Shown here: positions 1 through 64,000 of the stretch, in pieces
Numbering within the stretch: position 1 is the first letter of the stretch
Layout of the letters: each line of letters opens with the position of its first letter
Source: Gluconobacter sphaericus NBRC 12467
GTDB taxonomy: Bacteria > Pseudomonadota > Alphaproteobacteria > Acetobacterales > Acetobacteraceae
DNA length: 64,000 nucleotides
Direction: 5' to 3'
Assembly (NCBI RefSeq): GCF_006539125.1
Contig: NZ_BJMK01000001.1
Span: 310,001-374,000, forward strand
Position numbers and translations under genes: made by a program
Notes under the pieces: model-generated
The model's input: only the letters and a program-made list of their open reading frames with translations
What the model was told of the DNA's origin: nothing
Databases searched by the model: none

Positions 1-843
1 GCCTCTTCTAGATGGTCTGACCTGCGCCTGCGCCTGCTGTCCGCTGCGGTCCTGATCCCGATTGCGGCCTTCTGCATCTGGCAGGGTGGTCCGGTCTATG
101 ATGCTCTGATCCTGCTGGCGATGTTTGGTCTGGCCTGGGAAGGCGAAACCCTCATCCGCCAGCCCCTCAAGACATGGCGCGGCTGCCTTCTGTTGGCCTG
201 GCCCGTCATCGCCGGTTTCGCGGCGCTGAAAGGGGAGTGGAGCGCAGCTTTCTGGATGATCTGGCCAACCCTGATTTTCGGCTTTCCGGCCAGCGTTCCC
301 GTCGTTGTTGCCATCATCGGGGGGCTGTCGCTCCTGTGGCTGAGACACCTGCCGCTTGGTATGGCGTCAGTTCTGTTCGTCATCTCCGTCGTGGTCGCGA
401 GCGACAGTTTTGCCTATCTGGCCGGTCGTATTTTCGGCGGCCCCAAGCTGGCGCCTTCGATTTCACCGGGCAAGACACGCTCTGGCGCAATCGGTGGCCT
501 CGTTGGTTCGGCGCTTGCCGGTGGCCTGGTCGCTTGGCTGACTGTGCCGGGCACCCAACTCGGTGGTCTGCTATGTGGCGCTATCCTTAGCGTATTTTCC
601 CAGAGCGGAGACCTTCTGGAAAGCGCCGCCAAGCGTCGTCTCGGCGTCAAGGATTCAGGTCGTCTGATCCCTGGACATGGCGGTCTTCTGGACCGCTTTG
701 ACGGTCTTCTCGCGGCAGCGCCTGCCGCGGCACTGCTTTCGCTCGCGGTTGCCGCGCAGCCTTTCTGGTCCATCCTGCCTGCAGATCTGACAGGCGGTTC
801 TGTACATCCACCCATTCTTCAGGGGAGTTCTTCTCATGACTGA
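1..843 (+). CDS. cdsA: Phosphatidate cytidylyltransferase (5' end outside window)
   Basis: Makes CDP-diacylglycerol from phosphatidate and CTP in the inner membrane, the entry step to phospholipids. The frame is open from base 1, so the start lies upstream of the window; 280 residues are visible. The product is strongly hydrophobic with several membrane segments. It ends with the CdsA signature: Pro-Gly-His-Gly-Gly near visible residues 224-228, followed by Leu-Asp-Arg-Phe-Asp-Gly. It overlaps dxr by 8 bases, which suggests translational coupling. The order cdsA-dxr-rseP-bamA is standard in Proteobacteria; uppS would be expected just upstream but cannot be seen. Confidence 0.93.
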   Translation, partial: ASSRWSDLRLRLLSAAVLIPIAAFCIWQGGPVYDALILLAMFGLAWEGETLIRQPLKTWRGCLLLAWPVIAGFAALKGEWSAAFWMIWPTLIFGFPASVPVVVAIIGGLSLLWLRHLPLGMASVLFVISVVVASDSFAYLAGRIFGGPKLAPSISPGKTRSGAIGGLVGSALAGGLVAWLTVPGTQLGGLLCGAILSVFSQSGDLLESAAKRRLGVKDSGRLIPGHGGLLDRFDGLLAAAPAAALLSLAVAAQPFWSILPADLTGGSVHPPILQGSSSHD

Positions 844-2062
844 CGGTTCTGCGGGCCAAACACGCCGCCGCATTACGGTGCTCGGCAGCACTGGCAGTAT
901 CGGAACTTCGACGGTCGATCTTCTTGCCCGGATTCCTGATGAGATCGAGGTGCGGGCTCTGGTCGGCGGCTGCAACGCCGCGCTGCTGGCCGAGCAGGCG
1001 CGTCGTCTGAACGCCGAAGTCGCCGTCATTCATGACGAGAGCCGTCACGAAGAGCTGAAATCTTGCCTCGCTGGGACGGGCATCCGGACCGCGGCTGGTC
1101 GTCAGGCCGTCATTGAGGCTGGCGCTATGGAAGCCGACTGGACCATGGCAGCCATTACGGGTGCTGCGGGCCTCGAACCTACGCTCGCGGCTACCCGCAA
1201 CGGTCATGCCGTGGCGCTTGCGAATAAGGAAGCGTTGGTTTGCGCCGGTGATGTCATGCTGCGCGCCGTTGCTGAAGCGGGTGCGACGCTGCTACCAGTC
1301 GATTCGGAACACAATGCTATCGCCCAGTCTCTGGGCGCCTGTGACATGGACAGCGTCGAGAAGATCATTCTGACGGCTTCGGGCGGACCGTTTCGCAAAT
1401 CCTCGATTGAGGAAATGCGTGCCGCCACGCCAGAAAAGGCTCTGAAGCATCCGACTTGGACGATGGGGGCGAAGATCACGATCGATTCCGCCTCCATGGC
1501 GAACAAAGGTTTGGAAGTCATCGAGGCAGCCCGTCTTTTTGGCCTGACCGAAGACCGGATCGATGTTCTGGTTCATCCCCAGTCGGTTGTGCACGGACTG
1601 GTGCAGTTCCGCGACGGCAGCCTCGTTTCCCAGATGGGCTCTGCTGATATGCGTATTCCCATCGCCCACACACTCGCCTGGCCGAAGCGCATGGTGACAC
1701 CCTGCGAGCGTCTTGATCTTGCCGCCTACGGGCGTCTGGAGTTCGAGGCGCCGGATGAAGTGCGCTTCACTCCCTTGTGTCTTGCCCGTCAGGTTCTCCG
1801 AGCCGGTGGTGCGGCACCAGCCGTTTTCTCCGCTGCGAACGAAGTTGCCGTTGATGCTTTCTTAAACAGACGCATCGGCTTCCTCGGTATCGGTGAGACA
1901 ATCGACGCTGCGCTGCAGGCCATGGATGAAAATCCGGAACTCAATACCCTCGATGACGTGCTGCACTGGGACGCGCGGGGCAGGGCCCTCGCCGAAGCCT
2001 ATATCCTGAGGCAGAGTGGGGGACTGCGAAATGACGTGAGCGAGAACGCCCTGAATGCATGA
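836..2062 (+). CDS. dxr: 1-deoxy-D-xylulose-5-phosphate reductoisomerase
   Basis: Converts 1-deoxy-D-xylulose 5-phosphate to 2-C-methyl-D-erythritol 4-phosphate with NADPH in the MEP isoprenoid pathway. The 408-residue length fits the family. Residues 17-23 form the NADPH-binding GSTGSIG loop. An Asn-Lys-Glu-Ala motif lies near residue 129, and the metal and substrate motif Asp-Ser-Glu-His-Asn near residue 156. The start ATG lies inside the end of cdsA, and the stop overlaps rseP by 8 bases, so the three genes are tightly packed in one operon. Confidence 0.96.
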   Translation: MTDGSAGQTRRRITVLGSTGSIGTSTVDLLARIPDEIEVRALVGGCNAALLAEQARRLNAEVAVIHDESRHEELKSCLAGTGIRTAAGRQAVIEAGAMEADWTMAAITGAAGLEPTLAATRNGHAVALANKEALVCAGDVMLRAVAEAGATLLPVDSEHNAIAQSLGACDMDSVEKIILTASGGPFRKSSIEEMRAATPEKALKHPTWTMGAKITIDSASMANKGLEVIEAARLFGLTEDRIDVLVHPQSVVHGLVQFRDGSLVSQMGSADMRIPIAHTLAWPKRMVTPCERLDLAAYGRLEFEAPDEVRFTPLCLARQVLRAGGAAPAVFSAANEVAVDAFLNRRIGFLGIGETIDAALQAMDENPELNTLDDVLHWDARGRALAEAYILRQSGGLRNDVSENALNA

Positions 2063-3155
2063 TCTTCTGCGGACCATTCTGGCCTATGTCCTGATTCTGG
2101 GGGTCCTCGTCTTCATCCATGAACTCGGGCATTACCTCGCGGCACGATGGCGTGGTGTGAAGGTCGATACCTTTTCCATCGGCTTCGGGCCTGCCCTGCA
2201 TCGCTGGTACGATCGTTCAGGCACGGAATGGCGTATCAGTGCCATTCCCCTGGGCGGGTTCGTCAAGCCGCACGGCTTTGAAGGTCCGGAGGATGCAACT
2301 GACGAACAGAAAGCTGCCTGGATTCCGGGCCGGACTTTCCATGACAAGCCCGTAGGATCCCGGGCCATCGTCATCCTCATGGGGCCGGTCTTCAATTTCA
2401 TCTTCGCGATCCTGGCCTTCACGGTGCTGTTCGCGGTGGTGGGCAAGCCTGAGATCCGCGGGGATATCTCGCAGGTCACAGCCGGAAGTCCTGCGGACCG
2501 TGCGGGCGTAAGGCCTGGTGATGTGATTACCCGGATCGGCAATACGCATATTCTCGGTGCCGAGGATGTCATGGCGACTGTCGCATCCCATCCCGGTCAG
2601 CATACGGTTCTGGGCATCCATCGTGGCACGGAAGACCTCAGTCTTCCGGTTACGCTCGACACCCTGAAGAACGGTGGCCACGACATGGGGAGTCTCGGCG
2701 TGGCATTTGCCGTCTCGAGGGGACGTCCCGTTTCCTTGCCTTCGGCCTTCATCATGGGGATGCAGGAGACCTGGGACAAATCGGTCATGACGCTTCAGGG
2801 TGTCTGGCAGATCCTCAGCGGGCAGCGGAGTGCGAAGGAACTGGGAGGGACGATTCGCATCGCGCAGCTCTCAGGTCAGGTCGCCAGTTACGGTCTGCCC
2901 AGCATCATTTCCTTCATGGCGCTGCTTTCGATCAATCTTGGGCTGATTAATCTTTTCCCAATTCCCGTGCTCGATGGGGGGCGTCTTGTGTTTTATGTCT
3001 GCGAGGCTATCCGCGGCCGCCCGGTTTCACGCAGGGTGCAGGAGGTGAGTATGCAGGTCGGAATGGCTCTGATCGGCGCTCTTTTCCTATTCTCAACGTT
3101 AAACGATCTATCCAACATCGGACTGTTTCACTGGCTTTTTCACGCGGTAAGCTAA
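2055..3155 (+). CDS. rseP: RIP metalloprotease RseP (site-2 protease)
   Basis: Intramembrane zinc protease that cleaves membrane-bound regulatory proteins, classically anti-sigma factors of the envelope stress response. The 366 residues contain the HELGH zinc motif at 22-26 in the first membrane helix, a PDZ region around residues 135-210 and the third zinc ligand motif Leu-Asp-Gly-Gly near residue 306. The ATG overlaps the dxr stop by 8 bases. Its place directly before bamA is the usual one and links it to outer membrane stress. No RseA-type partner is in the window, so the substrate here is unknown. Confidence 0.95.
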   Translation: MHDLLRTILAYVLILGVLVFIHELGHYLAARWRGVKVDTFSIGFGPALHRWYDRSGTEWRISAIPLGGFVKPHGFEGPEDATDEQKAAWIPGRTFHDKPVGSRAIVILMGPVFNFIFAILAFTVLFAVVGKPEIRGDISQVTAGSPADRAGVRPGDVITRIGNTHILGAEDVMATVASHPGQHTVLGIHRGTEDLSLPVTLDTLKNGGHDMGSLGVAFAVSRGRPVSLPSAFIMGMQETWDKSVMTLQGVWQILSGQRSAKELGGTIRIAQLSGQVASYGLPSIISFMALLSINLGLINLFPIPVLDGGRLVFYVCEAIRGRPVSRRVQEVSMQVGMALIGALFLFSTLNDLSNIGLFHWLFHAVS

Positions 3156-3200
3156 ATATTCTGAAAAGACTTGTGATACAGTTGAACACGTCAGGGCATC

Positions 3201-5756
3201 TTGCGCGGGACAGGGGTTATCGGATACCTCCGCAAATGGCGTAACGTGTCAGTCGCCTGCAAAAAATATGTTACAAGGAAAGCCGGTTTGTCAGGATCAC
3301 GGTCAAGAGGTTCCCGGTCTTCGAACAAGCGTCTGGTGCTTTTCGCATCAGCCTGTCTGCTGCCCGTTGTCCTCGGAACGGCTCAGGCGCGTTCCGTTCG
3401 TCATCAGGCCCCGGCATCAGTCCCCGGTGGAAACATCATCCAGGCCATCTCGGTAAAGGGAAACACCCGCATCGAGACGAGTACGGTGCTATCCTATATG
3501 GTCGCCCAGCCTGGTGACACGTTCAATCAGGATGACCTCGACCGCTCGCTGAAGACACTTTATGCCACGGGTCTGTTCAAGGACGTGACGTTGCATCGTG
3601 ACGGCAACACGCTTCTGGTGGACTTGGTCGAGAACCCGATCGTCAACCGTATCGTGTTCGAGGGGAATCACGCGCTGAAGGACGAGGACCTCCGTAAGGA
3701 AATCAGCCTGCGTCCTCGCGCCGTGTTTTCTGCTCAGACGACTGCCGCCGATCGCCAGAAGATACTGAACCAGTATGCCTCCAAGGCCCGCTTCGGTGCG
3801 ACCGTCACGCCGCAGATCGTCAAGCTTTCCCATAACCGTGTCGACGTAATCTTTAACATCAACGAAGCGCAGCAGACGCTCATCAAGAAGATCGTTTTCG
3901 TTGGAAATCATGCCTTCAGCGAAGCACGCCTCGCACAGGTCATCTCGTCCAAGGAGACGATCTGGTACCGCTTTTTCTCGTCTTCGGATGAATACAACCC
4001 CGAGCGCGTGAAGTACGATGCAGAGCTGCTGCGTCGTTTTTACCTGCACAACGGCTTCGTCGATTTCCACATGGTGGATGCCACAGGAGAGCTGGCTCCC
4101 GACCACAAGTCGTTCTACATCACCTTCACCATTCATGAGGGCGACCGCTACCGTCTGGGCAAGATGGATGTGCGTTCCAGCGTGAGACACGTGACGCCCG
4201 AGATGCTGCGCCCGCATATCGAGCTGTTTCCGCATCAGATCTATGACGGCACGGCGATTCAGAATAACACGAAGAATATGCAGGAATGGCTCCAGGCATC
4301 AGGCCATCCCTTTGCGATGGTTCGTTCAGAGATCGCCCGAAATCCGGAAAAGCACATCGTTGACCTGCTGTTCGACGTCACGGAAGGTCCGCATGTCTAT
4401 GTCGAGCGTATCGACATCAACGGTAACACCATCACCCATGATGACGTGATCCGACGGAACCTTCCGATGGCCGAAGGGGACCCGTACACTCCGTTCGACC
4501 GCAAGTATTCCAAGCTTGGTCTCCAGGATCTTGGTTATTTCAGTTCGGTCTCCGTCGATCAAACGCAGGGTTCTGCACCCGACCGTGTGAACGTTTCCGC
4601 AAACGTAGTCGAAAAGCCGACCGGTGAGTTTTCCCTTGGCGGCGGTTACTCGACGGACGTTGGTATTCTTGGTAACGCCTCGATCAAGCAGCACAACCTG
4701 CTCGGAACGGGTGTGGATGCCGGTATTTCGGGGACGGTCGCCTACTATGAAAAGCAGGCTGACATCTCCGTCACCGATCCGTACTTCTTGAACCGTAACC
4801 TTGTGGCCGGTGCGGATTTCTACTTCATCCAGAACAATTACCAGACGTATCAGAGCTATAAGGAATCCCAGTACGGCATGAGCTTGCGTCTGGGGTATGC
4901 CTATAACCGATACCTATCCCAGTCCTGGAACTATACGCTCGTTGACCGTCAGGTCGGCAATTTCTACGACGCCGCTGCCGTTGCTGAAGATCCGAGTCTG
5001 ATCCAGTACGTTCCGTCGATCTACGTTCAGCAGTCGGCCGGCTGGTCGCTTCTCTCGCAGATCAGTACGTCCGTGACGTATGATCGTCGTGATCGCCGCA
5101 TGAAGCCGCATTCGGGGTACATGTTCAAAGTCGGTGGCGATTTCGCAGGTCTGGGCGGTAACTCGAAATATGCTCGTGTGAAGGCGGATGGTGCTTATTA
5201 TCTGCCGCTCGATGACCTGACAGGAAACCATGACTGGACCTTCCAGTTCAAGGGTGGCGTCGGCTACATGGGTGACTGGAGTTCGAGCGGAAACCGCAAC
5301 ATTATCGATAACTTCTATCTTGGTGGTGAAAACCTGCGAGGCTTCCTTCAGGGTGGTGTCGGTCCGCGTTCAGGCCATCTCAAGATCAACGGTGTCTATA
5401 TCCCGGCCCAAGGTCAGGAAGATCTGCTCGGTGGCCGTTTTATGTATACAGCTTCCGCACAGCTCAACTTCCCGCTGCCCATGGGGGACGATCTTGGGGT
5501 TTCGGGCCGTGGATTCATTGACGCAGGCAGCCTTGCGGGCGTGCGCGTTAAGCATCTTTATACGAACCGTACGAATGATGGGGACAACTATACCCCGATC
5601 ACTGGTGACAACCTGATCCCACGTGTCTCTGGTGGTCTCGGTGTGTCCTGGAAGAGCCCGTTCGGCTTGGTTAACATCGATGGTGCCGTGCCGATCCGTA
5701 AGGAACATGGTGACCGTCTCTATCCGCTGCGTTTTGGTTTTGGTCAGCAGTTCTGA
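3201..5756 (+). CDS. bamA: Outer membrane protein assembly factor BamA
   Basis: Central component of the BAM complex that folds beta-barrel proteins into the outer membrane. It has an N-terminal export signal (hydrophobic run near residues 43-60), about five POTRA repeats to about residue 450, then a C-terminal 16-strand barrel ending in Phe, with the conserved Leu-Arg-Gly-Phe motif near residue 712. The listed start is TTG at 3201; an in-frame GTG at 3246 would remove 15 residues and is equally possible. The unusually long basic N-terminus before the signal core supports the later start. It is followed 52 bases later by skp, its usual neighbour. Confidence 0.94.
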   Translation: MRGTGVIGYLRKWRNVSVACKKYVTRKAGLSGSRSRGSRSSNKRLVLFASACLLPVVLGTAQARSVRHQAPASVPGGNIIQAISVKGNTRIETSTVLSYMVAQPGDTFNQDDLDRSLKTLYATGLFKDVTLHRDGNTLLVDLVENPIVNRIVFEGNHALKDEDLRKEISLRPRAVFSAQTTAADRQKILNQYASKARFGATVTPQIVKLSHNRVDVIFNINEAQQTLIKKIVFVGNHAFSEARLAQVISSKETIWYRFFSSSDEYNPERVKYDAELLRRFYLHNGFVDFHMVDATGELAPDHKSFYITFTIHEGDRYRLGKMDVRSSVRHVTPEMLRPHIELFPHQIYDGTAIQNNTKNMQEWLQASGHPFAMVRSEIARNPEKHIVDLLFDVTEGPHVYVERIDINGNTITHDDVIRRNLPMAEGDPYTPFDRKYSKLGLQDLGYFSSVSVDQTQGSAPDRVNVSANVVEKPTGEFSLGGGYSTDVGILGNASIKQHNLLGTGVDAGISGTVAYYEKQADISVTDPYFLNRNLVAGADFYFIQNNYQTYQSYKESQYGMSLRLGYAYNRYLSQSWNYTLVDRQVGNFYDAAAVAEDPSLIQYVPSIYVQQSAGWSLLSQISTSVTYDRRDRRMKPHSGYMFKVGGDFAGLGGNSKYARVKADGAYYLPLDDLTGNHDWTFQFKGGVGYMGDWSSSGNRNIIDNFYLGGENLRGFLQGGVGPRSGHLKINGVYIPAQGQEDLLGGRFMYTASAQLNFPLPMGDDLGVSGRGFIDAGSLAGVRVKHLYTNRTNDGDNYTPITGDNLIPRVSGGLGVSWKSPFGLVNIDGAVPIRKEHGDRLYPLRFGFGQQF

Positions 5757-5808
5757 ACTGTTCGAGGCCTTGTCGTCCTGTTTCTCAACCCCTTGCCGAG
5801 AGGTGGTC

Positions 5809-6723
5809 ATGACCCTCAATTCCCTGATGCGCACGGTTTCGGCCGGCGCGCTTCTGGCAGCGACGATTCTCGTCTCTGCTCCGGTCGCTCAGGCTCAGGC
5901 CGCCGGCGGCAATGGTGGCTGGTTTGTTCCCAAGGCTGCTCATCCTGACGCCCCTCCGCCGCGGCCCATTCAGCGCCGTGTTCCGGAAGCTACGCCAGAT
6001 GAAGAAGAAGACTCTGCACCGGCCGAACAGCAGCAGGCTCCGCCGGTCCTTCCGCTGCCGCCGATCCCGGCTCCTCCGAGCATCGCAAAGGCCTCTCCTC
6101 CGCCGGCTGCCGTCATTGGCGTGATTAATGTCCAGGCCGTTATGCAGATTTCCAGCGCTTGGCAGGAAATTCAGCAGGTTCTGGGTGCCCGCCGTGACCG
6201 TCTCGCGCAGGCCGTTCAGCGTGAGGAGGCTGCCTGGCGTGGCGAGCAGCAGAAGCTTCAGGCCCAAGCTCGCAGTCTGACGTCCGACCAGATCCAGCTG
6301 CGTGAGCGTCACCTGCAGGAACGCCGTGCCAAGGATCAGCACGATTTCGGCAATCAGGCTCGTATCATCCAGGAAGCGGCACAGGTTGCCATGCACCAGA
6401 TCGAGCGTGAGTTGGAAGAGCCAAACGGCATTATCGCCGCTGTCGCTGCTGCCCATAACATGAATCTGATCCTGCATGCGGAGCAGGTTGTGCTTCACGT
6501 TGGCGGTCAGGACATCACCGAGGAAGTCGGCACGCAGCTCAACAAGACGCTGCCACATGTCTTCATTCCCGATGATGGTGTGGACCCCGAGCAGCTCGCC
6601 CGTTCCGGTAAGATGCCCACTACGGCTGACGAACAGCGGCAGGCCCAGGGTCAGCAGCCTCTTGGGCCTCAACAAGCTGCGGCGTCCGCTCCGAGCGAGT
6701 CCGTTCTGCGTCAGCATCACTGA
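5809..6723 (+). CDS. skp: OmpH/Skp family periplasmic chaperone with proline-rich N-terminal linker
   Basis: Periplasmic holdase that keeps unfolded outer membrane proteins soluble on the way to BamA. The ATG at 5809 is chosen because it follows a GAGAGG ribosome site and opens a clean signal peptide (residues 1-30, Ala-rich cleavage region). The frame stays open further upstream, but that stretch overlaps bamA. Residues about 40-100 are rich in Pro, Glu and Ala. The OmpH domain with a long charged coiled coil follows at about 105-250, and the last 50 residues are Gln and Pro rich. At 304 residues it is much longer than E. coli Skp (161). Position between bamA and lpxD supports the assignment. 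Confidence 0.85.
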   Translation: MTLNSLMRTVSAGALLAATILVSAPVAQAQAAGGNGGWFVPKAAHPDAPPPRPIQRRVPEATPDEEEDSAPAEQQQAPPVLPLPPIPAPPSIAKASPPPAAVIGVINVQAVMQISSAWQEIQQVLGARRDRLAQAVQREEAAWRGEQQKLQAQARSLTSDQIQLRERHLQERRAKDQHDFGNQARIIQEAAQVAMHQIERELEEPNGIIAAVAAAHNMNLILHAEQVVLHVGGQDITEEVGTQLNKTLPHVFIPDDGVDPEQLARSGKMPTTADEQRQAQGQQPLGPQQAAASAPSESVLRQHH

Positions 6724-6734
6724 GGCGACGGGCC

Positions 6735-7793
6735 GTGTCTGACATGACAGCAAGTGACAGCCGACCGGGCGACAGCCGTTTCTTTCAGCGTTCCGGACCT
6801 TTCGGTTTGGAACGGCTAGCAGAGGTCTCGGGTAGCGACATCATTCCGGCTTCATCAGGGAAGGGGCAGTCCGAGTTTCGTGGTGTTGCGCCCCTCCATG
6901 TTGCAGGGCCGGATGAAATCAGCTTCCTCGACAATCGCCGCTACCTGCCACTTCTGGCGGAAACGAAGGCCGGAGCGGTTATTCTCTCCCCGGCCTTCAC
7001 CGACAAGCTGCCGCCTGATACGGCGGGGTTGGCCTGCAAGGTGCCTTATCTGGCTTGGGCACGTGTTGCCACGCTGTTCCACCCGGCCTCCGCGTCCACG
7101 GGTGTCCGCCATCCGAGTGCCTGGATCGCGGAAGATGCCGAAATTGGCGAAAACGTTGAGATCGGTCCTTTTGCCGTGATTGGTAGTGGTGTCCGTATTG
7201 GTCGTGACAGCATTGTCGCAAGCCATGCCAGTATAGGCCAGAGTGTTGAGATCGGGGCGCGTTGCCGGATCGGCGCTCATGTCGCCATCTCTCATGCCCG
7301 GATCGGTGATCGCGTCACGCTCTATCCTGGTGTGCGTATCGGGCAGGATGGTTTCGGGTTCGCCGTCGGCCCCGAAGGTTTCGAAACGGTCCCGCAACTT
7401 GGGCTTGTTGTGTTGGAAGACGGCGTAGAAGTGGGGGCGAACTCCACCATCGATCGTGGTTCCATGCGTGACACCCTGATCGGAGCCGGAACCCGGATCG
7501 ATAATCTCGTGCAGATCGGCCATAATGCCCGTCTGGGACGCTGTTGCATCATCGTCTCGCAGGCCGGAATTTCCGGCTCTACGGAATTGGGTGATTTTGT
7601 CACCATTGCTGCACAGGCTGGCCTGATCGGACATATTAAGATCGGCGCGAAGGCCCGGATCGGCGCTCAGTGTGGCGTTATGTCGGATGTAGAGGCTGGC
7701 GCCGATGTCATCGGCAGCCCCGCGATGCCGTTCCGTGAATTTTTTCGTAATGTTGCGACCTTGCGAAAACTTTCTCGTAAAAGCGGGGACTAG
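6735..7793 (+). CDS. lpxD: UDP-3-O-acylglucosamine N-acyltransferase
   Basis: Third step of lipid A synthesis: N-acylation of UDP-3-O-acyl-glucosamine using acyl-ACP. The 352 residues show an N-terminal uridine-binding domain and a left-handed parallel beta helix of hexapeptide repeats from about residue 130 to 300. The catalytic histidine is most likely His263 in the Gln-Ile-Gly-His-Asn motif. A GTG start at 6735 sits 9 bases after a GAGG ribosome site. An in-frame ATG at 6744 is the alternative but is less well spaced. It lies 11 bases after skp in the same operon. Confidence 0.95.
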   Translation: MSDMTASDSRPGDSRFFQRSGPFGLERLAEVSGSDIIPASSGKGQSEFRGVAPLHVAGPDEISFLDNRRYLPLLAETKAGAVILSPAFTDKLPPDTAGLACKVPYLAWARVATLFHPASASTGVRHPSAWIAEDAEIGENVEIGPFAVIGSGVRIGRDSIVASHASIGQSVEIGARCRIGAHVAISHARIGDRVTLYPGVRIGQDGFGFAVGPEGFETVPQLGLVVLEDGVEVGANSTIDRGSMRDTLIGAGTRIDNLVQIGHNARLGRCCIIVSQAGISGSTELGDFVTIAAQAGLIGHIKIGAKARIGAQCGVMSDVEAGADVIGSPAMPFREFFRNVATLRKLSRKSGD

Positions 7794-7906
7794 CAGTCTT
7801 GCGGCGCGGATGGTAACTCCCCCGCAGGTTTGCTAAGGGAAGCCATTCGTGCTGCCACAGGGCAGAGATTGACAGACTAACACCGCTTGAAGGGCATGGT
7901 GAAACG

Positions 7907-8416
7907 ATGGACCGAGTGGACGCTCCAGCCGAACAGATGACTCCCGCGACAGACGCCGCTGCTGACAGCCATCAGGTTCCGCAGAGCATCGACATCCTAA
8001 AGATCATGCAGTCGATCCCGCATCGCTATCCGTTTCTGCTGATCGATAAGATGGTCGAGATCCACGCCGGGCAGTCCGCCATCGGCATCAAGAATGTGAC
8101 GGTTAACGAGCCGTTCTTTCAGGGACATTTTCCGTCTCATCCCGTCATGCCGGGCGTGCTGATCGTCGAGGCTATGGCTCAGACGGCAGCGACGCTAGTG
8201 GTCATGACGTTGGGTAAGGCGTTTGAAGGTAAGCTGGTCTATTTCATGACGATCGAAAATGCGAAATTCCGCCGCCCGGTCGGTCCTGGTGATCAACTCC
8301 GGATTCATGTCGATAAGGAGCGCTCTCGCGCCAACGTCTGGAAGTTCAAGGGTGTAGCCCGCGTTGACGACGTTGCCGTTGCCGAAGCGACCTTCAGTGC
8401 GATGATCATGGGTTGA
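7907..8416 (+). CDS. fabZ: 3-hydroxyacyl-[acyl-carrier-protein] dehydratase FabZ
   Basis: Dehydrates 3-hydroxyacyl-ACP in fatty acid elongation and competes with LpxA for the same 3-hydroxyacyl-ACP pool. The hot-dog fold signature is clear: Pro-His-Arg-Tyr-Pro-Phe at 38-43, catalytic His74 in Gly-His-Phe-Pro and Glu88 fourteen residues later. The 169 residues include about 25 extra at the N-terminus compared with E. coli. It is separated from lpxD by 113 bases with no gene, so it could have its own promoter, and is 5 bases from the lpxA ATG. Confidence 0.96.
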   Translation: MDRVDAPAEQMTPATDAAADSHQVPQSIDILKIMQSIPHRYPFLLIDKMVEIHAGQSAIGIKNVTVNEPFFQGHFPSHPVMPGVLIVEAMAQTAATLVVMTLGKAFEGKLVYFMTIENAKFRRPVGPGDQLRIHVDKERSRANVWKFKGVARVDDVAVAEATFSAMIMG

Positions 8417-8421
8417 CCCTG

Positions 8422-9279
8422 ATGCAGATGGCAGGAAATCGCCCCGAGACAGCTGAAATTCATGCGACCGCCATCGTCGATCCACGCGCGCGCATCGGGG
8501 AAAACGTGCGCATTGGCCCCTGGTGTCAAGTCGGTCCCAATGTCACGATCGGCGACGGGGTCTGTCTGCATGCGTCCGTTCTCGTGGATGGCTACACGAC
8601 CTTGCGTGAAGGCGTGGAAATCTATCCTTTCGTGACAATCGGCCTGGCCCCACAAGACCTCAAATATGCTGGCGAGCCGACGCTGTGCGAGGTCGGTGCC
8701 AATACTGTTATTCGTGAAAATGTGACGATTCACCGTGGCACCGCGCAGGGGCATGCCCTGACGCGGATCGGTGCGAACTGCCTGATCATGGCCAATTCAC
8801 ATGTCGCCCATGACTGCGTCCTCGGTGACCGTGTTATCATCGTCAACAATGTCGTCATGGGTGGCCATGTCGAGATCGACGATGACGCCAAGATCATGGG
8901 ATCTGCCGCGTTGCACCAGTTCGTTCGAATCGGCCGTGGCGCCGTTGTTGGCGGTGTCTGCGGTGTGGAAATGGACGTCATTCCTTATGGAAGCGTTCTG
9001 GGAAATCGCGCCCGTCTAGTTGGATTGAACTGGATCGGCCTGAAGCGTTCTGGCGTAGGTCCAGAGGAAATGCGGGCCATGCGGCGCGCTTTCCGGACGC
9101 TTTATCCGCGTCATGGTGCGACAGAGTCTGTCTTGGAAACCCGGATTGCCGAAGTCCGGCAGGAATATGGGCATCTCCCCCGCATTGCCGAGATGCTGGA
9201 CTTCATGGAAGCTCCCAGTCGTCGAGGCCTGACCCGCGTTGCGCGTCAGGAAGGGCAGTTCGAAACCGAAGGCGCCTGA
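8422..9279 (+). CDS. lpxA: UDP-N-acetylglucosamine O-acyltransferase
   Basis: First step of lipid A synthesis, transferring 3-hydroxyacyl from ACP to UDP-GlcNAc. Hexapeptide repeats run from about residue 12 to 190, with the catalytic histidine in Val-Ala-His-Asp-Cys at residue 130. An alpha-helical C-terminal domain of about 80 residues follows. The ATG at 8422 is preferred. A TTG at 8413 that overlaps the fabZ stop and an ATG at 8428 are possible, and the family N-terminus does not decide between them. 285 residues from 8422. Confidence 0.94.
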   Translation: MQMAGNRPETAEIHATAIVDPRARIGENVRIGPWCQVGPNVTIGDGVCLHASVLVDGYTTLREGVEIYPFVTIGLAPQDLKYAGEPTLCEVGANTVIRENVTIHRGTAQGHALTRIGANCLIMANSHVAHDCVLGDRVIIVNNVVMGGHVEIDDDAKIMGSAALHQFVRIGRGAVVGGVCGVEMDVIPYGSVLGNRARLVGLNWIGLKRSGVGPEEMRAMRRAFRTLYPRHGATESVLETRIAEVRQEYGHLPRIAEMLDFMEAPSRRGLTRVARQEGQFETEGA

Positions 9280-9281
9280 TC

Positions 9282-10124
9282 GTGGGGGATCGTGGTTGTA
9301 TCGGTATTCTGGCAGGCTCGGGGCCGCTTCCCGCGCAGGTCGCCGCCGCAGCCATCGCCAAGGGGCGCAAGGTTTTCATTATCGGGTTTCGAGATTTTGC
9401 CGATCGTGTACTTCTCGAACCTTACCCGCATGAAATCATCCGTCTTGCCGCCGCCGGTGACATTCTTGGTGCTCTCAAACGGAACAACTGTCGCGAACTG
9501 GTTCTGATCGGGCCGGTGCGTCGTCCCGCCTGGCGTGACCTGCGTCCCGATGCCGAAGGAGCGCGTATCTTGGCCAGACTGGGCCGCGCTATTTTCTCGG
9601 GGGATGATGGACTGCTCGGAGCAGTCGTTCGTGTTCTCGGTGAGGAGGGCTTCCATGTGCGGGGCGCCCACGAATTCCTCGAACATGCCACCGGCCGCTC
9701 CGGAACCCTCGGACGCGTACTTCCTGATATTCAAGCTAAACAGGATATTACTCGTGGTGTCGAGGTCCTGAAGGTAATGGCAGCTCTGGATATTGGTCAG
9801 GGTTGCGTTGTTCAGAACGGTCTTGTGCTGGCTGTGGAGGCTCTGGAGGGGACGGATGCCATGCTGGGACGCTGTGGGCGCCTCATGCAGGCGGGAAGTG
9901 GGGGCGTTTTGGTGAAGATGCCGAAGACAGGGCAGGACCTTCGGGCAGACATGCCGACGATCGGGCCGGAGACGCTGGAAAATGCCGCCCGGAACGGACT
10001 GCGGGGCGTTGCGTTTCAGCCCGGAGTGACCCTCATGACGGACCCCGCTGGCTGCGTAAAGCTAGCGGATCGTTACGGGCTGTTTTTATATGGACTGACG
10101 CCGGAAGATCTGAAGGATAAGTGA
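9282..10124 (+). CDS. lpxI: UDP-2,3-diacylglucosamine pyrophosphatase LpxI
   Basis: Hydrolyses UDP-2,3-diacylglucosamine to lipid X. LpxI is the alphaproteobacterial replacement for LpxH and is structurally unrelated to it. The 280 residues fit the two-domain LpxI/DUF1009 family: an N-terminal domain opening with Gly-Ile-Leu-Ala-Gly-Ser-Gly-Pro-Leu-Pro and a C-terminal domain from about residue 135. The start is GTG, two bases after the lpxA stop. Its stop overlaps the next ATG by one base. lpxB, the expected next gene, is not here. Confidence 0.88.
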   Translation: MGDRGCIGILAGSGPLPAQVAAAAIAKGRKVFIIGFRDFADRVLLEPYPHEIIRLAAAGDILGALKRNNCRELVLIGPVRRPAWRDLRPDAEGARILARLGRAIFSGDDGLLGAVVRVLGEEGFHVRGAHEFLEHATGRSGTLGRVLPDIQAKQDITRGVEVLKVMAALDIGQGCVVQNGLVLAVEALEGTDAMLGRCGRLMQAGSGGVLVKMPKTGQDLRADMPTIGPETLENAARNGLRGVAFQPGVTLMTDPAGCVKLADRYGLFLYGLTPEDLKDK

Positions 10125-10513
10125 TGAGCACGTTTCTGCATACGATGGTGAGAATCCGGGATATCGACCGGAGTCTGGCGTTTTACAAGCTGCTCGGGAT
10201 GAAGGAACTTCGTCGCAAGGAAGTGCGTGAAGGGCGTTATACGCTTGTTTTCATCGGATTCGATGACAACGAACACGGACAGGCCGAGATTGAACTGACC
10301 TATAACTGGGACCAGGAAACCGACTATGAGGTCGGCACCGGTTTCGGGCATTTCGCGATTGGCGTGCCGGATGTGGCTGCTCTTGTGGAGACGGTCCGCA
10401 GCGGAGGCGGCAAGGTGACGCGTGAGGCCGGGCCGTTGAAATTCGGAACGATCATCATTGCGTTCGTCGAGGATCCCGACGGCTACAAGATCGAGCTTAT
10501 CGAGAAGACGTAA
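10124..10513 (+). CDS. gloA: Lactoylglutathione lyase (glyoxalase I)
   Basis: Isomerises the methylglyoxal-glutathione hemithioacetal to S-lactoylglutathione. The 129-residue length and motifs match the nickel-type short GloA: His6 near the N-terminus, Glu in the Ala-Glu-Ile-Glu-Leu strand near 58, His in Gly-His-Phe-Ala-Ile near 76, and Glu in the Tyr-Lys-Ile-Glu-Leu strand near 123. ATG 10124 overlaps the lpxI stop by one base, so it is translationally coupled to lipid A genes, an unexpected metabolic pairing. Its last 17 bases overlap the end of the opposite-strand small gene. Confidence 0.93.
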   Translation: MSTFLHTMVRIRDIDRSLAFYKLLGMKELRRKEVREGRYTLVFIGFDDNEHGQAEIELTYNWDQETDYEVGTGFGHFAIGVPDVAALVETVRSGGGKVTREAGPLKFGTIIIAFVEDPDGYKIELIEKT

Positions 10514-10745
10514 AGTTTTTCAGCAGCTTCAGGGCATTTTCCAACGCATCGACGATCGTCTTTGCGTTCTGCTGGACTGCCTTGTCCTTGTGCGTGCCGA
10601 GAATGTCGGCACAGAGCAGGGCAGGGGCGAGCGCGTTGCGCATGTCGTGGCGGAAGGTCGCGACGTCCTGGGGGGAGTTGCTGGCGGGGAGAGTATTGCT
10701 GGACTCGGGCATAGGTTGAAGTTCCTGTAGGTCTGGCATTGACAT
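10497..10745 (-). CDS. Small stand-alone H-box (histidine-kinase dimerisation-like) protein
   Basis: 82 residues, no named family recognised. Residues 1-26 are Pro/Ser/Gln rich and probably disordered. Residues 30-50 read like the H-box helix of a sensor kinase (Arg-His33-Asp-Met-Arg-Asn followed by Leu-Ala-Pro), and 54-78 form a second amphipathic helix. Together this resembles a DHp hairpin without the ATP-binding domain. By inference it could accept or drain phosphoryl groups, or dimerise with a kinase. It converges on gloA with a 17-base overlap and is divergent from rpmH. A second ATG two codons in (10739) is an alternative start. Confidence 0.6.
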   Translation of the reverse strand: MSMPDLQELQPMPESSNTLPASNSPQDVATFRHDMRNALAPALLCADILGTHKDKAVQQNAKTIVDALENALKLLKNFTSSR

Positions 10746-10858
10746 GAGGGGCCTGCGTGCTTACAAGCCCGGGTCTCAATCACCGGGCGTTTCGTGCGCC
10801 CGATCGACGCGGATGTCCAGCAGTTGAGGCGTCCGCCTGGTTTTTAAGGATCAACGTC

Positions 10859-10993
10859 ATGAAGCGCACGTATCAACCCTCCAAGCTGGTTCGCAAGCGT
10901 CGTCACGGTTTCCGTACGCGTAGCGAAACCGTCGGTGGCCGCCGCGTACTGGCCAACCGTCGCTCCAAGGGTCGCAAGAAGCTCTCTGCCTGA
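10859..10993 (+). CDS. rpmH: 50S ribosomal protein L34
   Basis: Small basic protein of the large ribosomal subunit. The 44 residues begin Met-Lys-Arg-Thr-Tyr-Gln-Pro-Ser and are full of Arg and Lys, exactly the L34 pattern. An AAGGA ribosome site lies about 7 bases before the ATG. It heads the rpmH-rnpA-yidD-yidC block that is conserved across bacteria. The 113 bases upstream hold its promoter region, shared with the divergent small gene, but no convincing promoter hexamers were identified. Confidence 0.97.
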
Positions 10994-11042
10994 GTTTGAC
11001 CCGATCGGTACGATCCATACAACAGGCCACACTCCGCGCCGT

Positions 11043-11417
11043 TTGAAAAAACGGCCGCAGTTTCTGCGTGTGGCCGGGAAGGGGCGCAAGGTCGCCACTC
11101 CCGGTATGGTCGTGCAGATCCTGCCGGATGACACAGCGACCGAAACCCGCGTCGGTTTCACGGTCACGAAAAAAGTCGGTAATTCTGTCATCCGTAACCG
11201 CACCCGCCGTCGCCTCCGCGAGGCCCTGCGCCTCGTTGCGCGGGAAGACGGTCTGCCTTCCGGCGATTTCGTCCTCATCGGACGGGACAAGACCCGGGAG
11301 CGCGATTTTTCCCTTCTCAAGGATGATCTGCGTCAGGCTCTTCGCAAGGGGCTGGACGTTAATTTCCGGGAAAGCCCCCGCGGGCCGTCCGGCAAAGGCC
11401 GGTACCGGGCGAAATGA
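11043..11417 (+). CDS. rnpA: Ribonuclease P protein component
   Basis: Protein subunit of RNase P, which trims the 5' ends of pre-tRNAs. The RNP motif is visible: Val-Gly-Asn-Ser-Val-Ile-Arg-Asn-Arg then Arg-Arg-Arg-Leu-Arg-Glu near the middle. TTG 11043 (first residues Met-Lys-Lys-Arg-Pro-Gln-Phe-Leu) is chosen because it matches where the family begins and gives 124 residues. The frame stays open back to an ATG at 10935 inside rpmH, so a longer form cannot be excluded. The stop overlaps yidD in an ATGA. Confidence 0.9.
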
Positions 11418-11665
11418 TCGCGTCCGTGATCAGGAAAGCCGTTACGGCCCTGATGCTGTCGCTCATCGACGCCTACAAGCTCTTCATCAGCCCGTTCATT
11501 GGCAGGAACTGCCGGTTCGATCCGACATGCAGCACCTATGCGCTGACGGTCATCCGTGAGCATGGGCCTGTACGTGGGGGATGGCTTGCACTGCGCAGGA
11601 TCGGGTGCTGTCATCCTTGGTCAGAAGGGGGTGTGGACCTGCCTCCAAAGCCACACCAGCATTAA
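11414..11665 (+). CDS. yidD: Membrane protein insertion efficiency factor YidD
   Basis: Small membrane-associated protein that helps YidC/Sec-dependent insertion. The 83 residues carry the family pattern of Tyr-Lys-Leu-Phe-Ile-Ser-Pro, then Cys-Arg-Phe-Asp-Pro-Thr-Cys-Ser, then the Cys-Cys-His-Pro-Trp motif near the end. It overlaps rnpA by four bases and is followed by yidC after 90 bases, the textbook order. Confidence 0.95.
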
Positions 11666-11755
11666 AAAAGCCCTCCGCCTATTGTTTTGAATGCGGTTTT
11701 CGGCCACTTGAGGCGCAAGCCCTATTCAGTGAGACGAAAGACCGGCATCCGCCCG

Positions 11756-13483
11756 ATGGACACCAAACGCATTATTGCGGCCACACTTCTCTCGGCCCTT
11801 ATCCTGATCGGTTTCGACTATTTTATGCCGAAGCCCCATCAGGACGATCCCCATTCCGTCACACATGCGCCTGCAGCACAGGTTCAGAACAGCGCGCCGA
11901 CCACGGCTGCGCCACCTGCCGAGGCTGCTGCTGAAACGCAGGCGACTGCGCGGCGCATTCCGGTGACGGGGCCGGACGTGCAGGGCTCCCTTAACCTCAA
12001 GGGTGCGGTGCTGGATGATCTGATCCTTACGAAATATCGTGAGACCCTGGCCAAGGACAGCCCGCTGGTGCGGCTGCTGGACAAGGCGGGGAGTGCGCAT
12101 CCCACGTTCGTCGTGATCGGCTGGACGAATGCTCCGGGCTCCAATGCCCGCCTGCCGGATCTGAACACGGTCTGGGAGAGCTCCGACGAGATGCTGACGC
12201 CGGACCATCCGGTGACGCTGCACTGGGATAACGGGCAGGGGTTGGTGTTCTCCATCCAGATCGCACTGGACGAGCACTACATGTTCGCCGTGAGCCAGAC
12301 GGTCGAGAACCATTCGGGTCAGCCGGTGGCTCTGGTACCGTTCGAGCGCGTGCAGCGTGACTATGATGCACCTGAAGGGGCTTTCACGGCGCATGAGGGG
12401 CCGATCGCCGTTATCGGTGGCCGGATGCAGGATGAGAGCTACAAGAGCCTGCGCAAGGGGGCTGACCATCCGGATCACGTGTCCTGGTCGTCCACGGGTA
12501 CGAATGGCTGGGATGGCATCAGCGATAAGTTCTGGCTGACGGCCGTGGCCCCTGCTGACGGCACGCCGGTTGCGGCAAGCTTTGCTTACGTGCCGGGAAC
12601 GCCGGGGTCATATCAGGTGGGTATGTCCACCCAGAACGCCCAGCAGATCATGCCGAACGGTTCCATCACCGAGAAGAGCCATGTCTTTGCAGGTGCGAAG
12701 GTTGTCAGCCTGCTTCAGGGCTATAGCAAACAGCTCGGCATTCCGGATCTGGACAAGGCGATCGACTTCGGCTGGTTCAGCTTCCTGACCCGTCCGCTGC
12801 TGACGCTGCTGCACTGGCTGTATCTGCATCTGGGTAATTTCGGTCTGGCGCTGATGGCGCTGACGCTGATTGTCAAGATCGTTCTATTCCCGCTGGCCTC
12901 CAAGGCTGCCCAGTCCTCGGCGCGGATGCGTCTACTGGCGCCCAAGGTCAAAGAGATCCGGGAGAAGAACAAGGACGATCCGATGGCCATGAACCAGAAG
13001 GTCATGGCGCTGTATCGTGAAGAGAAGGTGAGCCCTGCGAGCGGCTGTCTGCCGATGCTGATCCAGGCGCCGATCTTCTTTTGCCTATACAAAATCCTGA
13101 ACATCAGCATTGATGCGCGCCATGCGCCGTTCTTTGGCTGGATCCATGATTTGTCGATGCCGGACCCGACGAACGTGTTCAATCTGTTCGGGCTGCTGCC
13201 GTTTGATCCGACGCATTACTCGTCGTTCCTGCATGTCAGCATCTGGGGCACGGCGCTTGGCTTGACGTTCTGGCTGCTGCAGCGCCAGACCAGCTCGACG
13301 GCGAGCCTTGATCCGGCACAGGCACGGATGATGCAGTTCATGCCGCTGGTCTATGTGTTTTTTATGTCCGGCTTCCCGGCCAGTCTTCTGGTCTATTACA
13401 CTTGGAACAACCTGCTGACGGTTGCGCAACAGATGTTCATCCAGCGCCGGACGGGTCTGCCCGTTCCGGTCTCGCGGACCTGA
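11756..13483 (+). CDS. yidC: Membrane protein insertase YidC
   Basis: Inserts and folds inner membrane proteins, with or without Sec. The 575 residues follow the Gram-negative layout: one N-terminal membrane helix (about residues 7-22), a large periplasmic beta domain to about residue 330, and five C-terminal helices. The conserved cytoplasmic hairpin has Lys-Val-Ser-Pro-Ala-Ser-Gly-Cys-Leu-Pro. The ATG at 11756 is preferred to an upstream in-frame one at 11687 because Met-Asp-Thr-Lys-Arg directly precedes the first helix, as in homologues. Confidence 0.96.
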   Translation: MDTKRIIAATLLSALILIGFDYFMPKPHQDDPHSVTHAPAAQVQNSAPTTAAPPAEAAAETQATARRIPVTGPDVQGSLNLKGAVLDDLILTKYRETLAKDSPLVRLLDKAGSAHPTFVVIGWTNAPGSNARLPDLNTVWESSDEMLTPDHPVTLHWDNGQGLVFSIQIALDEHYMFAVSQTVENHSGQPVALVPFERVQRDYDAPEGAFTAHEGPIAVIGGRMQDESYKSLRKGADHPDHVSWSSTGTNGWDGISDKFWLTAVAPADGTPVAASFAYVPGTPGSYQVGMSTQNAQQIMPNGSITEKSHVFAGAKVVSLLQGYSKQLGIPDLDKAIDFGWFSFLTRPLLTLLHWLYLHLGNFGLALMALTLIVKIVLFPLASKAAQSSARMRLLAPKVKEIREKNKDDPMAMNQKVMALYREEKVSPASGCLPMLIQAPIFFCLYKILNISIDARHAPFFGWIHDLSMPDPTNVFNLFGLLPFDPTHYSSFLHVSIWGTALGLTFWLLQRQTSSTASLDPAQARMMQFMPLVYVFFMSGFPASLLVYYTWNNLLTVAQQMFIQRRTGLPVPVSRT

Positions 13484-13497
13484 GGCCCGGCAAAGGC

Positions 13498-14169
13498 ATG
13501 ATGAAAGAAATTCCGGGGCCTCCGACCGAGGCCCAGATCGAGGATGGGCGGCTTCTGTTCGCGGGGGAATGTGAGTTCTTCTTCGGCTCGCAGAAGATTG
13601 ACCAGCTTCCGCCCGTCGGCCGTCCCGAAGTAGCATTTGCCGGTCGGTCCAATGTCGGCAAGTCGAGCATCATCAATGCGCTTACGGGGCGTCGTGCGCT
13701 GGCACGGGCCTCGTCCGAACCGGGCCGGACCAAGCAGCTCAACTTCTTCAATCTGGCTGACCGGCTGTCTCTCGTGGACATGCCGGGTTACGGGTTTGCC
13801 AAGGCGGCGAAGTCGGTCAAGGAAGACTGGCAGGACATGATGTTCGCCTATCTTCGTGGTCGGACAACGCTGGAGCGGGTCATCCTGCTTCTGGATGCGC
13901 GGATCGAGCTTAAGGCATCGGACAAGGATGTCATGGAGTTGCTGGACCGGGCCGCCGTGGTGTTCCAGATCGTGCTGACCAAATGCGATCAGGTGAAGCC
14001 GAAAGCGCTGGCGGCGAAAATTGCGGAAGTCGAGGCGCTTGCGCTCAAGCATGCCGCAGCCTATCCGCGCATCATTGCCACCAGCAGCGAGACCGGTTTC
14101 GGAATCGAGGATCTGCGGGCTGAAATTGCCCGTTTTGCCGTGCCACTCCAAGCGTCAGGGGAAGGATAG
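13498..14169 (+). CDS. engB: Ribosome biogenesis GTP-binding protein EngB (YsxC/YihA)
   Basis: GTPase that assists large-subunit assembly. G1 motif Gly-Arg-Ser-Asn-Val-Gly-Lys-Ser-Ser, G3 Asp-Met-Pro-Gly-Tyr-Gly and G4 Thr-Lys-Cys-Asp are all present. ATG 13498 (Met-Met-Lys-Glu) gives 223 residues, close to family size. The frame extends upstream into yidC but that part has no family similarity. It lies 14 bases after yidC and 8 bases before argB. Confidence 0.95.
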
Positions 14170-14177
14170 TCCGGATC

Positions 14178-15137
14178 ATGACCAGTAAGACCCCCATTGA
14201 AAACAACAGCCGGACGCACAGCGACAAGCTGCCGGATGTGGCACCTGTCGTGAATGCGGAGGAAGCGCAGCAGCAGGCTGCCATCCTGTCTAGCGCACTG
14301 CCGTTCCTGCGGCGCTATGCCGGTGACACGATTGTCGTTAAATATGGTGGTCATGCCATGGGCGAGGGCAAGCTGGCGCATGCCTTTGGCTATGACATTT
14401 CCCTGCTCAAGTTGGTCGGAATCAATCCGATTGTGGTGCATGGCGGTGGGCCGCAGATCAGCGCCATGCTGGACCGGCTGAAGATCCGTTCGGAGTTCAT
14501 CGACGGGCTGCGTGTGACCGACAAGTCCATGGTCGATGTGATCGAGATGGTTCTGTCCGGCAGCGTCAACAAGCAGGTGGCGCAGTTGATCAACCGGGCC
14601 GGAGCACTGGCTGTCGGCATTTCCGGCAAGGATGGCGGGCTGATCCAGGCACGTCGTCTGACGCGCACCAAGCGCGATCCGGACAGTGAGATCGAGAAGG
14701 TCATTGATCTGGGATTTGTCGGACAGCCGGAAAAAATCGATCCGCGGGTGCTGTATGCGCTGCTCGGCGCGGGCCTGATCCCCGTGATCGCCCCTGTGGG
14801 TGTCGGCGAGGATGGGGAGACCTACAACATCAACGCTGACACTGCAGCTGGCGCGATTGCCGGTGCGGTGCATGCTTCGCGTCTGCTGATGCTGACGGAT
14901 GTTCCGGGCGTTCTGGACGAGAACGGCAAGCTCATCGAAGAGCTGAGCGCGGAAGAGGCCATGCGCCGGATTGCGGACGGGTCGATTTCGGGCGGCATGA
15001 TCCCCAAGGTCGAGACCTGCCTCGAGGCAGTCCGCAAGGGGGCGAAAGCTGCAGTCATTCTGGACGGGCGCGTGCCGCATAGCTGCCTTCTGGAGCTGTT
15101 CACACGGGCCGGACCGGGGACGCTTATCAAGGCGTAA
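14178..15137 (+). CDS. argB: Acetylglutamate kinase
   Basis: Phosphorylates N-acetylglutamate, the second step of arginine synthesis. The 319 residues include the Lys-Tyr-Gly-Gly-His-Ala-Met nucleotide motif near residue 55, Val-His-Gly-Gly-Gly-Pro near residue 90 and the Leu-Thr-Asp-Val-Pro-Gly-Val motif. Arginine-sensitive versions carry an extra N-terminal helix, and the 50 residues before the kinase core are consistent with that. It ends in a hairpin terminator that overlaps the 3' end of the opposite gene. Confidence 0.96.
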
Positions 15138-15164
15138 CCAACTGGTAGCAGGACTGGACCGGGA

Positions 15165-16616
15165 TTATGGCGCTTCGTGTGAGAAGCGCCATTTTCTATT
15201 TTCGGCCACCCCTTCCTGAAGGGCCTGCATGCCACGTTCGAGCAGGCTCTCGGGGGTTTCTTCGGCATTGGCTTCGCGGGAGACAAGTCCTAGCTGAAGC
15301 GGCAGGTGGACCGGCGGGTCGATCAGGATGGGAATGCCATGGGCCGTCATGCGCTCGGCCCGTTCGGCTGCGGCGAAGCGGTCCCCGCCATCCATCCAGA
15401 GTCCGAATGTGTTGTTGCTGATCCGGCCGATGGCATCTGTCGGACGAATTGCTTTTCGCAGAAGAGCCACGCACTGACGCAGCGCTTCCTCGCCAGCCTC
15501 GAAGCCCTGGGTCTTTGAAAGCTCTGTCAGGCCGGGCACGCGGGCGATGATTAGGGTTGCGGCCATCGCCTCCTGATCCAGCCGGCGGCTGCGGCGCTCG
15601 ATTTCCGATTTCAGGCCGTTCCAGTTCAGAAGGTTCGACGCGATGTCGTAGTCGGAATCTGTCAGGATCCGGCGGTGGATGCTGTCCAGTTCCCAGAATC
15701 CGGCCAGCAGGGAGCAGGCCGTCTCGCAGAGCTGCTGGTCCTGCGTAGACCAGGGCTCGGAGCGCCAGAGGACGAGGCAGAGCTGTCTGAGGCTGCGGAT
15801 GTTTTCGCGGCAGATCATGACATGGCTGTTGCCGCTTCTGAACAACTCCGTGCCCGCTGGGGGCGCTGGCGTCGATAGGGCGGACTGGATGTCCTCAGGC
15901 AGGGCGGACGATTTGAAAAGAAAGGTTTTCGGCGCCGAAGTATCCAGCAATGCGCCTTCTGCGAGAAGGGGGATGAGCAGGGCATCTATCGCGGCGGCAG
16001 AAGCCAGTCTGGGAACGATGGCCCTGCGAAGTGCGGTAGTGATGGTAGCGAGAATCGCGATCCCGGTGGTGGTGGCGGGGCTACCTGTGACAGGAGTGGT
16101 ATCGGGCTGGGGAGCAGAAATGCTTTCGACCGGGGCCGTCGTAATGACGGTGGATGTTCCGGGCAGCGTCTGTGAGACCGCCTTGAGAGTGCCGCGTATT
16201 CCGGTGGCCCGGCCTTCGGTGTCCTGGAAAGGGCATGAGGAGAGGATGACGGTCAGGGGCTCGCCCTGCGGGTTCGTGATCTGGGCGGGTGTGCCGGTAT
16301 GGGGCTGAAGGATGTCCACGGTGTCGCACAGCGCGCTGAATGGCTGGCCGATCAGGGGCGTCGTGGGCTGTCCAAGCCATGTTTCGGGGGAAATCAGGAT
16401 GATCCGACCCCGGTTATCAGTCTCGAAGACCAGATCCACCGCTTGATAAAGCAGGGAGCGCCAGCGTTCACGGCTTTCGAGAGTCGACGCCAGCATGTTT
16501 CTCAGGTCCTGCGGGATCCTGTCCGGGGACGAATTACTCATGAACTGGGAGAGTAAGGAATGCAGATCAGGCAAGGGTGACATATCCCGCAGAAAACTCT
16601 CGGTCGGGCCAGTCAT
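15165..16616 (-). CDS. PAS domain protein with degenerate GGDEF domain
   Basis: 483 residues, no membrane segment. A PAS-like sensor domain spans about residues 45-135. The middle (140-300) is low complexity Thr/Pro/Ala, then a domain of GAF-like appearance with a Ser-Leu-Arg-Gln-Leu-Cys helix. The C-terminus (about 320-470) has the spacing of a GGDEF domain, but the signature is replaced by Arg-Ile-Ser-Asn-Asn-Thr-Phe-Gly at 398-405. A working diguanylate cyclase is therefore unlikely. By inference it is a signalling scaffold or nucleotide sensor. It is monocistronic and divergent from dapD. Confidence 0.7.
   Translation of the reverse strand: MTGPTESFLRDMSPLPDLHSLLSQFMSNSSPDRIPQDLRNMLASTLESRERWRSLLYQAVDLVFETDNRGRIILISPETWLGQPTTPLIGQPFSALCDTVDILQPHTGTPAQITNPQGEPLTVILSSCPFQDTEGRATGIRGTLKAVSQTLPGTSTVITTAPVESISAPQPDTTPVTGSPATTTGIAILATITTALRRAIVPRLASAAAIDALLIPLLAEGALLDTSAPKTFLFKSSALPEDIQSALSTPAPPAGTELFRSGNSHVMICRENIRSLRQLCLVLWRSEPWSTQDQQLCETACSLLAGFWELDSIHRRILTDSDYDIASNLLNWNGLKSEIERRSRRLDQEAMAATLIIARVPGLTELSKTQGFEAGEEALRQCVALLRKAIRPTDAIGRISNNTFGLWMDGGDRFAAAERAERMTAHGIPILIDPPVHLPLQLGLVSREANAEETPESLLERGMQALQEGVAENRKWRFSHEAP
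15167..15195 (+). terminator. Rho-independent terminator of the rpmH-argB block
   Basis: A perfect 10-base stem (ATGGCGCTTC with GAAGCGCCAT) closes a 6-base loop and is followed by TTTT. It sits 30 bases after the argB stop. The left arm begins inside the stop codon of the opposite-strand PAS protein, so the last codons of that gene are encoded by the terminator DNA. Confidence 0.85.
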
Positions 16617-16708
16617 TGAGAGTTTCTGGTTTTCATAAGCGCGATTAGTTAAAAAGTCATTAACAATGCTGGGGCATAGGCAGAAGGGCCGTCAGGAGTA
16701 AAGATCCG

Positions 16709-16769
16709 TTGACATGAAACCCCTGGAACCGCATGGTCCGGCGGATTTTTGCTTCTTTTTTACCGGACC
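16709..16769 (+). promoter_or_regulatory. dapD leader: possible -35 box and inverted repeat
   Basis: TTGACA at 16709-16714 is a good -35 box, but the hexamer 17 bases on (CATGGT) is a poor -10. An inverted repeat GGTCCGG (16735-16741) and CCGGACC (16763-16769) encloses a T-rich loop and ends six bases before the dapD ATG, which has no visible ribosome site. A leader structure controlling translation is possible but unproven. Confidence 0.3.
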
Positions 16770-16775
16770 GACCTG

Positions 16776-17606
16776 ATGCCGAATGCACCCCTTCGTACCG
16801 CCATTGAAGCTCTGTGGGAGCGTCGTGCGACGCTCAGCGCCCGTACGGAAGGCGAAGACCGCGATGTCGTGGAGAAAGTCCTGTCTGCTCTGGATGCCGG
16901 AACGCTGCGTGTCGCTGAGCCGTTTGCAGATGGCTGGACTGTTCATGAATGGCTGAAGAAGGCGGTCCTGCTGTCGTTCCGTCTGAATGACAGCAGGGTC
17001 ATGGAGCGCGGTTGTGGTGGTGAGCCGGCCTTTGACAAGGTTCCGCTGAAGTTCGATGGCTGGGACCAGTTCCGTTTTGCCGAGGCCGGTTTCCGTGCGG
17101 TTCCGGGTGCGATCGTACGTCGCTCTGCGTTTATTGCGCCGAATGTGGTGCTGATGCCGAGCTTCGTGAATGTTGGCGCGCGCGTCGATAGCGGCACAAT
17201 GATCGATACCTGGGCGACGGTTGGCTCCTGCGCCCAGATCGGCAAGAACTGCCATATCAGCGGCGGTGCGGGCATTGGTGGCGTTCTGGAACCGCTGCAG
17301 GCTGCCCCGGTCATCATTGAAGATGACTGCTTCATCGGGGCGCGTTCGGAAGTGGCCGAGGGCGTGATCGTTGAGAAGGGTTCCGTTCTGTCGATGGGCG
17401 TATTCCTTGGCGCCTCCACCAAGATCGTAGACCGTGCGACGGGCGAAGTTTTCATGGGCCGCGTCCCTGCCTATTCCGTCGTTGTGCCGGGCACGCTCCC
17501 GCCGAAGGAGCCGGGTATGCCGTCGCTGGCCTGTGCGGTAATAGTCAAGCGCGTGGACGAGCGGACCCGCTCCAAGACCTCCATCAACGATCTTCTGCGC
17601 GACTGA
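16776..17606 (+). CDS. dapD: 2,3,4,5-tetrahydropyridine-2,6-dicarboxylate N-succinyltransferase
   Basis: Succinylates tetrahydrodipicolinate in the succinylase branch of lysine and diaminopimelate synthesis. 276 residues, close to E. coli DapD (274). An N-terminal helical domain precedes a left-handed beta helix with repeats such as Ser-Gly-Gly-Ala-Gly-Ile-Gly-Gly-Val. ATG 16776 matches the family start; the frame continues 27 bases upstream without similarity. Four bases separate it from dapE, which acts two steps later. Confidence 0.96.
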
Positions 17607-17610
17607 TCCC

Positions 17611-18756
17611 GTGACGGGGTCAACCTTTCCAACGGATCCTGTGGCGCTGGCCCGGGATCTGTTACGTTGCCAGTCGGTCACGCCCGCCGACGGAGGGGCT
17701 CAGGCGCTTCTGGCTGGTGTGCTGGAAGGGATGGGATTTGAGACGTTTCATCTCCCGTTCGGGCCTGCTGACGCGCCGACACCCAATCTTTATGCACGGT
17801 TGGGGAAAAAGCATCCCGCGCTTTGCTTTGCGGGGCATACAGATGTCGTGCCGCCGGGCGAGGGCTGGGCGCATGATCCTTTTGCAGCAGTTATAGAGGG
17901 TGACCGGCTTTATGGACGCGGGATTGCGGACATGAAGGGCGGGGTGGCCTGTTTCGTGGCGGCTGTTGCTCGCCGTTTGGCGCTGGGGGCACTGAAGGGT
18001 TCCGTCTCACTGCTGATTACGGGAGACGAAGAAGGTCCGGCGCATTTCGGGACGAAGCCGGTCATTGAATGGCTGGCAGAGCGGGGTGAACTGCCTGATT
18101 TCTGCGTTCTGGGTGAGCCTACGAATCCCCAGGCACTGGGGGATGTCATCAAGATCGGCCGTCGGGGCAGCATGAATGCTGTCGTGACCGTCCATGGAAT
18201 GCAGGGGCATGTGGCCTATCCGCATCTGGCGGATAATCCGGTCCATCGCCTTCTGGCAGCGTTTTCCGAACTGACGGCGCGAGAACTGGATACGGGGAGC
18301 GAGTGGTTTGATCCATCGTCCCTTCAGGTCACGAGCATCGATGTCGGGAACGGGGCAACCAATATTATTCCTGGAAGTGCTGTCGGCCGGCTGAATATCC
18401 GGTTCAATGATCTACACACCGGGGCTGCTCTGACAGAATGGATCGAGGACGTGGTGCAGCGTCATGCGCCCCGGGCTGACGTGCAGGTGTCTATCAGTGG
18501 CGAGGCCTTCCTGACACAACCGGGCGATGCGGTGACGTGTCTGTCCGAGGCTGTACGCAGTGTCACGGGACGGACGCCCCGGCTCGATACCGGCGGCGGG
18601 ACGTCGGATGCTCGGTTTATTTCGCAATACTGCGAGGTGGCCGAGTTCGGGCTTGTCGGTGCGACCATGCACAAGCGTGACGAGAACGTGGAGCTTGGGA
18701 CGCTGGAGGATCTGACACGGATTTATCTCGCGTTCATGGAAGGATACGGGCTGTGA
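17611..18756 (+). CDS. dapE: Succinyl-diaminopimelate desuccinylase
   Basis: Zinc amidohydrolase (M20 family) that releases LL-diaminopimelate and succinate for peptidoglycan and lysine. Metal motifs are visible: Ala-Gly-His-Thr-Asp-Val-Val-Pro-Pro-Gly near residue 72 and Gly-Asp-Glu-Glu-Gly-Pro-Ala near residue 136. 381 residues from a GTG start, normal for the family. The stop shares a GTGA overlap with the next gene. Confidence 0.96.
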   Translation: MTGSTFPTDPVALARDLLRCQSVTPADGGAQALLAGVLEGMGFETFHLPFGPADAPTPNLYARLGKKHPALCFAGHTDVVPPGEGWAHDPFAAVIEGDRLYGRGIADMKGGVACFVAAVARRLALGALKGSVSLLITGDEEGPAHFGTKPVIEWLAERGELPDFCVLGEPTNPQALGDVIKIGRRGSMNAVVTVHGMQGHVAYPHLADNPVHRLLAAFSELTARELDTGSEWFDPSSLQVTSIDVGNGATNIIPGSAVGRLNIRFNDLHTGAALTEWIEDVVQRHAPRADVQVSISGEAFLTQPGDAVTCLSEAVRSVTGRTPRLDTGGGTSDARFISQYCEVAEFGLVGATMHKRDENVELGTLEDLTRIYLAFMEGYGL

Positions 18757-19376
18757 CTTCGGGACGCCCGGGGCCGCTCCCTCCCACCGGAAATATGGCC
18801 ATTCCGCTGGGCGTATGGCTTTTGGGGCGGGGGCGGTCCGAAGGGATCAACTGTTTTGCACCAGGAGCGGGAGCCCTGTTCGCAGCTCTGGCGCCGACGG
18901 TTGCGCTGGCGGTCATCGGTGTGTGGATGGCGTTTATGCTCTCACCTGCCGAAAGGATCATGGGGCTGGTGCGGGCTGTGGTGCCGCTGGTCTGCACACT
19001 GTTGCAGCTTGTTGTGTCGGAGCTTTATGCGGACGTCCTGAAGCGCAAGGGTCTATGGACGCGTTATGCAACGGCATCGCTTTGGTGCGGGTGGCTGCCA
19101 CTGGCCATGCTGATCATGGCGCAGGGTGTGTTGCATCTCATGATTCCGGGCACTGAGGCCTCCAGCCAGGCGCTGGGCGGTCTCGCTTTCGGGGCGCAAC
19201 TCTATACACTGTGGCTGACTTGGTATGTGACGAAGGTCGGGCTTGTGACGACCAGCTGGCAGGCTTTTGTAATGACCGTCCTGCAAACCCTGCCGGTAGG
19301 AGGGTTGCTCTGGATCTTGTGGCTGCTGCCGCCGCATTACAACGCGGTTGTCGATCTGCTCGGGCTGTCGTCCTAG
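18753..19376 (+). CDS. Hypothetical multi-pass membrane protein
   Basis: 207 residues of unknown function with about five hydrophobic segments, near residues 40-62, 70-92, 110-135, 143-165 and 172-195. No motif was recognised; the layout loosely recalls Yip1-type membrane proteins, which is only an impression. The GTG start overlaps the dapE stop by four bases, so it is probably co-translated with dapE. Its stop TAG and the truA stop share the same CTAG on opposite strands. Confidence 0.8.
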   Translation: MTSGRPGPLPPTGNMAIPLGVWLLGRGRSEGINCFAPGAGALFAALAPTVALAVIGVWMAFMLSPAERIMGLVRAVVPLVCTLLQLVVSELYADVLKRKGLWTRYATASLWCGWLPLAMLIMAQGVLHLMIPGTEASSQALGGLAFGAQLYTLWLTWYVTKVGLVTTSWQAFVMTVLQTLPVGGLLWILWLLPPHYNAVVDLLGLSS

Positions 19377-20188
19377 GAGCGGTTGAAAGGATCGTCGGGA
19401 TAGCCGACATCCATCAGGCAGAGTCCCTCGGGAGGAGCTGTCTGCCCGGCCGCGCAGCGGTCTTTTGCTTCCAGAATTTCAATAATCTTTTCGACTGGCC
19501 ACTGACGTGAGCCGATCATCATCAGGGTGCCGGCCATGTTGCGGACCTGATGATGCAGGAAGGAGCGCGCCTTCGTGTCGATCATGACCAGTTCGGCATC
19601 ACGGTGGACGTTCAGGACGTCCAGCGTGCGGATGGGGCTTCGGGCCTGACAGGCGACGGCACGAAAGGATGTAAAGTCATGCGGGCCGAGGAGATGGTTT
19701 GCGGCCTGCTGCATGAGGTCTACGTCCAGCGGGCGCTTGATATGCCAGACGCGGTTTTCCATTAACCCCGGACGGGCGGGGCGGTTGAGGATGGTGTATC
19801 GGTAGCTGCGCCATGTGGCGGAGAAACGCGCGTTCCATTCTGGGCTGACTTTCGCGGCTTGCAGCACAACGACGCGGTGTGGCTTGAGATGATAGCCCAT
19901 GCCGTCGCGGATTTGCCGGGCGTCGATCAGGGCGTCATCCGGGAAATCAAGGTGGATGACCATGCCAGCCGCGTGGACGCCGGCATCCGTGCGGCCAGCG
20001 GTGATGCTGGGAACGGGGCGATTGCGGACCAGCTTCGAGGCGGCAGCTTCGATCAGGCCCTGAATGGAGGTGCCGTCGTTCTGCTTTTGCCAGCCGAGAT
20101 AGCCGGTGCCGTCATATTCGATGCGCAGGGCCCAGCGGTTCAGACCGGTAGGCTCAGCGAGAGGCTCCGCAGCCTTCGTATCAGACAA
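19373..20188 (-). CDS. truA: tRNA pseudouridine(38-40) synthase
   Basis: Forms pseudouridine at positions 38-40 in the anticodon stem of many tRNAs. The catalytic motif Ala-Gly-Arg-Thr-Asp-Ala-Gly-Val-His-Ala is present with Asp68 as the nucleophile, and a His-His-Gln-Val-Arg-Asn motif lies near residue 215. 271 residues. It is the last gene of def-fmt-truA; its start overlaps the fmt stop by 8 bases. Confidence 0.96.
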   Translation of the reverse strand: MSDTKAAEPLAEPTGLNRWALRIEYDGTGYLGWQKQNDGTSIQGLIEAAASKLVRNRPVPSITAGRTDAGVHAAGMVIHLDFPDDALIDARQIRDGMGYHLKPHRVVVLQAAKVSPEWNARFSATWRSYRYTILNRPARPGLMENRVWHIKRPLDVDLMQQAANHLLGPHDFTSFRAVACQARSPIRTLDVLNVHRDAELVMIDTKARSFLHHQVRNMAGTLMMIGSRQWPVEKIIEILEAKDRCAAGQTAPPEGLCLMDVGYPDDPFNRS

Positions 20189-21095
20189 GGCGGGTGCCTT
20201 TCGGCACGGGCTGACCGCGCAGGAAGTCGGAAGTGGATATCATGCTACGACCGGGTTTCTGCAGGCGATTGATACGTAGGGCACCGGTACTGCAGGCGAT
20301 GGTGAGACTGTCATCAAGCGTAGTGCCGGGGGCAGCGCTATGGCTTTCGGCGGGTAGCCGGGTAGCTGCGCCGATCTTGAGGACGACATCGTTGAGCGTG
20401 GTGAACGCGCCGGGCCACGGCGTTAGACCACGGATCTGACGGTCGATCTCCGCGGCGCTGCGCGTCCAGTCGATACGTCCGTGATCGCGGGTCAGACGTT
20501 CGGCGTAGGTGACGCCGTCTTCGAGCTGCGGCATGGGTGTAGGCTGTTCGGCTAGCGCACGTACGACCAGACGGCCGCCGATTTCGGACAGGCGATCATG
20601 CAGCGTGCTGGCAGTATCGGTCGGGCTGATGGGGGTGGCTTCTTCCAGCAGCACCGCGCCGGTGTCGAGGCCTTCATCCATCTGCATTATGGAAACGCCG
20701 CTCTGCGTGTCTCCAGCGATGATGGCGGACTGGATGGGTGATGCGCCACGCCAGCGGGGCAGGAGGCTCGCATGGATGTTCAGGCAGCCCAGACGCGGGG
20801 CGTTCAGCATTGCTTTCGGCAGGATGAGGCCATAGGCGGCGACCACGGCGGCGTCGGCATTCAGGGCAGCGAAGGCTTCGTGTTCAGCTGCGTCGCGGCG
20901 GACGCGTGCGGGCGTGCGTACCTCGATTCTGGCAGCTTCGGCGGCTTCATGAACCGGCGAGCGGCGAAGCGCTTTGCCACGTCCTGCCGGACGGGGCGGT
21001 TGCGTGTAGACCGCGACCACCTCGTGACCGGCGTCGAGCAAGGCATGCAGCGCCGGGACTGAAAAGTCCGGCGTTCCCATGAAGATCAGCCGCAT
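20181..21095 (-). CDS. fmt: Methionyl-tRNA formyltransferase
   Basis: Formylates initiator Met-tRNA using 10-formyl-THF. Catalytic residues fall at the E. coli numbering: Asn106, His108 and Asp144, with the Ser-Leu-Leu-Pro-Arg-Trp-Arg-Gly-Ala loop at 110-118. 304 residues, with the usual C-terminal tRNA-binding domain. It is six bases after def and overlaps truA. Confidence 0.97.
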   Translation of the reverse strand: MRLIFMGTPDFSVPALHALLDAGHEVVAVYTQPPRPAGRGKALRRSPVHEAAEAARIEVRTPARVRRDAAEHEAFAALNADAAVVAAYGLILPKAMLNAPRLGCLNIHASLLPRWRGASPIQSAIIAGDTQSGVSIMQMDEGLDTGAVLLEEATPISPTDTASTLHDRLSEIGGRLVVRALAEQPTPMPQLEDGVTYAERLTRDHGRIDWTRSAAEIDRQIRGLTPWPGAFTTLNDVVLKIGAATRLPAESHSAAPGTTLDDSLTIACSTGALRINRLQKPGRSMISTSDFLRGQPVPKGTRLV

Positions 21096-21101
21096 CGGGG
21101 A

Positions 21102-21656
21102 TCAGCGCCTTCCGAGTTTCTGCTCTTTGGCCAAGCGGCGCATGATCATGTTGCGCTTGAGCGTCGAGAGGTGATCGACGAACAGGATGCCGTCAAGATG
21201 GTCCATCTCATGCTGGATGCAGGTGGCAAGCAGGCCGGATGCATCGCGCTCGATCGTCTCGCCCGCAAGGTTGCGGTAGCGCACGCGGATCGATTCGGGG
21301 CGGACGACTTCGGCATACTGGTTCGGCAGGGAAAGACAGCCTTCCTCACGCGCGGCAAGCTGATCGGAATCAGAAATGATTTCCGGGTTGATCAGCAGCA
21401 TGGGCTCACGCGGTGCGTCTTCCTCGGCCACGTCCACCAGGGCGAAGCGCATGCCCAGACCGACCTGCGGGGCGGCGAGGCCGATGCCCGGTGCCTTGTA
21501 CATGGCGGAAAACATGCCCGGAAGCTGTTCGCGGATAAAGGCAATGTCTTCGGGACGCACGTCACGGGTGACCTCCCGCAGCACGGGCTGGGGGGCAATC
21601 AGGATCGGGGTGGGCGGCACCGCGTCGATGCCGGACAGGAAATCGAATTCGCTCAT
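21102..21656 (-). CDS. def: Peptide deformylase
   Basis: Removes the N-formyl group from new proteins. All three class I motifs are present: GIGLAAPQ at 57-64, EGCLSLP at 105-111 (Cys107 metal ligand) and HEMDH at 149-153. The ATG at 21656 gives 184 residues, normal for the family. A longer frame reaching 22130 would overlap the opposite hsp20 gene and lacks similarity. It starts the def-fmt-truA operon and shares a 192-base region with the divergent hsp20 gene. Confidence 0.96.
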   Translation of the reverse strand: MSEFDFLSGIDAVPPTPILIAPQPVLREVTRDVRPEDIAFIREQLPGMFSAMYKAPGIGLAAPQVGLGMRFALVDVAEEDAPREPMLLINPEIISDSDQLAAREEGCLSLPNQYAEVVRPESIRVRYRNLAGETIERDASGLLATCIQHEMDHLDGILFVDHLSTLKRNMIMRRLAKEQKLGRR

Positions 21657-21745
21657 GTCCTGCGATGTAGCGAGCGCGGGCGCCAAATGCCAGTCTAAGA
21701 TCAGGTCTGAGTGCAGGTTTTGCGTTGCGTTCTGTAAGGGTAGAG

Positions 21746-21773
21746 CTTGCATCTGTGCGGATGGACACCATAT
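21746..21773 (+). promoter_or_regulatory. Candidate RpoH (sigma-32) promoter for hsp20
   Basis: CTTGCA at 21746-21751 and CACCATAT at 21766-21773 are separated by 14 bases. This closely fits the heat shock promoter pattern CTTGAA, 13-17 bases, CCCCATNT. It lies about 75 bases before the small heat shock protein ATG, leaving a leader of about 70 bases. Confidence 0.55.
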
Positions 21774-21782
21774 CGTAGGGTC

Positions 21783-21838
21783 AGCCGGTTGCCGCATGTA
21801 TGGGACCGGCCCTGTGTATGTCTCGCTCATGGAGGAGG
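21783..21838 (+). promoter_or_regulatory. Candidate ROSE-like RNA thermometer in the hsp20 leader
   Basis: The leader has one hairpin (GCCGGT 21784-21789 with ACCGGC 21805-21810). A second pairing follows in which TCGCT (21823-21827) can bind AGGA (21833-21836) of the ribosome site with a bulged G. This is the U(U/C)GCU plus AGGA arrangement that defines ROSE elements of alphaproteobacterial small heat shock genes. The ribosome site AGGAGG is 10 bases before the ATG. Confidence 0.45.
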
Positions 21839-21848
21839 CTTTAGCCCT

Positions 21849-22361
21849 ATGTCCGGTCGCTTGTTCACATCCCCGATGTTTCTCGGTTTCGATCACCTTG
21901 AGCAAATGCTCGAACGTGCTGCCAAATCGACGTCTGACGGGTATCCCCCCTATAATATCGAGCAGCTCAGCGCCACGGCCCTGCGGATTACGCTGGCTGT
22001 CGCGGGCTTCGTAATGGACGATCTGCAGATCACGCAGGAAGATAACCAGCTTGTGATTCGCGGCCGTCAGGCGGATGACAGTCAGGGACGCATCTTCCTG
22101 CATCGCGGGATTGCGGCGCGGCAGTTCCATAAGGCATTCGTGCTGGCCGAAGGGATCGAAATTGGCGGCGCCTGGCTTGATAATGGCCTACTGCATATTG
22201 ATCTCCTGCGTCCGGAGCCGGAAGTGCGCGTCAAGCGAATTGCCATTTCGCAAGGGCGACGCAGCCCGGCACCCGGGCCAACGGTCCATCATGAAGTAGT
22301 GCCCCCTGTCGTGAAGGCGCGGCGTACGACGCGGCCGGCTCGCGATATCGATGACGAATAG
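21849..22361 (+). CDS. Small heat shock protein, Hsp20/alpha-crystallin family
   Basis: ATP-independent chaperone that binds unfolding proteins, IbpA-like. 170 residues: a short N-terminal arm (Ser-Pro-Met-Phe-Leu-Gly-Phe-Asp), an alpha-crystallin domain at about 35-130 starting Tyr-Pro-Pro-Tyr-Asn-Ile, and a basic C-terminal tail longer than usual that replaces the simple Ile-X-Ile extension. ATG 21849 is supported by GGAGGAGG upstream; a longer open frame lacks similarity. DUF1150 follows, as in other Alphaproteobacteria. Confidence 0.9.
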   Translation: MSGRLFTSPMFLGFDHLEQMLERAAKSTSDGYPPYNIEQLSATALRITLAVAGFVMDDLQITQEDNQLVIRGRQADDSQGRIFLHRGIAARQFHKAFVLAEGIEIGGAWLDNGLLHIDLLRPEPEVRVKRIAISQGRRSPAPGPTVHHEVVPPVVKARRTTRPARDIDDE

Positions 22362-22453
22362 ATCCGGCACGTGCTTCTGCCGGTCACACTTTCTACAGAT
22401 TGAACCCAAAGGCCGGGCGGCATGAGCCGCTGTGGCTTCAGAAGGAACCTGAA

Positions 22454-22705
22454 TTGAACAATCCCTTCGAAAACGGTGATCGTTCGGACGACAAACTCCC
22501 TGCGGATCTGCGCCGCATCACGGGGCCGCAGCTCCTGACGCTGGGCATGTCGCATCTCGCTTACGTCAAATCCGTCATGCATGACGGGGAGCTGGTCGTG
22601 GCCATCCATGCCGCCGACGGGACGCCCATGGCGGTCGCGGAAGACGAGGAAAGTGCACTCGATGCGATTCTCGAGCATGAGATGATCCCGACCCTGCTTC
22701 AGTAA
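22454..22705 (+). CDS. DUF1150 family protein
   Basis: 83 residues. The pattern Gly-Met-Ser-His-Leu-Ala-Tyr-Val-Lys followed by Ala-Ile-His-Ala-Ala-Asp-Gly-Thr-Pro-Met-Ala matches the small DUF1150 proteins that follow hsp20 in many Alphaproteobacteria; function unknown. TTG 22454 with AAGGAA upstream is preferred because it matches family size. A TTG at 22400 would give 101 residues. Context suggests a link to the heat shock operon. Confidence 0.75.
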   Translation: MNNPFENGDRSDDKLPADLRRITGPQLLTLGMSHLAYVKSVMHDGELVVAIHAADGTPMAVAEDEESALDAILEHEMIPTLLQ

Positions 22706-22728
22706 ATCCAGCCAGAAAGTCCACGCCC

Positions 22729-23091
22729 GTGAGAAAGAATGCTGATATTTCCCGTCACCTCGAAGAAGAGCGCCTTGCGGGCGTGGTCGTCCATAATGGG
22801 CTAGCCTATCTGGCAGGTCAGGTTACGGATGACGCCAGTCTCGATACGGAAGGGCAGACGGTCGACGTTCTGCGCCAGATTGATGCGCTGCTAGCCTCTC
22901 TGGGGACAGACAAAAGCAGGATCCTGTCGGTGCAGATCTTCCTGACGGATATCGGAGAAATCGGTGCGATGAACCGTGCCTGGGACGCATGGCTCGATCC
23001 GGCGAGCAAGCCAGCACGCGCTACGGTCGAGGCAAAGCTGGCCGTGCCGGAATGGCGTGTTGAGATGACGGCGATTGCGGCGTTGAAATAA
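22729..23091 (+). CDS. RidA/YjgF family enamine deaminase-like protein
   Basis: RidA proteins hydrolyse reactive enamine and imine intermediates released by PLP enzymes. The 120 residues show the family core: Ala-Tyr-Leu-Ala-Gly-Gln-Val near 23-29 and the Ala-Arg-Ala-Thr-Val-Glu-Ala motif near 98, where the Arg binds the substrate carboxylate. It has a GTG start, 23 bases after DUF1150. This subgroup (YjgF-like) is not always an active deaminase. Confidence 0.85.
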   Translation: MRKNADISRHLEEERLAGVVVHNGLAYLAGQVTDDASLDTEGQTVDVLRQIDALLASLGTDKSRILSVQIFLTDIGEIGAMNRAWDAWLDPASKPARATVEAKLAVPEWRVEMTAIAALK

Positions 23092-23113
23092 GGGCCTGCT
23101 ATTGGAGCACTGA

Positions 23114-23147
23114 AAAGCCGCCTTTCGATCGGGAAGGCGGCTTTTTT
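23114..23147. terminator. Bidirectional terminator between ridA and pabC
   Basis: An 11-base perfect stem (AAAGCCGCCTT at 23114-23124 with AAGGCGGCTTT at 23134-23144) with a 9-base loop is followed by T residues on the plus strand and preceded by A residues. It can therefore serve both convergent genes. Confidence 0.92.
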
Positions 23148-23165
23148 GTGCCGATAAGGGCCGGT

Positions 23166-23972
23166 TCAGGCAGAGAACAGAAACTCTCTTAGTCGCCTGT
23201 CCAGTTCCTCGTGCAGGGACAGACCATGCTCGTCGATATCCGATACGGCGGTCAGCGATAATGCATTGACCAGCCACACGCCTGTGACCGTTTTGAGATC
23301 TTCAGGCAGAAGACTACATTCCGTGCAGAAGCCGCCTTCCAGAAGCCGGGCCCGGGATGTTCCCGGCAACGCGCCGTCATGGATGGGCGGCGTGTGCAGA
23401 CGTCCTTCCCTCAGAAACAGGATGTTCGCAGCGCTGGCTTCGGCAACAGCTCCCGTCGTTCCCAGAAGAAGCGCATCGTCCAGTCCTGCTGCGCTGGCTT
23501 CCATACGACTCATAATGGAGGGGAGGAAAGCAAGTGATTTGACACGCGCCAGTGGAGAATTTCCGTCCCGCCGGTAGCGACTGAGACCCAGCCGGACCGG
23601 AGCCGACACAGTCATTGTGGAAGCCGTGCCCTGAATGAGAACTGTCGGATTCGGCATAGCGGGGGGCACAAGGCCACGCGGCCCGGTGCCCCGTGTGACC
23701 GTTAGGCGCAGCGATCCGTCTGATAGATTCGTGGCGTGCACCAGGTCGGATACGGCCTGTGTCAGTAGCATTCGATCCGGCGCAGGCAGGCGAAGAATCG
23801 CGCATCCTTCCTCAAGCCGTGTGAGATGTCGCGTCAGATGAGGCGTTTGTCCGTTCGCAACGCGGATTGTTTCAAACAGACCATCGGAGAGCAGAAATCC
23901 TCGGTCATTCGGAGCAATATATGCATCTGTAATGCCCAGAAGGCGTCCATTGAGCCAGACTGTAGCGCTCAT
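23166..23972 (-). CDS. pabC: Class IV aminotransferase, probable aminodeoxychorismate lyase
   Basis: PLP enzyme of fold type IV, expected to release p-aminobenzoate and pyruvate from aminodeoxychorismate for folate synthesis. 268 residues; Val-Lys-Ser near residue 150 carries the PLP lysine and Glu-Ala-Ser-Ala-Ala-Asn is the glutamate loop. The family also contains D-amino acid and branched-chain aminotransferases. The four-base overlap with pabB makes PabC the best reading. Confidence 0.85.
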   Translation of the reverse strand: MSATVWLNGRLLGITDAYIAPNDRGFLLSDGLFETIRVANGQTPHLTRHLTRLEEGCAILRLPAPDRMLLTQAVSDLVHATNLSDGSLRLTVTRGTGPRGLVPPAMPNPTVLIQGTASTMTVSAPVRLGLSRYRRDGNSPLARVKSLAFLPSIMSRMEASAAGLDDALLLGTTGAVAEASAANILFLREGRLHTPPIHDGALPGTSRARLLEGGFCTECSLLPEDLKTVTGVWLVNALSLTAVSDIDEHGLSLHEELDRRLREFLFSA

Positions 23973-25303
23973 GCTTCAAAGGCCTTCAGGATCGGGGCGG
24001 CTTTCAGGAGCATTTCCGCATATTCCCGCATCGGATCGGACAGCACGGTAATGCCGCCTCCTGCACCGACGGAAATGGTGTTGCCCGACCGGGCCATGCT
24101 GCGGATGATGACGGAGCTGTCCATGGCCCCATCCTCGCCAATGCGGAACAGGCTGCCGCAATAGGATCCACGGGCAGAGGCTTCCAGAAGGTCGATGATC
24201 TCCATAGCGCGTTTTTTCGGAGCCCCCGTGACGGAACCTGGCGGAAGCGTGGCCTGAAGCAGATCAATAGCGTCCAGTTCGGGACGAAGCTGTCCCTGAA
24301 CGGCCGAGACCAGATGCAGGACATGTGGGAACCGTTCAACCTTCGATAACTGTGGAACGCGCACGGAGCCGATCTGCGAGACGCGACCAATGTCGTTCCG
24401 CATCAGATCCGTAATCATCAGGTTTTCGGCGCACTCCTTTTCGTCTGCAGCCAGGAGGCGGCTGTTCCTGGCCGTTTCTTCCGCCGTCTGCCCCAGGGAA
24501 ATGGTGCCCTTGATGGGGCGCGTTTCGATCAGCCTGTTCCGTGAAAGGGAAATGAATCGTTCCACAGAGGCACTAAGCAGCGAAAAATTCGGCGTTTTCA
24601 GATAGGCCCCGAACGGTGCCGGGGAGGTCTGCCGCAGTGTCTGGTAGGCAGTCAGTTCATTGAAATCGTCACCACAGTTCGCAATCCAGCGCATCGTCAG
24701 ATTGGCCTGAAAAATATCGCCGGCCCGGATGAAGGCGATGATTCTGCGAACTGCGTCCATCCAAGTGTCCCGTGGCTGTTCAGGCCGAAAATGCAGGAAG
24801 GGTTTGGCAGGTCGTATTGCGGGTGAGGTCAGATCAGGGAGCGGGTTTCCTTGCTGGCTGATCCACCAGCAGCGTTCTTCATGCCGGTCGAACGCCAACA
24901 CATCCTTAAAAGAAGCAGCCACCAGTCTGGGCGCAGAAGAAACATGTCGGGACGGAACGTTTTCAAGCGCCATGCCCGCTTCATAACTCATCATACCAAT
25001 CACCCCGCCGGTAAAGGGGATGATGCTTTCTGCTCTGGGGCAGCGGTTCGAGGCGGCGGCCATATCGCGTATATGCGACCAGACATCGCCTTTTACGGAC
25101 ATGTCGTTTCTGCGGAGGCTTACCGCGTTCCAGTCGAGGGTCTCGGCAGGAGACAGGCACAGAAAGGACCAGCGGGCACGTTCGTTCGTGTCTGGACCTC
25201 CACTATCGAGAAATGCGGCCCAGGGAGCGGATTCCATGGCGGAAAGCGCCTGTTCAGGCGGTCTCCAGGGAATTTCAGTGAGAGGCGGAGGAACGCGGGA
25301 CAT
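23969..25303 (-). CDS. pabB: Aminodeoxychorismate synthase component I
   Basis: Converts chorismate and glutamine-derived ammonia to 4-amino-4-deoxychorismate. The 444 residues contain an N-terminal domain and the chorismate-binding domain with Pro-Ile-Lys-Gly-Thr (the PabB-type active-site lysine), Asp-Leu-Met-Arg-Asn-Asp-Ile-Gly-Arg-Val and Pro-Pro-Gly-Ser-Val-Thr-Gly-Ala-Pro-Lys. The Lys in PIKGT separates PabB from TrpE. No pabA is adjacent, so the glutaminase must be encoded elsewhere. Confidence 0.9.
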   Translation of the reverse strand: MSRVPPPLTEIPWRPPEQALSAMESAPWAAFLDSGGPDTNERARWSFLCLSPAETLDWNAVSLRRNDMSVKGDVWSHIRDMAAASNRCPRAESIIPFTGGVIGMMSYEAGMALENVPSRHVSSAPRLVAASFKDVLAFDRHEERCWWISQQGNPLPDLTSPAIRPAKPFLHFRPEQPRDTWMDAVRRIIAFIRAGDIFQANLTMRWIANCGDDFNELTAYQTLRQTSPAPFGAYLKTPNFSLLSASVERFISLSRNRLIETRPIKGTISLGQTAEETARNSRLLAADEKECAENLMITDLMRNDIGRVSQIGSVRVPQLSKVERFPHVLHLVSAVQGQLRPELDAIDLLQATLPPGSVTGAPKKRAMEIIDLLEASARGSYCGSLFRIGEDGAMDSSVIIRSMARSGNTISVGAGGGITVLSDPMREYAEMLLKAAPILKAFEA

Positions 25304-25363
25304 TCAGGCTCCGTAAGGGAAGTTCTGCCAGCCTGTCAAAGCCTTGCATCTCTGCTTGATGCG

Positions 25364-26680
25364 TCAGGACGTGCGGCGCAGCCGCTTGCGCTGGCTGGAT
25401 TTCGCAATACCAAGCCCCTCGCGATATTTCGCAACGGTGCGGCGCTGGATGGAGAAGCCTTCCTTTTGGAGGAGAGCTGTCAGGGCATCATCGGACAGGA
25501 CGTCGTCGCCTTCTGCTGAGATCAGTCCCTGAAGACGATGCTGGATGGCGTGGGCGCTCTGGGTCGTGCCGTCTCCGGATGGAAGAGCGGTTGAAAAGAA
25601 GAGCTTCAGTGGGACGGTTCCCTGCGGTGTGTCGATGTATTTGTTGCTGACAATGCGACTGATGGTGCTTTCATGCAGCTCCGTGCGCTCGGCGATTTCG
25701 CGCATGGTCAGGGGACGCAGGGCGGCTGGACCGTCGCGCAGGAAGGCGGCCTGATGCTGGACGATGGCATAACCGACGGTGAGGAGCGACTGTTTGCGGT
25801 TTTGCAGGGCACGGATCAGCGCTGTGGCTTCGGTGGCATAGGTGAGGAGTGTTTTTCCGGCGTCCGTATGGCTGTCAATCTGCGCACGCAGTGCATCGTC
25901 GAAGCGGAGTTTGGGAAGCAGGCGCGTGTTGAAGGTCAGGCGAAACCCGGAGCCGTTAGCGCGAACGATCAGGTCGGGTTCAATAGGTGGCGCGGGTGGC
26001 GGAAGGCTGAGGCCAGGGTGTGGATCAAGGGCCTGAATCTCGGACAGCATGTCCAGCAAGTCTTCCTGATCGAGGGCGCATTTTTCGCGGAGTTTGCGCC
26101 AGTCCCGTCGGGCGAGGAGATCCAGATTGTCGAGCAGGATCTGCATCGCGGGATCGAGCCGGTTCCGGACCCGGAGTTGTGCGGCCAGACATTCTTCAAG
26201 GGAGCGGGCGAAAAGACCCGCTGGCTCAAAATGCATGAGGATCTGTCGGATTTCTTCGAGCCGGGAGGCATCCATACCAAGTGCGGTCGCGAGATCCGTG
26301 ACAGACACAGTCAGACGACCGGTTTCATCGAGCGTGTCCAGTAGATGGAAAGCGGCGTTCTGCTCATCTGGAGGAATGGAAAGGCGGATCTGAAGGACCA
26401 GATCGTCACGGTCGGACGGGGGCGGCGCTGCGGCTTCCGGACGGTCGGGCGCTATGGTGAAATGGTCCGGGTCGTCATCGTGGAACTCGTCTGACGCAGG
26501 CAGGGCGTCAGGGACTGAGACATCGGGCTCCAGAATGAGGAGTGGGTTGGTCTCACAGACCTGCCGGAGATGCTGGGCGAGATCGGTCTGCGTATATTGC
26601 AGTAGGGCGATCGCCTGGCGCAATTGAGGCGTCATGACGAGAGACTGCGACTGACGCTGGATCAGGCCCGGGACAAGCAT
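25364..26680 (-). CDS. rpoN: RNA polymerase sigma-54 factor
   Basis: Alternative sigma factor that needs AAA+ activators and reads -24/-12 promoters, often for nitrogen genes. Region I is Gln and Leu rich (Arg-Gln-Ser-Gln-Ser-Leu-Val-Met-Thr-Pro-Gln-Leu). The helix-turn-helix and the RpoN box near the C-terminus (Arg-Arg-Thr-Val-Ala-Lys-Tyr-Arg-Glu, usual first Ala replaced by Gln) are intact. 438 residues, somewhat shorter than E. coli (477), the loss being in the acidic region II. It follows lptB by 9 bases, as in E. coli. Confidence 0.95.
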   Translation of the reverse strand: MLVPGLIQRQSQSLVMTPQLRQAIALLQYTQTDLAQHLRQVCETNPLLILEPDVSVPDALPASDEFHDDDPDHFTIAPDRPEAAAPPPSDRDDLVLQIRLSIPPDEQNAAFHLLDTLDETGRLTVSVTDLATALGMDASRLEEIRQILMHFEPAGLFARSLEECLAAQLRVRNRLDPAMQILLDNLDLLARRDWRKLREKCALDQEDLLDMLSEIQALDPHPGLSLPPPAPPIEPDLIVRANGSGFRLTFNTRLLPKLRFDDALRAQIDSHTDAGKTLLTYATEATALIRALQNRKQSLLTVGYAIVQHQAAFLRDGPAALRPLTMREIAERTELHESTISRIVSNKYIDTPQGTVPLKLFFSTALPSGDGTTQSAHAIQHRLQGLISAEGDDVLSDDALTALLQKEGFSIQRRTVAKYREGLGIAKSSQRKRLRRTS

Positions 26681-26689
26681 CCCGGTATG

Positions 26690-27445
26690 TTACAGCGAGA
26701 AATTCTCTCCGAGATAGACCCGGCGGACATCTTCGTTCGCAACAATGGCTTCGGGTGTCCCTTCCATCAGGACTTGGCCGCCATGCATGATATAGGCGCG
26801 GTCAATGACTTCGAGCGTTTCGCGGACGTTATGGTCCGTGATCAGCACCCCGATACCGCGATCCTTCAGATGCGAAACGAGATCGCGGATTTCACCGACG
26901 GCAATCGGATCAATGCCGGCAAGCGGTTCATCAAGCAGGATGTAGTTCGGCTGGCTGGCGAGTGCACGGGCAATTTCCAGACGGCGGCGTTCACCACCGG
27001 ACAGGGCGAGCGAAGGCGAGCGGCGTAGATGGGTAATGCCGAACTCGGCCAGCAGGCCGTTAAGCATCAAGTCGCGCTTTTCCGGGTCGGGCTCGACGAC
27101 CTCAAGTGCCGCCATAATGTTCTGTTCGACATTCAGGCCACGGAAAATGCTGGCTTCCTGCGGCAGGTAGCCAACACCGAGACGCGCACGGCGATACATC
27201 GGAAGTTGCGTGATGTCCGCGCCATCCAGCGTGATGGTCCCGGTGTCGGGCTGTACGAGGCCGACGATCATATAAAAACTGGTCGTCTTGCCCGCACCGT
27301 TCGGGCCGAGGAGGCCAACGGCTTCGCCGCGCTGCACCTGAAGCGAGACGTTCTTGACGACTGCACGTTTCTTGTAGGATTTGCCGATGCCACTTGCGAC
27401 CAGACCGGTCGGGGGTGGCGGAGAGGGGATGTAGCTGTCTGTCAC
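26690..27445 (-). CDS. lptB: LPS export ABC transporter ATP-binding protein
   Basis: ATPase of the LptB2FGC transporter that lifts LPS from the inner membrane. Walker A is at 47-54 (Gly-Pro-Asn-Gly-Ala-Gly-Lys-Thr), the ABC signature Leu-Ser-Gly-Gly-Glu-Arg-Arg-Arg is near 152, and Walker B Ile-Leu-Leu-Asp-Glu-Pro is near 172. 251 residues. It overlaps lptA by four bases. LptF and LptG are not in the window. Confidence 0.96.
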   Translation of the reverse strand: MTDSYIPSPPPPTGLVASGIGKSYKKRAVVKNVSLQVQRGEAVGLLGPNGAGKTTSFYMIVGLVQPDTGTITLDGADITQLPMYRRARLGVGYLPQEASIFRGLNVEQNIMAALEVVEPDPEKRDLMLNGLLAEFGITHLRRSPSLALSGGERRRLEIARALASQPNYILLDEPLAGIDPIAVGEIRDLVSHLKDRGIGVLITDHNVRETLEVIDRAYIMHGGQVLMEGTPEAIVANEDVRRVYLGENFSL

Positions 27446-28401
27446 TTGGGTGCCTGGCTGCTGTTGGCCTCGTTCGGCACGACGAGCCCCTGAATGGGCG
27501 AATCCGTGCCCGGCAGCATGGTTGCAATGCCGGTCTTCATGTTCACGATGGCCTGCGAACCATTATTCTGGTTTTGGCCCTGCGTGACATGCACATGCCC
27601 GATCAGGCGTGCGATCTGGGTGTCGAAAACATAGACGCCGCGGTCGCCGGTAGCGGTCTGGGTCGGGGTACGGAGGACAACGTGTCCCCAGCCGTAGGCG
27701 CGGTCGAGCTTTGAGGCGCCGCCGCCCATCGGATTGGAGGAATCGGTGGCCTGGGCCGGCTTGGCCGACTGTGGCTGTCCTGGTGCAGGTGCGTCGCTGG
27801 GTTTGCTGAAGGAGACCAGAACGTCCGCCTTGACCTGCTTGCCATCATTGGTGGTTACGGTGGCATCACCGCGACCGACCGACATGCGTGTCTTCGAGTG
27901 ATACTCCATCACGTCACGTGCAGTCAGGACGTCCTGCGGGGTCGTCAGTTTGAGATGCTTTCCGGTCATGACCATTACGGCCTGATCCATGTCGTACAGG
28001 GCATGATCGCCCCAACCCTGATCGGTCTGGTTGTAAATATGGACGTTGCCGCGAGCCTCGATCCGATACAGCTCAAGAGAACCTCCCATCGGGTCGCCGC
28101 TGTTATCCTTGGCGTTAGCCGGGGAAGGAGGAGGAGCAGGCTGTCCCGGAGGTGGAGTTTTCTTGCGCAGATATCCGATCAGCGTGTCCGCATCGACCGT
28201 CACATCTCCACGCACGGCCCGTGCGCCTCCCGTAAGCGTCACGGTCTGGGCGTTGCGGTCATAGATCTCTTCTTTTTTCCAGAAGAGCTGGACGGCTTCG
28301 CCGTGGGACATGTCCAGTCCGTCCGCATGTGCCGGGGCTGGGGGAAGCGCGAGCGGCAGGGCGATGAGGAGGGGGAGGAGGGCTGCGGGGCGGGGGGTCA
28401 T
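27442..28401 (-). CDS. lptA: LPS transport periplasmic protein LptA (OstA family)
   Basis: Periplasmic bridge protein that carries LPS between inner and outer membranes. Signal peptide at about residues 1-27 (Ala-His-Ala-Asp cleavage region), then an OstA beta-jellyroll. At 319 residues it is far longer than E. coli LptA (185), with Pro-rich inserts near residues 88-102 and a long C-terminal part, as often in Alphaproteobacteria. It overlaps lptB and lptC by four bases each. Confidence 0.9.
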   Translation of the reverse strand: MTPRPAALLPLLIALPLALPPAPAHADGLDMSHGEAVQLFWKKEEIYDRNAQTVTLTGGARAVRGDVTVDADTLIGYLRKKTPPPGQPAPPPSPANAKDNSGDPMGGSLELYRIEARGNVHIYNQTDQGWGDHALYDMDQAVMVMTGKHLKLTTPQDVLTARDVMEYHSKTRMSVGRGDATVTTNDGKQVKADVLVSFSKPSDAPAPGQPQSAKPAQATDSSNPMGGGASKLDRAYGWGHVVLRTPTQTATGDRGVYVFDTQIARLIGHVHVTQGQNQNNGSQAIVNMKTGIATMLPGTDSPIQGLVVPNEANSSQAPK

Positions 28402-29204
28402 TTTTCGGTCTTCAGTCCTTGCAGGTGCAGGCGGGCCGCCGCACTCGGAGGGCCGTTGTCATCGTTGCGGACCGTCAGTCCCGGTCCTGTAAACTGCATG
28501 ATACCTGCATGCTGGTCCAGAAAATAGCCTTGGGCGTCCTGCCGGCCGAAGGGACCTTCAGCGTGGACCCAGTCGCGGGATGCGATCACGCCGGCTTTAA
28601 GGTCCAGATCGGCGGAGGGGCCGTTCAACAGCAGGCCGTCGTCACGGTAGAGCACGACGTTGTCGTCGAGATCCAGCGTCTGTTCGTGCTGCATGTAAAC
28701 GCCGCGATCGGAGCGGATATGGGCCCAGGAGTTGCCGGAGAGTTGGATGTCGGCGACCGGGTCGATCAGATCCACGCGATCAGGGCCCTGTTGGTGGGTG
28801 GTGCGGGCGGTGATCATGTAGGGGTGGTTATGGGCATCGAGGCCGCGATAGGTGGCCTGTTCCATGTTGCCGCTTTCCACGCGCAGACGAGCCATCTCCT
28901 TCAGGGCGGCGCGGTTCTGGTTCACGAGATGGGATATCTCGGGCCAGGCGGCGATGGAACTGAGCAGGACGAGGGCAAGGCCTGGCAGCGCCCATTTGGC
29001 GAATCCCAGGAGGGAGCGGCGGCGGGCAAGCTGTTCGGCGTCGGGGGCCTGACGGATGCGCTGGAAGGCTGCGCGGCGCAGGCTGTCGAGACGGGCGAGA
29101 CTCTCGGCGCGGTCGGGATCGAAATCTTCGCGGCGGATGCGGGGCTCGCCGTTTTCGGGGGGCGGAGCATTGGGGCCGGGAACGTTCGGGGTAGGGCCGT
29201 TCAT
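28398..29204 (-). CDS. lptC: LPS export protein LptC
   Basis: Bitopic inner membrane protein that hands LPS from LptB2FG to LptA. 268 residues: a cytoplasmic basic N-terminus of about 70 residues, one membrane helix near 72-92 and a periplasmic LptC domain rich in beta strands. The N-terminal extension is longer than in E. coli (191 residues in total). Four-base overlaps with kdsD upstream and lptA downstream show tight coupling. Confidence 0.9.
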   Translation of the reverse strand: MNGPTPNVPGPNAPPPENGEPRIRREDFDPDRAESLARLDSLRRAAFQRIRQAPDAEQLARRRSLLGFAKWALPGLALVLLSSIAAWPEISHLVNQNRAALKEMARLRVESGNMEQATYRGLDAHNHPYMITARTTHQQGPDRVDLIDPVADIQLSGNSWAHIRSDRGVYMQHEQTLDLDDNVVLYRDDGLLLNGPSADLDLKAGVIASRDWVHAEGPFGRQDAQGYFLDQHAGIMQFTGPGLTVRNDDNGPPSAAARLHLQGLKTEK

Positions 29205-30199
29205 GACAGGCCGCTTCGCAGGAGGTCGTGGACGTGGACGATTCCCGTGGGGCGCCGATCTTCATCCACGATGAAGAGGCTCGTGATGGGGCGTTCGCGC
29301 TGGTTCATGAGTTGCAGCACGTCCTGCGCCAGTGTCGTGGGGGTGGCGGTGACGGGGGCGGCGTTCATGACGTCCTTCGCCGTGGTTGTGTCGAGGTCAC
29401 CGGAGAGGGCGCGGCGCAGGTCGGCGTCCGTGATGAGGCCCTGAAGTACACCATTGTCATCAGTCACACCCATGCACCCGAATGACTTGCGTGTCATCTC
29501 GAGAATAACGGAGCGCAACGAGAGGCTGCTCTGTCCGAGAGGGAGGGCGTCACCTGTGTGCATCAGGTCACTGATGGGGCGCAGGCGGGCACCGAGGAGG
29601 CCGCCGGGGTGGAAAACTCCGAAGTCACGGGCGGTAAAGCCGCGTTTTTCAAGCAGTGCGAGGGCAAGTGCGTCGCCCAGGGCGAGTTGCAGCAGGGTGC
29701 TGGTCGTCGGCGCCAGCCCCATCGGGCAGGCCTCGGTGCTCGTGGGGAGGACCAGTGGGATCTCGGAAGCGCGGGCCAGGGCGGAGGTGCCGACCGAAGT
29801 AATGGCGATCACGCAGTGCTTCTGTCGGGCGGCATAGGCCAGAATCGCGGCGAGCTCGGTGCTTTCGCCGGAATTGGAGAAGGCCAGGATCAGGTCGCCC
29901 GGGGCCACCATGCCCAGATCGCCGTGGGCGGCTTCTGCGGGGTGTAGGAAAAGGGAGGGCGTGCCGGTGGAGGCAAGGGTGGCCTGAATCTTGCGGGCGA
30001 TATGGCCGGATTTGCCGATCCCGGTGACGATCAGGCGGCCTTCGCTCTCGGCGATGCGGTTCACGGCCTCGCAGAAGGCTTCTCCGAGCGGGCCGGAGAG
30101 GGCGTGTTCGAGGGCCTGAAGGCCTTTGCGCTCGATAGAGACGGTCTGGAGTGCCGAATCGAGCGCAGTACGGAAGGGGCGGGGCGACGGACGGTGCAT
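29201..30199 (-). CDS. kdsD: D-arabinose 5-phosphate isomerase (KpsF/GutQ family)
   Basis: Converts ribulose 5-phosphate to arabinose 5-phosphate, the precursor of Kdo. SIS domain at about 45-180 with the Gly-Ile-Gly-Lys-Ser-Gly-His motif, then two CBS domains at about 210-330. ATG 30199 gives 332 residues, the family size; the longer open frame upstream runs into nrnC. It is followed by lptC, but kdsC (Kdo 8-phosphate phosphatase), which sits between them in E. coli, is absent here. Confidence 0.93.
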   Translation of the reverse strand: MHRPSPRPFRTALDSALQTVSIERKGLQALEHALSGPLGEAFCEAVNRIAESEGRLIVTGIGKSGHIARKIQATLASTGTPSLFLHPAEAAHGDLGMVAPGDLILAFSNSGESTELAAILAYAARQKHCVIAITSVGTSALARASEIPLVLPTSTEACPMGLAPTTSTLLQLALGDALALALLEKRGFTARDFGVFHPGGLLGARLRPISDLMHTGDALPLGQSSLSLRSVILEMTRKSFGCMGVTDDNGVLQGLITDADLRRALSGDLDTTTAKDVMNAAPVTATPTTLAQDVLQLMNQRERPITSLFIVDEDRRPTGIVHVHDLLRSGLS

Positions 30200-30218
30200 G
30201 TTCAGGCCAGGCGGGAAA

Positions 30219-30863
30219 TCAGGCGCGATGCGAGAAAATGTCGGGCTCTTCGTAGCCCATGAGGTCCAGTCGGCAGCGGGCCGGAAGGAAATCGTAGCAG
30301 GCCTGCGCAAGGTCACGGCGGTTTTCACGGATCAGCATGGCTTCGAGCTTATCCCACAATGCGTGAAGATACAGCACGTCCGAAGCGGCATAGAGGAGTT
30401 GGTCAGGGGTGAGGGTTTGTGCGCCCCAGTCTGAACTCTGCTGGTGTTTGGAGATTTCGACGCCAAGAAGGTCGCGGCACAGATAGGCCAGGCCGTGGCG
30501 GTTGGTGAAGGTGTAGACCAGTCGGGCGGCGATCTTGGTGCAGATAACCGATGGGATTGTGATGTCGAAGGCGTTCTGCAGGACTGCGACGTCAAAGCGT
30601 GCGAAATGCATCAGCTTGGTGACGGAATCGTCTGTCAGAAGAGCTTTGAGGTTCGGGCAGTCATAGCCGCGGCCACCCATGGAGGCCGGCTTGATCTGGA
30701 CGAGATGGGCTTCACCGTCGCCGGCTGAAAGCTGGACGAGGCAGAGGCGGTCACGATGGGGATTGAGACCCATAGTCTCGGTATCGATGGCGACGAGAGG
30801 GCCTAAATCAAAGTCATCCGGCAGATCGCCGTCATGAAGATGGATGGCGCTCTGCGAACTCAT
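30219..30863 (-). CDS. nrnC: 3'-5' exoribonuclease, NrnC/RNase D-like (DEDD family)
   Basis: DEDD nuclease. Asp27 and Glu29 (Ile-Asp-Thr-Glu-Thr) form Exo I, Phe-Asp near residue 95 Exo II and Tyr-Ala-Ala-Ser-Asp near residue 169 Exo III. At 214 residues it has only the nuclease domain and lacks the HRDC domains of RNase D (about 375 residues). This matches alphaproteobacterial NrnC, which degrades dinucleotides such as pGpG in organisms without Orn. It is 19 bases upstream of kdsD, same strand. Confidence 0.85.
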   Translation of the reverse strand: MSSQSAIHLHDGDLPDDFDLGPLVAIDTETMGLNPHRDRLCLVQLSAGDGEAHLVQIKPASMGGRGYDCPNLKALLTDDSVTKLMHFARFDVAVLQNAFDITIPSVICTKIAARLVYTFTNRHGLAYLCRDLLGVEISKHQQSSDWGAQTLTPDQLLYAASDVLYLHALWDKLEAMLIRENRRDLAQACYDFLPARCRLDLMGYEEPDIFSHRA

Positions 30864-30895
30864 TTGTCGTCACCAAATTTTTTTGATCACCAGAG

Positions 30896-30920
30896 GATCG
30901 AGGCAGTATGTTGCCTGATC
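30896..30920 (-). other. Hairpin downstream of tRNA-Leu
   Basis: Read on the minus strand, GATCAGGCA and TGCCTCGATC form a 9-pair stem with a one-base bulge, starting 5 bases after the tRNA CCA end. No T tract follows, so it may be a 3' processing or protective structure and not a classical terminator. It also lies upstream of nrnC. Confidence 0.4.
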
Positions 30921-30925
30921 GTCTG

Positions 30926-31012
30926 TGGTGCCCAGAAGAAGACTCGAACTTCCACGTCCTTTCGGACACAGGTACCTGAAACCTGCGCGTCTACCAATTC
31001 CGCCATCTGGGC
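30926..31012 (-). tRNA. tRNA-Leu (anticodon CAG)
   Basis: Reverse-strand sequence folds as a class II tRNA: acceptor GCCCAGA/TCTGGGC, D arm with the GGTAGACGC element, anticodon stem CAGGT/ACCTG enclosing TTCAGGT (anticodon CAG, codon CUG), a variable arm containing GTCCGAAAGGAC, and a T arm with TTCGAGTC. The terminal CCA (30926-30928) is encoded in the DNA. Confidence 0.96.
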
Positions 31013-31067
31013 TCAGAAAGCACCGGGTTTTTTCAGTTTCCTGGAGCATCCCGGCTCGGTGAAGAGG

Positions 31068-31096
31068 CGTTTACCCCTGCACGTGTGGGGCGTCAA
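31068..31096 (-). promoter_or_regulatory. Sigma-70 type promoter for tRNA-Leu
   Basis: On the minus strand TTGACG (31096-31091) and TAAACG (31073-31068) are separated by exactly 17 bases, about 55 bases upstream of the tRNA 5' end. The -10 is imperfect. Confidence 0.5.
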
Positions 31097-31121
31097 CAGC
31101 TAAACTGAAAGAAAAACAACA

Positions 31122-32147
31122 ATGCGTACAAATTTTTCCGTAGAGGGGACTGGCGGCGGCATGAGTGACGGGATTTGTGAAGGGAGCGGGCCGGACAGGG
31201 GCGTGCAGTCCGTGGGGCGGGTTGTGGCGGTTCTGGGCGGTGGAGGCTTTGTTGGTCGCGAGCTGGTGGGGCGGCTTGTGGCGTCGGGGCATGTGGTGCG
31301 TGTTGGCAGTCGCAATCCCGAGGGCGATCAGGCGTTGGCCCGCTTTCCGGGTGATGGGCGTGTGGAGTTCATCAAAGCGTCCGTGAATGACGTGGGTTCG
31401 CTGGAGCGTCTGTTCAGTGGAGCTGATGCGGGAATCAATCTTGTGTCGATCATGTCGCCGGATGTGAAGGCGATGCATCGCGTCAATGTGGAGGGTGCGC
31501 GTCTGGCGGCGCTTGCGGCGCAGCGCGAGGGCGTAGGGCAGTATATGCACATGTCTGCCATCGGGGCTTCGATACGCTCGCCTGGGAATTATGGGCGGAG
31601 CAAGAGGCTGGCCGAGTGTGCGGTGCGGGAGGTGTTTCCGGAATCTGCGCTATTGCGGCCTTCAGTGATTTTTGGGCCCGACGACAGTTTCTTCAACATG
31701 TTCGCGTTGATTGCGAAGCTCTCGCCGGTGTTGCCGGTGTTTGCGGCGGGGACGCGGTTCCAGCCGGTCTATGTTGGGGATGTGGCGCGGGCGGCGATGG
31801 CGCTGCTGACGCCGGAGCGTGCGGGCATGACAGTCGAGGCGGGTGGGCCGGATGTGCTGACCATGAAAGAGCTGATGGCGTTCGTGCTGGAGGCGTCGGG
31901 TCGTCGTCGGTTGCTGTTGCCGGTGCCGGACTGGGTGGCAAAGCTGGAGGCGGAAATCCTTGAGGCGTTGCCGGGGCATCTGCTGACGCGGGATCAGGTC
32001 GTGATGATGGGGCTGGATAATGTGGTGCAGCCGGGTGCGGATGATCTCCAGTCGCTCGGGATGAAGCCGACGGCGATGCGGAGTGTGGTGCCGGGTTATT
32101 TGAATGGTAGTGTTTGTGAGACTTGGCGGCGGTTTCGGAAATTATAG
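31122..32147 (+). CDS. Complex I NDUFA9-type NAD(P)-binding protein (extended SDR family)
   Basis: Atypical short-chain dehydrogenase related to NDUFA9, an accessory or assembly protein of NADH dehydrogenase; bacterial homologues are usually annotated only as NAD-dependent epimerases. The Rossmann motif is Val-Leu-Gly-Gly-Gly-Gly-Phe-Val-Gly near residue 34. The usual active-site pair Tyr-X3-Lys appears as Tyr-Gly-Arg-Ser-Lys near residue 156, so catalysis cannot be excluded. 341 residues from ATG 31122. ATG 31161 would give 328 and fits the family start equally well. Monocistronic. Confidence 0.85.
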   Translation: MRTNFSVEGTGGGMSDGICEGSGPDRGVQSVGRVVAVLGGGGFVGRELVGRLVASGHVVRVGSRNPEGDQALARFPGDGRVEFIKASVNDVGSLERLFSGADAGINLVSIMSPDVKAMHRVNVEGARLAALAAQREGVGQYMHMSAIGASIRSPGNYGRSKRLAECAVREVFPESALLRPSVIFGPDDSFFNMFALIAKLSPVLPVFAAGTRFQPVYVGDVARAAMALLTPERAGMTVEAGGPDVLTMKELMAFVLEASGRRRLLLPVPDWVAKLEAEILEALPGHLLTRDQVVMMGLDNVVQPGADDLQSLGMKPTAMRSVVPGYLNGSVCETWRRFRKL

Positions 32148-32163
32148 GTCCGATATGGACCTA
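32145..32163. repeat. Inverted repeat after the NDUFA9-like gene
   Basis: TAGGTCC (32145-32151) and GGACCTA (32157-32163) form a perfect 7-base inverted repeat with a 5-base spacer, beginning in the stop codon. It could be a weak terminator (no T run) or a protein-binding site. Confidence 0.5.
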
Positions 32164-32220
32164 AATAAGTGTGTGAAAAATGCCTCAGGAAGGCTGTGGA
32201 TGGGGTATTTCCAATGAAGG

Positions 32221-32235
32221 GTCAGCACTGCTGAC
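32221..32235. promoter_or_regulatory. Palindromic operator candidate upstream of gltD-gltB
   Basis: GTCAGCA, C, TGCTGAC is a perfect 15-base palindrome 64 bases before the gltD ATG. Its inner part fits the T-N11-A pattern of LysR-type regulator sites, the class that includes GltC, the gltAB regulator of Bacillus. No regulator gene is adjacent. Confidence 0.4.
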
Positions 32236-32299
32236 TATTATTGGATAAAGTGACGGAATAGCTGCATTCTTACTCGCATGTTTGCAGGAGACACGACGC

Positions 32300-33706
32300 A
32301 TGGCCGAACGGATGTTGCAGTTCGTCACCCACCCCCAGGTGCTTCCGGAGAAGCGCGATGCGGCTGAACGCCGTCAGGACTTCGGGGAGATTTATCGTGG
32401 GTTCGCGCGCAGCCGGGCGGAAGAGCAGGCGTCGCGGTGTTCGCAGTGCGGGATTCCGTTCTGCTCCGTGCATTGTCCGCTGGGGAACAACATTCCCGAC
32501 TGGCTGAAGCTGACGGCTGAGGACCGGCTTGAGGAAGCGTATGAGATGTCGTCCGCGACGAATACGTTTCCGGAGATCTGCGGGCGGATCTGTCCGCAGG
32601 ACCGGCTGTGCGAAGGCAACTGCGTCATCAACAAGGGCTTTGAAAGCGTCACCATTGGTGCTGTCGAGCGCTTCATCACGGAAAATGCGTTCGAGCAGGG
32701 TTGGGTGAAGCCGGCACTTCCGGATCGTGAACTTGGGCGCAGTGTCGGGGTCGTGGGGTCTGGTCCTGCGGGGCTGGCCTGTGCGGAGCGGCTGCGGGCG
32801 CAGGGTTATGAGGTTCATGTCTATGAGCGTCAGGACCGTGTGGGTGGATTGCTGACTTACGGCATTCCGAGCTTCAAGCTGGAAAAACATGTGGTGGCGC
32901 GCCGTCATGCGCTGCTGGAAGAGCAGGGGATCGTGTTCCATCTCTCCACGCCTGTTGGTTCGGGCGAGGGGGAGACGGCGCTTGAGGATCTGCGGGCGCG
33001 GCATGATGCGGTGTTTCTCGCGACGGGTGTGTATCGCTCGCGCGATGTGAAGGTGCCGGGGGCTGGTCTTGAGGGTGTTGTCGATGCGATCGACTTCCTG
33101 ACGGCGTCCAACCGTCGTGGCTATGACGAGGATCCGGGCGAGGATGCGGCGCTTCATGCGAAGGGCCGTCGGGTTGTGGTTATTGGCGGTGGTGACACGG
33201 CCATGGACTGCGTGCGCACGTCGATCCGTCAGGGTGCCGAGCGTGTGACCTGTGTTTACCGCCGGGACCGGGCGAATATGCCGGGATCGCGGCAGGAAGT
33301 TTACAATGCCGAGGAAGAAGGTGCGCAGTTCGAATGGCTGGGCTCGCCTGAGGCATTTCTCGGTGATGGCAGCGTGTCGGGCGTACGGGTTCTGAAGATG
33401 CGACTGGGGGCTCCGGATGCGTCGGGGCGCCGGTCTATCGAGGGCACGGGGCAGCATGACGTGATTGAGGGCGATCTGGTCATCAAGGCTCTGGGCTTTG
33501 ATCCTGAGGATCTGCCGGGGCAGTTCGCGGCTCCTGATCTGGCTGTGACGCGCTGGGGCACGCTAACGGTGCCGCCGGGTGGCTTTGAGACGAGCTTGCC
33601 GGGTGTGTTCGCCGGGGGCGATTATCGTGCGCGGAGCGAGCCTTGTCGTCTGGGCGATCAAGGACGGCCGGGATGCGGCCGATGCGATCCATCATCATCT
33701 GACTGA
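32300..33706 (+). CDS. gltD: Glutamate synthase small subunit, C-terminus disrupted by a one-base frameshift
   Basis: GltD passes electrons from NADPH via FAD and Fe-S clusters to GltB. Two Cys-rich cluster motifs lie near residues 47-60 and 95-110, then the FAD motif Gly-Ser-Gly-Pro-Ala-Gly-Leu near 157 and the NADPH motif Gly-Gly-Gly-Asp-Thr-Ala. ATG 32300 is chosen for its AGGAG site at 32286-32290; a TTG at 32282 also exists. After Phe-Ala-Gly-Gly-Asp (33608-33622) the reading frame turns to nonsense. Skipping one T at 33622/33623 restores the expected ending and runs to 33740. As written, 468 residues with a wrong last 28. Confidence 0.9.
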   Translation: MAERMLQFVTHPQVLPEKRDAAERRQDFGEIYRGFARSRAEEQASRCSQCGIPFCSVHCPLGNNIPDWLKLTAEDRLEEAYEMSSATNTFPEICGRICPQDRLCEGNCVINKGFESVTIGAVERFITENAFEQGWVKPALPDRELGRSVGVVGSGPAGLACAERLRAQGYEVHVYERQDRVGGLLTYGIPSFKLEKHVVARRHALLEEQGIVFHLSTPVGSGEGETALEDLRARHDAVFLATGVYRSRDVKVPGAGLEGVVDAIDFLTASNRRGYDEDPGEDAALHAKGRRVVVIGGGDTAMDCVRTSIRQGAERVTCVYRRDRANMPGSRQEVYNAEEEGAQFEWLGSPEAFLGDGSVSGVRVLKMRLGAPDASGRRSIEGTGQHDVIEGDLVIKALGFDPEDLPGQFAAPDLAVTRWGTLTVPPGGFETSLPGVFAGGDYRARSEPCRLGDQGRPGCGRCDPSSSD

Positions 33707-33740
33707 AACAGTAACCGGTTCTCTGGAGGCCGCGGAATGA
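33624..33740 (+). pseudogene. gltD: Out-of-frame 3' end of gltD
   Basis: Read from 33624 in the +1 frame this encodes Ile-Val-Arg-Gly-Ala-Ser-Leu-Val-Val-Trp-Ala-Ile and continues to Asp-Gly-Arg-Asp-Ala-Ala, the invariant C-terminal FAD-binding helix of GltD. It ends in TGA at 33738-33740, overlapping the gltB ATG by four bases as expected for an intact operon. The restored protein would have 479 residues. Either a real mutation or a base-calling error explains it. Confidence 0.9.
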
Positions 33741-36700
33741 CACAGAATAACGATTTCATCCGCGAGTATGCCGAGAATGTCGAGCGTCTGAAGGGGCTGT
33801 ATGACCCGTCGCAGGAGCGCGATTCCTGTGGTGTGGGTCTGGTCGCGGCGCTGGACGGCAAGCCGTCGCGCAGTGTGGTTCAGGCAGGCATCGAGGCGCT
33901 GGGTAATATCTGGCATCGCGGTGCGGTGGATGCAGACGGTAAGACCGGCGATGGCGCGGGTATTCATGTAGAAATTCCGCAGGATTTCTTTGCCGAGGCG
34001 ATCCATAATAGCTCCAGCGACGATACGATTGATGGTCGTATCGCAGTGGGCATGGTGTTCCTGCCCAAAACCGATCTGGGCGCGCAGGAGCGTGGCCGTC
34101 AGATCATTGAGACGGAAATTCTGAACTTCGGTTACGGGATTTATGGCTGGCGTCAGGTGCCGATCGACACGGCGTGCATTGGCGAGAAGGCCAACCAGAC
34201 GCGGCCGGAGATCGAGCAGATCATGATCCGCAACCGGCTTGGCCGGTCCGAGGACGAGTTCGAGCGTGACCTGTATGTGCTGCGTCGGCGGATCGAGAAG
34301 CAGGCGACGGCGCACCAGGTTGATCTGTATGTGTGTTCGATGTCCTGCCGTTCGGTAATCTACAAGGGTATGTTCCTTGCTGAAAACCTGACGGATTTTT
34401 ATCCGGATCTGCTGGATGAGCGGTTTGTGTCGCGGTTTGCGATCTACCATCAGCGGTATTCGACCAATACGTTCCCGACCTGGAAGCTGGCCCAGCCGTT
34501 CCGCAAGGTGGCGCATAACGGCGAGATCAACACGATTTCGGGCAATACGAACTGGATGCGTTCGCATGAGACGCGGCTCGCGCATCCGGATCTGGACCCG
34601 TACATGGCGGATCTCAAGCCTGTCGTGCAGGCTGCTGGCTCGGATACGGCAGTGCTGGACAATGTGTTTGAATTGCTGACTTTCGCCGGGCGTGATGCGC
34701 CTATGGCGAAGACGATGCTGGTACCGGCATCGGCGGGCGCGAACTCCGCGATGTCCGATGCGGCGCGGTCGTTGTTTCGGTATTGTAATGCGGTGATTGA
34801 GCCGTGGGATGGTCCGGCGGCGTTGTGTGCGACGGATGGGCGTTGGGTTGTGGCCGGGCTGGATCGCGCCGGGCTGCGTCCGCTGCGATATAGCATCACG
34901 CAGGATGGTCTGCTCATCGTGGGCTCCGAGACGGGGATGGTCCGGGTGCCGGATGCGCGGGTTAAAAGCCGCGGGCGCCTTGGTCCAGGGCAGACGCTTG
35001 CGCTGGATCTGAAGGAAGGGCGGCTTTACCAGTCTGAAGAGTTGCTCGAGATGCTGGCGTCACGTCAGGATTTCCAAGGCTGGGTGAAGCGCATCCGCGA
35101 TATCGAGCCGATCGTGCGCGATGTTGTGGAGCCTGAGGCGCTGGACGCCGATCTGCTGCGGAGGCATCAGGTCGCGGTCAGTCTGACGCATGAGGAGCTG
35201 GAGACCATTCTGCACCCGATGGTGGAGAATGCGGCCGAGGCTCTGGGGTCGATGGGCGATGATACGCCGCTTCAGGTGTTGTCCACGATCTATCGCGGGT
35301 TGGCGCATTATTTCCGTCAGGGGTTCAGTCAGGTAACGAATCCGCCGATCGACTCCCTGCGCGAGACGCGAGTGATGAGCCTGATTACGCGGCTGGGTAA
35401 TCTGGGGAACATTCTCGACCAAGCGCCGGAGCAGTGCGATCTGTTGCAGTTGCCGAGCCCGGTTCTGACGATTGGTGAGTTTGACGAACTGCGGAAGGTC
35501 TGCGGCGAGAATGCTGGCGTGATCGACTGCACTTTCCCGGCCGAAGAGGGCGAGGAAGGTCTGCGGGCGGCGATTGCCTCCATCCGGGCGCAGGCGGAAG
35601 ATCATGTTCGCGGCGGATGCACGCATCTGTTCCTGACGGACGACAATACGGATGCAACGCGGGTTGCGATTCCGATGATCCTCGCGACCGCGGCCGTGCA
35701 TATCCATCTGGTGCGTAATTCGCTGCGGACGTTCACGTCGCTGAACGTGCGGACGTCCGGGGCGATCGACGTGCATGCGATTGCCGTCACGATTGGTGTT
35801 GGTGCGACGACGGTGAATCCGGCGCTGGCGCAGTATTGCGTGGCGGACCGGCTGCGGCGCGGGCTGTTCGGGAAGATGTCTCTGCGTGAGGCGATGGAGC
35901 GGTATCGCAAGGCCGTGGACAAGGGTCTGCTCAAGATCATGTCCAAGTCGGGCATTTCGATCATCTCGGCCTATCGGGGCGGGTATAATTTCGAGGCAAT
36001 CGGGTTGTCCCGCGCGCTGGTGGCGGAGTTCTTCCCGGGGATGCCGTCGCGGATTTCGGGGATCGGTCTGCCGGGCATTGCACGCAATATCCTTGGCGCA
36101 CATGCGGCGGCGTGGAACCGGAAGGTCGAGGCACTTCCGGTCGGCGGACGCTATAAACTGCGCCGTCAGGGTGAGACGCATGCGTTCTCGGGGCAGCTTG
36201 TGCACATGCTCCAGAGTGCAGTGACGGCGAATAGTTTCACGCTGTACCGGCGTTATGCGGATGCGGTGCGTCAGATGCCGCCTGTGGCGCTGCGGGATCT
36301 GCTGGATTTCAAATCGGCCCATGCGCCGGTTCCGGTGGACGAAGTGGAGAGCATCACGCAGATCCGGCGTCGTCTGGTGGCGCCGGGAATTTCGCTCGGC
36401 GCTCTGAGCCCCGAGGCGCATGAGACGCTGGCGATTGCCATGAACCGGATTGGTGCGAAGTCCGATTCCGGTGAGGGTGGCGAGGATGCCGAACGGTCCA
36501 AGCCGCGTCCGAACGGGGACAATGCGTCTTCGGCGATCAAGCAGGTGGCGTCCGGGCGTTTTGGCGTGACGGCGCAGTATCTGAATGACTGCCGCGAGAT
36601 CGAGATCAAGATGGCGCAGGGTGCGAAGCCCGGCGAGGGCGGGCAGCTTCCGGGCTTCAAGGTGACGGAGCTGATCGGGCGTCTGCGTCATGCGACGCCG

Positions 36701-38257
36701 GGGGTGACGCTGATTTCGCCGCCGCCGCATCACGACATCTATTCGATCGAGGATCTGGCGCAGCTCATTTACGATCTCAAGCAGATCAATCCGACGGCGA
36801 CCGTCACGGTCAAGCTGGTGGCGCGGACCGGCATTGGTACGATTGCGGCTGGTGTGGCGAAAGCCAAGGCGGATGCGATCCTGATTTCCGGCCATTCTGG
36901 CGGGACGGGTGCGAGCCCACAGTCTTCGATCCATTATGCGGGTCTGCCGTGGGAGATGGGGCTGTCCGAAGCGCATCAGGTTCTGATGCTCAACCGGTTG
37001 CGTCATCGTCTGGTGCTGCGGACGGATGGTGGCATCAAGACGGGTCGTGACGTTGTCATGGCGGCGATGCTCGGTGCGGAAGAGTTCGGCATTGGTACGG
37101 CGGCGCTTGTGGCGATGGGTTGCATCATGGTGCGCCAGTGCCACTCCAACACCTGTCCGGTGGGTGTGTGTGTGCAGGACGAAAAGCTGCGGGAGAAGTT
37201 CGGGGGATCGCCTGAGAAGGTTATCAACCTGTTCACGCTGATTGCGGAAGACATTCGGCATATTCTTGCGGAACTGGGCGTGCGATCGCTCGAAGAGGTG
37301 ATCGGACGTACGGATATGTTGCGTCAGGTGTCGCGTGGCGCGGATTATCTGGATGATCTGGATCTGAACTCCCTGCTGGTTCAGGCCGATCCGGGCGAGC
37401 ATGCGCGTTACTGCACCCGTGAAGGGCGTAACGAAGTGCCGGAGACGCTGGACGGGCAGATCATTCCCGATGCGACGGCGCTGTTCGAACGTCGGGAAAA
37501 GCTGCACCTGCATTACACCGTGCAGAACACCCATCGTGCGATCGGTACGCGGGTTTCTGGGCTGATTACGCGCAAGTTCGGCATGAAGGAGCTTCCGGAA
37601 GGGCAGCTCACGCTGTCGCTGCGCGGGTCTGCCGGCCAGTCTCTGGGGGCGTTTGGTGTGCAGGGGCTCAAGATCGAGGTCGAGGGCGATGCCAACGACT
37701 ATGTCGGCAAGGGGCTGTCGGGGGCGACGATTGTTGTCCGCAAGTCACCGGCGGCGCAGTGGGCATCCGAGCAGAGCGCGATCATTGGCAATACGGTTCT
37801 GTACGGGGCGACGGCGGGGACGCTGTTTGCGGCCGGGCAGGCGGGTGAGCGCTTTGCGGTCCGCAACTCGGGGGCGACGGCCGTGGTTGAGGGCTGTGGC
37901 TCGAATGGCTGTGAATACATGACGGGTGGGACGGTTGTGATCCTTGGGGAGACGGGCGACAATTTCGGCGCCGGTTTCACGGGGGGCATGGCTTATGTTC
38001 TGGACGTGAAGGGTCGGTTCGAGGCGCAGATCAACCCGGATACGGTGATCTGGAGCCGTGTGCCGGCTGGCAGTCGCTGGGATCAGGAGCTTCGGGCACT
38101 TGTGGAGCGGCATGTGGCGGAGACGGGCAGCACTTATGCTGCGGATCTGCTGCATTGCTGGGAGCAGACGCTGGAGCGGTTCTGGCATGTTGTGCCGCGC
38201 GATTATGCGCGGATTATCGGCTACGTTCAGGAAGACCTGTCCCAGCTTTCGGCCTGA
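33737..38257 (+). CDS. gltB: Glutamate synthase (NADPH) large subunit
   Basis: Makes two glutamates from glutamine and 2-oxoglutarate. 1506 residues, full length. A 30-residue propeptide precedes Cys31, the glutaminase nucleophile (Asp-Ser-Cys-Gly-Val-Gly). Central and FMN-binding domains follow. The 3Fe-4S ligands are Cys1129, Cys1135 and Cys1140 (Cys-X5-Cys-X4-Cys). A C-terminal GXGXG beta helix ends the protein. It overlaps the restored gltD frame by four bases (ATGA). The order gltD before gltB is the reverse of E. coli. Confidence 0.97.
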   Translation: MTQNNDFIREYAENVERLKGLYDPSQERDSCGVGLVAALDGKPSRSVVQAGIEALGNIWHRGAVDADGKTGDGAGIHVEIPQDFFAEAIHNSSSDDTIDGRIAVGMVFLPKTDLGAQERGRQIIETEILNFGYGIYGWRQVPIDTACIGEKANQTRPEIEQIMIRNRLGRSEDEFERDLYVLRRRIEKQATAHQVDLYVCSMSCRSVIYKGMFLAENLTDFYPDLLDERFVSRFAIYHQRYSTNTFPTWKLAQPFRKVAHNGEINTISGNTNWMRSHETRLAHPDLDPYMADLKPVVQAAGSDTAVLDNVFELLTFAGRDAPMAKTMLVPASAGANSAMSDAARSLFRYCNAVIEPWDGPAALCATDGRWVVAGLDRAGLRPLRYSITQDGLLIVGSETGMVRVPDARVKSRGRLGPGQTLALDLKEGRLYQSEELLEMLASRQDFQGWVKRIRDIEPIVRDVVEPEALDADLLRRHQVAVSLTHEELETILHPMVENAAEALGSMGDDTPLQVLSTIYRGLAHYFRQGFSQVTNPPIDSLRETRVMSLITRLGNLGNILDQAPEQCDLLQLPSPVLTIGEFDELRKVCGENAGVIDCTFPAEEGEEGLRAAIASIRAQAEDHVRGGCTHLFLTDDNTDATRVAIPMILATAAVHIHLVRNSLRTFTSLNVRTSGAIDVHAIAVTIGVGATTVNPALAQYCVADRLRRGLFGKMSLREAMERYRKAVDKGLLKIMSKSGISIISAYRGGYNFEAIGLSRALVAEFFPGMPSRISGIGLPGIARNILGAHAAAWNRKVEALPVGGRYKLRRQGETHAFSGQLVHMLQSAVTANSFTLYRRYADAVRQMPPVALRDLLDFKSAHAPVPVDEVESITQIRRRLVAPGISLGALSPEAHETLAIAMNRIGAKSDSGEGGEDAERSKPRPNGDNASSAIKQVASGRFGVTAQYLNDCREIEIKMAQGAKPGEGGQLPGFKVTELIGRLRHATPGVTLISPPPHHDIYSIEDLAQLIYDLKQINPTATVTVKLVARTGIGTIAAGVAKAKADAILISGHSGGTGASPQSSIHYAGLPWEMGLSEAHQVLMLNRLRHRLVLRTDGGIKTGRDVVMAAMLGAEEFGIGTAALVAMGCIMVRQCHSNTCPVGVCVQDEKLREKFGGSPEKVINLFTLIAEDIRHILAELGVRSLEEVIGRTDMLRQVSRGADYLDDLDLNSLLVQADPGEHARYCTREGRNEVPETLDGQIIPDATALFERREKLHLHYTVQNTHRAIGTRVSGLITRKFGMKELPEGQLTLSLRGSAGQSLGAFGVQGLKIEVEGDANDYVGKGLSGATIVVRKSPAAQWASEQSAIIGNTVLYGATAGTLFAAGQAGERFAVRNSGATAVVEGCGSNGCEYMTGGTVVILGETGDNFGAGFTGGMAYVLDVKGRFEAQINPDTVIWSRVPAGSRWDQELRALVERHVAETGSTYAADLLHCWEQTLERFWHVVPRDYARIIGYVQEDLSQLSA

Positions 38258-38266
38258 ACAAACGTT

Positions 38267-38294
38267 TTACCCCTGTCTGGTTACCTCTGTCTGG
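38267..38294. repeat. 14-base tandem duplication
   Basis: TTACCCCTGTCTGG is followed directly by TTACCTCTGTCTGG, one mismatch in 14. The second copy contains the stop codon of the opposite-strand acyltransferase and the first copy carries a second stop in the same register plus two, so the gene end was probably duplicated. Confidence 0.6.
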
Positions 38295-39414
38295 GACGGA
38301 GTTTCAGGCAGGGGCGTTCCACAAGGTGCCATGACAGGATCGCGCCGCCGAGGGTGGTGAGGATCGTGAGGAGCAGGGCGTATCTGCGTTCGAGGCCGTA
38401 GCGGGTCTGAAGGTCGCTCGCCATCATCACTAGCGGGAGATGGCACAGATAGAGCGCGTAGCTGTGGGTGCTGATGCTGCGGACTGCCGGGCCGATCAGG
38501 GGCGGCAGGGTTCGCAGGCGCATCATGGCGGGCATGCACAGGGCATAGCCCAGTCCCATGACATCAAATGAAGCCATGGCGCTGAAGCGCGGGGGCCAGA
38601 GTGCACCATCTCCGGTATTGCGCCACCAGACGGTGAGCACGATCGCCGTGCCTGCGGTGGCGAGCAGTGTGCTGTAGCGGGTGACGGCGGGTCTGTACCT
38701 GTAAAGCCAGGCGGCGGCGATGCCCCATGCAATTGAGTCGAAGCGGCAGGGGACGATTTTGCTGGTGACTTCGTCCCAGTTGACGTCCGTGGGGAGCGAC
38801 AGGCGCCAGCAGAGCGGGACGATGAAAAAGGCCGCGAGTGTGGTTCCGAAGGCTGTGGAGGGTTTGATCCGACAGGCGAGGAGCGTCAGTAGCAGGGCGG
38901 GGAAGGCGATGTAGAACCATTCCTCCACGCAGAGCGACCAGGTGGCGCCGTACCAGTTCGAGACCATGGGCCAGCCGAGATTTTGTGTCAGGGTCAGGAA
39001 CCAGGGCAGGGCGTGGCGGGCTTCGTCCCATGGCACGCCGTAAGGGCCGAAATACGCGAGTGGGATGAGTAGCGCGAATAGCCAGAAATAATAGGCGGGC
39101 AGGGTGCGCAGCCAGCGGCGGAGCAGGAAGATGCCCCAGCCTTTCACGGATGTTCTGCGTTCCAGCAGGTCCAGCATGATCGTGCCGATCAGGAAGCCGC
39201 TGAGGACGAAGAACAGCATGACGCCGTAGAAGCCGAGCACGGCCAGGTGAAACGGGAGGGGCTGGTGCCACCATGCACAGAACAGGCTTCCGTCATGGCA
39301 GATCAGGACATCGAGAATGGCGACCGTGCGGACCAGGTCGGGGCCTGCGATTCGTTCGCGCAGGTTTTCAAAGGATGTCAGCGGAACGGATGCCTGAGGA
39401 GGGTATATTTGCAT
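38281..39414 (-). CDS. Acyltransferase family 3 membrane protein (OafA/YrhL type)
   Basis: Members O-acylate surface sugars, lipid A or peptidoglycan. The 377 residues are mostly membrane helices, about ten. The first helix has the family pattern Arg-Thr-Val-Ala-Ile-Leu-Asp-Val-Leu-Ile-Cys-His, where the His is the proposed catalytic residue. Phe-Phe-Val-Leu-Ser-Gly-Phe-Leu-Ile-Gly in helix 2 is diagnostic. No sugar or LPS genes flank it, so the substrate is open. It stands alone between gltB and pepF. Confidence 0.9.
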   Translation of the reverse strand: MQIYPPQASVPLTSFENLRERIAGPDLVRTVAILDVLICHDGSLFCAWWHQPLPFHLAVLGFYGVMLFFVLSGFLIGTIMLDLLERRTSVKGWGIFLLRRWLRTLPAYYFWLFALLIPLAYFGPYGVPWDEARHALPWFLTLTQNLGWPMVSNWYGATWSLCVEEWFYIAFPALLLTLLACRIKPSTAFGTTLAAFFIVPLCWRLSLPTDVNWDEVTSKIVPCRFDSIAWGIAAAWLYRYRPAVTRYSTLLATAGTAIVLTVWWRNTGDGALWPPRFSAMASFDVMGLGYALCMPAMMRLRTLPPLIGPAVRSISTHSYALYLCHLPLVMMASDLQTRYGLERRYALLLTILTTLGGAILSWHLVERPCLKLRPRQR

Positions 39415-39520
39415 GAAGTGGCGGGAGATCCGGAGTTGCGGGCTTTGCGGCGGTTTTACACTACGGTTTTGTCATCAACATCCCGTTTGACGGGGGGGAT
39501 TGTGGCTTTAAGGTCAGGAT

Positions 39521-41335
39521 ATGACCATGCTCTTTTCTGCCGTTGATGGCACATCGAATGCGTCCTCCGGGGAGCAGATGCCTCCCCGTTGGGATCTCTC
39601 TGATCTTTATGTGTCGCCGGAAGATCCGGTGCTGGCTTCGGATTTCGATCGCTGGGCCGGGGCGGCGCGCAGTTTCTGCGAAACGTACAAGGGGCGCCTG
39701 GAGACGCTGAAGGGTGCGGAGCTGGCGAAGGCGTTTGCGGAATACGAAGCGATCGAGGAGGGCTTGGGGAAGATTGGGTCTTTTTCCAGCCTTGGCTTTG
39801 CGGCGCATACGACTGATCCGGTCTGGGGGCGGTTTGCACAGGGTGTGCAGGAGCGGATGACGGAGGTGGCCTCCGATCTGATGTTCTTCACGCTGGAGCT
39901 GAACCGCATCCCTGACGAGACGCTGGCGCTGATCTGCGAGGCGCCGGAGATGCGTAAATGGGATGCGTATCTGCGGGATCTGCGGATGTACCGGCCGTAT
40001 CAGCTTTCCGATGAGGTCGAGCAGGTGCTGATGGACAAGTCGGTGACGGGGCGTAATGCCTGGAACCGGCTGTTCGATGAGACCATGGCGACGCTAAGTG
40101 TCACAATTGACGGTGAGGAAAAGCCTCTGGGCGAGGCGTTCAATCTGCTGACGAATGCAGATCGTGCGAAGCGCGAGGCTGCGGCGCAGCAGATCAGTGC
40201 CGTGCTGGGCGAAAATTCGCGCCTGCTGACGATGATTACCAATACGCTCGCCAAGGACAAGGCGATCGGGGACAAGCTGCGGGGTTATCCGCGTCCGACG
40301 AGTTCGCGCAATCTGGCGAATATGGTCGAGGACGAGGTTGTTGATGCGCTGGTTGGCGCGGTGGACGAGGCTTATCCCCGGTTGGCGCACCGGTATTATG
40401 CGCTCAAGGCGAAGTGGCTCGGACTGGAAAAGCTGGAGCACTGGGACCGCAATGCGCCGCTTCCGGGTGTGGATGTGCGGAAGATCGACTGGGAGCAGGG
40501 CAAGGAGATCGTACGGAACGCCTATGCCGGGTTTGATCCTGCGCTGGGTGAGATCGTGCAGAAGTTCCTGACGCATCCGTGGATTGATGCGGCTCCGGTC
40601 GCGGGGAAATCTTCGGGGGCCTTTTCCCATTCCTGTGTGCCTTCGGTTCATCCCTATATTCTGATGAACTATCGCGAGCAGCCGCGTGACGTCATGACGC
40701 TAGCGCATGAGCTGGGGCATGGCGTGCATCAGACGCTCGCTGGGAAGGCGCAGGGCTATCTGAACGCGTCTACGCCGCTGACGCTGGCGGAGACGGCCTC
40801 GGTGTTCGGCGAGATGCTGACGTTCCAGTCGCTGCTGGATGCGGAGAGCGATCCGAAGCGTCGCCGTCACATGCTGGCGGCGAAGGTCGAGGATATGCTG
40901 AACACGGTTGTCCGGCAGATCGCGTTCTACCAGTTCGAAGTGAAGGTTCATGACGAGCGGGCGAAGGGCGAGCTTTCGCCGGAGCGTCTGGGAGAAATCT
41001 GGCGTGAGGTTCAGGTGCGGAGTCTCGGACCCGTATTCCACTTCACACCGGATTATGATCTCTACTGGTCCTATATCCCGCATTTCGTGCATTCGCCGTT
41101 CTATGTTTATGCGTATGCTTTCGGGGATTGTCTGGTGAATGCGCTTTATGGCGTTTATCAGGAACAACCTGAGGGTTTTGCTGCGAAATACCGCACCATG
41201 CTCGAAGCGGGCGGGACGTTGCGGCACAAGGAACTGCTTGCGCCGTTCGGACTTGATGCGACAGATCCGGGTTTCTGGCGTAAAGGACTGGATGTGATCT
41301 CGGGGCTGATTGATCAGCTCGAGCAGGAGGACTGA
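39521..41335 (+). CDS. pepF: Oligoendopeptidase F (M3 family metallopeptidase)
   Basis: Cytoplasmic zinc peptidase that degrades oligopeptides of about 7-20 residues. The zinc motif His-Glu-Leu-Gly-His-Gly-Val-His is near residue 397, with a downstream Glu in the Ala-Glu-Thr-Ala-Ser helix. 604 residues, as expected for the bacterial PepF clade. Eight bases separate it from the ABC1 kinase gene, so they are likely cotranscribed. Confidence 0.93.
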   Translation: MTMLFSAVDGTSNASSGEQMPPRWDLSDLYVSPEDPVLASDFDRWAGAARSFCETYKGRLETLKGAELAKAFAEYEAIEEGLGKIGSFSSLGFAAHTTDPVWGRFAQGVQERMTEVASDLMFFTLELNRIPDETLALICEAPEMRKWDAYLRDLRMYRPYQLSDEVEQVLMDKSVTGRNAWNRLFDETMATLSVTIDGEEKPLGEAFNLLTNADRAKREAAAQQISAVLGENSRLLTMITNTLAKDKAIGDKLRGYPRPTSSRNLANMVEDEVVDALVGAVDEAYPRLAHRYYALKAKWLGLEKLEHWDRNAPLPGVDVRKIDWEQGKEIVRNAYAGFDPALGEIVQKFLTHPWIDAAPVAGKSSGAFSHSCVPSVHPYILMNYREQPRDVMTLAHELGHGVHQTLAGKAQGYLNASTPLTLAETASVFGEMLTFQSLLDAESDPKRRRHMLAAKVEDMLNTVVRQIAFYQFEVKVHDERAKGELSPERLGEIWREVQVRSLGPVFHFTPDYDLYWSYIPHFVHSPFYVYAYAFGDCLVNALYGVYQEQPEGFAAKYRTMLEAGGTLRHKELLAPFGLDATDPGFWRKGLDVISGLIDQLEQED

Positions 41336-41343
41336 GGAGCATC

Positions 41344-42705
41344 ATGGCGAGGGATCTCGACAACACCGGCCTTATGGGGGAGCTGCGTCGTATGGCGCGG
41401 ACCTCCGGCGCGGTCGGCGGTATTGCGGCACGGATGGCGGGTAACCGTCTGGGCTTCAAGACGGACAAGGGCGTTCATGCAGAGGGCCTGAAGTCGGCGT
41501 TGGGAAACCTCAAGGGGCCACTGATGAAGGCGGCCCAGCTTCTCTCGACTATCCCTGGTGCGTTGCCGGATGAGTATGCCGAAGAGCTGGCGCATCTGCA
41601 GTCCAATGCGCCGCCGATGGGCTGGAGCTTCGTACGTCGTCGCATGCAGGCTGAGCTTGGCGCTGGTTGGGAAAAGCATTTCCGCTCCTTCAGCCATGAG
41701 GCCGTGGCGGCGGCGTCGCTTGGGCAGGTGCACCGGGCGCGTCTGGTTGATGGGCGCGAGGTGGCGTGCAAATTGCAGTATCCGGACATGCAGGCGGCGG
41801 TGGATTCAGATCTGCGGCAGTTCCGGGCCGCGTTGGGTCTTTATAAGCAGTTCGAGACGACGATCCGGCAGGACGAGGTTTATACAGAACTTGCGGACCG
41901 GCTGCGCGAAGAGTTGGATTACCGTCGGGAAGCGAGCCATTTGCGGCTGTATCGGGACATGCTTTCCGAGACGCCTGAGGTGACGGTTCCGGCGCCGGTT
42001 GAGGAACTGTCCACCGGGCGGCTGCTGACGATGGACTGGGTGAGCGGGCGCAGCATGCGGACCGTTCTGGGTGAGAACCTGCCGCTGGAGGGTCGCAATG
42101 CGATGGCTACGGCGCTGTTCAAGGCCTGGTACACGCCGGTCTATCGTTATGGTGTCATTCACGGCGATCCGCATATGGGCAATTTCACCGTGCGGGATGA
42201 TTATGGTCTGAACCTGCTGGATTTCGGGGCTGTTCGGATTTTCTCGCCGCGTTTTGTGGAGGGGATTATTGATCTGTTCAAGGCGCTGAGGGAGAATAAC
42301 GAGGAACTGGCGTTCCACGCTTACAGCAAGTGGGGATTTGTTGGGATTTCGCGTGAGACGGCGAGTGTCCTGAATGAATGGGCGCGGTTCTTCTACCGGC
42401 CGCTGATGACGGATCGTGTGTGTTCCATGCAGGAGAGCAATGATCCGGCTGAGGCGCGTCAGGTTCTGGAGAAGGTCTATGACGGGCTGAAGCGGACGGG
42501 CGGTGTGAAGCTGCCGCGTGAGTTCGTGCTGATGGATCGTTCGGCGATCGGGCTGGGGAGTGCGTTCCTGCGTCTGGAGGCGCGTCTGAACTGGCATAAG
42601 ATGTTCGAGGAGCTGATCGAGGGCTTCGACGTGAACGTGCTGGCAGCGCGTCAGAAAGAGGCTCTGGTGAAGGCGAAGGTGCCGCCGGCGCTATCTTCGC
42701 TCTGA
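41344..42705 (+). CDS. ABC1/UbiB family atypical kinase
   Basis: ABC1 (UbiB, COQ8) proteins support ubiquinone synthesis and lipid handling through an atypical protein-kinase-like ATPase. Seen here: a Lys-Ala-Ala-Gln motif near residue 60 in place of the usual Lys-X-Gly-Gln, the Ala-rich loop Ala-Ala-Ala-Ser-Leu-Gly-Gln-Val near 120, His-Gly-Asp-Pro-His-Met-Gly-Asn near 275, and Asp-Phe-Gly. 453 residues without the C-terminal membrane helices of UbiB, so it is nearer to the soluble ADCK/AarF group. Confidence 0.87.
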   Translation: MARDLDNTGLMGELRRMARTSGAVGGIAARMAGNRLGFKTDKGVHAEGLKSALGNLKGPLMKAAQLLSTIPGALPDEYAEELAHLQSNAPPMGWSFVRRRMQAELGAGWEKHFRSFSHEAVAAASLGQVHRARLVDGREVACKLQYPDMQAAVDSDLRQFRAALGLYKQFETTIRQDEVYTELADRLREELDYRREASHLRLYRDMLSETPEVTVPAPVEELSTGRLLTMDWVSGRSMRTVLGENLPLEGRNAMATALFKAWYTPVYRYGVIHGDPHMGNFTVRDDYGLNLLDFGAVRIFSPRFVEGIIDLFKALRENNEELAFHAYSKWGFVGISRETASVLNEWARFFYRPLMTDRVCSMQESNDPAEARQVLEKVYDGLKRTGGVKLPREFVLMDRSAIGLGSAFLRLEARLNWHKMFEELIEGFDVNVLAARQKEALVKAKVPPALSSL

Positions 42706-42726
42706 GGGTTTGGGGTTCATGGAATA

Positions 42727-42760
42727 AAGGGCGCTTTCTTTGTGGGAAGCGCCCTTATAT
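42727..42760 (+). terminator. Terminator after the pepF-ABC1 operon
   Basis: Perfect 10-base stem AAGGGCGCTT (42727-42736) with AAGCGCCCTT (42747-42756) and a 10-base loop, 21 bases after the stop. The tail is TATATTATTG, not a pure T run. Confidence 0.8.
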
Positions 42761-42815
42761 TATTGATGTCATGGCTTGGGGATGTGCTTGGGACGTTGGG
42801 GGGATCGAATGGTGG

Positions 42816-42977
42816 TCACCTGCCTTTGCTTCCGTCAGAATACGCCAGAGCTTGGTTCAGATCCGGACGGAAGACTTCACAACCCACAGTTCGTGAAAAC
42901 GCTGCGAGTTGGTCGCGCAGTCCATTCAGCTGAATAAGTTTCTCTTCAATATCAAGAAAATTGGATTGCTTTATTAT
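42816..42977 (-). pseudogene. Possible C-terminal remnant of a MerR-type regulator
   Basis: An open minus-strand frame of 54 codons with no start ends in TGA at 42818-42816. From 42953 it reads Asp-Ile-Glu-Glu-Lys-Leu-Ile-Gln-Leu-Asn-Gly-Leu-Arg-Asp-Gln-Leu, the amphipathic pattern of the MerR dimerisation helix, followed by Gly-Cys. No DNA-binding domain is upstream; the DNA turns AT-rich there. Family similarity is by eye only. It could also be the tail of another coiled-coil protein. Confidence 0.35.
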
Positions 42978-43177
42978 CTATTCTTCTAATTAACTCAGAA
43001 AAAATGTACTTACAAATTGGGTATAAATTGGGTTTAAATACTTGGATAAATGCGATATATGGCACGTGTGTTTTTGTGTTAAATAGAACATCATAATGAG
43101 CAGCAATAATGGGGTGAGGAATAGCATCGCAATATATATGTGAGCTGTTTTGATGCAGAGGGTTGTGTTTGCAGGAC
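42978..43177. other. AT-rich intergenic stretch without a supported gene
   Basis: Strikingly A+T rich compared with neighbours. Short minus-strand frames of 66-75 codons exist but have no ribosome sites or recognisable similarity. Together with the remnant at 42816 it looks like decayed DNA. Confidence 0.6.
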
Positions 43178-43210
43178 AAAGTCTGGCGCCCATGAAGGTC
43201 GCCAGACTTT
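43178..43210 (-). terminator. Hairpin at the 3' end of the TonB receptor gene
   Basis: Perfect 11-base arms AAAGTCTGGCG (43178-43188) and CGCCAGACTTT (43200-43210) with an 11-base loop lie just beyond the receptor stop codon. There is only a TTT tail in the minus direction, so termination efficiency is uncertain. Confidence 0.6.
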
Positions 43211-43220
43211 GATGACTGGA

Positions 43221-45680
43221 TTAGAACTGTGCTGCGACGGTTCCGAAGAATTCGCGCGGGGCTGCGACGAACAGGTTGGCGTTGTCGTCACCCGCTACGG
43301 ATGCTGCGCCATAGACGCCACCGATATAGTTCTGGTTGTACAGGTTGGTGATTCCGAAGGAGGTCTTCAGGCTCTGGGCGAAGCCGACCTTGCCGAAATC
43401 GTAAGCAACGTTGAGGTTTGATGTCCAGTAAGCCGGGATCTGCTCATCGTTGGTGTAGGTCATCTGACGTGCGCTTGTGTACGTCGTGTTGAAGTTGAAG
43501 GTCGCGTGGTGCCACGTGTAGCTCACGTCAGCCTTGTACATGAACTTCGGGTAGTAGACCTGCTGCTTGCCTTTGATGTTAACGTAACCGCCGTTATACG
43601 GCAGATGCGTGTCTTCGTAGGTGGCATCGTTCCAGCTGAAGCTGTTGGTGATGGCCAGACCGGGCAGTGGACGGAACGTACCGGCGACGTCTGCGCCGTT
43701 CATGGTTTCACGACCTACATTCATGAATGAACTGTAGGTGTTGCCAGTTGAGCCGCTGGTGATGGCAGCAAGGCGGTTATAGTAATCGGTGTGGTAAAAA
43801 TCGGCACTTCCGGAGAAGAAGTGGGAGTTGAACCGGTATCCGACCACGTAATTCCAAGTACGCTCGGGGCGCAGGGATTTTTTGTTTTCGTCAAAGACCG
43901 TCTGTGCGGGGTTGGAGGCGCTTCCGAGGCCGGACCAGGGTGAGCCGCTGGAGCTCTGGGCCGAGTAGTCATAGGCGCGCATGTTTTCAGCGATATCGAA
44001 ATAAACTTCGTGCTGATTGAGGAAGTGGTAGTCAAAGTTGAAATGCGGGAGGAATGCGTTCGCGGCTGTCAGGTTGCCGGAAGCAGGGTGGCTGTAATAG
44101 ACGCCCCATGAAGAGAGCGTGCTGGTGTTATCGACGCTGGTTCCACCATGTGTTGTCTGCAGCAGGGAGCGGAAGCCTGCTTCAACGGTCATGCCCGGAA
44201 TGATCTGGTATGTGTCCTGCAGATAGAACTGGAACGTGTTGGTGTTGAAGGAATCCGCCCACCAGGTCGTGCCGTTTTTGAAGTCGGCGATGGAAGAATG
44301 CGGTGTATTGACGCCGTCTTCATACATCATCATCGGGTAGTTGAAGCGATCGTTCTCGTACCAGATGCCGGTCTTGATATCGTTGTGATGACCGGCATGG
44401 ATGTCGAAGTTCTGGACGAAACCTAGACGGCGGACGTCGGGATGACCGGTTTCCATCGCCATCGGGACCTGTGAGGTCGGCGAGATCAGGAACGGGTTGG
44501 TGGCGCTGTAATCACCGTTCGAGACATGCGCGTAGGCGATTGTCTTGGATGTCACGTTGGGGAAGAGCTGGAATTCGCCCGTGATGGCTGAGAGGTAGTT
44601 TCTCTGGGTCTGAGTGCCGTCATAGGCGTAATCGCCGATTTCGTCGTTCGACAGAACGCCTTCAAGACCAGCGGGGACACCGCCATTCTGGGCGTAATAG
44701 GCGTATTCCTTGGCGAGGGCGTAATTGGGTTTCAGATAGGTCGTGTTGCGTCCCATCTTCTGCCACATGTTCTTCGTCAGGCTGAGGTAGTTGTACTGCT
44801 CGAAATTCGAGTAGTCGAAGACAGCTGTGATCTTGCCGCGGTCACCGACGGGCTGGACCAGTTTGAAATTGGCCTGCTGCTCCTGCTGGTCCCCGTATCC
44901 TTTCCAAAGATCCTGATCCGTGCGGGCATAGGCGGCGTAGAATTTGGTGCCGCTGGCGTTCAGCTTGCCACTGTCGACCCGGCCGAAGGTTCTGAAGCCG
45001 TTATAGCTGCCGAAGAGCTGGCTGATCTGACCGCCGGCTTTGTCGGACGGATCCGCTGAGGTGAAGGTGATGGCGCCGCCAAGGGTCTGTGCCGAGGGTG
45101 TGTCCAGAGCGCCTGCGCCCTGGGACATGGTCAGGCTGCTGATGTTTTCCTGGATTTCCATCTGGTCGACACCGAGGCCGTTCCAGTTATGGAAGCCCTG
45201 GCCGCCCATCGGGATGCCGTCGAGCGAGACGCCGAGCTGGGTCTGGTTGAAGCCGCGGACATAGAGAGTGTTGGCGACCGTATCGAGACCGAAAGCGTCA
45301 TCGGAGGCGAAGTTCGCGCCGGGTGTTGTGAGGGCGAGGATCTGCATCGGGCTGGTGCCGGCGACGAAGTGATCCATTGTTTCTCGTGTGACGACTTCCA
45401 CCGCGCTGTGAGAGCCTCTGCGCTGTGCATGAATGGTCATGTCTTCGGAGCCGGACGCCACTTCTACGTGTTTGTGGGTACGGGCAGGCTGCGTGCGGTG
45501 TGCGGGCGCTGTGGTCCGGCTGTGATTCGAACGATGCGGATGCGTTGTATGACTGGTAGTTGCGGCGTGAGTCGGGCTGATCAGAAGGCCGATCAACGCG
45601 ACACCGGATAAGAGATATCGTCCCAAGTCTGAATGCACGGGTTGGTCCCAATTCTTGTCCAAGTAAATCCTGAAAGTCAC
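43221..45680 (-). CDS. TonB-dependent outer membrane receptor
   Basis: Imports a scarce ligand using TonB energy. 819 residues from a GTG: a signal sequence (hydrophobic run near 22-39), a His/Thr-rich spacer, plug domain at about 80-215 with Tyr-Val-Arg-Gly-Phe-Asn and Asp-Gly-Ile-Pro-Met-Gly, then a 22-strand barrel ending in Gln-Phe. The plug motif suggests the broad siderophore/cobalamin class, and neighbours give no ligand. In-frame alternatives are TTG at 45662 and GTG at 45638. It is flanked on both sides by AT-rich DNA. Confidence 0.9.
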   Translation of the reverse strand: MTFRIYLDKNWDQPVHSDLGRYLLSGVALIGLLISPTHAATTSHTTHPHRSNHSRTTAPAHRTQPARTHKHVEVASGSEDMTIHAQRRGSHSAVEVVTRETMDHFVAGTSPMQILALTTPGANFASDDAFGLDTVANTLYVRGFNQTQLGVSLDGIPMGGQGFHNWNGLGVDQMEIQENISSLTMSQGAGALDTPSAQTLGGAITFTSADPSDKAGGQISQLFGSYNGFRTFGRVDSGKLNASGTKFYAAYARTDQDLWKGYGDQQEQQANFKLVQPVGDRGKITAVFDYSNFEQYNYLSLTKNMWQKMGRNTTYLKPNYALAKEYAYYAQNGGVPAGLEGVLSNDEIGDYAYDGTQTQRNYLSAITGEFQLFPNVTSKTIAYAHVSNGDYSATNPFLISPTSQVPMAMETGHPDVRRLGFVQNFDIHAGHHNDIKTGIWYENDRFNYPMMMYEDGVNTPHSSIADFKNGTTWWADSFNTNTFQFYLQDTYQIIPGMTVEAGFRSLLQTTHGGTSVDNTSTLSSWGVYYSHPASGNLTAANAFLPHFNFDYHFLNQHEVYFDIAENMRAYDYSAQSSSGSPWSGLGSASNPAQTVFDENKKSLRPERTWNYVVGYRFNSHFFSGSADFYHTDYYNRLAAITSGSTGNTYSSFMNVGRETMNGADVAGTFRPLPGLAITNSFSWNDATYEDTHLPYNGGYVNIKGKQQVYYPKFMYKADVSYTWHHATFNFNTTYTSARQMTYTNDEQIPAYWTSNLNVAYDFGKVGFAQSLKTSFGITNLYNQNYIGGVYGAASVAGDDNANLFVAAPREFFGTVAAQF

Positions 45681-46120
45681 GCTACGTCATAAAAATGAAA
45701 TATCACAAGATATTTGCCGAAAAAATCGTGCAGTTTTTCCGTTATGTTTCATAAATACATCACCTTCCGTCTCAGTTCAGTAGGAAGGAGGGGCGTTGTT
45801 TTTTATGAATACAGTTAAATATATAGTCGGTATTCAAGTGGAATGATTTTTATTAATTTCATTATTAAAAACAAATTCTTGAAAGAATTTTAATTTATAC
45901 CAGCACGAATGGCGTCGGTTTGTAATGAGAGCGTTCTATTTTCGTATACGATTTCTTGGGAGCTCTTTGAAATCCGCTCTGGGAGACGGTTTTTTCTGTG
46001 GAATGAAGTCTGACGCGGGGAGAAGACTTGACCCGGTGATCAGCCGGGTCGGGATTGGGTGCCTGTGGGGGTACCGGGTAGGGGTACTGAAAAAATCAGT
46101 TCAGAAATATCAAGCGAAAA
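45681..46120. other. 440-base intergenic region upstream of the TonB receptor
   Basis: The first 230 bases are very AT-rich. Two perfect inverted repeats stand out: AAATATC-N4-GATATTT (45698-45715), close to the receptor start and a plausible operator, and AAATTCTT-GA-AAGAATTT (45873-45890). A GC-rich hairpin GACCCGG-N7-CCGGGTC sits at 46030-46050. No classical Fur box and no gene are seen; a 70-codon plus-strand frame at 45925 lacks a ribosome site. Confidence 0.6.
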
Positions 46121-46534
46121 TCAGAAGATTTCCTTGATCAGATCGTTGCCGATGCTGAATCCGGCACCGGCTTCGACAGAACGGGCGAATCCGGAATTGA
46201 GGATGTTCGAAATGAAATTGTTGTCCGGTACGGACTGGACCGGCTGGACAGGGGCCTGCTCTGTCGGGGCCTGATAGGTGGGCTGTGTACTGTAGTCCGG
46301 TTGGGCATTGGCGAGGGCGGCGTGGAGCTGTTGCAGGAGGTTTGTGACCTGCTGCTGTTCGGCCTGGAAGGCGAGGGCGAGTTCGCGCAGGTCGAGGGAC
46401 CATTCGCGGGCCTGCATGTCGCCGGTCTGGGCTGCGGCCTGCATTTTGGACCCCAGGGCCTGAAGGGCCTGGGCGGACTGCTGTGCCTGTTGCTGGAGTT
46501 GGTTGTAGGTCTGCTCGATTGTCTGGACGTCCAT
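46121..46534 (-). CDS. Gln-rich coiled-coil protein of unknown function
   Basis: 137 residues, no family recognised. Residues 1-85 are one long helical, Gln/Ala/Leu-rich coiled coil starting Met-Asp-Val-Gln-Thr-Ile-Glu-Gln. Residues 88-115 are Pro/Gln/Thr rich, and the last 25 are a short Gly/Phe-containing tail. No signal or membrane segment. ATG 46534 is chosen for its GGAAG ribosome site; the frame stays open further upstream but that runs into uvrB. Divergent from uvrB. Confidence 0.7.
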   Translation of the reverse strand: MDVQTIEQTYNQLQQQAQQSAQALQALGSKMQAAAQTGDMQAREWSLDLRELALAFQAEQQQVTNLLQQLHAALANAQPDYSTQPTYQAPTEQAPVQPVQSVPDNNFISNILNSGFARSVEAGAGFSIGNDLIKEIF

Positions 46535-46700
46535 GACGGTTCTTCCTTCAGAGATGCGGGAGTGTTGATACCTCTGGGGAACGAGTCTCTCCATCCCTTT
46601 CAGCAATAAGTTGTCATAAAGATACGCAGGTGGAATGCTGTCTTTATGGAAGAGGGTAGGGAAGGCTCTTGCTGTCCGTGATGCGCTTTCCCATCTTGGC

Positions 46701-48914
46701 ATGATGGCCATAAAAGAATCCTCGTCCGTCCGTAATGCGACTGCAATGCCGATGACCCAGTTTTTGCCGGAGCGGCAGCCTGCGAAAGCGAAGACGCGTA
46801 AATTCGTTGTTAAATCGGATTACGAGCCCGCGGGCGATCAGCCGACGGCGATTGCGGAGCTTGTGCGGGGCGTTGAGGGCGGTGAGCGGGACCAGGTCCT
46901 GCTTGGCGTTACGGGCTCGGGCAAGACGTTCAGTATGGCGAAAGTCATTGAGGCGACGCAGAAGCCGACGCTGATTCTGGCGCCGAACAAGACACTTGCG
47001 GCGCAGCTTTACGGGGAGATGAAGCAGTTCTTCCCGGATAATGCGGTCGAGTATTTCGTATCTTACTACGATTACTACCAGCCGGAGGCGTATGTGCCGC
47101 GGTCGGACACGTATATCGAGAAGGACAGCCAGATCAACGAGCAGATCGACCGGATGCGCCATGCCGCCACGCAGGCTCTGCTGGAGCGTAATGACGTTAT
47201 TATCGTGGCGTCCGTCTCCTGTATTTACGGTATTGGCTCGGTCGAGACGTATTCGAAGATGGTGGTGCGGCTTGAGGTTGGCGGGTCCATTGACCGAGAG
47301 CGGCTGATCAAGGCGCTGGTGGAGTTGCAGTACCGGCGCAATGACGCGGCGTTCGAGCGCGGGACGTTCCGGGTGCGGGGCGAGCAGATCGACATCTTCC
47401 CGGTGCAGAACGAGGACCGGGCCTGGCGCGTGTCGCTGTTTGGAGACGAGATCGATCAGATTGTGGAGTTCGATCCGCTGACGGGGAACAAGACGGCGGA
47501 TCTGGCGGAAATCAGCGTTTATGCGAACTCGCATTACGTGACGCCGCGGCCGACGCTCAATCAGGCGATGATCGGGATCAAGAACGAGCTTCGGCAGCGT
47601 TTGGCGCAGTTTACCGAAGACGGAAAACTGTTGGAGGCGGAGCGTCTGTCGCAGCGGACCGCTTTCGATCTGGAAATGATCGAGACGACCGGGGCGTGCA
47701 AGGGGATCGAGAACTACTCGCGCTATCTGTCGGGGCGTGGGCCAGGGGATCCGCCGCCGACGTTGTTTGAATACCTACCGGAAGATGCACTGCTGATCGT
47801 GGATGAAAGTCACGTCACGGTACCGCAGATTGGTGGCATGGAGCGTGGGGACAGGGCGCGGAAAAGCGTGCTGTCGGATTATGGGTTCCGTCTGCCGTCT
47901 TGCATCGATAACCGTCCTTTGGCCTTCGGGGAGTGGAATGCGTTTCGGCCACAGTCGATTTTCGTGTCGGCGACGCCGGGGCCGTGGGAAATGGAGCAGA
48001 CAGGCGGTGTGTTTGCCGAGCAGATCATCCGTCCAACGGGGCTGATTGATCCGGTGACGGATGTACGGCCTGTCGAAGGTCAGGTCGATGATCTGCTGCA
48101 TGAATGTCGGGATGCGATCAGCAAGGGTGGGCGCGTTCTGGTCACGACGCTGACCAAGCGGATGGCCGAGGATCTGACGGACTATCTGGGCGAAGCCGGC
48201 ATCAAGGTCCGGTATCTGCATTCGGATGTGGATACGCTGGAGCGGATTGAGATTATTCGTGATCTGCGGCTTGGGGCGTTTGACGTTCTGGTGGGGATCA
48301 ACCTGCTGCGTGAGGGGCTGGATATTCCGGAATGTTCGGTCGTGGCCATTCTCGACGCCGACAAGGAAGGGTTCCTGCGGTCCAAGACATCGCTGATCCA
48401 GACGATCGGGCGTGCAGCGCGCAACGTCGATGGGCGTGTGCTGCTCTATGCGGACAAGATGACGGACAGTCTGAAATACGCGATCGAGGAGACGGCGCGG
48501 CGTCGGGCCAAGCAGACGGAATGGAATGAGGCGCACGGGATTACGCCGATGACGGTGCGCTCGAAGATTGGCGATGCGCTGTCGTCGGTGTTCGAGCAGG
48601 ACTACGTGACGGTGGCGCCGGACGGGTCTGGTGATACGGAGCAGTTTGTTGGCAAGTCGCTGCCGGCGACGATCCAGGATCTGGAAAAGCGGATGCGGGA
48701 GGCTGCGGCCAATCTTGACTTTGAACAGGCTGCGCGTCTGCGCGACGAGGTCAAGCGTCTGGAGGCGATCGATATGGGGCTGGAGCCGCCACCGATTGCC
48801 TCCTCGACTGCCGGGCGGCCGGGAGCGCGGAAGGCGCCGAAGACGCCTGTGCCGCTGGGGCCTGGTGGGGGCGGCTACGATCCGGCGAAGAAGAAGCGTG
48901 GCCGGGGGCGCTGA
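46701..48914 (+). CDS. uvrB: Excinuclease ABC subunit B
   Basis: DNA-damage verification helicase of nucleotide excision repair. Walker A Gly-Val-Thr-Gly-Ser-Gly-Lys-Thr near residue 69, the beta-hairpin motif [10 protein letters not shown] near 120, helicase motifs V and VI (Ile-Gly-Arg-Ala-Ala-Arg-Asn) and a C-terminal UVR domain. ATG 46701 (737 residues) is used; ATG 46746 would remove 15 non-conserved residues. No clear GTTC-N7-GTTC SOS box was found in the 166 bases upstream. Confidence 0.96.
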
Positions 48915-49018
48915 TCCGGGCCATACGGTCTTTTCGTTTTTTGGACGTGGTTGGTTTTTTCAGGATCTGAACATGGGTTTTTCGTTGCGGGTTCCTTCGT
49001 TTTTGGCAGGTTGGGCGC

Positions 49019-49540
49019 ATGGCTGAGAAGACGCCGCTGTCGCATTATCTGTCGCCGAAGGGGGCTGCCGTTATGCGCGCTGAGCTGAAAGAGCTGGCGC
49101 AGAAGGAGCGGCCGCGGATTGTGGAGATCGTGTCCTGGGCGGCGGGGAATGGCGATCGCTCAGAAAATGCGGACTATCAGTACGGCAAGCGCCGGTTGCG
49201 GGAGATCGACCGGCGGATGCGGTTTCTGGGCAAGCGGTTGGAAAATGCGGTGATCGTGGATCCTGCGGCCCAGACGACGCGGGATCGTGTGTTTTTCGGG
49301 GCGACCGTGACGTATGTGGACGAGGATGACGTCGAGCATACCGTGACGATCCTTGGCGTGGACGAGTCCGATCTGGTGCGCGGGGAGGTCAGTTTGGTGT
49401 CGCCTGTTGCGCGGGCGCTGATGCGGACGCGTGTGGGCGATGTTGCGATGTTGCAGACCCCGCGTGGGCCGGTCGAGATCGAGATTCTGAAGATTGTTTA
49501 TCCGGTGGCTGCGGCGTCTTCTGACGAGAGCCATGCTTAA
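49019..49540 (+). CDS. greB: Transcription elongation factor GreB
   Basis: Rescues backtracked RNA polymerase by stimulating transcript cleavage. N-terminal coiled coil with the acidic tip Gly-Asn-Gly-Asp-Arg-Ser-Glu-Asn-Ala-Asp-Tyr near residue 42-52, then the FKBP-like C-terminal domain. The Tyr-Gly-Lys-Arg-Arg-Leu-Arg-Glu-Ile-Asp-Arg-Arg signature is GreB rather than GreA. 173 residues. Stands 104 bases after uvrB. Confidence 0.93.
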   Translation: MAEKTPLSHYLSPKGAAVMRAELKELAQKERPRIVEIVSWAAGNGDRSENADYQYGKRRLREIDRRMRFLGKRLENAVIVDPAAQTTRDRVFFGATVTYVDEDDVEHTVTILGVDESDLVRGEVSLVSPVARALMRTRVGDVAMLQTPRGPVEIEILKIVYPVAAASSDESHA

Positions 49541-49844
49541 TCGTATGCTCGGTCGCGAGGGGCAGGGGCTGCCTGGTGGCGCGGACTGTAACGGGAATAT
49601 AGGCGTGTCTGCGGAGAGAGCGCTTTCTGCTTGTATTTCGAATTTTGCAGTCTGATGGGATGTTTTTTCGGCTGCGAGAGGTTGCTTCCTGTCGGAATCG
49701 CTACGCCGGACGGAGGGCTTGGAATATGGCGTGTCTTGAGGCGGTCAGGGGTGGGAATTTCGCAGAAGAGGGATTTTGAAAAACCGGGGCATGCGGTTAC
49801 AGAGGACTGGACCACTCCTCTTTTCTCCCTGCCGGAGTTTTCCG
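49541..49844. other. 304-base gap between greB and gshB
   Basis: No gene with a ribosome site was found on either strand. A plus frame that begins at 49776 is only the gshB frame read upstream of its real start. The last 100 bases presumably contain the gshB promoter, but no convincing hexamers were seen. Confidence 0.5.
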
Positions 49845-50822
49845 ATGTCCCGTTCTCTTCGCGTTGCTGTTCAGATGGATCCTCTGGAGTACGTCAATAT
49901 TGATGGTGACTCCACGTTTGCGATGATGCTTGAGGCGCAGGCACGCGGCTATGAGCTGTGGGTTTATCCGGTGACGACGCTGAGCCTTGTCGAGGGGCAA
50001 GATAAAGGTGGGCGTGTGCAGGCCCGCGCGCGTCGTGTCGAGGTGCGGCGCGAGCGGGGCAATCATGCGACGTTCGGTGAGGAGCAGGTGCTGGACCTGG
50101 GGCAGACGGATGTGATCCTGATGCGCCAGGATCCGCCGTTCGACATGGGCTACATTACGGCTACGCATATACTTGAGCATGTGCATGGCGTGGGTGAGGG
50201 GCGGTCGCTGGTGGTGAATGATCCGGTGGCCGTGCGCAATGCGCCAGAAAAGCTGCTGGTGACGCATTTTCCACATCTGATGCCGCCGACGCTCGTGACA
50301 TGGGATACGCGTGAAATTCTGGCGTTCCGCGAGAAGTATCAGGACATCATCGTCAAGCCGCTTTATGGCAATGGCGGATCGGGGATTTTCCGGATCAAGC
50401 CGGATGATGAGAATCTTGGTGCGTTGCTGGAGATGCATTTCGCGCGTTCGCGTGAGCCGCTCATGATCCAGCGTTACGAACCGGCCGTGCGTCAGGGGGA
50501 CAAGCGCATCATCCTGGTGGATGGCGAGGCGATTGGCGCGATCAACCGGGTTCCAGCGACGGGTGAGGCACGGTCGAACATGCATGTGGGCGGTCGGGCC
50601 ATGAGCGTGGAACTGACGCCGCGGGACAGGGAAATCTGTGAGTCGATCGGGCCGTATCTGCGCGATCATGGCCTGATTTTCACAGGGATCGACGTGATTG
50701 GTAACTGGCTGACGGAAATCAACGTCACATCGCCGACCGGCCTGCAGGAGCTGGACCGTTTTGATGGGATCAACAGCGCCGGGCTAATCTGGGATGCGAT
50801 CGAGCGGCGTGTTCTGGCCTAA
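49845..50822 (+). CDS. gshB: Glutathione synthase
   Basis: ATP-grasp ligase joining gamma-glutamylcysteine and glycine. 325 residues. It starts Arg-Val-Ala-Val-Gln-Met-Asp-Pro-Leu, as GshB does. The ATP-binding [10 protein letters not shown] loop is near residue 172 and Glu-Ile-Asn-Val-Thr-Ser-Pro-Thr-Gly is at the metal site near 293. ATG 49845 is set by a GGAG site 8 bases upstream. gshA is not adjacent. Confidence 0.96.
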
Positions 50823-50831
50823 GGCGCGCGG

Positions 50832-51026
50832 TCAGGATTGATCGTCTTTGGGCGGGGGCGTGTAGCTGAACGGAAGCTGGTCTTCGGATGCATTGTCCTC
50901 GACGGGGACGGGGCGGTCTTTCCCGAGACGGTTGCTCAACCAGGCGATAACCTGCTGGCGGAAATACAGGAAATAAATCCCTGTCCAGATGATGAATGTG
51001 ATCCCTACGAGGGAATAAATCAGCAC
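50832..51026 (-). CDS. Small single-pass membrane protein
   Basis: 64 residues of unknown function. Residues 2-26 are a membrane helix (Ile-Tyr-Ser-Leu-Val-Gly-Ile-Thr-Phe-Ile-Ile-Trp-Thr-Gly-Ile-Tyr), followed by a basic stretch and an acidic, Pro-rich tail. The GTG start at 51026 has a very good GAGGAG site 7 bases upstream; ATG starts further up would precede that site. The shape recalls small respiratory-complex accessory proteins such as CcoQ, but no specific match is claimed. Confidence 0.65.
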   Translation of the reverse strand: MLIYSLVGITFIIWTGIYFLYFRQQVIAWLSNRLGKDRPVPVEDNASEDQLPFSYTPPPKDDQS

Positions 51027-51190
51027 TATTGTTCTCCTCGGGCCTGTCTGAAGCACCGCTTTGAAACGTCTTGCGCACTGCGTGTCTTGCCAGATGCATA
51101 TCCGGGAGGGCAAGAAGGTGCCAATTGAACATGTTCCGGACAGCTCTGGCCTGCTGAGGGCCGGGCGGACAAAGAAGGTCGCATATCATC

Positions 51191-51871
51191 ATGTCCTCAA
51201 CCCTTTCCCCGCGTTCGGCACTGGACGCGGAAGCCGTCAAGACGGCTTATCGTCGATGGGCCCGCGTTTATGATACTGTTTTTGGCGGTATTTCGGGGTA
51301 CGGACGTAAGAGAGCAGTGGCTGCGGTCAATGCCCTGCCAGGCGAGAGGGTTCTGGAAGTCGGCGTTGGAACGGGGCTGGCCCTGCCGTCCTATTCCCGC
51401 GACAAGCGGATCACGGGAATCGATCTTTCCGAAGACATGCTGGAGCGTGCACGCATCCGCGTTCTGCAGGACCATCTGACGAATGTGGATGACCTGCTGG
51501 AAATGGATGCAGAAGCCACGACGTTCGAGGACGACAGCTTCGATATTGCCGTTGCAATGTTCGTCGCCTCTGTCGTGCCGCATCCGGACCGGTTGCTGGC
51601 CGAGCTCAAGCGTGTCGTGAAGCCGGGTGGGCATATCCTGTTCGTCAACCACTTCCTGGCGACGGGCGGTCTGCGTCTTTCGGTCGAGCGGGGTATGGCC
51701 CGCGCGTCGCGTTCGCTGGGCTGGCATCCGGATTTTGCCATTGAATCGCTGCTGCCGCCGGAAGATCTGCGCCGCGCCACGCTGATGCCGGTTCCGCCGG
51801 CGGGGTTGTTTACACTCGTGACATTGCCGCAATGCGAGAGTAAAAGCGACGCAGCAGCCCTGGTCGCCTGA
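51191..51871 (+). CDS. pmtA: Phosphatidylethanolamine N-methyltransferase (PmtA type)
   Basis: Class I SAM methyltransferase expected to make phosphatidylcholine by three methylations of PE at the inner membrane. 226 residues. An N-terminal Tyr-Arg-Arg-Trp-Ala-Arg-Val-Tyr-Asp membrane-contact helix precedes SAM motif I Val-Leu-Glu-Val-Gly-Val-Gly-Thr-Gly near residue 55 and Leu-Lys-Pro-Gly-Gly-like motif III near 140. The Rhodobacter-type Pmt family fits best, but UbiE-like quinone methyltransferases are close relatives. Confidence 0.8.
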   Translation: MSSTLSPRSALDAEAVKTAYRRWARVYDTVFGGISGYGRKRAVAAVNALPGERVLEVGVGTGLALPSYSRDKRITGIDLSEDMLERARIRVLQDHLTNVDDLLEMDAEATTFEDDSFDIAVAMFVASVVPHPDRLLAELKRVVKPGGHILFVNHFLATGGLRLSVERGMARASRSLGWHPDFAIESLLPPEDLRRATLMPVPPAGLFTLVTLPQCESKSDAAALVA

Positions 51872-51957
51872 TCGGCGTTTGGTTCCGCACCTGTGTCGGC
51901 GCCGAGTATTCCGACGCTCGCTGCGGTATTCCTAGTTCAGGGACCGACTACGAGATC

Positions 51958-53124
51958 ATGACTTATCAGGCCGTCGATACTGCCCCAGCCCGTTCTAGCC
52001 GCCGAGTCGGAACGTCTTTCATTCTGCTGGCACTTTTTGCCGGTTTGCTGGGCGGGTCGTTGGCTCTGCCAATGCTTCAGACACATCCCACGAGTGGTCA
52101 GGCGTTTTGCCACGGTATTCTCATGACGTTCTTCGTCATGTGCCCTGCCGCGCTGGGTGGTTTTGGCCAGTGGCTTCTACCGTCTGCGCTGGGGATTAAC
52201 CGGACGGTGCTTCGGGGCCTGACGATGGCCGGGTTCGGGTTTCTGTCTTCCGGGGTCGTGCTGCTTCCGGTTCTGCCGTTCGTAGCTCTGCTGTTGTGGT
52301 CGGTCGGGATCCTGGCTGTAGCGATTGATGTGATCACTACCTGTGTTGAGGGACGGACCTGCCGTTTCCGCGACATGTCGCCGCTGGCCTGGTCGCTGTT
52401 GGCGACCGCTTGCAGCGTTGTTCTCGTGGCGCCGGTTCTGGCAGCGGTTGTGACGCGCGGCATGATGGACGGGATTACAACCACGGCCCTGATCGAGACG
52501 CTGCATCTTCCGGAAACTGCTCTGATGCTGACGCCGGCTCTGGGGCTGGTGGCGTCAGCGCTGCTGTCGCGTTCGTCCGATGGGGGCGCTTCCTGGGTAG
52601 TGGCGCCTTATGTTTTTGGCATCATGGGTATTGGTGGTCCGCTGCTGTGGATGGACGGGCTTTATGGCTCGCTTCCCGCTGGCGTGACGGCCAGCCTTGT
52701 TGTTGTGACGCAGATCGTGCCGTCGATGGTACTGATTTGTGCGCTGTGCCGGGATGTGTGGCAGCAGAAGCGGGATCTGGATGGTGCCGCACTCTGGGCG
52801 ATTGGCAGCATTCTGCTTTTCACGGCGGGATGGCTGTCTGACTGGCTGCCGGGACATTCGGGCGATCATACGGCTGTGGCGTTCGGTGGTATCATGGCGC
52901 TTTGCGGCGGCTTCTATGCTTGGGTTGAGATGCTTCTGCCCCGTCGGATCCCCGTGATGATGAGCCGGCTGCACGCCGGGCTGATGTTGGTCGGGGCGTT
53001 CTGTTCGATCGTGCCGGGCGTTATGATCTATGGTGAGGTTCTTATGGGGATCAGTCTTCTGGCCTTTGGGCTGGTCGGGCTGTTCCTGCTGAGGGAGACC
53101 GGGCGTGCCCGGGTCTCGGCATGA
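51958..53124 (+). CDS. COX1-like membrane protein lacking the CuB/high-spin haem site
   Basis: 388 residues, about 12 membrane helices, aligned by eye to aa3/bo3 oxidase subunit I (usually over 500 residues). Conserved: His52 in His-Gly-Ile-Leu-Met with a Gly-Gly-Phe-Gly-X-Trp follow-up (low-spin haem ligand), and His304, second His of the HFH motif, before Gly-Gly-Phe-Tyr-X-Trp. Lost: HPEVY is Leu184-Pro-Glu-Thr-Ala188; the CuB His-His pair after a conserved Trp is Asp233-Gly234; the high-spin haem His is Gly302. Oxygen reduction is therefore not expected; it may be a cytochrome b-like or assembly-related protein. ATGA overlap with ctaB. Confidence 0.8.
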   Translation: MTYQAVDTAPARSSRRVGTSFILLALFAGLLGGSLALPMLQTHPTSGQAFCHGILMTFFVMCPAALGGFGQWLLPSALGINRTVLRGLTMAGFGFLSSGVVLLPVLPFVALLLWSVGILAVAIDVITTCVEGRTCRFRDMSPLAWSLLATACSVVLVAPVLAAVVTRGMMDGITTTALIETLHLPETALMLTPALGLVASALLSRSSDGGASWVVAPYVFGIMGIGGPLLWMDGLYGSLPAGVTASLVVVTQIVPSMVLICALCRDVWQQKRDLDGAALWAIGSILLFTAGWLSDWLPGHSGDHTAVAFGGIMALCGGFYAWVEMLLPRRIPVMMSRLHAGLMLVGAFCSIVPGVMIYGEVLMGISLLAFGLVGLFLLRETGRARVSA

Positions 53125-54071
53125 GCGATATGGCGACACCTTTGGCCCCTTCGGGGGTTTTTTCCGTTCCGGGCAAGGATGGTGATCCGTCCCTGCGTGA
53201 ATGGTTGGCGCTTCTCAAGCCGCGCGTGATTTCACTGGTGGTGTTTACGGGCGCTGCGGGCATGGCTGTGGCGCCGCGCTGGCCGTCCATTCCCATCGGA
53301 CTGATTACTATTCTGTGCATCTGCATCGGGGCAGGCGCCGCGGGTGCGATCAACATGTGGTATGATCGCGACATTGACGCGATTATGAAACGGACGGTCG
53401 TGCGGCCCATTCCCGACGGGCGGATGCCGGAGCAGGCTGCGCTGGTTTATGGCGTTGTGCTGTCGGCTCTGTCCGTGGTTGTGCTGTGGCTGGCGACGAA
53501 TGCACTGGCGGCCGGCATCCTCGCATTCTCGATTTTCTTTTACAGCGTCATCTACACGATGTGGCTCAAGCGGAGCACGCCGCAGAACATTGTGATTGGT
53601 GGGGCTGCGGGTGCGTTCCCGCCGATGATCGGCTGGGCGGCGACCATGAATTCCATGGCTGTGCTGCCGGTGGCGATGTTTGCGATCGTCTTTCTGTGGA
53701 CCCCGCCGCATTTCTGGTCGCTGTCACTTTATGCGTGCAAGGATTACGGCAAGGCGGGCATTCCGATGCTGCCGGTCGTGAAGGGTGCGCGTCATACGCG
53801 GTGGCAGATCCTGATATACACGTTCATTCTTACGGCCGTCTCACTGGTGCCGAGTTTCGTGCATGAGGTTGGGCTGACCTATACGGTTGTGACCAGTCTG
53901 CTGGATTTGGGATTTATTCTGTGTGCGTTCCGGGTCCTGATGGATCAGCAGGATGCGGAAGGGGTGAGCCTTACGGCAGACAAGCCGGCGCGTTTCGCGT
54001 TTCGGTATTCGCTGGCCTATCTTTTCCTGCTGTTCTGTGGGCTACTGGTTGACCGGGTTCTGATCGGATGA
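53121..54071 (+). CDS. ctaB: Protoheme IX farnesyltransferase (heme O synthase)
   Basis: Adds a farnesyl chain to haem B to give haem O, needed by bo3-type quinol oxidases. 316 residues, about nine helices. The first Asp-rich motif is Asn-Met-Trp-Tyr-Asp-Arg-Asp-Ile-Asp near residue 74 with Met-Lys-Arg-Thr after it; the loop Trp-Thr-Pro-Pro-His-Phe-Trp is near 193. It overlaps the COX1-like gene and the next small gene by four bases each, forming a compact three-gene unit. Confidence 0.96.
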   Translation: MSDMATPLAPSGVFSVPGKDGDPSLREWLALLKPRVISLVVFTGAAGMAVAPRWPSIPIGLITILCICIGAGAAGAINMWYDRDIDAIMKRTVVRPIPDGRMPEQAALVYGVVLSALSVVVLWLATNALAAGILAFSIFFYSVIYTMWLKRSTPQNIVIGGAAGAFPPMIGWAATMNSMAVLPVAMFAIVFLWTPPHFWSLSLYACKDYGKAGIPMLPVVKGARHTRWQILIYTFILTAVSLVPSFVHEVGLTYTVVTSLLDLGFILCAFRVLMDQQDAEGVSLTADKPARFAFRYSLAYLFLLFCGLLVDRVLIG

Positions 54072-54190
54072 GCATGACCACTGATATTGATCTTGCCCGC
54101 AAGCGGCGTCTGAGCAGGATTACGGGGATTGTTGGCGGTGTGGTACTACTGGCTGTCATCTTTTACGTGATTACGCTGACGCGGCTGTAA
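54068..54190 (+). CDS. CoxF-like small membrane protein (cytochrome oxidase locus)
   Basis: 40 residues: a short basic N-terminus (Ala-Arg-Lys-Arg-Arg-Leu) and one membrane helix ending Phe-Tyr-Val-Ile-Thr-Leu-Thr-Arg-Leu. Small proteins of this shape sit between ctaB and ctaG in many alphaproteobacterial cytochrome c oxidase operons. The ATG overlaps the ctaB stop. Here ctaG and ctaE do not follow; a terminator comes next. Too short for most gene callers. Confidence 0.75.
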   Translation: MSMTTDIDLARKRRLSRITGIVGGVVLLAVIFYVITLTRL

Positions 54191-54224
54191 TAGCCGGGAT
54201 TTTGCTGCTTATTCAGGCAATAAA

Positions 54225-54253
54225 AAAGGCCCGGGGATTTCCCGGGCCTTTTT
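54225..54253. terminator. Terminator after the COX1-like/ctaB unit
   Basis: 11-base perfect stem AAAGGCCCGGG (54225-54235) with CCCGGGCCTTT (54241-54251), 5-base loop, flanked by A run and T run. It serves both the ctaB unit and the convergent Tim44-like gene. Confidence 0.93.
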
Positions 54254-54269
54254 CTGTTTTGGGGTTTGC

Positions 54270-55223
54270 TCAGCCAGCTTGCTGGATGGCGGAGAGGATC
54301 CAGTTGCCGCGACCATCGGCGCGGACGAAGGTCCAGAGTTCGGTCACGGTGACGGGCTCGGTAGAGCTGCCGTCGATGACGTTGCCCATGGAGTCCGTGG
54401 TGACGTCCGTCATGGAGTAGCGCATGGCGACTGTGGCGTAGGTCAGGCTACCTTCGCGCCAGGCTTCGGAAAGGTCGCCTCGTTGGAACTGAACGTTGGA
54501 GACGATGTTGCGTGCGCCACGGCTCGCGAGATCGGAAAGCTGGGCGTTGAAATAGCCCGTCATTTCCGGGGTCGCCATGCTGGCGAGGGCGCGCATGTTC
54601 TGTGCGCTCCAGGCGGCCTGGATGTCGAGCAGAAGGCGCTGGAAGCTCAGGTAGTCGTCATTGGTCAGTGTCACAGGTGTGCTGCCGCCTGCGTTGCCGA
54701 AGGGGGATGCGCCTGCGGAAGAGGGCATGCCTAGCGGGCTGCGCTGACCACGGTTACCGAACATGCGCAGGACGAAGGCGATCAGGCCGCCAATGATGAG
54801 AACCTGTAACAGGAAGCCGAAGAAAGACGTGCCGCCGGTCATGCCGCCCATAACGCCGTGGCCGCTCAGCAGACCGAACAGGCCTGCGCCCAGGAAGCCG
54901 CCTGCAAATCCGCTTAGGAACGGATGGCGGACAGGGTAGGAGGGTCTGTAGGCGGGGGTGCCGTAACCGGGCATCGGGCGGCCTGGAAAGCCATAGCCCG
55001 GTGAGCCATAATTGGGCGACGGACGTGGGGTGGCGGACTGGTCCATCGGGCGGGCCCAGCCGGGCGTGATGGATGTGCGCGGCGGGGCGCTCCAGGTGTG
55101 GGAGCCGCGGCTTCCGATGGAGCTGCCGCCGCCCGGGCGCGCATCCGCTGTTCCCAGCGCGCCGAGGCTGACAGCGCAGAGGAGGGCGAGGGCGGTCGTA
55201 GAAAGTCGGAATTTACGCATCAA
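54270..55223 (-). CDS. Tim44-like domain protein
   Basis: 317 residues. Signal peptide at 1-28, then a Gly/Pro/Ser/Tyr-rich region to about residue 100, two hydrophobic segments at about 105-160 rich in Gly and Phe, and a Tim44-like domain at about 185-315. The domain has Phe-Gln-Arg-Leu-Leu-Leu-Asp-Ile-Gln-Ala-Ala-Trp near its start and a final Trp-Thr-Phe-Val-Arg strand. Bacterial members are of unknown function; the mitochondrial homologue belongs to the import motor. Four-base overlap with pmbA. Confidence 0.85.
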   Translation of the reverse strand: MMRKFRLSTTALALLCAVSLGALGTADARPGGGSSIGSRGSHTWSAPPRTSITPGWARPMDQSATPRPSPNYGSPGYGFPGRPMPGYGTPAYRPSYPVRHPFLSGFAGGFLGAGLFGLLSGHGVMGGMTGGTSFFGFLLQVLIIGGLIAFVLRMFGNRGQRSPLGMPSSAGASPFGNAGGSTPVTLTNDDYLSFQRLLLDIQAAWSAQNMRALASMATPEMTGYFNAQLSDLASRGARNIVSNVQFQRGDLSEAWREGSLTYATVAMRYSMTDVTTDSMGNVIDGSSTEPVTVTELWTFVRADGRGNWILSAIQQAG

Positions 55224-56551
55224 AGTCCTGCAATGTTCATGCCGTCGATCCGGATGCTTGGCGCGTTAACGCTCTGCCGGAACATTAGATCACTGCCCGG
55301 AATCATGCGGGCAAACATGTCTTTCAGGTTGCCCGCGACCGTGAGTTCGGCGACGGGTTCGGCAACTTCGCCGTTGCGGATCATGAAGCCTGAAGCGCCA
55401 CGGCTGTAATCGCCGGTCAGCATGTTGACCGACGAGCCCATGAGCTCCGTGATCAGGATCCCTTCACTGATATCGGAACGCAGTGCCTCGGAAGAAAGGG
55501 TTCCAGGTGCGAGATGAAGATTTGTCACACTTGGGGAGGGCGGCGAGGCGACGCCACGGCTGGCGCGGCCGTTCGTGGGCATGTTCAGCTGGCGACCGCT
55601 GCGGGAGTCGAGCAGCCAGGTCTGGAGGATGCCGTTCGTGATCAGGTCCAGCGGCAGGGCAGCGCAGCCTTCGGCGTCGAAAGGACGGGAGGCGGCGCCG
55701 CGGATACGGCGGGGGTCGTCATGGACGGTCAGGCCTGCAGAGAGGATCTGCTTGCCGAGGCTGTCCTTGAGGAAGGATGTGCCCCGTGCGATGGCGGCCC
55801 CGTTGATGGCGCCGACCAGATGGCCGAGCAGCGTGGCGGAGACACGCGGGTCGTAGATCACGCTGTAGGTGCCGGTGCGGGGACGGCCGGGATTGACGCG
55901 CGCCAGCACCCGTTCGGCGGCTTCGCGGCCGATGATGGTCGCGCTTTCGAGGTCTTCGAGATGTACGGCGCTGCGATAGGCGTAGTCGCGCTGCATCGTG
56001 GCCCCCTCACCGGCGAGGACGCTGGCGCTGGTGGAGTGTGCGGTGCGGCTGTAGGCGCCGAAGAAGCCTGCCGAGGTGCCGAGTGCGACCGAGGTGCGGC
56101 CGTGACCGGCGGAGGCGCCGTTGGTGTTGGTGATGCCTTCGAAGGACAGGGCGGTGTCTTCGGCTTCGCGGGCGCGGGCGAGGAGGTCGTCCATGCTCGG
56201 CGAGGAACTGCATTCGAGGTCCAGTCCGGCGGCGTCGAAATGGCCCTGAAGGGCAGATTCGGCGAGGCCGGCATACTGGTCTTCGGGGACGACCAGGGCC
56301 ATTGCGCAGGCCTGTTCGGCCAGACGGTCGAACTCGGCCTTGTTCAGAACGCTCGTCGAAACCGTGGCCGCGCGCTTGCCACGGAAGACGCGCAGGCCGA
56401 GGGCAACGCTCTCGGAACGCTCGATGCCTTCGGGGACGCCCTTGCGGACGAGCGCGGATTCAGACTCGTCGCGGACGAGAATAGCGTCCGCGCGGTCTGC
56501 GCCATGGCGGCGGGCTGCGGCGAGGAGGGCTTCGACGGGCGTTGCGGTCAT
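55220..56551 (-). CDS. pmbA: PmbA/TldE family protein
   Basis: Partner of TldD in a heterodimeric metalloprotease that digests unfolded peptides and matures microcins or modified peptides. PmbA (TldE) is the subunit without the zinc motif; none is seen here. 443 residues with the family pattern Gly-Leu-Arg-Val-Phe-Arg-Gly near residue 50 and a Gly-Asp-Tyr-Ser-Arg-Gly-Ala-Ser-Gly-Phe segment near 385. No tldD in the window. Four-base overlaps with the M16 gene before and the Tim44-like gene after. Confidence 0.9.
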   Translation of the reverse strand: MTATPVEALLAAARRHGADRADAILVRDESESALVRKGVPEGIERSESVALGLRVFRGKRAATVSTSVLNKAEFDRLAEQACAMALVVPEDQYAGLAESALQGHFDAAGLDLECSSSPSMDDLLARAREAEDTALSFEGITNTNGASAGHGRTSVALGTSAGFFGAYSRTAHSTSASVLAGEGATMQRDYAYRSAVHLEDLESATIIGREAAERVLARVNPGRPRTGTYSVIYDPRVSATLLGHLVGAINGAAIARGTSFLKDSLGKQILSAGLTVHDDPRRIRGAASRPFDAEGCAALPLDLITNGILQTWLLDSRSGRQLNMPTNGRASRGVASPPSPSVTNLHLAPGTLSSEALRSDISEGILITELMGSSVNMLTGDYSRGASGFMIRNGEVAEPVAELTVAGNLKDMFARMIPGSDLMFRQSVNAPSIRIDGMNIAGL

Positions 56552-57813
56552 GCGGCGAGCCTTGCTGTGATATCCTCGAGCGAGGGCATGTTGCCGACGG
56601 GGCCGATGGCGGTGAAGGTCGGTGTGCCGGAGAAAATGGTGCGGGCGACGCGCAGGATGTCGGCTTCCGTCACGGCATCGATTTTCGCAACGGTTTCGGA
56701 CGTCGGGACCGGGCGGTTATGGACCTGGATCTGGCGGGCGAGCTGTTCACAGCGGCTGCCGGTGCTTTCCAGCGACATCAGGAGCGAGGATTTGAGCTGG
56801 GCACGGGCGCGGGAGAGCTCCGCTTCGCTCAGGCCGTCCTGAAGGCGCTTGAGTTCGTCGATCATGACGGGGACGAGTTCGGCAGCCTGCTCCTCGCCCG
56901 TGCCGGCGTAGAGCCCGAACAGGCCGCTGTCGCTGAAGGGAGAGGCGAAGGAATAGACGCTGTAGACCAGGCCGCGGCGCTCACGGATTTCCTGGAACAG
57001 GCGTGAGGACATGCCGCCGCCGAGGAGCGTCGAGAGGATCATGACCGCGTAATGGTCGGGGTGCATGTAGCTGACCGACGGGAAACCCATGACGAGATGG
57101 GCCTGATCCAGTTCGCGGGTCGTGCGCAGTTCGCCGCCCTCATATGCGGCCGCGCGGGGGCGGGGCGTCTGATGGGTGGGGAGGTCGCGGAAGTGTTCCT
57201 TCACCAGATCGACGACCTGCTGATGATGCAGGTTTCCGGCGGCGGCGATGGTGACGTTGTGGGTCGTGTAATGCTCACGCATGTAGGACATGAGCGTGTC
57301 ACGCGTCATGGTCGAGACGAGGTCTTCGGTGCCCAGTGTGGGGCGGCCCATGGGCTGTTCCGGGAAGGCACGTTCCTGGAACTGGTCGAAGATGATGTCA
57401 TCGGGCGTGTCGTTGGCCTGACCGATTTCCTGAAGGATCACGCCGCGTTCACGCTCGATTTCAGCGTCCAGAAACGTGCTGTGGGTCAGGATATCGCCGA
57501 TGATGTCGACACCGAGCGCGAGGTCGTTCTTCAGCAGCTTGACGTAATAGGCTGTGGTTTCGCGGGCGGTATAGGCGTTGATGTAGCCGCCGACATTTTC
57601 GATGTCTTCCGCGATCTGCGCGGCCGAGCGACGCTCGGTGCCCTTGAAGGCCATGTGTTCGAGGAAGTGGGAGACGCCATTATTGGCGGCGGTCTCGTCG
57701 CGGGTGCCGATGGAGACATAGGCTCCGAAAGACACGGTTTCAACGCGGTCCATCTGTTCGGTGATGATGGTCAGGCCGTTATCGAGTCTGGTGACTTCAA
57801 TCGTATCGGGCAT
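56548..57813 (-). CDS. M16 family zinc peptidase (processing-peptidase type)
   Basis: 421 residues. The inverted zinc motif His-Phe-Leu-Glu-His lies at about 48-52 followed by Met-Ala-Phe-Lys-Gly-Thr, with the downstream Glu in the Glu-Arg-Gly-Val-Ile-Leu-Gln-Glu segment. Two M16 domains, the second with Gly-Gly-Gly-Met-Ser-Ser-Arg-Leu-Phe. It is the bacterial relative of the beta subunit of mitochondrial processing peptidase. It lies directly after thrC, the usual alphaproteobacterial arrangement. Confidence 0.92.
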   Translation of the reverse strand: MPDTIEVTRLDNGLTIITEQMDRVETVSFGAYVSIGTRDETAANNGVSHFLEHMAFKGTERRSAAQIAEDIENVGGYINAYTARETTAYYVKLLKNDLALGVDIIGDILTHSTFLDAEIERERGVILQEIGQANDTPDDIIFDQFQERAFPEQPMGRPTLGTEDLVSTMTRDTLMSYMREHYTTHNVTIAAAGNLHHQQVVDLVKEHFRDLPTHQTPRPRAAAYEGGELRTTRELDQAHLVMGFPSVSYMHPDHYAVMILSTLLGGGMSSRLFQEIRERRGLVYSVYSFASPFSDSGLFGLYAGTGEEQAAELVPVMIDELKRLQDGLSEAELSRARAQLKSSLLMSLESTGSRCEQLARQIQVHNRPVPTSETVAKIDAVTEADILRVARTIFSGTPTFTAIGPVGNMPSLEDITARLAA

Positions 57814-57838
57814 GAGGTTCCGTATTGTCGCAGGAAGG

Positions 57839-57862
57839 CAGGCCCCCCGGTTGGGGAGCCTG
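57839..57862 (-). other. GC-rich hairpin between thrC and the M16 gene
   Basis: CAGGCCCCCC and GGGGAGCCTG pair over 10 bases (one mismatch or wobble) around GGTT. There is no T tract, so it may attenuate or separate the two transcripts and not fully terminate. Confidence 0.4.
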
Positions 57863-57876
57863 TATTATTCTGAGGA

Positions 57877-59277
57877 TCAGCCGCGCTTGATATGGGCGCG
57901 GACGGCGTCCTGAAGGCCGGCAATCTGGCTGTCCATGCACTCGTAACGTTCGGTGCGCTCGAACAGGTCGGACAGGTGCGGCGGAAGTTTGGGGTGGATG
58001 CCGGTGGCCGCGACCACGGCGTCCGGGAACTTGGCGGGGTGGGCTGTGGCGGCCGCGACCATGGGGATGCCGGGTTCCTGGAAGCGTTTGCCGACGGCGA
58101 GGCCGATCGCGCTGTGCGGGTCCGCGAGGTAGAGGCTTTCGTTATAGAACAGGCGCATGGCTTCGCTGGTCTGTTCGTCGGTGAGGGTCATGCCCTCGAA
58201 GAGCTCGTTCATGCGGGTCCAGGCGTCATGCGGGACGGCCATGCGGCCGGTTTCGCGGAACTCCCGCATGATGGCGGCGCAGCGTGTGGCGTTGCGGTCC
58301 AGCAGTTCGAACAGCAGGCGTTCGAAGTTGGATGACACCTGAATGTCCATCGATGGCGAGAGGCTGGGTTCGACAGTACGGACGCTCATGTCGTTGTCGA
58401 TGACGAAGCGCGTGAGGATGTCGTTGCGGTTGGAGCCGATGCAAAGCTTTTTGATGGGTAGGCCCATCTGCTTTGCTGCCCAGGCAGCGAGGACGTTGCC
58501 GAAATTTCCGGTCGGGACCGAGAAGGAGACTTCGCGGTCCGGTGCGCCGAGGGCGAGGGCTGCGCGGACGTAATACGGGATCTGGGCTGCGATGCGGGCC
58601 CAGTTGATGGAATTGACAGCTGAGAGCGAGACCTCGTCGCGGAAAGCGTGGTCGGCGAACATCGCCTTGACTAGATCCTGACAGGTATCGAAATCGCCCT
58701 CGACGGCGATGTTGAGGATGTTGTCATCCTGAACGGTCGTCATCTGGCGGCGCTGGACGTCAGAAGTGCGGCCCTTGGGATGCAGGATGACGACGGAGAG
58801 GCGTTCGCGGCCACGGCAGGCCTCGATGGCGGCCGAGCCAGTGTCGCCGGAGGTCGCGCCGACGATCGTGACATGGCGGTTGCGCTGGGTCAGGACATGA
58901 TCGAACAGGCGGCCGAGCATCTGCATCGCCATGTCCTTGAAGGCGAGCGTCGGGCCGTGAAACAGTTCGAGGGAATAGAGATCCTGCTCGACTTCGACCA
59001 GTGGAACCACGGCGGCGTGGTCGAAATCCGCGTAGGCGTCACGCGTCATCCCGCGCAGGGTTTCGACGTCGATCGCGCCTTCGGTGAACAGGGCGATGAC
59101 TTCGGCGGCGAGGTCCGGATAGGAGAGCGTACGCCACTCGCGCAGGGTCTGCGGGCTGATCTTTGGCCAGCTCTCCGGCATGTAGAGACCACCATCTCCC
59201 GCGAGGCCGGCGAGAAGGATGTCAGAGAAGTTCGGGGCGTCGGCGGTCAGCTCGCCGCGGGTCGATCGGTAGCGCAT
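57877..59277 (-). CDS. thrC: Threonine synthase
   Basis: PLP enzyme that makes threonine from O-phosphohomoserine. 466 residues of the long fungal/proteobacterial class, beginning Met-Arg-Tyr-Arg-Ser-Thr-Arg-Gly. The PLP lysine is in Leu-Ala-Phe-Lys-Asp near residue 115, and Val-Pro-Thr-Gly-Asn-Phe-Gly-Asn is the phosphate loop. The M16 peptidase gene follows after 63 bases. Confidence 0.96.
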   Translation of the reverse strand: MRYRSTRGELTADAPNFSDILLAGLAGDGGLYMPESWPKISPQTLREWRTLSYPDLAAEVIALFTEGAIDVETLRGMTRDAYADFDHAAVVPLVEVEQDLYSLELFHGPTLAFKDMAMQMLGRLFDHVLTQRNRHVTIVGATSGDTGSAAIEACRGRERLSVVILHPKGRTSDVQRRQMTTVQDDNILNIAVEGDFDTCQDLVKAMFADHAFRDEVSLSAVNSINWARIAAQIPYYVRAALALGAPDREVSFSVPTGNFGNVLAAWAAKQMGLPIKKLCIGSNRNDILTRFVIDNDMSVRTVEPSLSPSMDIQVSSNFERLLFELLDRNATRCAAIMREFRETGRMAVPHDAWTRMNELFEGMTLTDEQTSEAMRLFYNESLYLADPHSAIGLAVGKRFQEPGIPMVAAATAHPAKFPDAVVAATGIHPKLPPHLSDLFERTERYECMDSQIAGLQDAVRAHIKRG

Positions 59278-59300
59278 GGGGGATTTTATATCACGTCCTG

Positions 59301-60284
59301 TCAGAGCAAGGCGATGCGGAGAATGTGGGTTGTGCCATCTTCCGTGACCAGAACGGCCATCTGATGGCTGTCGGAGATGGCGGGCGCGCCCGCATCGAAG
59401 AGGCGCGGGTCCTTCAGGATCCGCAGCGGGATACGGTCAGGGCCGAATTTCAGGATGCTGCCGATGGTGATGTCGGACAGGTAGAAGACGTTGTCTGGCG
59501 TCAGGGTTGCGCCGCCGAGACTGGGTGTGGTTCGCCATTCGGTGATGCCGTCGAGCTGTTCGACTGCGGTGAAGTCCGTGTCGGTCAGGAGTGCGGTATC
59601 GATGCGGGACATGGGGCCGCAGGCGGGCTGGTAGAACAGCCACTGGCCTTTCGCGTCCAGCATAAGGAAGCGCACATTGCCGCCGGCCATGGGATGTCCG
59701 TCGGGGCCCATGCGCGGCTGGTTGTTGCGCAGGAGCGGGTGGCGGCCGGTGAGGGACATGTCATAGGGCAGGAAGCGGGTGGCCTTGCCGGTCTGGAGGT
59801 TTGCCACGACGAGGGCGGGTTTGCCTTCGTCAGCCAGATAGGCGTGGGTATCGTGGATCTGAAGGGCGATCAGATTGCTGCCCTGGACCGTGGCGCCACT
59901 CAGGGGAATACGGGACAGGACCGATCCGTCCTGCGACATCCGGAGGAGGGCCGGCTGTGCACCGGCTGTCAGGCCCCACAGATCAGTGCCGGACCGGGTC
60001 AGTGTGACCAGGTGGTCCGTGAGCTGATTGGGGCCGGGAAGGGGAGAGGCCGTATTGGTGGCGTCGATCCGGACGGGATGTCCGTTGGCGTCGAGGGCCA
60101 GATAGGTTCCGTTTTCGGCGGCGAGCAGCGTTGTGGGCTGTAGGCCCGGGATCGTTGCGTCTGCTGTGATGGACGCCTGAACGGGAGCGTCCTGCCAGGG
60201 ATGATCCGCTCTGGCGGGGGTGGCCATGACGGCCAGTGCCGCAAGGCCAGTAGTGGCGGCGACGTGCAGGAGACGGGTTTTCAT
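59301..60284 (-). CDS. Periplasmic beta-propeller protein, major royal jelly protein-like
   Basis: 327 residues with a signal peptide (1-26, Pro-Ala-Arg-Ala-Asp). Repeated beta-rich blocks of about 45 residues follow. Ala-Tyr-Leu-Ala-Asp-Glu, Leu-Val-Val-Ala-Asn-Leu-Gln-Thr-Gly and Gln-Trp-Leu-Phe-Tyr-Gln-Pro, in this order, resemble the bacterial MRJP/yellow family, whose function is mostly unknown. A lactonase-type (SMP-30) propeller is the alternative. Monocistronic, 23 bases downstream of the thrC start and on the same strand. Confidence 0.7.
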   Translation of the reverse strand: MKTRLLHVAATTGLAALAVMATPARADHPWQDAPVQASITADATIPGLQPTTLLAAENGTYLALDANGHPVRIDATNTASPLPGPNQLTDHLVTLTRSGTDLWGLTAGAQPALLRMSQDGSVLSRIPLSGATVQGSNLIALQIHDTHAYLADEGKPALVVANLQTGKATRFLPYDMSLTGRHPLLRNNQPRMGPDGHPMAGGNVRFLMLDAKGQWLFYQPACGPMSRIDTALLTDTDFTAVEQLDGITEWRTTPSLGGATLTPDNVFYLSDITIGSILKFGPDRIPLRILKDPRLFDAGAPAISDSHQMAVLVTEDGTTHILRIALL

Positions 60285-60332
60285 GCTTCTGACATTGCTC
60301 TGCTAACCGTCTTTGGCAAGTCAGAAGTGCAG

Positions 60333-60683
60333 TCAGGAGTCCACTTTTGACTTGGATGGGGCGCTGATTTGCGGTTCCTGGCCTTCAGTAATCGGACTTT
60401 TAATGGAGCTCGGGATGTGATTGACCGCGAAAGGTGCGGGCCTTGGGTTGGAAAGCCAGGGTGCAAGTTCATGCTCGACCGGAAAAAGGACGGCAGCGTG
60501 CATCAAGAGGGCGGCTTCGACGGTCAGGCACTCGATTGACCATCGGTTATCAGGCATGCGGGAGATGTAATGACCTGAAGCAGTCCGCCGCACCTCGATG
60601 GGGAATGTCCGGGTGGTCATTCCCTGTCGGACCGTCGCGTACACCAGACCCGGTACCGGACCTGTTCTCTGTTCAAGATGCAT
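60333..60683 (-). CDS. Hypothetical protein
   Basis: 116 residues, unrecognised. It has a plausible GAGG ribosome site and codon use like its neighbours. The middle (about 35-75) contains Thr-Ala-Ser-Gly-His-Tyr-Ile-Ser and Glu-Ala-Ala-Leu-Leu-Met-His-Ala; no signal or membrane segment. A weak call: it might be a lineage-specific gene or a chance frame. Confidence 0.45.
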   Translation of the reverse strand: MHLEQRTGPVPGLVYATVRQGMTTRTFPIEVRRTASGHYISRMPDNRWSIECLTVEAALLMHAAVLFPVEHELAPWLSNPRPAPFAVNHIPSSIKSPITEGQEPQISAPSKSKVDS

Positions 60684-60802
60684 CGTCTGAAAACCTCTGG
60701 CATGGTACTTGGATTTACGATTTGACCAAATAACTGTGAAAACTTCGTTAACGTCTGTCTATCTGGATTTTGTGGCAATTTCTGAGCACAAAGAGTTAAT
60801 TA

Positions 60803-62482
60803 ATGTCTCTGTTTTCTGCCGATCCGACCGAAGCCGCCTTTGTCCGCTTCCGTGCAGGAGACCTCGTCGGCGCGGAGGAAGGTTTTCGTAATATCCTGGC
60901 CAGGGAGCCGGGGCAGCCCGACGCCCTGCATGGGATGGCCTGTCTGGCGCGTGCGCGCGGGCAGGATGCTACGGCTATCGCGCTGGTGGGGCTGGCGTTG
61001 CAGAAAAATGGCATCTCTCCTGATCGGAAGGCCAGGATGCATATTACGCTGGGGCTTGCGCTTATAGCTCAGGGGCATGCCGAAGCGGCGCGCGCGGCAT
61101 TGAATGTATCAGTAATTCTGCAGCCGTCCGATCCGCGTGCGCATGCGGCTCTGGGGGAGGCTTTTGAAAGGCTGGGGCGTCGGGGCGAGGCGCGTGCGGC
61201 GCTAGAAAAAGCAGTTGCTCTCTCAGCAGATGACACTGTCGTGAGAACGCGTCTCGGAGCGTTATTCCTGGATGACGGGCTGGCGGAGCAGGCAATCGGA
61301 CAGTTCCGGAAAGTCGTGCAACACAGGCCGCAGGATGGGCACGCGCTGGCTAATCTGGGGGCGGCGTTATTCGTCAGAAATGCGTTCGACGAAGCGGTGA
61401 CAGTCCTGTCAAAGGCCTGTGAGCAGGGTGCGCGAACTGCGGAGACCCTCAACAGTCTGGGGCTGGTGAAGATGGCGCTGGGCGATCTTTGCGCGGCCTG
61501 TGAGACGTTGCAGGAGGCACTGCAACTCCGGCCTTCGGATGGGCGGATCGCCAACAGTCTCGGGACAGTGCTGATGGAAATCGGACGTCTGGAAGAGGCC
61601 GAGGCGCTTTTCGGGGCGATTGTGATGCGCGAGAGCGGAGAGGAGGCAGATCGGGCGCGCTTCAACCGTGCGACCATTCTGCTGGGACAAGGGAAGTTTG
61701 CGGAAGGTTGGCGGGATTTCGAGAGTCGCCGGTCCCTGCTGCGTCTGGTTTCGGATGTTCCGCAATGGGACGGCTCGACGGGAGAGGAGCCTGTGGCTGT
61801 TGTGGGGGAGCAGGGGCTGGGCGATGAGGTGCAGTTTTTGCGCTTTCTGACACTGGCGGCAAAGAGGCGTCCGTTGCGGCTGAGGTTACGGGCTGCTGCG
61901 CTGGCGGAACTGATGCCGGAGCTGGATCAGGGGCGGATTTTGCCAGCCGAAGGGCCGGTGGTGGCAGAGGTTAGTCTGCTGAGTTTGCCGGCGGTGCTTG
62001 GGATGGATGATGTGCCGTCAACGGAACCGTATCTGGCGGTTTCGGAAAAGCCGGAGGCCAGGCGGATCGGGGTCTGCTGGTCGGGGAATCTGTCCTATCG
62101 GTTTGATCGCCGGCGGTCGGTTCCGGTTGGGTGTCTGGACGCGTTGCAGCAGGTTCGTGACGTACGGTTCGTGGCGCTTCAGCCGGGCGATGCGCCGGGC
62201 TGGATGGAGCGGGTGTCACTGGAGGCGCCTATGGATCTGGCGCGGGAGGTGGGGCGGTGTGCGCTGGTGGTCAGCGTGGATACGTTGGTGGCGCATGTCG
62301 CGGGTGCGCTGGGACGGCCGTTATGGTTGCTCAATCGCGAGGGGGGCGACTGGCGGTGGAAGGATGTGGATTGGTACGGGGGTGTCCGGCAGTTCCGGCC
62401 ACCCTCCGGCGCGGCGGTTACCGCGGGATGGGAGGCCGTGCTGCGGGAGGTTGCGCAAGCGCTCAGTTCGCGGGTGCAGTGA
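60803..62482 (+). CDS. TPR-repeat protein with C-terminal glycosyltransferase-like domain
   Basis: 559 residues. About eight TPR repeats fill residues 10-290. The C-terminal 250 residues resemble the GT-B fold of ADP-heptose:LPS transferases (GT9): Gly-Glu-Gln-Gly-Leu-Gly-Asp-Glu-Val near 334, Ile-Gly-Val-Cys-Trp-Ser-Gly-Asn near 426, and Asp-Thr-Leu-Val-Ala-His-Val-Ala-Gly-Ala-Leu-Gly near 494. Such fusions are often found near LPS or flagellar glycosylation genes, but none is here. The last 20 bases overlap the end of glnD on the other strand. Confidence 0.85.
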   Translation: MSLFSADPTEAAFVRFRAGDLVGAEEGFRNILAREPGQPDALHGMACLARARGQDATAIALVGLALQKNGISPDRKARMHITLGLALIAQGHAEAARAALNVSVILQPSDPRAHAALGEAFERLGRRGEARAALEKAVALSADDTVVRTRLGALFLDDGLAEQAIGQFRKVVQHRPQDGHALANLGAALFVRNAFDEAVTVLSKACEQGARTAETLNSLGLVKMALGDLCAACETLQEALQLRPSDGRIANSLGTVLMEIGRLEEAEALFGAIVMRESGEEADRARFNRATILLGQGKFAEGWRDFESRRSLLRLVSDVPQWDGSTGEEPVAVVGEQGLGDEVQFLRFLTLAAKRRPLRLRLRAAALAELMPELDQGRILPAEGPVVAEVSLLSLPAVLGMDDVPSTEPYLAVSEKPEARRIGVCWSGNLSYRFDRRRSVPVGCLDALQQVRDVRFVALQPGDAPGWMERVSLEAPMDLAREVGRCALVVSVDTLVAHVAGALGRPLWLLNREGGDWRWKDVDWYGGVRQFRPPSGAAVTAGWEAVLREVAQALSSRVQ

Positions 62483-64000
62483 CCGGAGAGCTTGTGAGAG
62501 AGGCGAGCAGGGTTTCGCGCAGGCCGGCGAGGCGGACCGGATCGGTGATCTTTATGCCCAGAAGGTCCCGCACATAGAATACGTCCACGGCGCGCATGCC
62601 GTAGGTCGTGATATGGGCCGAGGAAATCTGGAGTGACGCGCTGCTGAGGGCGGAGGTGACGTCGTGCAGCAGGCCGGGACGGTCGCGGCCGTTGACTTCG
62701 ATAACCGTGTGACGGTCTGAAGCCGTATTGTCGATGACGACGCGGGGCGGCACGTGGATCGCGCGCATTCGGCGTGATGTGCTGTGATGGTTGGCGTCTT
62801 CGATGCCTTTGCGGATGTCGAGGCGACCTGAGAGGGCCTGTTCCACGAGATGGTTCAGGCGGCCGAGCTGGTGTGGTTCCTCGAAGGAGCAGCCTTCGCC
62901 GTCCTGCACCCAGAACGTGTCGAGCGCCATGCCGTCGCTCAGTGTGTGAATGCGGGCGTCGACGATGGATGCGCCTGCTACGGCGAGAGCGCCCGCAATC
63001 TGGGAGAACAGGCCCGGATGATCGGCGCAGAGCACTGTGAGTTCGGTGACGCCGCGTTCGGGAATGGGGTAGGCTTCGACCGTGACCGGAGAACGGTAGC
63101 GGTCTGAGTCATGGACCATGCGGGCGTGGCGCATCTGCGTGTCGGTGTCGAAGCCGAGCCAGTAGCTCGGATAGCCAAGGTCCAGAAAACGGTCGATGCT
63201 GCTTTCTGGCAGGGTGCCCGTAAGGCCGTCACGGGCAAGTTCGCGGGCATGGTTGACGCGGCTGTCGCGTTCGGTGGCGGCCAGTCCGCCCTCCAGTACC
63301 TCGGCGACGCGGGAGAAGAGCTCGCGCAGGAGGGTGGCTTTCCAGGCGTTCCAGACCTTCGGGCTGACGGCGCGTATGTCGGCGATGGTGAGGAGCAGGA
63401 GGAGACGCAGACGTTCGGGGGACTGGATGGTGTCGGCGAGGTCGAGGATCGTGCGGGGATCGTCGATGTCGCGGGTGAAGGCAGTCTGGGAGAGGAGAAG
63501 GTGATGCAGGACCAGCCAGGAGACGGTATCGGTTTCTTCGGGATCAAGGCCGAGCTGCGGACAGATCGTGAGCGCGAGGTCGGCGCCGATTTCGGAATGG
63601 TCGCCGCCGCGTCCCTTGCCGATATCGTGCAGCAGGACGGCGACGTAAAGCGCACGTCGGGACCGCAGGTCGCTGGCCAGTGTGTAGGCCAGGGGGATTT
63701 CGTCCGCCATGCGACCGGCTTCGATCTGGCCCATCATGCGCACGGCTTCGACGATGTGCTCATCAACCGTATAGATATGATAGCTGTCGAATTGCATCTG
63801 CCCGACAACGCGGGACCAGTCCGGTAGGAGGCGGCCGAGAAGGCCGGTTTCGTTCAGGATCGGGAGCCAGAACGGAACGGCTTTGGTTTCGTCTGCACTC
63901 GGCTCGCAGAGCAGATCCAGAAAGATTTTCGCGGTTTCGGGATCGTCGCGCAGGGCAACGGCGTGGCGTTCGTTGCGGATAATCTGCTGCATCGCGATGG
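62463..64000 (-). CDS. glnD: [Protein-PII] uridylyltransferase / uridylyl-removing enzyme (5' end outside window)
   Basis: Senses glutamine and adds or removes UMP on PII, controlling ammonium assimilation. The visible 511 residues include an HD domain with His-Asp-Ile-Gly-Lys-Gly-Arg-Gly-Gly-Asp-His-Ser-Glu (uridylyl removal) and two C-terminal ACT domains, the first with Leu-Cys-Ala-Asp-His-Pro-Gly-Leu and the second with Arg-Asp-Arg-Pro-Gly-Leu-Leu. The nucleotidyltransferase domain and start lie beyond base 64000; the frame is open to the edge. Confidence 0.94.
   Translation of the reverse strand, partial: IAMQQIIRNERHAVALRDDPETAKIFLDLLCEPSADETKAVPFWLPILNETGLLGRLLPDWSRVVGQMQFDSYHIYTVDEHIVEAVRMMGQIEAGRMADEIPLAYTLASDLRSRRALYVAVLLHDIGKGRGGDHSEIGADLALTICPQLGLDPEETDTVSWLVLHHLLLSQTAFTRDIDDPRTILDLADTIQSPERLRLLLLLTIADIRAVSPKVWNAWKATLLRELFSRVAEVLEGGLAATERDSRVNHARELARDGLTGTLPESSIDRFLDLGYPSYWLGFDTDTQMRHARMVHDSDRYRSPVTVEAYPIPERGVTELTVLCADHPGLFSQIAGALAVAGASIVDARIHTLSDGMALDTFWVQDGEGCSFEEPHQLGRLNHLVEQALSGRLDIRKGIEDANHHSTSRRMRAIHVPPRVVIDNTASDRHTVIEVNGRDRPGLLHDVTSALSSASLQISSAHITTYGMRAVDVFYVRDLLGIKITDPVRLAGLRETLLASLTSSPVTAPAN

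Follow-up and report, generated by a model that had tools for sequence, protein, structure and literature searches.

The gene directly upstream of ctaB in Gluconobacter sphaericus NBRC 12467 encodes a degenerate cytochrome c oxidase subunit I (COX1) in which the oxygen-reducing centre has lost its ligands and both histidines of the low-spin haem are kept, and the same histidine pair is kept in every readable homologue that we aligned from the acetic acid bacteria. The gene lies in a window of 64,000 nucleotides, by which we mean the whole stretch of DNA that was analysed. Our preferred reading, to which we give an even chance, is that the former subunit I has become a one-haem membrane protein that would work with CtaB in the haem O branch or in the assembly of bo3. 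The features of the locus are as follows.

51191 to 51871, + strand: pmtA-like phospholipid N-methyltransferase, named by resemblance (NF045882, 155.7 bits, below the cut-off of 390)
51958 to 53124, + strand: degenerate COX1 (CtaD-like), 388 aa with 12 predicted helices, from homology, alignment and model
52111 to 52113, + strand: codon of His52, aligned with the helix II low-spin haem ligand and within model helix 46–78
52867 to 52869, + strand: codon of His304, aligned with the helix X low-spin haem ligand and just N-terminal of model helix 305–326
53121 to 54071, + strand: ctaB, haem O synthase, 316 aa (TIGR01473, 316.1 bits against a cut-off of 210.3), with a 4-nt overlap with the preceding frame
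54068 to 54190, + strand: frame of 40 codons that contains a single hydrophobic stretch and shares 4 nt with ctaB
54223 to 54253, + strand: strong intrinsic-terminator-like hairpin (14-pair stem and T-run), a consensus match only

The original prediction had recognized the COX1 homology by eye and had described a frame that is intact for 388 codons and overlaps ctaB. Both statements held, as the frame is uninterrupted over its 388 codons and shares 4 nt with the start of ctaB at 53121, and the protein gave a significant match to the COX1 profile PF00115 (52.5 bits against a cut-off of 34.8). No extra domain besides COX1 was found in the frame by the Pfam search. The score against TIGR02891, the NCBIfam equivalog for cytochrome c oxidase subunit I, was 40.2 bits and thus below its cut-off of 670.75. 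In a search of the PDB, the top solved chain was 3om3_A (E 7.2e-11); two stretches aligned with Rhodobacter sphaeroides subunit I, in which His52 pairs with the HGILM histidine and His304 with the latter of the two histidines in HFH. An AlphaFold2 model of the window protein (mean pLDDT 80.8, pTM 0.85) contained 12 helices, with His52 in helix II and His304 where helix X begins, and its best matches were COX1 chains (Foldseek E 2.1e-12; against 7vuw_N, Z 38.0 over 373 aligned residues at 2.8 Å). The input consisted of the window protein and 29 relatives, with 28 intact COX1 among the 30 rows, so that the fold leans to COX1; read in this light, the model supports a predicted 12-helix COX1 fold.

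To verify the residues at the ligand positions we used a 110-row alignment that included 19 intact Acetobacteraceae COX1; the counts given below come from a larger alignment with 61 intact COX1 (64 reference rows minus L176, L178 and L261). The columns were named after the general COX1 motifs for ligands and the K channel. His52 and His304 fall in the two low-spin haem histidine columns, Leu184, Asp233 and Gly234 occupy the three CuB histidine columns, Ala188 stands at the cross-linked tyrosine and Gly302 at the high-spin haem histidine. All of these assignments had been made in the original prediction and were reproduced here, and its remark that the K-channel lysine is not evident agrees with Leu259 in that column. 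Because the CuB and high-spin ligands are lost, oxygen reduction by this protein appears very unlikely. The predicted haem pocket is also remodelled, since a loop with paired arginines is missing in 105 of the 106 homologues and no more than 14 of them retain the arginine of MRxEL; the paired arginines presumably have a role with the haem propionates.

Short COX1-like frames turned up in many genomes when the window protein was searched against 397 genomes of the family and a profile of 37 rows against 395 genomes of the order, and Komagataeibacter xylinus (L206) is a named carrier among the matches listed. A subset of the carriers found was aligned, giving 106 homologues with the window copy included, from 20 genus labels plus Komagataeibacter xylinus; a split frame (L064) and frames shorter than 300 aa were left out. 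The family is highly diverged, with a median pairwise identity of 27% and a minimum of 14% among 89 homologues (window protein excluded). Against this divergence, the His52 column carries histidine in 106/106 homologues and the His304 column in 105/105 readable ones, the remaining sequence stopping at a contig end. The copy of genome G056, which was found only at its locus, keeps both histidines by eye and in the alignment. The columns of the active centre behave differently: histidine occurs in 0/106, 40/106 and 10/106 homologues in the three CuB columns, never with the CuB ligands together, and in 2/106 (L022 and L185) in the high-spin column, while the tyrosine and the K-channel lysine are each found in 0/106. 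When the four CuB and high-spin histidines were tallied for each member, none was present in 55 members, one in 50 and two in one.

The same contrast was seen in the history of each column. By parsimony on the tree of the 106 homologues, only four of 370 columns showed no change, namely H52, W145, W231 and H304, whereas the median was 24 changes per column and the lost-ligand columns had 17–33. These four were also the sole invariant columns among 37 diverse members, and they are what is fully kept of 166 columns that are invariant in the 61 intact COX1. Two of the four are the low-spin histidines, which exceeds chance expectation (hypergeometric 0.0004), and the Trp231 column corresponds to the tryptophan preceding the CuB histidine pair of COX1. 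This strict keeping of the axial pair amid wholesale change would be best explained by haem binding. Elsewhere in the protein, Trp114 (codon at 52297–52299) is tryptophan in 100 of the 106 degenerate copies, and the column is alanine in 59 of the 61 intact COX1; judged from the alignment, it is a residue apparently gained by the new family.

Purifying selection was evident from substitution rates. Among 28 hand-chosen pairs, the 25 with dS of 0.1–1.5 had a median dN/dS of 0.108 (range 0.058–0.311), and ctaB gave a lower value than the degenerate COX1 in 26 of the 28. Together with the invariant histidine pair, these values mean that the gene is constrained, faster-evolving than ctaB and frozen at the haem ligands. 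The claims that the gene has not simply decayed, and that one haem site was lost under selection on the other, were thereby strongly supported across the clade, by dN/dS, by the invariant pair and by the four of 166 columns kept. A functionless ctaD remnant, decaying and kept through an operon shared with ctaB, would agree with the loss of the active-centre ligands, with the fast evolution and with the loss of the gene from one genome (G001, see below), and the need for translation into ctaB could hold its frame open. That constraint alone, however, would not protect H52, W145, W231 and H304, and a dN/dS of about 0.11, an axial pair invariant over 106 members and a single split frame in 91 loci (L064), whose N-terminal piece still has the first histidine, speak against such a remnant, which we regard as highly improbable and which we rejected as the main reading. 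The split copy (genome G327, 4564–5879) consists of a 118-aa N-terminal frame with the first low-spin histidine and a remainder in another frame, and its assembly has a listed completeness of 85%, which makes a sequencing error possible.

All 106 homologues formed one clade (support 1.0) on a long stem that adjoins an odd COX1 (L176), and long-branch attraction is possible behind this grouping. Parallel losses within the family are also possible, because in the pmtA tree G086 (L100), a genome with intact COX, falls among the carriers (support 0.857). A 520-aa, near full-length COX1 (L094; genome G071, 5453–7015, − strand) has the same ligand losses and keeps both low-spin histidines, and from its sequence it looks like a transitional form. 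When 86 genomes of the class were searched (G000, G040 and 84 from other families), the full 404-position profile was covered only in G000 and G040; the remaining matches stopped near profile position 360–370, as intact COX1 does, or were partial, and the shortest complete-looking frame was 477 aa (G523).

The order pmtA, degenerate COX1, ctaB on the same strand was found in 91/91 degenerate loci (L004–L094), and a small frame followed ctaB in 90 of them (none in L064), its likeness being judged by eye. Small frames also follow ctaB in intact cox loci, where ctaB lies next to COX1 and is followed by a small frame in 18 of 19 loci. In these 19 loci pmtA lies about 1 kb upstream of COX1 in 10 and 4 kb upstream in one, with none nearby in 8, and the gap between pmtA and COX1 in such loci contains a coxB-like frame, recognized by eye. 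Since the neighbours pmtA and ctaB are shared and a coxB-like frame fills the gap in the intact loci, the degenerate COX1 occupies the old cox slot, from which coxB is gone. The 40-codon frame at 54068–54190 had no Pfam or NCBIfam match and is possibly an overlooked partner of CtaB. Terminator-like sites such as the hairpin behind it numbered 11 in the region, where 5.0 were expected.

The tight linkage to ctaB is also what would be expected of a haem-free structural partner that stabilizes CtaB, as proposed in PMC10715153, in which the histidines would serve packing or the contact with CtaB. Packing alone, however, is not expected to pick out the axial pair, and just two histidines and two tryptophans survive of the 166 COX1-invariant columns, the histidines being exactly that pair; we consider this explanation unlikely. 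A haem or redox sensor tuning CtaB activity could likewise account for the overlap of the frames and for the one haem site that is kept, yet the frame holds no further domain that we could find and nothing else indicates signalling, so that a sensor seems to us decidedly improbable.

We then considered the other oxidase genes of the window's genome. One further COX1-family gene is present, CyoB, which lies about 57 kb from the degenerate COX1. The original prediction noted that subunits II and III are absent from the window; in the whole-assembly search, the sole COX2 match and the sole COX3 match adjoin CyoB (C1:418.8–421.9 kb), so that the search gave no separate subunit II or III of a cytochrome c oxidase. 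Cytochrome c1 is present, and neither a cytochrome c oxidase nor a haem A synthase was found in this genome.

Co-occurrence was analysed in a non-random panel of 49 hand-chosen genomes, comprising all genomes without a match in the profile search together with representatives; haem A synthase was searched in 44 of the 49 and cytochrome c1 in 42. The panel was split into 35 carriers, 7 non-carriers that the pmtA tree puts within the acetic acid bacteria, and 7 genomes set aside (G031, G076, G002, G077, G053, G038 and G196), whose best COX1 matches were intact or of other types. Lineages were taken from the pmtA tree, with modest support of 0.70–0.85 at the nearest nodes, and "CyoB-type" denotes a gene that was classed from its PF00115 score and the length of its frame instead of with a profile specific for CyoB. 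In all 35 carriers CtaB scored over the cut-off, and a CyoB-type COX1 match reached at least 461 bits. Six non-carriers in four lineages (G066; G070; G210 and G449; G029 and G116) had neither CtaB over the cut-off nor a CyoB-type match, and no COX1-family match at E <= 0.001, hence no heme-copper oxidase, was found in G210, G449 and G070. The seventh non-carrier, G001, has ctaB and two CyoB-type genes and no degenerate COX1, with pmtA followed directly by ctaB (L174); its position among the carriers in the pmtA tree has a support of 0.874 on one side and of at most 0.614 above. This locus is a natural deletion of the degenerate COX1 and a potential test case. Among the genomes set aside, G053 and G196 have both ctaB and CyoB-type genes; G053, the only one of the seven placed in the tree, has no copy between pmtA and ctaB and groups with an intact-COX genome.

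Within the chosen panel, the degenerate COX1 therefore tracks the haem O/bo3 pair with one exception (G001). Linkage can account for its co-loss with CtaB, whereas that with CyoB is not simple linkage, because CyoB lies at a distance in the window's genome. The protein is not required everywhere, since G001 lacks it and yet retains ctaB and CyoB. Cytochrome c1 was found in 30/35 carriers and 5/7 non-carriers, and haem A synthase in 22/35 carriers and 0/7 non-carriers, so that the degenerate COX1 does not track bc1 and, within the carriers, does not track haem A synthase either. A role as an outlet of bc1 was not supported, as the distribution does not follow cytochrome c1, and neither was a role in haem A, the synthase being missing in 13/35 carriers.

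These distributions bear on an independent electron-transfer cytochrome, which had been among the roles suggested originally and which could be quinol-linked or an outlet of bc1. A bis-His low-spin haem is indeed an electron-transfer cofactor of working oxidases, and the window's genome combines cytochrome c1 with the lack of any cytochrome c oxidase that we could find. Nevertheless, five of the 35 carriers are without cytochrome c1, five of the seven non-carriers have it, and no separate subunit II was found in the window's genome; we judge such a cytochrome to be rather unlikely. Of the suggested roles, the one with haem O and CtaB fits best, on the grounds of operon position and because the gene occurs together with CtaB and CyoB-type oxidase genes; electron transfer via bc1 is not favoured.

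In the reading that we prefer, a cytochrome c oxidase subunit I would have become a one-haem membrane protein by keeping the 12-helix fold and losing the oxygen-reducing site, with a single low-spin bis-histidine haem held between helices II and X. This haem would be haem B or haem O; haem A is not expected in the window's organism, in whose genome no haem A synthase was found. Oxygen respiration is an unlikely role for a protein that has no dinuclear centre, in a genome where no separate subunit II was found and with haem A synthase missing from 13 of the 35 carriers. The arrangement of the genes, their overlapping frames and the joint loss with CtaB and the remote CyoB speak instead for haem O handling for bo3. 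The degenerate COX1 and CtaB, perhaps with the 40-aa single-helix protein, may thus act in the haem O branch, where haem would be accepted, held or positioned for the assembly of the unlinked bo3 quinol oxidase. A more specific form, a dedicated haem O carrier that passes haem from CtaB through the low-spin site of the degenerate COX1 to apo-CyoB, is possible and distinctly more doubtful. What counts against an assembly role is that the bo3 oxidase of E. coli is known with no specific assembly protein other than haem O synthase (PMC9145763).

One of the two haem sites of the heme-copper oxidases survives alone here through a whole clade. The routes by which haem reaches oxidase subunit I are not settled, and a natural, conserved low-spin-only COX1 accompanied by CtaB would offer a simplified system. 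If the haem O carrier reading is correct, the acetic acid bacteria would have produced a lineage of heme-copper proteins in which the oxygen site was erased and the other haem was conserved as a working part.

Compared with COX1 (CtaD) of the family A heme-copper oxidases, the degenerate protein shares the slot beside ctaB, the predicted 12-helix fold, both low-spin histidines, the tryptophan before the CuB histidine pair and the Trp145 column. It differs in that the CuB ligands never occur together, the cross-linked tyrosine (present in 0/106), the K-channel lysine (present in 0/106) and nearly always the high-spin histidine (present in 2/106) are lost, loops are missing, and the window's genome yielded no separate subunit II or III. 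With haem A synthase (CtaA) it would have in common that both are membrane proteins of the haem O/A branch, and CtaA can form a complex with CtaB (PMC9145763); in contrast, CtaA belongs to a separate family (PF02628) and is absent from 13/35 carrier genomes.

The degenerate gene itself is already known in print. Matsutani et al. 2014 reportedly regarded the ctaD of A. pasteurianus as non-functional through mutations. That work is the source of a description in PMC10715153, in which a COX1-like gene beside ctaB in Acetobacter is called "deranged" and "lacking all" metal-cofactor ligands, and in A. pasteurianus SKU1108 ctaD (APT_01775) adjoins ctaB (APT_01774) according to PMC5158111. By this description and by its position beside ctaB, the "deranged" protein belongs to the same gene family as ours, and the window's genome fits the setting, with a COX1-like gene beside ctaB and no cytochrome c oxidase found. 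We met no mention of the kept low-spin pair in the literature searched, which is no proof of its absence. The two accounts differ in that the "deranged" protein is printed as being without any ligand; for the sequences examined here, that wording does not fit, as both low-spin ligands are present in every readable member.
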